Shown here in pieces: positions 1-20,182 of a stretch of 20,182 nucleotides of DNA; within the stretch, counting starts at the first letter, position 1; each line of letters opens with the position of its first letter. The DNA is taken from the IMG/VR virus record IMGVR_UViG_3300023180_003682, positions 1-20,182 of that record; one strand, given 5' to 3'. Under the pieces are notes generated by a model. That model did no database searches. It worked only from the letters and a program-made list of their open reading frames with translations, and was not told the DNA's origin. Both the position numbers and the translations under genes were made by a program. Source of the stretch: a virus.

Positions 1-35
1 AGAAATTTCTGTTTCTTAAAATCAATTATATGCAA
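1..35 (-). CDS. Possible 5' end of a late gene, cut by the left edge
   Basis: A minus-strand reading frame may begin with TTG at 35-33 and stay open to the window edge (MHIIDFKKQKF, then off the end). Support is contextual. A GGGAG ribosome-binding site lies at 46-42, six bases before the TTG. A perfect TATAAATA late element lies on the same strand at 62-55, 27 bases upstream of the start, like the spacing seen before gp13. There is no ATG on this strand in these bases, so the start would be non-canonical. Only eleven codons are visible, so no function can be given. The alternative is that these bases are plain intergenic DNA. Confidence 0.4.
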   Translation of the reverse strand, partial: MHIIDFKKQKF

Positions 36-45
36 TAACTTCTCC

Positions 46-65
46 CACTATAATTATTTATAGTG
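46..65. repeat. Perfect 8-bp inverted repeat over a late promoter
   Basis: CACTATAA (46-53) and TTATAGTG (58-65) are exact inverted copies separated by TTAT. The repeat contains the minus-strand TATAAATA element and the stop codon of the Nudix gene. It lacks a GC-rich stem and a U-tract, so it does not look like an intrinsic terminator. In RNA it could form a small hairpin at the end of the Nudix message. Confidence 0.5.
55..62 (-). promoter_or_regulatory. T4-type late promoter, leftward
   Basis: On the minus strand these bases read TATAAATA, the exact T4 late promoter element. They overlap the Nudix stop codon and are followed by GGGAG and a TTG codon, so they probably drive the gene that leaves the window on the left. 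Confidence 0.5.
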
Positions 66-483
66 AGGATAGTATGGATTTAAGCAGAGTTAACTTTTTC
101 TTTTTGAATAATGTTCTCTTTGCTCCAGGATGTAATGGTTTTGGAAAGTAGTTACAATCAAGCCAAGCATAACCTCCACTTTCTTCATTTATTATAGGAA
201 CAAATTCTTCTTCTACTACCACTATGAATGTGTAATAACTAAACGATTTATCTCTTGCGTGGTATTGGTCCAATGGAAAAACTTTAATAACATCTTTTTC
301 TACATCTAGTTTTATTTCTTCTTCTAGTTCTCTTAGTAAACCCTGAGAAACATTTTCATTTGGTTCTATTTTACCTCCCCAAAAACTCCAGTTTCTAGGA
401 TACGAACTATTTAAAGAGCGATGTTGTAATAAAATTCGTTTTGTATTTTTTGCTATTATACAAGCGCCTGCGGCTTTAATCAT
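58..483 (-). CDS. Nudix (MutT-like) hydrolase
   Basis: This 141-residue protein carries a nearly complete Nudix box, GX5EX7REUXEEXGU: G37, E43, then R51-E52-L53-E54-E55-E56. The usual Gly near the end of the box is replaced by Lys58. The box coordinates divalent metal, and the family hydrolyses nucleoside diphosphates linked to another moiety. The substrate cannot be read from the sequence; nucleotide-pool cleansing, mRNA decapping-like activity and NAD or ADP-ribose metabolism are all possible. The length is typical of a single-domain Nudix enzyme. It is the last gene of the leftward unit gp14 > gp15 > Nudix, starting two bases after the gp15 stop, so it is probably co-transcribed late. That is an unusual place for a metabolic enzyme. 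Confidence 0.88.
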   Translation of the reverse strand: MIKAAGACIIAKNTKRILLQHRSLNSSYPRNWSFWGGKIEPNENVSQGLLRELEEEIKLDVEKDVIKVFPLDQYHARDKSFSYYTFIVVVEEEFVPIINEESGGYAWLDCNYFPKPLHPGAKRTLFKKKKLTLLKSILSSL

Positions 484-485
484 TT

Positions 486-1865
486 TTAACCTATTAGTTC
501 TAGTCGCCAGTATCCACTTTCATAGATACCTTGGAATGTGTCTTCCCATTCATTATCGACAAGTTTGAATTGCTGTGATGTGAATGCGTTTGTTACATAA
601 TGCGTCACTCCAGTGACACTCGCATCTAAACTAACAACCCAGTTACTTCCATTATACTCTATAATATCATTTTTAGCAATATCAATTCCCCATACTGAAC
701 TTGAATCAGCATCATTTAGACATAGATATCTTTGCCCAACCGCTGGGAACGGAACGCCGCTAAATCCAGGTTTTGCTGCAGCAGGATCAATTATTCTGTC
801 TACTGCTGGAAGTGTGTTGTTGGGTAAAGTATCAACATCTACTGCTAAAATTAATTTACCTGGATCACTAGACCTTGATAATGTCCCAACAACATCTTCA
901 TCTAAGTTATCCAGTTCACCGTGATATTTTAATCTCATACGAGAAATGCCTTCGTGTAACTCTCCGTAGTTTTCTAGTACTTCATCCCAAGTCGTGTTAT
1001 TATCCCAGTTTCCATTTTCTAAAACTTTTACTGTAAATGTTCCATTTTCATTTTCTACATTCACAGCATAGTTACCAGGAGTGACAACTATACTAGTTTG
1101 TTTTTCTAAATCTCTAAAGAATTCAAATGCGTCTGGATCATAATCTAGCGTATCTAAATCATTGTATTGATATAAATTATGAATTATGTTTCTAATAACA
1201 TTCTGTCTTGTTACTTGCGCCGGCGGGTTGATCCAAATTGGTATTTGAAAGAACATACTTGCTATGTCAATTTGATCCTCGATACCTGCTGGAATTGCTC
1301 TACTAGTCCATTGAATATCAGTTAGTTCGACTGTGGTAATAGTTGTCCAGTCAATAGGGTTATCGTTTTGTTGGATTTCCAGTGCTGGATTGAACAGAAC
1401 TAATATCTGTTCAAGTAGTTGTAGTTTTTGATCTGTGTTACTTGTCCAAACATCAACCTGCATATTCAAAAGATACGGTACTGGCATAAGTCTGCCTACG
1501 TTATATCTGTTGCCGCCTTCGTCTGTATATGCGTTTATTTCCTCATTCCACTTTCTTTCATTTACTTTCACTTTATCAGTAAAGAATGGTTCTTGTACTC
1601 TGGCTCTATCTGGTTGTAGACTTTGTACATAACATGCGATAAATGGTGCTGAGTTAACAATGTTCTCAGAGTTACCTTTAAGAATTGTAGCAGCCATACG
1701 AGATACATCACCGTAACGTGCTGGGACTTTTATGTAATAGTCACTAGTTCCATCACTTAACTTTTTTCCAGTCTTTACGTTGAAACCACTGAATATACGA
1801 ATGAACTGAAGAATGTATCTTCTTACTTGTTCATCATAGAAGTGTAACTGTCTTAAGTCTGCCAT
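486..1865 (-). CDS. gp15: gp15-like tail sheath stabiliser / tail completion protein
   Basis: In T4, gp15 caps the finished tail, stabilises the contracted-state-prone sheath, and joins the tail to the head neck. The first ~240 residues follow the gp15 pattern: an N-terminal YDEQVRRY segment, a Phe-Ser-x-Phe-x-Val stretch with the VPARYGD motif, a central segment with PYLLNMQVDVWTSN, and a segment ending in PIWINPPAQ, which matches the T4 'GWMYPP' region. The protein is 459 residues against 272 in T4. The extra C-terminal half ends in two Trp-containing modules (about 373-412 and 417-443) resembling ones in gp14 and gp18 here. The gene starts two bases after the gp14 stop, with an AAGG ribosome-binding site inside the end of gp14. 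The assignment is by remembered family pattern, not a search. Confidence 0.82.
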   Translation of the reverse strand: MADLRQLHFYDEQVRRYILQFIRIFSGFNVKTGKKLSDGTSDYYIKVPARYGDVSRMAATILKGNSENIVNSAPFIACYVQSLQPDRARVQEPFFTDKVKVNERKWNEEINAYTDEGGNRYNVGRLMPVPYLLNMQVDVWTSNTDQKLQLLEQILVLFNPALEIQQNDNPIDWTTITTVELTDIQWTSRAIPAGIEDQIDIASMFFQIPIWINPPAQVTRQNVIRNIIHNLYQYNDLDTLDYDPDAFEFFRDLEKQTSIVVTPGNYAVNVENENGTFTVKVLENGNWDNNTTWDEVLENYGELHEGISRMRLKYHGELDNLDEDVVGTLSRSSDPGKLILAVDVDTLPNNTLPAVDRIIDPAAAKPGFSGVPFPAVGQRYLCLNDADSSSVWGIDIAKNDIIEYNGSNWVVSLDASVTGVTHYVTNAFTSQQFKLVDNEWEDTFQGIYESGYWRLELIG

Positions 1866-1867
1866 TA

Positions 1868-2866
1868 TTAATCTACCTTAGGTTTTATTGCTTTTGACAA
1901 GTTTATTCTTGAGGTTAATTCTGTTCCATCATCTAGTGTTACTATACCATCATTGTTGATAAATTGATGATGTAGATAGTTACCAACTTGCCATGAACCA
2001 TCGTCATCTTCAATCTTGTACCATTTGTTATCACGGTATTGGAATAGTCTGTTTGGTGAATAGTCTGTTCTTAAGAAGTAAGCATTATCGTCTGGTGTTT
2101 GTGGAAACTGTGTTCCATTCTCAACTGTTGAGAAATCAACATCAGATGGATGTTCAGAATTTTCTACAGCATATACTAAGTTATTTTTTCTATAATCATA
2201 ATATCTGCCTGGTACATTCTCTTGTGCTTCTTCTACAACTGCTTCATTGATTTGAAGTTCTTTATTATATGTAGAAAGTAAGTTTTTCAAATCATCAGCA
2301 GCTTCGCCAGTACCAAAGATATCTGAATACTCCTGTGTATCTTGTAGTTGCTTACAACGAACACGCCAGATATGAGGCCACCAACCTGGATCAAAACCTT
2401 CACTTGCTTTTGTTCCCTCTTGTACAACCCAATATTGATTTACTGCTGGAGCATCTTCATCAAGTAATAAATCTTCCCTCATATGAGGAAGCTCAATAAC
2501 ATCACCTGTCATAAGTTTGCGACCAATACGTTCTACCATATCATTTAAATGCATTGTAAAAATAGTTTGGTCTGTGCCAAGAAACATACCAAATTGAGAC
2601 AAATCAAAATCTTGGTCTGTCACTGTATAAGCACCACGTAATTCATAAACTACAGTATCATAACGTCTATCACGGTTTTCCATAAACAGCAAGTCCTGAA
2701 TAGGCGGGTTCGCTGGATCATAGTTTTCGTCATTTTCATCTACTGAGCCTATATATTTGTGAACTAACAAGGCAGTACCACCATGCTCATAGTGAGCTTT
2801 TACCATCTTATCGATGAATTTGTAGTCATTACCTTTACGTGGGTTCCATAAACTTAATCTTGGCAT
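1868..2866 (-). CDS. gp14: gp14-like neck protein
   Basis: T4 gp14 is a neck component that, with gp13, closes the filled head and receives the tail. This 332-residue protein shows the gp14 core: an FGMFLGTDQTIF segment near residue 92, followed by GDVIELPHMREDLL and an N-Q-Y-W-V-V-Q-E strand that parallels 'GDLIYFPMDNSLFEINWVE' of T4. T4 gp14 is 256 residues; the extra length is C-terminal. It includes a Trp module at about 254-289 (AYFLRTDYSPNRLFQY, then W-Y-K-I-E) like those in gp15 and gp18. The start is supported by AAGGA upstream on the minus strand and a late promoter 33 bases before the ATG. This is the first gene of the leftward operon, opposite in direction to gp13. Confidence 0.8.
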   Translation of the reverse strand: MPRLSLWNPRKGNDYKFIDKMVKAHYEHGGTALLVHKYIGSVDENDENYDPANPPIQDLLFMENRDRRYDTVVYELRGAYTVTDQDFDLSQFGMFLGTDQTIFTMHLNDMVERIGRKLMTGDVIELPHMREDLLLDEDAPAVNQYWVVQEGTKASEGFDPGWWPHIWRVRCKQLQDTQEYSDIFGTGEAADDLKNLLSTYNKELQINEAVVEEAQENVPGRYYDYRKNNLVYAVENSEHPSDVDFSTVENGTQFPQTPDDNAYFLRTDYSPNRLFQYRDNKWYKIEDDDGSWQVGNYLHHQFINNDGIVTLDDGTELTSRINLSKAIKPKVD

Positions 2867-2877
2867 AATCTTTTTCC

Positions 2878-2906
2878 TTGACTTATAACTGTATTTATCT
2901 TATATT
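2878..2906 (+). promoter_or_regulatory. Sigma70-like promoter before the dioxygenase gene
   Basis: TTGACT (2878-2883) and TATATT (2901-2906) are separated by 17 bases; each hexamer matches the sigma70 consensus at five of six positions. It reads toward the dioxygenase start at 2930. The spacer contains the leftward late promoter of gp14, so the two promoters overlap divergently. Confidence 0.5.
2891..2899 (-). promoter_or_regulatory. Late promoter for gp14-gp15-Nudix
   Basis: The minus strand reads GATAAATAC, the form of late element seen repeatedly in this window. It lies 33 bases upstream of the gp14 ATG with an AAGGA ribosome-binding site between. Confidence 0.7.
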
Positions 2907-2929
2907 TAGGTAATGAACGGAGCGAATCA

Positions 2930-3622
2930 ATGATATCAATTATTAGCGACGGTGTAATACAACATAGAAAAGTATTAGACAGTTTAACAGTAGCACAATT
3001 TAAATTATGGGCAACAAACCCAGAAAGATACCATAGAGGCAATGCCACTGATGGTAAGTATTATGGAGAACATGATGGTGAACGTGAATATGACGTATGG
3101 TGGACTACTCAACCACCAAAAGAAATGTGGGTACCAATTGTCTGGAAATTGAGTGAATCTATTGACAGATTTTTTAATGATAGATGGGATATTCATGTTG
3201 TAGATTGTATAACAACTCGTCCAAACTCCAGTAAAATTTATGCTCACATTGATACACCGTATCGTTTTGAAGAGTTTGCAGATAGGGATGAAACACTTGG
3301 TGTACAGATAATCGTTCCATTGGATAAGTTTACCTTAGAAAATGGTGGAACAGCATTTTTGCGTGGCTCTCATAAAGAAAAGATTAATTTTAGAGATTTA
3401 GAAGAAAATAGAGAATATTATAACAACAGATTGATTACAGAGGGCGAACAATTATTAGGTGATCCTGGTGATGTATTGATGTATGATGGTCGTACTTTAC
3501 ACTCTACTATGCCAAATAAATCTACAGAATTTAGAAGTGCGCTATTGATTAATGTATTGAAAGCTGATATAATACCACGTGTTCAGGAACTTGATTCTAA
3601 TACAGATTTTGTAAAAACTTGA
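2930..3622 (+). CDS. PhyH-type 2-oxoglutarate/Fe(II) dioxygenase
   Basis: This 230-residue protein has the iron-binding facial triad of 2OG-Fe(II) oxygenases, His106-x-Asp108 and His191 (in T-L-H-S-T). Arg202 is placed to bind the 2-oxoglutarate carboxylate. The NGGTAFLRGSH segment (138-148) and GDPGDVLMYDG (177-187) are characteristic of the phytanoyl-CoA dioxygenase fold. Such enzymes hydroxylate small molecules, proteins or nucleic acids with O2 and 2-oxoglutarate. The substrate here is unknown. Dioxygenases of this type are common in marine T4-like phages. GGAG at 2919-2922, seven bases before the ATG, supports the start. The gene is transcribed away from gp14, probably from the sigma70-like promoter at 2878-2906. 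Confidence 0.88.
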   Translation: MISIISDGVIQHRKVLDSLTVAQFKLWATNPERYHRGNATDGKYYGEHDGEREYDVWWTTQPPKEMWVPIVWKLSESIDRFFNDRWDIHVVDCITTRPNSSKIYAHIDTPYRFEEFADRDETLGVQIIVPLDKFTLENGGTAFLRGSHKEKINFRDLEENREYYNNRLITEGEQLLGDPGDVLMYDGRTLHSTMPNKSTEFRSALLINVLKADIIPRVQELDSNTDFVKT

Positions 3623-3646
3623 CATTTTCGCTATTAAATGTATACT
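3619..3646 (+). promoter_or_regulatory. Sigma70-like promoter before the 3677 gene
   Basis: A perfect TTGACA (3619-3624) and TATACT (3641-3646) are separated by 16 bases. The predicted start of transcription is about 20-25 bases before the ATG at 3677, and an AAGGAG ribosome-binding site lies in between (3666-3671). Confidence 0.55.
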
Positions 3647-3664
3647 TAATTGTAAATAGCGAAA
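3626..3664. repeat. 10-bp perfect inverted repeat around the -10 element
   Basis: TTTCGCTATT (3626-3635) and AATAGCGAAA (3655-3664) are exact inverted copies with a 19-base spacer. They bracket the -10 hexamer and predicted start of the sigma70-like promoter. The spacer is long and there is no U-tract, so an operator for a dimeric regulator is more plausible than a terminator. Confidence 0.55.
3651..3659 (+). promoter_or_regulatory. Variant late promoter before the 3677 gene
   Basis: TGTAAATAG differs from the T4 element TATAAATA at one of eight positions and sits 26 bases before the ATG, a spacing like that for gp13. It overlaps the downstream end of the sigma70-like promoter, so this gene could be read both early and late. 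Confidence 0.35.
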
Positions 3665-3676
3665 GAAGGAGTAGTA

Positions 3677-4924
3677 ATGGCAGTGTTAAAGAAAAGAAAA
3701 AAAGCAGGTAAACCTAGACTACCAAAGTTTGCTGATGAAAAGTATACAGGTCCAGAACCAGACTGGACTAATGCGGATCGTATGTCTGCTCAACTGTATT
3801 ACACTGAACGTAATAGAACTACATATTATTACAACTATTATTTTACTCCAAAAGAAGGTAAGCCTTGGGTTATTGATTGGATGAAAAATAATGGGTATTC
3901 TAAAGAACATATATCTGCTGTTAGAAATGTACCTGATGCATACATAGAAATGTCACTATGTTCTTATTGTAGAGCATTGACACGTGGCATGCCTGTAAAT
4001 CATAAAGGTGTGAGCGACTATATCAAAACTCTTGCTGGTGTTAGTAGTAAGGCATTGGTGGATGCTGATGTCTATGTAAAAAATAAACTAGAAACTATTA
4101 TTGAAATGGGGTTAGCAAAAAAAGAAGAGAAGAAGGAAGCTGAGGAACAAAAGAATGTTTTTCGTCCCAACATTCAACAGTTGCTACGTGAAAAAGCAGT
4201 TGAAATGGCAGAAGAGATTGACCAGTTTGTTGAAGACTTTGACTACAAACCAGCAACTCTTAAAAAGTTTGACCCTCTGAAACTTCTTCGTAAAGTAGAA
4301 GCCAAAGGAAATCATGCCAAACACATCAAATCATTCTATCAGTCTGTGTTTGAAGAGTATGACGAACTACTCAATCCTCCTAAGCGTATGTCCGACGAAA
4401 AGAAAGAAGATTACGAACAACTTAAAGAAGGCTATAATCACTTAAAGAAAGCAGATATCAAAGCAGCACATCAAATGTACCAAAGCATTTTGGATGCTTG
4501 TGATATGCTAGTACAAGAAAGTAAAGTAAATCGTACACCACGCAAAAAGAAACCAGTCAGTAAAGAAAAAATAGTTGCTAAAGTAAAGTACTGTCAACAG
4601 GATGCGGCTACAAAAAGCGTTTCACAAAAACCAATCGAGGTGCTTGATGCTTCGGCAGTTATGGTATATAATGTAAAAACAAGAAAACTTGGAATATACT
4701 ATCCCGCTGAATATCAAACTTTAAGTTTTAAAGGTACAACTTTGATTGGATTTGATGAAAAGAAAAGTGTACAAAAAACAATGCGCAAACCAGCAGAACA
4801 GGTTTCACATTTTAAAAAGTTAGGTAAACGCTCTATTCAAAAAGAGTTTGACACAGTTAAAAGTGTTGAAACAAAAATGAATGGACGCTTCAATGAGCAA
4901 ACATTGATATTAAGGATTTTATAG
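3677..4924 (+). CDS. Conserved hypothetical protein of marine T4-like phages
   Basis: I cannot assign a function to this 415-residue protein. The N-terminus is strongly basic (KKRKKAGKPR), followed by an aromatic-rich segment with a run of Tyr around residues 50-56. A Lys/Glu-rich, mostly helical middle (about 150-310) looks able to form coiled coils. The C-terminal region has a 'YNVKTRKLGIYY' strand and a 'KGTTLIGFDEKKSVQKTMRKP' stretch that I recall in conserved hypothetical proteins of cyanophages. There is no signal peptide or membrane segment. It lies just before gp13. Its high charge would suit a nucleic-acid-associated or head-internal role, but this is inference. The start has AAGGAG five bases upstream. 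Confidence 0.85.
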   Translation: MAVLKKRKKAGKPRLPKFADEKYTGPEPDWTNADRMSAQLYYTERNRTTYYYNYYFTPKEGKPWVIDWMKNNGYSKEHISAVRNVPDAYIEMSLCSYCRALTRGMPVNHKGVSDYIKTLAGVSSKALVDADVYVKNKLETIIEMGLAKKEEKKEAEEQKNVFRPNIQQLLREKAVEMAEEIDQFVEDFDYKPATLKKFDPLKLLRKVEAKGNHAKHIKSFYQSVFEEYDELLNPPKRMSDEKKEDYEQLKEGYNHLKKADIKAAHQMYQSILDACDMLVQESKVNRTPRKKKPVSKEKIVAKVKYCQQDAATKSVSQKPIEVLDASAVMVYNVKTRKLGIYYPAEYQTLSFKGTTLIGFDEKKSVQKTMRKPAEQVSHFKKLGKRSIQKEFDTVKSVETKMNGRFNEQTLILRIL

Positions 4925-4929
4925 TTTCT

Positions 4930-4938
4930 GATAAATAC
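4930..4938 (+). promoter_or_regulatory. Late promoter for gp13
   Basis: GATAAATAC lies immediately after the stop of the preceding gene and 28 bases before the gp13 ATG. GGAG at 4947-4950 serves as the ribosome-binding site. Confidence 0.7.
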
Positions 4939-4957
4939 TGTATATCGGAGACTACCA

Positions 4958-5704
4958 ATGGCAACAAATAAAGTAAGAAATGACGTAATCAAAGAAATCA
5001 GACTGTTACTAGGTGACGGTATGATTGATATTGAACTTGATCCAGAACATTATGACGTAGCACTTGATGTTGCTATATCTAAAGTTCGTCAGCGTTCAGA
5101 AAACGCAACTGAAGAAGACTTCTATGCTATGGAATTCAAAGAAGACGTAGCAGAGTATACACTTCCTGATGAAATTATAGAAGTAAAACAGATTTGGCAT
5201 CGTTCATTCGGACATGGTATTTCTGGTGGTGTTGATATGGATCCATTTGAATTAGCATATGCTAACTCGTACTTCTTTCTAAATAATCATATTGGTGGTA
5301 TCGCAACATATGATTTCTTTGCTCAATACCGTGAATCATTAAATCGTGTAGCAGCAACAGAAATAAACTTTATTTGGAATCCTGTAACAAAGAAACTAAA
5401 ACTTCTACGTAAAATGAGAGCAGACGAAACTGTTCTTATCCATGTACATTTAAATCGCAATGAAGATCAACTTATGCAGGACCCATATCTAAAGTCTTGG
5501 ATTCGTGATTATTCATTAGCATACTGTAAGCGTATGTTAGGTGAAGCACGTGGTAAGTTCTCAGCACTACCTGGTGCACAAGGTGGTGTAACACTTAACG
5601 GTGCTGAAATGAAAGCAGAAGCAGACGCAATGATTGAAAAGCTAGAATTTGATCTACAGAACTTCACAGACGGTTCTGCTCCATTAGGATTTATTATAGG
5701 ATAA
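4958..5704 (+). CDS. gp13: gp13-like neck protein
   Basis: T4 gp13 forms the neck ring with gp14 and seals the DNA-filled head. This 248-residue protein fits the marine gp13 type (T4 gp13 is 309). It has an N-terminal helical stretch (VRNDVIKEIRLLLG), a YTLPDEIIEVKQIW segment, an LKSWIRDYSLAYCKRMLGEARGKF helix that is the most recognisable part, and a PLGFIIG C-terminus remembered from cyanophage gp13. It has its own late promoter. Its stop overlaps the start of the next gene by one base. Its partner gp14 is on the other strand about 2 kb to the left, whereas T4 has the two adjacent and co-directional. Confidence 0.85.
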   Translation: MATNKVRNDVIKEIRLLLGDGMIDIELDPEHYDVALDVAISKVRQRSENATEEDFYAMEFKEDVAEYTLPDEIIEVKQIWHRSFGHGISGGVDMDPFELAYANSYFFLNNHIGGIATYDFFAQYRESLNRVAATEINFIWNPVTKKLKLLRKMRADETVLIHVHLNRNEDQLMQDPYLKSWIRDYSLAYCKRMLGEARGKFSALPGAQGGVTLNGAEMKAEADAMIEKLEFDLQNFTDGSAPLGFIIG

Positions 5705-6027
5705 TGGAATTTGTACTAAAAGTAATTGTTAGTGGATTTCTTGTAGCTACTGTTAGTATGGTTGCCCAACGTAGTGCTACAATGGCTGCTTTGCTTATGG
5801 GTATACCTTTTACAGCATTACTAGCAATGTTTTTTATGTGGCATTCTGGAGTAGATGCTGAAACATTCTCTAAATTTTCTTTTGAAACTGTATATTTTGT
5901 CTTGACATCCCTCATATTTTTTGTTATATTCGGATTGACGATAGGATACTTGGGTTTCTGGTATTCAATGATACTAGGAGCTGGTGTTACTATCTTTATG
6001 TATAACATACTATTGAGGATTTTATGA
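5704..6027 (+). CDS. Small four-helix integral membrane protein (DUF3147/GlpM-like?)
   Basis: The 107-residue product is almost wholly hydrophobic, with about four predicted membrane helices (roughly 4-18, 26-44, 60-80 and 84-103) and little polar sequence. The pattern resembles small DUF3147/GlpM-type inner-membrane proteins, but that match is from memory and weak. No catalytic motif is visible. It could be a host-derived membrane protein or a phage membrane effector such as an exclusion or lysis-timing protein. It overlaps gp13 by one base and the dNMP kinase gene by four (ATGA), so it is translated as part of that operon. AGGA just before the ATG is closer than ideal. A sigma70-like promoter for the next gene lies inside it. 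Confidence 0.8.
   Translation: MEFVLKVIVSGFLVATVSMVAQRSATMAALLMGIPFTALLAMFFMWHSGVDAETFSKFSFETVYFVLTSLIFFVIFGLTIGYLGFWYSMILGAGVTIFMYNILLRIL
5902..5930 (+). promoter_or_regulatory. Sigma70-like promoter inside the membrane gene, toward gp1
   Basis: A perfect TTGACA (5902-5907) and TATATT (5925-5930) have a 17-base spacer. Transcription would begin near 5937, about 85 bases before the dNMP kinase ATG. T4 gene 1 is needed early for nucleotide synthesis, which fits a host-type promoter here. Chance matches occur in AT-rich DNA. Confidence 0.45.
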
Positions 6028-6638
6028 TAATTGGTATATGTGGACTAATAGGTTCTGGTAAAGGAACAGTAGCAGACATACTCGTAGACTATCACAACTT
6101 TCAAAAAATTAGTTTTGCTGATAAACTTAAAGACGGTGTAGCACAAGTCTTTGGTTGGGATCGTGCCTTGCTTGAAGGTGATACTGACCGTAGTAGATTG
6201 TGGCGTGAAAAAGTAGACGAATATTGGACTAAAGAAACTGGGCGTGAAATAACGCCTAGACTAGTTCTACAAGAGTTTGGTACTGACTGTATGCGTATGG
6301 GTTTCTACGACGGTATATGGGTCAGTCTAGTCAAGAAGCATATGCTAGATAATCCTCACGTCAACTATGTAATACCCGATGTTCGCTTTCCTAATGAAAT
6401 GAAAATGATACGAGAACTTGAAGGAGAAGTTTGGCAAGTTCGTAGAGGAGAAAATCCTGAATGGTTCAGTTCAGCTATACTTGATAATACGACTGGATCA
6501 AAACTAATGTCAGGTTATGATGTACACGCCTCAGAATGGAAATGGGTTGATACAAATGATAAATTTGATAATATGTTGTACAATGACTCAACATTAGAAG
6601 CACTATATAGTCAAGTTGAACAAACATTGTCTATGTAG
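6024..6638 (+). CDS. gp1: Deoxynucleoside monophosphate kinase (T4 gp1-like)
   Basis: The enzyme phosphorylates dNMPs to dNDPs to feed phage DNA synthesis in the cytoplasm. The N-terminus is a P-loop, GLIGSGKGT (residues 7-15). It is followed by a kinase-like ISFADKLKDGVAQVFGWD segment, a Q-E-F-G-T-D motif near residue 90, and YVIPDVRFPNE near 115-125 (Walker B-like). The C-terminus contains H-A-S-E-W-K-W and a final 'STLEALYSQV' helix, a layout remembered from dNMP kinases of other T4-like phages. The length is 204 residues against 241 in T4. It overlaps the membrane gene by ATGA; GAGGA lies four bases before its ATG. It sits between gp13 and gp18, not where T4 has gene 1. Confidence 0.85.
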   Translation: MIIGICGLIGSGKGTVADILVDYHNFQKISFADKLKDGVAQVFGWDRALLEGDTDRSRLWREKVDEYWTKETGREITPRLVLQEFGTDCMRMGFYDGIWVSLVKKHMLDNPHVNYVIPDVRFPNEMKMIRELEGEVWQVRRGENPEWFSSAILDNTTGSKLMSGYDVHASEWKWVDTNDKFDNMLYNDSTLEALYSQVEQTLSM

Positions 6639-6671
6639 TTAATTCAAAACTGCTGTTTTTTCTGTTTTTTG

Positions 6672-6680
6672 CATAAATAC
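6672..6680 (+). promoter_or_regulatory. Late promoter for gp18
   Basis: CATAAATAC lies 51 bases before the sheath ATG, giving a longer leader than most units in the window. A strong TAAGGAG ribosome-binding site is at 6709-6715. Confidence 0.65.
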
Positions 6681-6722
6681 TACTAATAAAAAGAAAATGT
6701 TTTTATAATAAGGAGAAACAGA

Positions 6723-9401
6723 ATGGCGACATTAGTATCCCCAGGCGTATCGGTAATTGTCACTGATGAATCACAGTATGTATCAGCGTCACAAGGTACC
6801 CTACCGCTAGTTGTAGTAGCAACAGCGTCAAATAAAACAGATGCCTCAGGATCAGCAATAGCACCAGGTACAAAACCTGAAAACGCAGGAGTTGCTTATC
6901 TTGTTTCTTCACAGCGTGAACTAGTTGAAACTTTCGGAGAACCGAAGTTTTATGAAGTAGGTGGTTCGGTTGTGCAAGGGGCAGAGACAAGTGAATATGG
7001 TCTTCTAGCAGCATATCAATATCTAGGTGTTTCAAACAACGCTTATGTTATTCGTGCAGATATTGACTTATCACAATTAGAAGCATCTACAGAAGAGCCA
7101 GGTGGCGTCCTGGTTGACGGTACATACTGGCATGAGACAAGCGAAACAAAATTTGGTATGTTTGAATTTGATGGTAACGATTGGGTTGCTGTAACACCAG
7201 ACGTTTTAGTTGACGCACCTGGCACAGGTCTAGTCGAATCTATGAACAGTTCAGGTTACGCAGCACCAGTTAACACGTATGGTTCAACAGGTGATTTCGC
7301 AGTAGTAACATCAACCGCAAAAGTTACATATTGGAAAAAAGTAGGAACATCTTGGGTTCTACTAGGTGACACTGGCGCATCGAACTTCCAGTTCAGTACA
7401 TTTGCTCCAGGATCAGCATCCGCAGGTGATGTATATGTAAGATTGGCAAAACAAGGTGGTGGTTTAGATGTTAAACTATCAACATATAATGCTGTAGCAG
7501 GTGCATTCCAAGTGGTACAAGTTCCAGTTTACACAACAGACGATGAAGCAAGTAATGCGTCATTGGATAAAGTTGGGGACGTTTACCTAAGAAGAAATGC
7601 TTCTCTGGGTGTTATCGAACTACGTAGACACACAGGTGCTACAACAGTAGAATTAACAAGTGAAGTTGCTATCGCAGACACGACAAGCATCACATCAGTA
7701 TTTTCTGTTAGTGGACATTCTTTAGCAGCAACATTTAACTTTTCAACGGCTACATTAGATTCTGTAATCGTTTCAATGCAGTCAAACGCAGCATTGAACG
7801 CAGCTAACGTGAAAGTTGAAAAAGTTGGTACAAACAAAATCAGATTTACACGAACAGACGGCAAATCAATCAGTGTTAATTTCACATCTGGTGCGGCAGA
7901 CTTAGGATTTACATCATCTAATAGTCAATATGTATCAGCGTGGGAAGAACTATCATATGAGGCGGGCTCATCAGAACCAAAAGGTGAAGTAGCAGAAGGC
8001 ACACTATGGTATAATGCTGATTTAGCAATGGAAATCATGCGCTGTGAATATGATGGCGTTGAACAAAAATGGGTATCATACGCATGGTCAGAAGACACAG
8101 ATGGTCTATATGCTAATGAACTACAACTACGTTCAGCAAAACCAACATATCGTAAAAATGGCACATCATCATTAGTAGTTGGTGATATCTGGGTAGACTC
8201 AGATGCGATGCCATACCCAACAATTCATCGTTGGAACGGTGCTGAGTGGATCAAACTAGATAACGCAGACCAATCATCAACAAACGGTGTAGTATTTGGT
8301 AACTATTCAAATACAGCTCCATATGATGAATTCGGTAACGCACTATCACGCACAGAACACGAAAATACACCAAACGCAGAACTACACCCAGAAAATATCT
8401 TAATGGTAAATATGGACTATTCAACATATAACGTAAAACGTTATACAGATGGTGCTTGGGAATGGGTATCAGGTACAGAGTTGGACGGTGCCGGTAAGTT
8501 CGGTCCAAACGCACAACGTCATATGGTTGTAGAAGCAATGCAGGGTGCACTAGCATCTAACGAAGGAATTCGTGCTGAAGCAGTATTCTTCAATCTAATC
8601 GCAGCTCCAGGTTATCCTGAAATGATGGATGAAATGCTAGGACTAAACAAAGACAAAAAAGAAATCGCATTTGTCGTTGGTGATACACCACTAAGACTAG
8701 AAGGTACAACCACAGCAATCAAAGCATGGGCAGACGATAATACAGTTGCAGATGCTTATGCGGGTGTTTATTACCCACATGGTCTATCAACAGACTTATC
8801 AGGTAACGATGTTGTTATGCCAGCGTCATCAATTGCTCTACGCACAATCGCATTCTCAGACCAAGTATCATTCCCATGGTTTGCACCAGCGGGTCTGACA
8901 CGTGGTGTTGTTTCAAACGCATCACAAGTTGGTTATGTAAATGACGAAGATGAATTTGTAAGAGTTAGACTAACAGAAGGTCAGCGTGATATTATGTATA
9001 TGAACCGTATGAACCCAATCGCAGATATGCCTGGCACGGGCTTAGTAGTATTTGGTCAGAAAACAATGCAGTCATTTGCTTCAGCAATGGATCGTATCAA
9101 CGTAGCAAGACTAGTAAACTACATGCGCTACAATCTGGATCAACTATCACGTGGTTTCTTATTCGAACAGAATGACAAAATCACACGTGACAACATCCGT
9201 GACGCAGTAGAGCGTTTCTGTGGTGGTCTAGTTTCAGAACGTGGTCTATATGACTTCTTGGTAGTTTGTGATGAATCAAACAACACACCAGCACGTATCG
9301 ACAGAAACGAACTATGGGTAGATATCGCAATTCAGCCAGTTAAATCAGTTGAATTTATCTACATCCCACTACGTATTCGTAACACAGGAGAAGAACTATA
9401 A
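6723..9401 (+). CDS. gp18: Tail sheath protein gp18, enlarged
   Basis: This is the contractile sheath subunit that surrounds the tail tube and drives injection. The N-terminus (MATLVSPGVSVIVTDESQY) and the C-terminal ~300 residues are typical of the sheath family: GPNAQRHMVVEAMQGAL, the AFSDQVSFPWFAPAG motif, RDIMYMNRMNPIADMPGTG, VFGQKTM, and a final domain ending PVKSVEFIYIPLRI. The protein is 892 residues against 659 in T4. The surplus lies between about 128 and 585, in the region that forms surface protrusions in T4. It contains about seven imperfect Trp/Tyr modules of ~30 residues, for example around GTYWHETS, GDVYVRLA, GDVYLRRN, GTLWYNAD and GDIWVDSD. The gene has its own late promoter and a strong ribosome-binding site, and is followed by an intrinsic terminator. 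Confidence 0.95.
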   Translation: MATLVSPGVSVIVTDESQYVSASQGTLPLVVVATASNKTDASGSAIAPGTKPENAGVAYLVSSQRELVETFGEPKFYEVGGSVVQGAETSEYGLLAAYQYLGVSNNAYVIRADIDLSQLEASTEEPGGVLVDGTYWHETSETKFGMFEFDGNDWVAVTPDVLVDAPGTGLVESMNSSGYAAPVNTYGSTGDFAVVTSTAKVTYWKKVGTSWVLLGDTGASNFQFSTFAPGSASAGDVYVRLAKQGGGLDVKLSTYNAVAGAFQVVQVPVYTTDDEASNASLDKVGDVYLRRNASLGVIELRRHTGATTVELTSEVAIADTTSITSVFSVSGHSLAATFNFSTATLDSVIVSMQSNAALNAANVKVEKVGTNKIRFTRTDGKSISVNFTSGAADLGFTSSNSQYVSAWEELSYEAGSSEPKGEVAEGTLWYNADLAMEIMRCEYDGVEQKWVSYAWSEDTDGLYANELQLRSAKPTYRKNGTSSLVVGDIWVDSDAMPYPTIHRWNGAEWIKLDNADQSSTNGVVFGNYSNTAPYDEFGNALSRTEHENTPNAELHPENILMVNMDYSTYNVKRYTDGAWEWVSGTELDGAGKFGPNAQRHMVVEAMQGALASNEGIRAEAVFFNLIAAPGYPEMMDEMLGLNKDKKEIAFVVGDTPLRLEGTTTAIKAWADDNTVADAYAGVYYPHGLSTDLSGNDVVMPASSIALRTIAFSDQVSFPWFAPAGLTRGVVSNASQVGYVNDEDEFVRVRLTEGQRDIMYMNRMNPIADMPGTGLVVFGQKTMQSFASAMDRINVARLVNYMRYNLDQLSRGFLFEQNDKITRDNIRDAVERFCGGLVSERGLYDFLVVCDESNNTPARIDRNELWVDIAIQPVKSVEFIYIPLRIRNTGEEL

Positions 9402-9428
9402 TTTAGTTCAAAGACAATTAAACACAAG

Positions 9429-9453
9429 AAACCCCGCAAAAGCGGGGTTTTTT
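9429..9453 (+). terminator. Rho-independent terminator after gp18
   Basis: AAACCCCGC (9429-9437) pairs perfectly with GCGGGGTTT (9442-9450) around an AAAA loop, followed by T up to 9453. It is the most GC-rich stem in the window and cleanly separates sheath from tube transcription. Confidence 0.93.
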
Positions 9454-9484
9454 ATTAACTACAACTTTAATTGATAACACACCT

Positions 9485-9493
9485 GATAAATAC
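9485..9493 (+). promoter_or_regulatory. Late promoter for gp19
   Basis: GATAAATAC lies 35 bases after the sheath terminator and 56 bases before the gp19 ATG. AGGAG at 9528-9532 is the ribosome-binding site. Confidence 0.7.
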
Positions 9494-9506
9494 TTGTATA
9501 ATTACA

Positions 9507-9522
9507 ATAGTTTGCAAACTAT
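9507..9522. repeat. Perfect 16-bp palindrome in the gp19 leader
   Basis: ATAGTTTGCAAACTAT is its own reverse complement. It lies between the late promoter and the ribosome-binding site, so it would be in the 5' untranslated RNA. There it could form a 6-bp stem with a TGCA loop about 6 bases before AGGAG. It could also be a binding site in DNA. Confidence 0.6.
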
Positions 9523-9540
9523 ATATTAGGAGACATAATT

Positions 9541-10140
9541 ATGGCAAGAACATTAAGTAACTTTGGTGTACCATTAGACAGTGGTGATGCAGTAACCGGC
9601 TCAGGTATTCTTCAGCCAAAACTTAACTATCGTTTCCGTGTTCAAGTAGCAGGATTCGGTGGGCTATCAACACCAACACAAGAATTTACAAGACAAGTTA
9701 TGAATGTAACTCGTCCGAAAGTAACACACGAAACAATCCCAGTAGACTCATATAATTCACGTATGTTTATGATGGGTAAACACACATGGGAACCAATCAC
9801 AATCACACTACGTGATGATGTTGCTAACTCATTAACAAAACTAGTAGGTCGTCAAGTACAATCACAGTTAGATCACAAAAATCAAACAGGTCCTCTATCA
9901 GGAACAAACTACAAGTTCTCTACACTTATCGAAACACTAAACGGTAACACAGGTGACCCAATTGAACAGTGGCAATTAGAAGGCTGTTTTGTACAAAACG
10001 TTGACTATTCACAATCAGACTATGCAGTTTCAGATCCAGTAACAATCGCACTAACATTACAGTACGATAACGCAATCTTTACTGATGATGATATCATGCC
10101 AGGTCAAACATTCACTAACGATTCTGGTCTATTAGGATAA
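9541..10140 (+). CDS. gp19: Tail tube protein gp19
   Basis: The protein polymerises into the inner tail tube through which DNA passes. It has 199 residues (T4 gp19 has 163). The tube-fold pattern is clear: a LNYRFRVQVAGF strand (28-39), then VTRPKVTHETIPVDSYNSR (56-74), WEPITITLRDDV (83-94) and a final strand pair with W-Q-L-E-G-C-F and VTIALTLQYDNAIF. It follows the sheath gene, as in T4, but as a separately promoted unit between the sheath terminator and the next tube-fold gene. It uses many C-ending and ACA/TCA codons like gp18, in keeping with high expression. Confidence 0.92.
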   Translation: MARTLSNFGVPLDSGDAVTGSGILQPKLNYRFRVQVAGFGGLSTPTQEFTRQVMNVTRPKVTHETIPVDSYNSRMFMMGKHTWEPITITLRDDVANSLTKLVGRQVQSQLDHKNQTGPLSGTNYKFSTLIETLNGNTGDPIEQWQLEGCFVQNVDYSQSDYAVSDPVTIALTLQYDNAIFTDDDIMPGQTFTNDSGLLG

Positions 10141-10157
10141 TAGTTAGGATCTAGTTA

Positions 10158-11705
10158 ATGGCTTCCAAAGTTAACAGAGAGCGCAAACCTGGTACAATTT
10201 TAGCTGACAGTAATCAGGCAAGGTATAAAGCCGGATTTGGAACCTATGGTTTCAATTCAGATGGTACAAGACCTGCTGTTACCAAAGCAGCTAAAATGTC
10301 AGACATGTGGTTTATTGAATTCACTAAACCAGGTGATAATAAAGCAAACGTATCAGAATTTGCCAAAGCTGTTTCGCCAATTAATGTTACATCTGAAACT
10401 GTAAGTGTTGACAAATACGGTAAAAGAGTACACATTCCAACATATGTGAACTTCAGTGAAGTCACAATACAGTTTTATGACAAAGTAGACGGCAGCGGTT
10501 TTACATTTGCGGGAGAAATATATAAAAATTTCTTTTCAAATGCAGAACTGTCTGCTGATGCTGATAATATTAGGGCGACAATAACACAAATAAACTCTGG
10601 AAGAAAATTTCCATCTAATTCAGAAGAAAGTGGGTTTTATAGAAGTTTTGAGAAAGTATCAGTATATCATTTCTTTGGTAATTTAGATGCTGGTGGGCAA
10701 GGAACTGTACAAAAAATAGATTTAGTGAATCCACTAGTTACAAACATTAGTTTTAGTGGAAGTGATTACAGTGATAGTAGTCTAAGAACAATTGATATTT
10801 CCCTACAACCAGAAAATGTTATATTTGGTACACCTACTGAAAATCCTGCTGTTCCGGAATGGATGAGTCAGGGTCTTGAATATATTATACAAGATTTAAA
10901 TACGGACAACAGTCAATTTGTTACAGAAAAATTAAGGGAAACTTTGAACTTAAAGTTTGACAATCAATTACAGGGATTAGTTAATAAAAATGTAACAGAT
11001 ATAACTGGTGCTATTGATAATGACAATACAGCAAAGCAACAGCTACAGGAACTTAAAAAGTTAAGTAGCAGATTGAAATATTTAGAAAGTGATTCTGCTT
11101 CTACACCTGGTGAGAGACAAGAAGCATTAGAAGCGTTTTTAGAACAAAGACGAAACACTATGCCAATGAAAGCAGAGGCTCTTACTAACTTTAAAAGAAG
11201 TGATACGAGTAATACACCATATAGTAGTGATATATTATACCCAAATGTTGCTGATTTCCCAACAGCTAGAACACAAGCTGGTGGAACAGATAGATTTACA
11301 TCAATAGACTTAGCAAATCTAGTAACAAATGAACTTATAACATCATTCTTAAATGGTAGAAGTATAAACATGGATAACATTACAAACGGTGTTGCTCGTG
11401 GTATACTAGGAAACACAGGTATAGGTACTCTAACAAACTTAGGTAGAACATCACAAAGTAAATTCGGTGTAGCAGGTGACTATGTTAGAGATAGTCTTAT
11501 ACGTTCTACGAGACTTGGTGTTCCAGCAGAGGGTTTAAAAACAACTACTATATCTAGTAGACCGGTTTCGCAACCAACTTCATCTACTCCTGACTTTGGA
11601 GATAAGGATTTAGATAAAGCAGGGTTACAGTTCAATCAAACATCACGTACTAATACACAAAATAATATACAAAACTTAAAAAACTTGACGAGGGGCATTA
11701 GATGA
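10158..11705 (+). CDS. Second tail-tube-fold protein, gp54-like candidate
   Basis: Residues ~48-110 align by eye with gp19: WFIEF (51-55) with its first strand, and VTSETVSVDKYGKR (77-90) plus EVTIQFYDKV (101-110) with the gp19 'VTHETIPVDSYNSR ... PITITLRDDV' region. A later segment (SFSGSDYSDSSLRTIDISLQ, about 200-220) matches the last tube strands. In T4 the baseplate protein gp54 has the tube fold and initiates tube polymerisation, so this is a likely gp54 counterpart. It has 515 residues against 320 in T4. The extra C-terminal ~290 residues are Gln/Asn/Ser-rich, with a possible coiled coil at ~290-345, and could anchor it to the baseplate. The alternative is a tail tube terminator or a minor tube subunit. 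AGGA lies eight bases upstream of the start. Confidence 0.75.
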   Translation: MASKVNRERKPGTILADSNQARYKAGFGTYGFNSDGTRPAVTKAAKMSDMWFIEFTKPGDNKANVSEFAKAVSPINVTSETVSVDKYGKRVHIPTYVNFSEVTIQFYDKVDGSGFTFAGEIYKNFFSNAELSADADNIRATITQINSGRKFPSNSEESGFYRSFEKVSVYHFFGNLDAGGQGTVQKIDLVNPLVTNISFSGSDYSDSSLRTIDISLQPENVIFGTPTENPAVPEWMSQGLEYIIQDLNTDNSQFVTEKLRETLNLKFDNQLQGLVNKNVTDITGAIDNDNTAKQQLQELKKLSSRLKYLESDSASTPGERQEALEAFLEQRRNTMPMKAEALTNFKRSDTSNTPYSSDILYPNVADFPTARTQAGGTDRFTSIDLANLVTNELITSFLNGRSINMDNITNGVARGILGNTGIGTLTNLGRTSQSKFGVAGDYVRDSLIRSTRLGVPAEGLKTTTISSRPVSQPTSSTPDFGDKDLDKAGLQFNQTSRTNTQNNIQNLKNLTRGIR

Positions 11706-11965
11706 ACATTGATATTTTAACAGCACAGCTTGTTAGAAAAGGCTTCTCACAAGAACGTGCTAAAGTTTTCGCTAATGAGATACTTACTATTGCAAGAGAT
11801 TACGGTATTAATCCTTCAAATCTCATTGACCACGTTTCAGAAGATTTCAAACTAAATGATTTGGGATCGTTCATTATTAATAATGCTCTGCGTTTCGGTT
11901 ATGTTACAGGAAAAATGCAAACTAGAGAACCGAATAAATATGTCGCAAGAGCAATTATTAAATGA
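11702..11965 (+). CDS. Small conserved-looking protein of unknown function
   Basis: I do not recognise this 87-residue protein. It appears mostly helical and soluble, with no Cys and no membrane segment. Its coding status is supported by a four-base ATGA overlap with the preceding gene, AGGGG six bases upstream (11691-11695), and a matching ATGA overlap with gp4 downstream. Translational coupling to the tube-fold protein and to gp4 suggests a virion-assembly role. Confidence 0.8.
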   Translation: MNIDILTAQLVRKGFSQERAKVFANEILTIARDYGINPSNLIDHVSEDFKLNDLGSFIINNALRFGYVTGKMQTREPNKYVARAIIK

Positions 11966-12423
11966 AAAAATTTCATCAAGGTAAATACGAAATAAAAAAT
12001 CCAAAAAAGTACGCAGGCGGCGGTTCCCCTACTTTTAGAAGTAGCTGGGAATATACCTTTATGTGTTTTTGTGACGACAATCCAAATGTTGTAGCATGGG
12101 CGAGTGAACCTGTAAAGATAACTTATCAGAATCCAATGACTGGAAAAGTTACGGCGTATGTTCCAGATTTTGTTATAACATATATAGATGCTACCGGTAA
12201 GAAACATGCTGAACTTATAGAAATAAAACCTAGTTCACAAACAAAACCAGAGTTTGCTAGAAAGCGAACTGACCAAGCTCAAGTTGCTATAAATTATGCT
12301 AAATGGGAAGCAGCAACACATTGGGCAAGAAAAAGAGGCATGCGTTTTAGAGTGTTAAATGAAGGTGACATTTACCAAAATACTAAACAGCCTAAAGCAA
12401 GAAAGCCGAGGAAAAAGAAATGA
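11962..12423 (+). CDS. gp4: Head completion protein gp4 (nuclease-fold)
   Basis: T4 gp4 (150 residues) acts late in head maturation, before the tail joins. This 153-residue protein matches it closely: NPKKY near the start, then FRSSWEYTFMCFCDDNPNV (25-43), a YVPDF strand and an ELIEIKP strand. The last two form an intact PD-(D/E)xK nuclease-like set: Glu30, Asp69, Glu87, Lys89. Known members resemble the TnsA endonuclease fold, so it may trim DNA at the portal, although the enzymatic role in T4 heads is inferred. The C-terminus is very basic (KQPKARKPRKKK), suiting DNA contact. Four-base overlaps with both neighbours show tight coupling. Confidence 0.92.
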   Translation: MKKFHQGKYEIKNPKKYAGGGSPTFRSSWEYTFMCFCDDNPNVVAWASEPVKITYQNPMTGKVTAYVPDFVITYIDATGKKHAELIEIKPSSQTKPEFARKRTDQAQVAINYAKWEAATHWARKRGMRFRVLNEGDIYQNTKQPKARKPRKKK

Positions 12424-12941
12424 CTAAGAAACTAGAAGAAACGTTCAACATAAAACCTATATGTAACGATGATGATGAAGTTGAAGAAACTCCATCAGTA
12501 GAAGTGTCGAAAGAATTGACCGAAATTTTGAATACAGAATTAGAAACAATTGATAAGATTGATTCTGCCCTACCAATGGTACAAGATTTAAATCAACATG
12601 ATAGAGAAATGGATGAGATACATAGTAAAGCTCTTAATGCGTTTGAAGAGTTATTTTCTCTTGGAATGAATGTCGAGGTACACGCAGGTGCGAAACTAAT
12701 GGAAACAGCTAATCAAATGTTAAAAACAGCAATGGAAGCAAAAGATTCTAAAGTTGATAGAAAACTTAAAATGATTAACCTTCAAATGCAAAAAGCACGA
12801 TTAGAGCATCAAATAGATAAAGAAGAAAAGAAAAATACAAAAGACGAAGAGTTGGAAGGTGAAGGTTCAGTAATAATTGATAGAAATGAGCTACTAAAGA
12901 GAATAGCTAAAGTTAAAGATATTACTAACCCAGATAAATAA
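12420..12941 (+). CDS. gp16: Putative small terminase subunit, gp16-like
   Basis: T4 gp16 is the small terminase that recognises DNA and regulates the large subunit gp17 during packaging. This 173-residue protein has an acidic N-terminus and a helical central region around SKALNAFEELFSLGMNVEVHA, then METANQMLKTAMEAKDSKVDRKLKMI and a long charged helix to about 145. This length and layout resemble gp16 proteins of marine T4-like phages as I remember them, especially the 'A..L.E.A.QML.TA..AK..K.D.KLKM' pattern. No gp17 is present in the window, which weakens the context. GAGGA lies seven bases before the ATG and the start overlaps the gp4 stop (ATGA). The end overlaps a late promoter for the next gene. 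Confidence 0.68.
   Translation: MTKKLEETFNIKPICNDDDEVEETPSVEVSKELTEILNTELETIDKIDSALPMVQDLNQHDREMDEIHSKALNAFEELFSLGMNVEVHAGAKLMETANQMLKTAMEAKDSKVDRKLKMINLQMQKARLEHQIDKEEKKNTKDEELEGEGSVIIDRNELLKRIAKVKDITNPDK
12933..12941 (+). promoter_or_regulatory. Late promoter overlapping the gp16 stop
   Basis: GATAAATAA matches the window's late element except for the last base, and its final three bases are the stop codon of the preceding gene. The next ATG is 30 bases downstream. Confidence 0.5.
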
Positions 12942-12962
12942 GATTATAAATTGGAGAAACCA

Positions 12963-13535
12963 ATGAAAAGTTTTAGAGAATATTTAACAGAATCTACAAG
13001 AGAAAATAAACTATCTATTAGATTCGCAGCAGAAATGACTGAAGAGGATGTGAACCGTGTTGAACGTTTCCTAGGCAAGTATGACCTTATTTCTATGTCT
13101 AAGACATCTACAACACCTATTACAAAAAACCCTTTATTCTTTTCTGAGGAAGTAACAAATACAAAAGTTTCAAAAATAGATATCACTACTGGATATCCTG
13201 TATCAGCGGACATTTTACGTCAACAACTAGCAGACTTATTAGAAATGCATCTTACACATATTGCAGTTCATCCTGAAGGTTGGGAACCAACTGAAGAACC
13301 AGAAGAAGATGGAGATAGAGAAGCTCTGCTTGATTCTGAATATGATGATGAATCTGATAATGGTAAGAATTATGGACGTACATTCGTAGATAACTTTTTG
13401 AAGTCACTATCCAAACGTGATGAAGTAAAAGTTGAGAATGAACTAAGTGTCAAAGAAGAACGTGACTCTACTCCAGAGCAAATGGATACAGATGAAAAAT
13501 CTAGTGACTCAGTAATTTCTGGAGATGAAAAATGA
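12963..13535 (+). CDS. Virion-associated protein with a capsid-targeting-like N-terminus
   Basis: The ATG at 12963 is preferred over a TTG at 12951 because GGAG (12953-12956) then sits six bases upstream; from TTG it would lie inside the gene. The 190-residue product begins MKSFREYLTE, very like the capsid-targeting sequence MKTYQEFIAE of T4 internal head proteins. Cleavage by prohead protease gp21 follows L/I-x-E, and Leu-Thr-Glu at 8-10 fits. The body has a folded part (about 15-100) and then a very acidic tail rich in Glu, Asp and Ser. I recall similar marine-phage hypothetical proteins. A head-internal or prohead-core role is inferred, not shown. It is coupled by ATGA to the next gene. 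Confidence 0.85.
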   Translation: MKSFREYLTESTRENKLSIRFAAEMTEEDVNRVERFLGKYDLISMSKTSTTPITKNPLFFSEEVTNTKVSKIDITTGYPVSADILRQQLADLLEMHLTHIAVHPEGWEPTEEPEEDGDREALLDSEYDDESDNGKNYGRTFVDNFLKSLSKRDEVKVENELSVKEERDSTPEQMDTDEKSSDSVISGDEK

Positions 13536-14218
13536 GTAAACATTACAACTTAACAGTAACAGATAAAAATGGTAAGTCTATTACTACGACTAACGTAAGT
13601 ACAGAATACCCAGAAGAATTAGTTCGTCTGCTTACTCTGGCAGGTTCACAAGTGGAAGTAACGCCAGTAACTACAGATTGTGGTTGCGGTGCTGCACCTT
13701 GTGGGTGTGGTGGAGTAGAAGAAGATGTTGAATACAAACCAACACCAGCAAACGATGAACTAGACTTAGATGATTTTTCAAAGAAAACAGCTAATTCTAT
13801 TTCTAAACAAAGAAAACAAATACAACCTTCACATGGTGATAATCCACTAGAATATTCAGTTAATGAAGAAGAAATCTATGATGCTCTAATGGCAGACGCA
13901 CAAGAGTTCGGCTTAGTTGATGAATCATTCAGTGACCAAGTAAGAGACTTTGGAATGTTCTCAAAAGGCGGTAACGCACAAGTTCAAAACATGATCCAAT
14001 ATATTTTAAATGATTTTGATGATGCGGCAGAGAAAGCAACAAATAGTGAACGTGATTCACTACGCATGGATGCGTTTAGAAAACTATCAAATGAACTAGA
14101 AGCACTATCAGACGAAGATGGTTACGAAGAAGCAATGGACACAGAAGTACGTGAACGTGCTATTAAATACCTCGACCAAGGCATCATTCGTATTTTGGAT
14201 ATGCTTGATAAACAATAA
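13532..14218 (+). CDS. Hypothetical protein with a CxCx4CxC cluster
   Basis: The function of this 228-residue protein is unknown. A compact Cys cluster, Cys50-x-Cys52-x4-Cys57-x-Cys59 set among Gly residues, could bind one metal ion (zinc or iron). Around residues 85-110 a basic segment, SISKQRKQIQPSHGDNPLEY, recalls a motif in cyanophage hypothetical proteins that often neighbour the preceding gene's type. The C-terminal half is acidic and helical (about 115-228). There is no membrane segment or signal peptide. It is translated from GGAG at 13521-13524 inside the preceding gene and overlaps it by ATGA, so the two probably work together. A strong terminator follows. Confidence 0.85.
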   Translation: MSKHYNLTVTDKNGKSITTTNVSTEYPEELVRLLTLAGSQVEVTPVTTDCGCGAAPCGCGGVEEDVEYKPTPANDELDLDDFSKKTANSISKQRKQIQPSHGDNPLEYSVNEEEIYDALMADAQEFGLVDESFSDQVRDFGMFSKGGNAQVQNMIQYILNDFDDAAEKATNSERDSLRMDAFRKLSNELEALSDEDGYEEAMDTEVRERAIKYLDQGIIRILDMLDKQ

Positions 14219-14242
14219 TATATAAAAATATGTAAATGAATT

Positions 14243-14273
14243 AAAGCGTCATAATTATTATGGCGCTTTTTTT
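14243..14273 (+). terminator. Intrinsic terminator after the Cys-cluster gene
   Basis: A 12-bp stem, 14243-14254 with 14258-14269 (AAAGCG paired with CGCTTT at its base, one G-T wobble), has a three-base loop and is followed by T up to 14273. The last T is the first base of the next late promoter. Confidence 0.9.
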
Positions 14274-14281
14274 ATAAATAC
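14273..14281 (+). promoter_or_regulatory. Late promoter for the first adhesin gene
   Basis: TATAAATAC contains the exact T4 element and begins at the end of the terminator U-tract. It is 56 bases before the ATG, with GGGAG at 14315-14319. Confidence 0.75.
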
Positions 14282-14328
14282 GGATAGAACATAATATGAT
14301 TTAAAACTTTTTTTGGGAGATATCTACT

Positions 14329-17300
14329 ATGGGTAAGTATAGAGGTTTGAATATTACAGGCGGACTTAACGCCAATTTTAGAAAAATTAAAGTACGTAAG
14401 ACAGTTGATACTGAATCTTTAGAAGATAGAGGTACAATCGCAGAAGCAGCGTCAGACTTACCTACAAAAGGTGCTGGTCACAGACGTGGACGTGGCGCTC
14501 TTAAATCCCAACGACGAGCAGCACAAGGAGCTACTCGTGGATCAATTTCAATGGGTTGGATCACAGGTGATGATTCAAATGTTATCAGTACTCATGATTA
14601 TGGTTATATCTTCCAAAATACACTATCAAATGACCAAGCAGCTTGGGAAACACGTAGAGCATTAGGTGTAGCAGCATCTATTGCCGATGAACAAAATGCA
14701 GTCGCCACAGCACCAGTTTATGCTACTGGTGTTTCTCTATATAACTCAACTGGTATTATCCCAGCTGGTACTCCACTAATTCTTAATGAAGATGGTACTG
14801 TTTCTGCAGTAGCTGGATCTGCTGGTGGCAGTGGACCATATACATATACAGCAGATACTAACTCACAGGAATGGGAAGTAGATGCTGATTATCAAAATCA
14901 ATCTTATCCTGATCGTTGGGGAGAATCATGGAACAAGATAGCAACAAATGGTACTTATACTGTTATAGGGGATTCACTTTACGAAGAACTTGATAATGGT
15001 AACAAAACATATTCAGGCGGACATGCGTGGATTATTAGAAACTCAGACGGTGCTGTTATGAAATCATGGAACAGCGTTGTTGATGGAGATTCTCCAAATG
15101 ATGCCACGTTAGTTTCTTTTGGCGGAACCACAACAGGCGGCGTAACTTACGCAAATAGTAAATATAACCAAGCAGCTTTTGGTAATGCTGTCGCAATTAA
15201 TAACAATTATGCATTCGTTTCTGCAGGGTATATAGGAACTAATCAATTTGGTACTGATCCAAACTTTGGTAGAGGTGAACTATATGTGATATCTTTAGAA
15301 GATTTTAGTTTAGTTACAGTAATAGATAAATCAGCTGCCTACCCTGATAGTGGAAGTTGGAATGCAGCGGGTAGTACTAGTTGGGCGCAACAACAAATTA
15401 TATTAGATGACAATACAATGGTAATCAGCGCCCCGCACGAAGACTCTCCGGATGGCACAACCAATACTAGTGAACAAGAGGGCGCAATATATGTATACGA
15501 TATTTCGGGTGACCCTGCTAATTGGTCTACACCAATTATTAAACTAACTAATCCAATTCCAGATAATACTACAGATAGACCAACTACTTCAATTTGGTGG
15601 AATTTCGGAAATTCTATAGCTGTTGACTTTACAGCACAAAAAATGGTAGTAGAATGGGGTCAAATTAACAATGGTCACCATTCAGCAGTATATGATTTTT
15701 CATCTGGGTGGAGCAATACTCCTATTAATAGAAGAACAGTAGCGTTCCAAGCATATCCGGGCGGAAGTTTCACTAGTTTACAGGGTGACACATACTACTA
15801 TTATACAACCGACACTTTAACTTTACACGCTGTAGATATAAGTCAAGCAGCAAGTGGAATTTATACGCCTATTTGGAGCAAACAATTCTTTGGAGGATCA
15901 TACGCCGGCGGAGATTATATCAATGTAGTTTTGTATGATGAATCATACGCATATATATCAAATGTTGCTTATGATGATCCCACCTATTCAAATCAGGGAC
16001 AAGTTTTAGTAGCAGATTTATCTAATAGTGGAAATGTTATTGATACTATTGATGCAAGACAAGGTAATATGACAAGCGAAAGATTTGGATATAGTATAAG
16101 TTTAGGAACAGGTGGGTCACTTATTGTGGCTGGTGAAAAATCTGCTTCGGTTGGACCAAATAATGAAAATTTATCAAGAATGTACTTGTATCAAGTTGGA
16201 CCTGGAGCAGGCTCGACAAACCTAACAGATTCAAACTTTATTGGTTTCGCAAAAGATGGTTTCTCAGGTGCATCTCTTGGTAAGGTTATTTCTTTTGGTG
16301 GTATTGTTGATGGTTTTACTGGACTAACTGTGGGTGAAACATATTATGTACAGAATGATGGTTCTATTAGTTTAACCCCATCTGATGTCGCCGCAGGTCC
16401 GGCTGTAAGTACAACATCAATTCAAGTTCAAGCACCTGTAGTTAATTATTCATATGAAGGCTCCACTTACACATTAGGTGCAAAAAGTGGTACATTCTCT
16501 TCAGGCCCGTATACATCTGCTATAACACTTGACGGTAATACAGTTTTCCAAGGTTTCCCATATGAAATGTCTCCAAACGAAGAGTCTGGTGGACTTGAAA
16601 TTTATACAAAAGATAGTGGCGGAAACTGGTCAGTTTTACAGACTATTCATCCTCCACTGGAAGGAGCAAATAACAGTTTCAAGTGGAGATTCGGTGCGAC
16701 TGTAAGAGTTACAGACGATGGTAATAGAATGGTTACTATGAGAACAGGCGGGGTTTCAGGTTATAATCCAGGTAAGTTTTATGTTTACGACAAAAACGAA
16801 ACATCAGGTCTATATGAACTTACAGCAAGTCATCAGCATTATTCAGATGCAGGCATGAATAACCAACGCTTTGATAAATCTACTGGATATAATGGTTTAG
16901 ATATGTCACCTGATGGTACACTTATAATGATACATCATACAAAGTATATAAACTCATCATCAGGATATGAAAACTGGGCTATTGTGTACAGACAAGATGA
17001 AAACGGTGCGTATCAATATACCGATAAGATACAAATGCCAATTTATGGAAGCCGTGGTTCTATGAGCGGAGCTTCACAATGGTCACCTACTGATATGTCA
17101 ACTAGTGGGCATTTTATAATGGGGTATCCAACTTGGAATAGTTTTGGTAAAGCAGCATACGCATACTATGATTTAGAAACAGGACAAACATACTCAGGTT
17201 TATTAGCAGCTAATAGCGGAACTGTAAACGCATTCGGTAAAGGTGTAGCAATGGCTGGTGACGGTTCAAATTGTGCTGTACTTGATCCAACCTGGCAGTA

Positions 17301-18594
17301 TCAGTATGCTCAAGGTGTAGCGGGTGCTGTATTCATTTATGTATGGGATTCATCTACCAAAACATACTCATTTTCACAGCAATTAGCAGCAAATGATGAA
17401 AATCCGTCAGATGTTTTAAGACAGGCAGGTAGTATTTTATTTAACAGTGATGGATCGCAGTTATTCATTAAGAAAACCAACAGTATGCTTATATACACAA
17501 GGGATGAGAATGGAACATATGTTCTGTCAGAAGAGTTACCAAATAGTTTTGTATCAAATGGTTGGGGTACATTTAGTAGTTCAAGTGATATGGCGTGGTT
17601 GCTTTGTGGTGGTGGTACATTTGGTGTACACGGTGGTACATCTGGTTCTGCTGGACAAAGTTCTGGAAATCTACCAACATCTAACAGTAGTACATGGTAT
17701 GGTGATCGTTATGTCGCTTCTGGTGGGCGTACATCATCTAAATATTCATCCATAGAATACATTGAAATTGCTACAGGTGGAAGTGCTACAGGAATGGGTA
17801 ATATGCTGGAAGCAAAAGTATTTAACTCTTCTATCTCTGATAGCCAGAATTATTATACCATTGGTGGACAGACTGATGCATTTGGACATAGTAAACTAAT
17901 AGAATATAAAGCATTTTCTTCTACAGCAAATTCATCTCAATATGGAGATCTGACTGGATTCTTTGCAATGGGTGCAGCAGGCTCTAATGGTGTGACGGGA
18001 ATTTACGCACATCAATATGGTCTACTAGGCTCATATTTAACAGGTATGGACTGGATTGCACTAGGAGGCACATCTGGTAATTCAAGTAGTTTGGGCGATT
18101 TGTCTGTAGGGCGATCTACTGGCGCAGGTTGTGCTGATGCTACTTATTTTGTATTGGGCGGTGGTAATTATGATGGTGGGCCTTACGCTATTAATACTAC
18201 AGAATATCTTACTATAGCTAACGGCGGCACCGCTACAGCAGGCGGCACATTATCATATGGGGCACAAGCTAATGGCGCAGCATCAAATTCTACTAAAGGA
18301 GTTTGGGCAGGCGGTTATAGTAACTCTTTAAATAGTGCGGTAAGTACCATGTCAGTTATGACGTTGGCAAACCCTTCTAATAATGCTACAACTCTTGGTA
18401 ATTTATCTAACGCAGTACAGTATCCTGGATTATCATGTTCTTCGGACAAAGTTGTTCATTCAGGCGGCTATGGTAACAATTATGTTAATTCTATAGGTGT
18501 TGCCTCAATTGAGACTGGCGGTACAGCATCTAATATTGGTACATTGTCAGCGGCTAGAATGGGTGTAGGTGCAGCGACAGGCAATGCATCTTAA
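14329..18594 (+). CDS. Large multi-propeller tail fibre / adhesin-like protein
   Basis: This 1421-residue protein is probably a virion surface fibre or spike for host recognition. Residues 1-160 form a conserved N-terminal domain shared with the next gene, with a basic loop at ~48-70 (KGAGHRRGRG), and probably attach it to the particle. About 195-625 has FG-GAP-like propeller repeats of the form 'FGNAVAINNNYAFVSA ... GELYVISLEDF'. About 635-710 is a small beta domain with GLTVGETYYVQNDGSIS. About 715-1080 is a second repeat block ('FGATVRVTDDGNRMV', 'FGKGVAMAGDGSNCAV'). About 1083-1421 is a kelch-like block of roughly seven units with GG(Y/G) strands and 'TIATGG'-type strands. There is no signal peptide. 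Start: GGGAG nine bases upstream. Function is inferred from architecture and late promoter. Confidence 0.85.
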   Translation: MGKYRGLNITGGLNANFRKIKVRKTVDTESLEDRGTIAEAASDLPTKGAGHRRGRGALKSQRRAAQGATRGSISMGWITGDDSNVISTHDYGYIFQNTLSNDQAAWETRRALGVAASIADEQNAVATAPVYATGVSLYNSTGIIPAGTPLILNEDGTVSAVAGSAGGSGPYTYTADTNSQEWEVDADYQNQSYPDRWGESWNKIATNGTYTVIGDSLYEELDNGNKTYSGGHAWIIRNSDGAVMKSWNSVVDGDSPNDATLVSFGGTTTGGVTYANSKYNQAAFGNAVAINNNYAFVSAGYIGTNQFGTDPNFGRGELYVISLEDFSLVTVIDKSAAYPDSGSWNAAGSTSWAQQQIILDDNTMVISAPHEDSPDGTTNTSEQEGAIYVYDISGDPANWSTPIIKLTNPIPDNTTDRPTTSIWWNFGNSIAVDFTAQKMVVEWGQINNGHHSAVYDFSSGWSNTPINRRTVAFQAYPGGSFTSLQGDTYYYYTTDTLTLHAVDISQAASGIYTPIWSKQFFGGSYAGGDYINVVLYDESYAYISNVAYDDPTYSNQGQVLVADLSNSGNVIDTIDARQGNMTSERFGYSISLGTGGSLIVAGEKSASVGPNNENLSRMYLYQVGPGAGSTNLTDSNFIGFAKDGFSGASLGKVISFGGIVDGFTGLTVGETYYVQNDGSISLTPSDVAAGPAVSTTSIQVQAPVVNYSYEGSTYTLGAKSGTFSSGPYTSAITLDGNTVFQGFPYEMSPNEESGGLEIYTKDSGGNWSVLQTIHPPLEGANNSFKWRFGATVRVTDDGNRMVTMRTGGVSGYNPGKFYVYDKNETSGLYELTASHQHYSDAGMNNQRFDKSTGYNGLDMSPDGTLIMIHHTKYINSSSGYENWAIVYRQDENGAYQYTDKIQMPIYGSRGSMSGASQWSPTDMSTSGHFIMGYPTWNSFGKAAYAYYDLETGQTYSGLLAANSGTVNAFGKGVAMAGDGSNCAVLDPTWQYQYAQGVAGAVFIYVWDSSTKTYSFSQQLAANDENPSDVLRQAGSILFNSDGSQLFIKKTNSMLIYTRDENGTYVLSEELPNSFVSNGWGTFSSSSDMAWLLCGGGTFGVHGGTSGSAGQSSGNLPTSNSSTWYGDRYVASGGRTSSKYSSIEYIEIATGGSATGMGNMLEAKVFNSSISDSQNYYTIGGQTDAFGHSKLIEYKAFSSTANSSQYGDLTGFFAMGAAGSNGVTGIYAHQYGLLGSYLTGMDWIALGGTSGNSSSLGDLSVGRSTGAGCADATYFVLGGGNYDGGPYAINTTEYLTIANGGTATAGGTLSYGAQANGAASNSTKGVWAGGYSNSLNSAVSTMSVMTLANPSNNATTLGNLSNAVQYPGLSCSSDKVVHSGGYGNNYVNSIGVASIETGGTASNIGTLSAARMGVGAATGNAS
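14746..14807 (+). repeat. 62-nt direct repeat, copy 1 (within the first adhesin gene)
   Basis: This block matches 19101-19162 at 61 of 62 bases (T versus C at the 21st base). It encodes residues 140-160, beginning STGIIPAGTPLILNEDG, at the end of the shared N-terminal domain. Confidence 0.95.
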
Positions 18595-18620
18595 CAAATA
18601 AAATTAAAAATCTTAAAAAC

Positions 18621-18651
18621 AAGCCGCTGTCTTAAAGATAGCGGCTTTTTT
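18621..18651 (+). terminator. Intrinsic terminator between the two adhesin genes
   Basis: A 12-bp stem, 18621-18632 with 18636-18647 (AAGCCGCT paired with AGCGGCTT, one G-T wobble above), has a three-base loop and a T-tract to 18651. The next late promoter starts at 18652. Confidence 0.92.
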
Positions 18652-18660
18652 GATAAATAC
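18652..18660 (+). promoter_or_regulatory. Late promoter for the second adhesin gene
   Basis: GATAAATAC directly follows the terminator U-tract and lies 38 bases before the ATG at 18690. A near copy, AGTAAATAC, follows at 18661-18669. Confidence 0.72.
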
Positions 18661-18689
18661 AGTAAATACTAAAGCATTGGGAGACTTTA

Positions 18690-20182
18690 ATGGGTACATA
18701 TAGAGGTCTAAATTTATCAGGTGGTTTAAGAGCTAACTTTAGAAAAATTAAAGTAAAAAAGACTATTGATGAAATGGAAATTTCAGATAGAGGAGCTATT
18801 ACAGGTACACCTAGCGATCTTACAACAAAAGGTGCTGGTCATAGACGTGGCCGTAATAATAATCAAAGACGTGGTGCACGTGGTGCTACAAGAGAAAGCG
18901 TGGATTATGGTTTTATTACTGGGGCAGATTCTAATATCGTACAAGAACATGATTATGGTACTGTAGTAGAAAATACCACATCATTGGCGTCGGCTGTATT
19001 TGAAACACGTAGAAGCCTAGGTCTCGCAGCCTCTATCGCAGAAGAAGAAACTGCGGTAGCTCCTGCTGCAGCAATGCCCGGTTCAGTATCACTTTACAAT
19101 TCAACTGGTATTATCCCAGCCGGTACTCCACTAATTCTTAATGAAGATGGTACTGTTTCTGCTGTTACTGGTGGAATCGTAACTGGATCTTCGCTTGATA
19201 TGTCAATATCTAAAAACGGTCAAATGAGGGCAGTCAAAGTAAGAGGTGATTATATTATCGTAGGGACAAGGATGACAAGTCCTGGAAAAGTTTATGTATT
19301 CAATAAAAGTGGCGAATTAGTACATGAAATTACTGGTCCTTCAGGATCATCATACCTGTTTGGTTGGGGAGTTGATGTAAATGATGATTATATAGCTGTA
19401 ACAGACAGAGATGCCGACAAAGCGTATCTCTTTAATATGTCAGATGGTTCTCTGAGACATACATTATCTAGACCAAGTTCAAGCAACAACAATAACCCCA
19501 TGTACTCAAACTCAGTGTCTTTACTTGGCGATAAAGTCGTAATCGGTTCATATCAAGAAAAAGATGGTTATGGGGCACGTATGTATAATTGTGTTAACGG
19601 ATCATTAATTAGAGATTATGTAAGTACAAGCACTACCGCAAATCATCCTACTGGCGGCACTGAGTATCATTTTGGTAGATCAGTAGCAATGAATTCAACA
19701 AAGGTTTTTATTACCCATCCTGGCCATGATATACATGTATTCAGTCATAGCAGTGATAGTAGTATAGCTACGATTTCAGCTGGTGGTAGTGGTCAATTCT
19801 TAGATTGTGATGAAACATATCTAACTCTTAGTACCTATGCATACCCAAGTCAAGTTGCAGTATACGATGTTTCAACACTTAATCTTATTAGGACTATAAC
19901 AGTTCCTAATGGCATTCCTGAATTTGGTTGGGGCGCCCAAATTTCTGGAAATTATATTGTAGTTAGTACTTATAATCGAGGATATGTTTATGTGTTTGAT
20001 ATTACAACAGGTAATCATTTAGCTACATTAGAAAGTCCGGATGGCGATACCACATATCCTGGTACAAATTTTGGTATGGCAAACACAATGGGTACCGCAA
20101 GTGTTGGTATAGGCGATAATGGAGATGGTAGTGCCATAGTTGCCGTATCTCATACTAATCATCCGGATGGTCCTAAATTACA
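18690..20182 (+). CDS. Second propeller adhesin, paralogue of the 14329 gene, cut by the right edge
   Basis: The frame from ATG 18690 stays open for 497 codons and runs off the window, so the gene is partial. GGGAG at 18679-18683 gives a six-base spacing. The first ~158 residues clearly match the preceding gene's N-terminus: M-G-x-Y-R-G-L-N, then GG and ANFRKIKV, DRG, TKGAGHRRGR, HDYG, ETRR-x-LG-x-AASIA and STGIIPAGTPLILNEDG. After that the two diverge. The remainder shows repeated beta-propeller units such as 'GWGVDVNDDYIAVTD ... AYLFNMSDGSLRHTL' and 'GWGAQISGNYIVVST ... VYVFDITTGNHLATL', each about 45-60 residues. A same-position virion anchor with a different binding head is the natural reading. 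Confidence 0.88.
   Translation, partial: MGTYRGLNLSGGLRANFRKIKVKKTIDEMEISDRGAITGTPSDLTTKGAGHRRGRNNNQRRGARGATRESVDYGFITGADSNIVQEHDYGTVVENTTSLASAVFETRRSLGLAASIAEEETAVAPAAAMPGSVSLYNSTGIIPAGTPLILNEDGTVSAVTGGIVTGSSLDMSISKNGQMRAVKVRGDYIIVGTRMTSPGKVYVFNKSGELVHEITGPSGSSYLFGWGVDVNDDYIAVTDRDADKAYLFNMSDGSLRHTLSRPSSSNNNNPMYSNSVSLLGDKVVIGSYQEKDGYGARMYNCVNGSLIRDYVSTSTTANHPTGGTEYHFGRSVAMNSTKVFITHPGHDIHVFSHSSDSSIATISAGGSGQFLDCDETYLTLSTYAYPSQVAVYDVSTLNLIRTITVPNGIPEFGWGAQISGNYIVVSTYNRGYVYVFDITTGNHLATLESPDGDTTYPGTNFGMANTMGTASVGIGDNGDGSAIVAVSHTNHPDGPKL
19101..19162 (+). repeat. 62-nt direct repeat, copy 2 (within the second adhesin gene)
   Basis: This is the counterpart of 14746-14807, with 61 of 62 bases identical and in the same reading frame (codons 138-158). 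Flanking DNA is much less similar, although the proteins remain alike upstream. Confidence 0.95.

Follow-up and report, generated by a model that had tools for sequence, protein, structure and literature searches.

Two genes that lie in tandem at the right end of a viral record from IMG/VR share a 62-nt block of almost identical DNA, placed exactly where a conserved N-terminal region gives way to a variable head. The question raised by this locus is whether such local identity marks a place at which heads are exchanged, or whether it has some other origin.

The tandem genes and their joint

The window, by which we mean the whole stretch of 20,182 bases that was analysed, contains phage genes for the sheath and tube of a contractile tail and for the neck. 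Among named phages, the best-covering matches of the sheath were to PA5oct-like Pseudomonas jumbo phages (about 40% identity), and the source lineage is apparently one of environmental phages that are distant relatives of the T4-type jumbo phages. Gene 1 (g1; 14329–18594, + strand) is an open reading frame of 1421 amino acids that comprises a conserved N-terminus, the joint, a beta-propeller/FG-GAP-like head and a second repeat region (Pfam FG-GAP_2, 7.4e-05). Gene 2 (g2; 18690–20182, + strand; FG-GAP_2, 1.1e-10) is truncated by the end of the window, and its full length of 878 amino acids can be seen in the near-identical contig L005 (10274–12910). The N-terminal region of g1, presumed to be the virion anchor, occupies 14329–14745 and is 65% identical in amino acids, joint included, and 69% identical in DNA to that of g2 (18690–19100). 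The joint block follows at 14746–14807 in g1, where it encodes STGIIPAGTPLILNEDGTVSA, and at 19101–19162 in g2, and the variable heads then extend over 14812–18594 and 19167–20182, respectively, all on the + strand.

The names 'anchor' and 'adhesin' are taken from this architecture; g1 and g2 are probably host-attachment proteins, and a PHROG search gave no match for either. Their place after the tail genes, together with a T4-type late-promoter-like octamer in front of each, is only suggestive of host-binding proteins carried on the virion. These octamers are TATAAATA (14273–14280, +), which comes after a hairpin and T-run at about 14243–14273, and GATAAATA (18652–18659, +), after a hairpin and T-run at about 18622–18651. 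Octamers of the type NATAAATA are found at window positions 3651, 4930, 6672, 9485, 14273 and 18652 on the + strand and 2892 on the – strand, in the manner of T4 late promoters about 25–60 bases 5' of gene starts; when one mismatch was allowed, the octamer was not enriched across the whole window.

Both heads have matches to FG-GAP repeats in Pfam. AlphaFold2 modelling of g2 residues 1–497 gave an unstructured N-terminus of low confidence, four short strands spanning the joint at residues 135–158 (also with low confidence, pLDDT about 33–42), and a beta-propeller starting near residue 178. Foldseek matched this model to WD40 and designer beta-propellers, with E values down to 3e-15. The STGIIPAGTPLILNEDGTVSA segment is thus predicted to be a small beta-module between the conserved N-terminus and the propeller head, with a consensus of roughly G-x-I-x-x-G-x-P-V-V-L-N-x-D-G-T-V-S-A-V that would link the N-terminal region to an interchangeable beta-propeller.

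A third paralogue is present in L005 (13851–15659) and in L004 (17939 onwards), with one 279-aa gene between it and g2. It was set aside as a further joint carrier, having an N-terminal region like that of g1 and g2 with no joint, and its head is of another type, possibly LamG-like by our own reading of the sequence.

An island of DNA identity

Direct comparison of the two blocks confirmed the 61 identical bases out of 62 counted in the earlier note. The sole difference is a synonymous GCT/GCC alanine codon at block offset 21; the encoded protein is identical, 19 of the first 20 whole codons (STGIIPAGTPLILNEDGTVS) are the same, and the longest exact match between the genes is 41 bases. The same note had described the remainder of the N-terminus as conserved in protein and diverged in DNA, and this too was borne out, as only 44 of the 83 shared residues use the same codon and 39 use a different one, with a further 54 aligned residues differing upstream of the block. 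When synonymous divergence was mapped along the two N-terminal regions, the block emerged as an island with sharp edges. Synonymous differences are found in all the flanking codons, five before it (V S L Y N) and two (A V) at or beyond its end, and identity in 30-base steps runs from 0.67 and 0.43 before the block to 0.97 and 1.00 inside it and 0.33 after it. Set against the upstream rate, the codon identity of the block has P = 6e-5. A scan-corrected permutation that allows for any equally good 20-codon stretch gave P = 0.005 for g1/g2 and P = 0.0026 for g2 against the related contig L007 (described below), and scan-corrected comparisons that included the related contig L006 alone were not significant.

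One way to hold such an island in place without recombination would be a lineage-specific nucleotide constraint on the joint codons, exerted by translation, a binding site or another element. It would suit the finding that, within the block, private changes number only about one in each of g1, g2, L006 and L007, and that this holds even for g1 orthologues in which about one-third of the upstream codons differ. However, the codons are not simply the preferred ones (threonine is written ACT, although the window genes use ACA twice as often), and the codon usage of the phage itself predicts only about 8.3 matches in 20 codons at saturation. The block also has no RNA structure (z 0.19 and –0.29) and no late-promoter octamer within it, and heads differ at precisely this site anyway.

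Other phages speak against the same explanation, since they carry the same peptide in different codons. A degenerate DNA search for LNxDGTVSAV in IMG/VR returned 51 stretches, most of which, chance matches apart, had the joint (A)SGxIxxGxxVVLNxDGTVSAV with variable sequence after it, and a survey of the collected loci brought together 56 joint instances, duplicates from near-identical contigs included. The earlier note had named equally high synonymous identity in unrelated phages as one finding that would tell against recombination; we found instead that the peptide is conserved while its codons differ. Outside the window family, 27 within-contig paralogous joint pairs were 55–87% identical, mostly 55–77%. 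Since unrelated phages lack the same nucleotides and most paralogous joints reach only 55–77%, a universal DNA constraint is unlikely, and near-identity is evidently not needed for the architecture. That the joint is a widespread protein module explains its amino-acid conservation but not the identity of its DNA. Taken together, we regard a constraint confined to this lineage as unlikely, though as the strongest of the competing explanations.

Paralogous joints in L059 (0.87–0.97) were considered as a second island and left uncounted because their flanks are similar too (0.85/0.85). Neither the N-terminal region nor the joint consensus matched any of the named phages in INPHARED, and the joint peptide gave just weak chance matches in Cutibacterium phages. 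A scan for TGIIPAGTP-type peptides found, beyond the known family, only an unrelated one (NFPF...GIIPAGTPLVQVIP).

Change of head at the joint

The search for chimeric joints that the earlier note had proposed was positive: L006 and L007 each have the N-terminus of g1 and the block, and then continue into unrelated heads. L006 is 94.6% identical to the window through the upstream genes and 93% over 14292–14828, after which its head is unrelated; L007 is about 79% identical through the upstream genes and as far as about 14810, where a third head begins. Each chimera is represented by one contig, which breaks off after about 600 bases of head sequence. By blastp the L007 head has no significant similarity to the heads of g1 or g2 and the L006 head is only remotely similar to that of g2, so that the heads share at most a remote propeller similarity; the g1 head has no counterpart in either contig. 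A search of IMG/VR for a donor phage of the four heads gave only near-identical contigs, these being also the only ones there with the g1 head, and the bacterial and archaeal genomes searched gave no match.

At the joint itself, the block is 98% identical to that of g1 in both contigs, as are the last 65 joint bases of L007, and 30 bases (14776–14805) are identical in g1, g2, L006 and L007 alike. The g2 and L007 joints (0.93 and 1.00 in 30-base steps) lie between N-termini that are only about 40–70% identical. Despite its g1-type N-terminus (85% in amino acids), L007 has the g2-like codons GCT GTT at the 3' end of the block. Such incongruence is expected of recombination and is compatible with a crossover inside the block, on the strength of two sites only.

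We also noted a second mosaic breakpoint directly 5' of g1 (window 13911–14292 against L006 9752–9964), where the gene before g1 (13532–14218, 228 aa) has its C-terminal part replaced in L006 (197 aa).

Other lineages likewise have breakpoints at the joint. One clade, whose N-termini are short (MSNLS/TDLLPxGxG...), has two or three tandem genes per contig; pairs in it such as L013/L048, L046/L052 and L030/L035 are 0.90–0.97 identical upstream, 0.85–0.95 in the joint and 0.28–0.48 beyond it; overall, L013, L048, L046, L052 and others show 0.75–0.97 over N-terminus and joint and 0.2–0.5 in the head. The tandem genes of L013, L028, L030, L046, L048 and L051 are mostly about 1.45 kb apart and have slot-specific N-termini, a common joint and heads that vary between phages. 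The reverse arrangement is seen in G006 and G007, where two N-termini unrelated to each other (0.28–0.32) carry a common joint and head (0.90–1.00 in 50-base steps for 600 bases or more), and similarity starts with the very first joint bases. A single G007 protein of 2093 amino acids also contains two joints that agree at 49 of 50 bases between unrelated flanks. The large proteins of G006 (L078) and G007 (L079), of about 1000–2100 amino acids, contain collagen-like repeats and several joints, and their modules are in different order. Where related phages have different heads, homology thus ends at the joint; where unrelated N-termini carry the same head, it is at the joint that homology begins. 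From the window family, the short-N-terminus clade and G006/G007 we conclude that breaks at the joint have occurred in three or more lineages and in both directions.

False chimeras could in principle be made by short-read assemblers that jump from one phage to another at a shared block; one of about 60 bases is a plausible jump site, and L006 and L007 both end within the head. However, g1 and g2 are arranged alike in four contigs from separate datasets (the window and the near-identical L003, L004 and L005 of other metagenomes) and so are not the error of one assembly, their exact match is short at 41 bases, and the breakpoints of other lineages coincide with the homologous joint, their heads being carried over 1.5 kb. 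We therefore consider an artefact most improbable.

It could also be argued that g1 and g2 simply underwent gene conversion confined to the block, with no part in head exchange, as would be allowed by an island sharply bounded on both sides in two neighbouring genes that are 4.3 kb from each other. Such conversion may still explain the g1/g2 pair taken alone; as a full account it is improbable, because the island is common to L006 and L007, whose heads are unlike those of both g1 and g2, and because other lineages break at the joint too.

Probable head exchange and its known counterparts

We think it likely, on comparative grounds, that the joint is a recurrent breakpoint of homologous recombination for the exchange of heads, and that the g1/g2 identity is the footprint of a recent exchange or conversion. 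The proposal in the earlier note of 'gene conversion or a recombination site that permits head swapping' can be kept in part: L006, L007 and two other lineages support a recurrent head-swap breakpoint, and nothing in the 20 kb covered supported a dedicated, site-specific one. No recombinase was called among those window proteins that were searched against PHROGs (part of the open reading frames, 20 kb), and the repeats of the 20-kb window included neither an inverted-repeat pair flanking the heads nor a template/variable pair in g1.

T4-type phages replicate and recombine intensively, and their general recombination is well established. The phage's own general recombination would presumably be the enzyme at work here: as the DNA of the joint is alike while its flanks differ, homologous recombination can cross over there, and a crossover in the joint would bring in a new head in frame, with a second one anywhere downstream completing the exchange. 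The heads would bind host receptors, and the identity of g1 and g2 at the block would have been left by a recent exchange between the two genes, or with a common pool of joint-carrying heads. Its source may be gene conversion, a head that arrived together with its joint, or the lineage-specific nucleotide constraint. Frequent exchange of a block also homogenises it, and on the present data the DNA identity may either cause exchange or merely record it.

A wider and more tentative proposal, which we hold to be possible rather than probable, is that the joint (GxIxxGxPVVLNxDGTVSAV) is a standard connector across many unrelated environmental phages, plugging beta-propeller heads onto different N-termini, with its DNA a general crossover point. 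If this were true, propeller adhesins would form a pool exchanged across phage lineages. For the family studied here, the site of head change is fixed to within tens of bases in what are probably host-recognition heads, and the short motif allows such swappable heads to be recognised in metagenomes.

Mosaic lambdoid phages have conserved short boundary sequences between modules, which have been proposed as crossover sites; those are mostly intergenic, whereas the present joint is inside a gene, at a domain joint. Such boundary sequences are also mentioned in PMC10408124. Adhesin swapping in T-even phages has experimental support, whereas the present case is comparative only. Recombination between conserved motifs has been known since 1998 to swap adhesin specificity in T-even phages (cited, with Trojet et al. 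2011, in PMC3797505); the two cases are alike in having short conserved motifs as crossover points and in the modular shuffling of host range. The glycine-rich motifs and fold of gp37/gp38 are unrelated to the present joint and heads, and g1 and g2 were rejected as adhesins of that type, as they had no PHROG match and the predicted head is a beta-propeller.

The closest comparison is with coliphage tailspikes, in which a 44-nt motif at the boundary of anchor and receptor-binding domain is more conserved than its surroundings, is common to paralogous and unrelated genes and has been proposed to promote head exchange; its average identity is 63% over the 44 nt, across genera, and a second motif lies 3' of the gene (PMC10408124). 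In our case, over the part inside the window, the 3' end of g1 shares no repeat of at least 25 nt; the end of g2 lies beyond the window, and L006 and L007 stop short of this region. Both systems have a boundary DNA motif, a conserved N-terminal region and a variable C-terminal head. As in the tailspikes, boundary DNA is conserved above both flanks, here in g1/g2 and g2/L007 though not in most other paralogue pairs, and heads are exchanged at the boundary in relatives (L006, L007 and the other lineages). The present case differs in that the motif is 98% identical over 62 nt in two genes of the same phage, in that the heads are beta-propellers, and in that pairs with the same anchor and different heads can be seen to break in the motif. 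The principle is already known; what appears to be new, judged from sequence, is another protein family with another motif, whose mode of working would apparently be the same.
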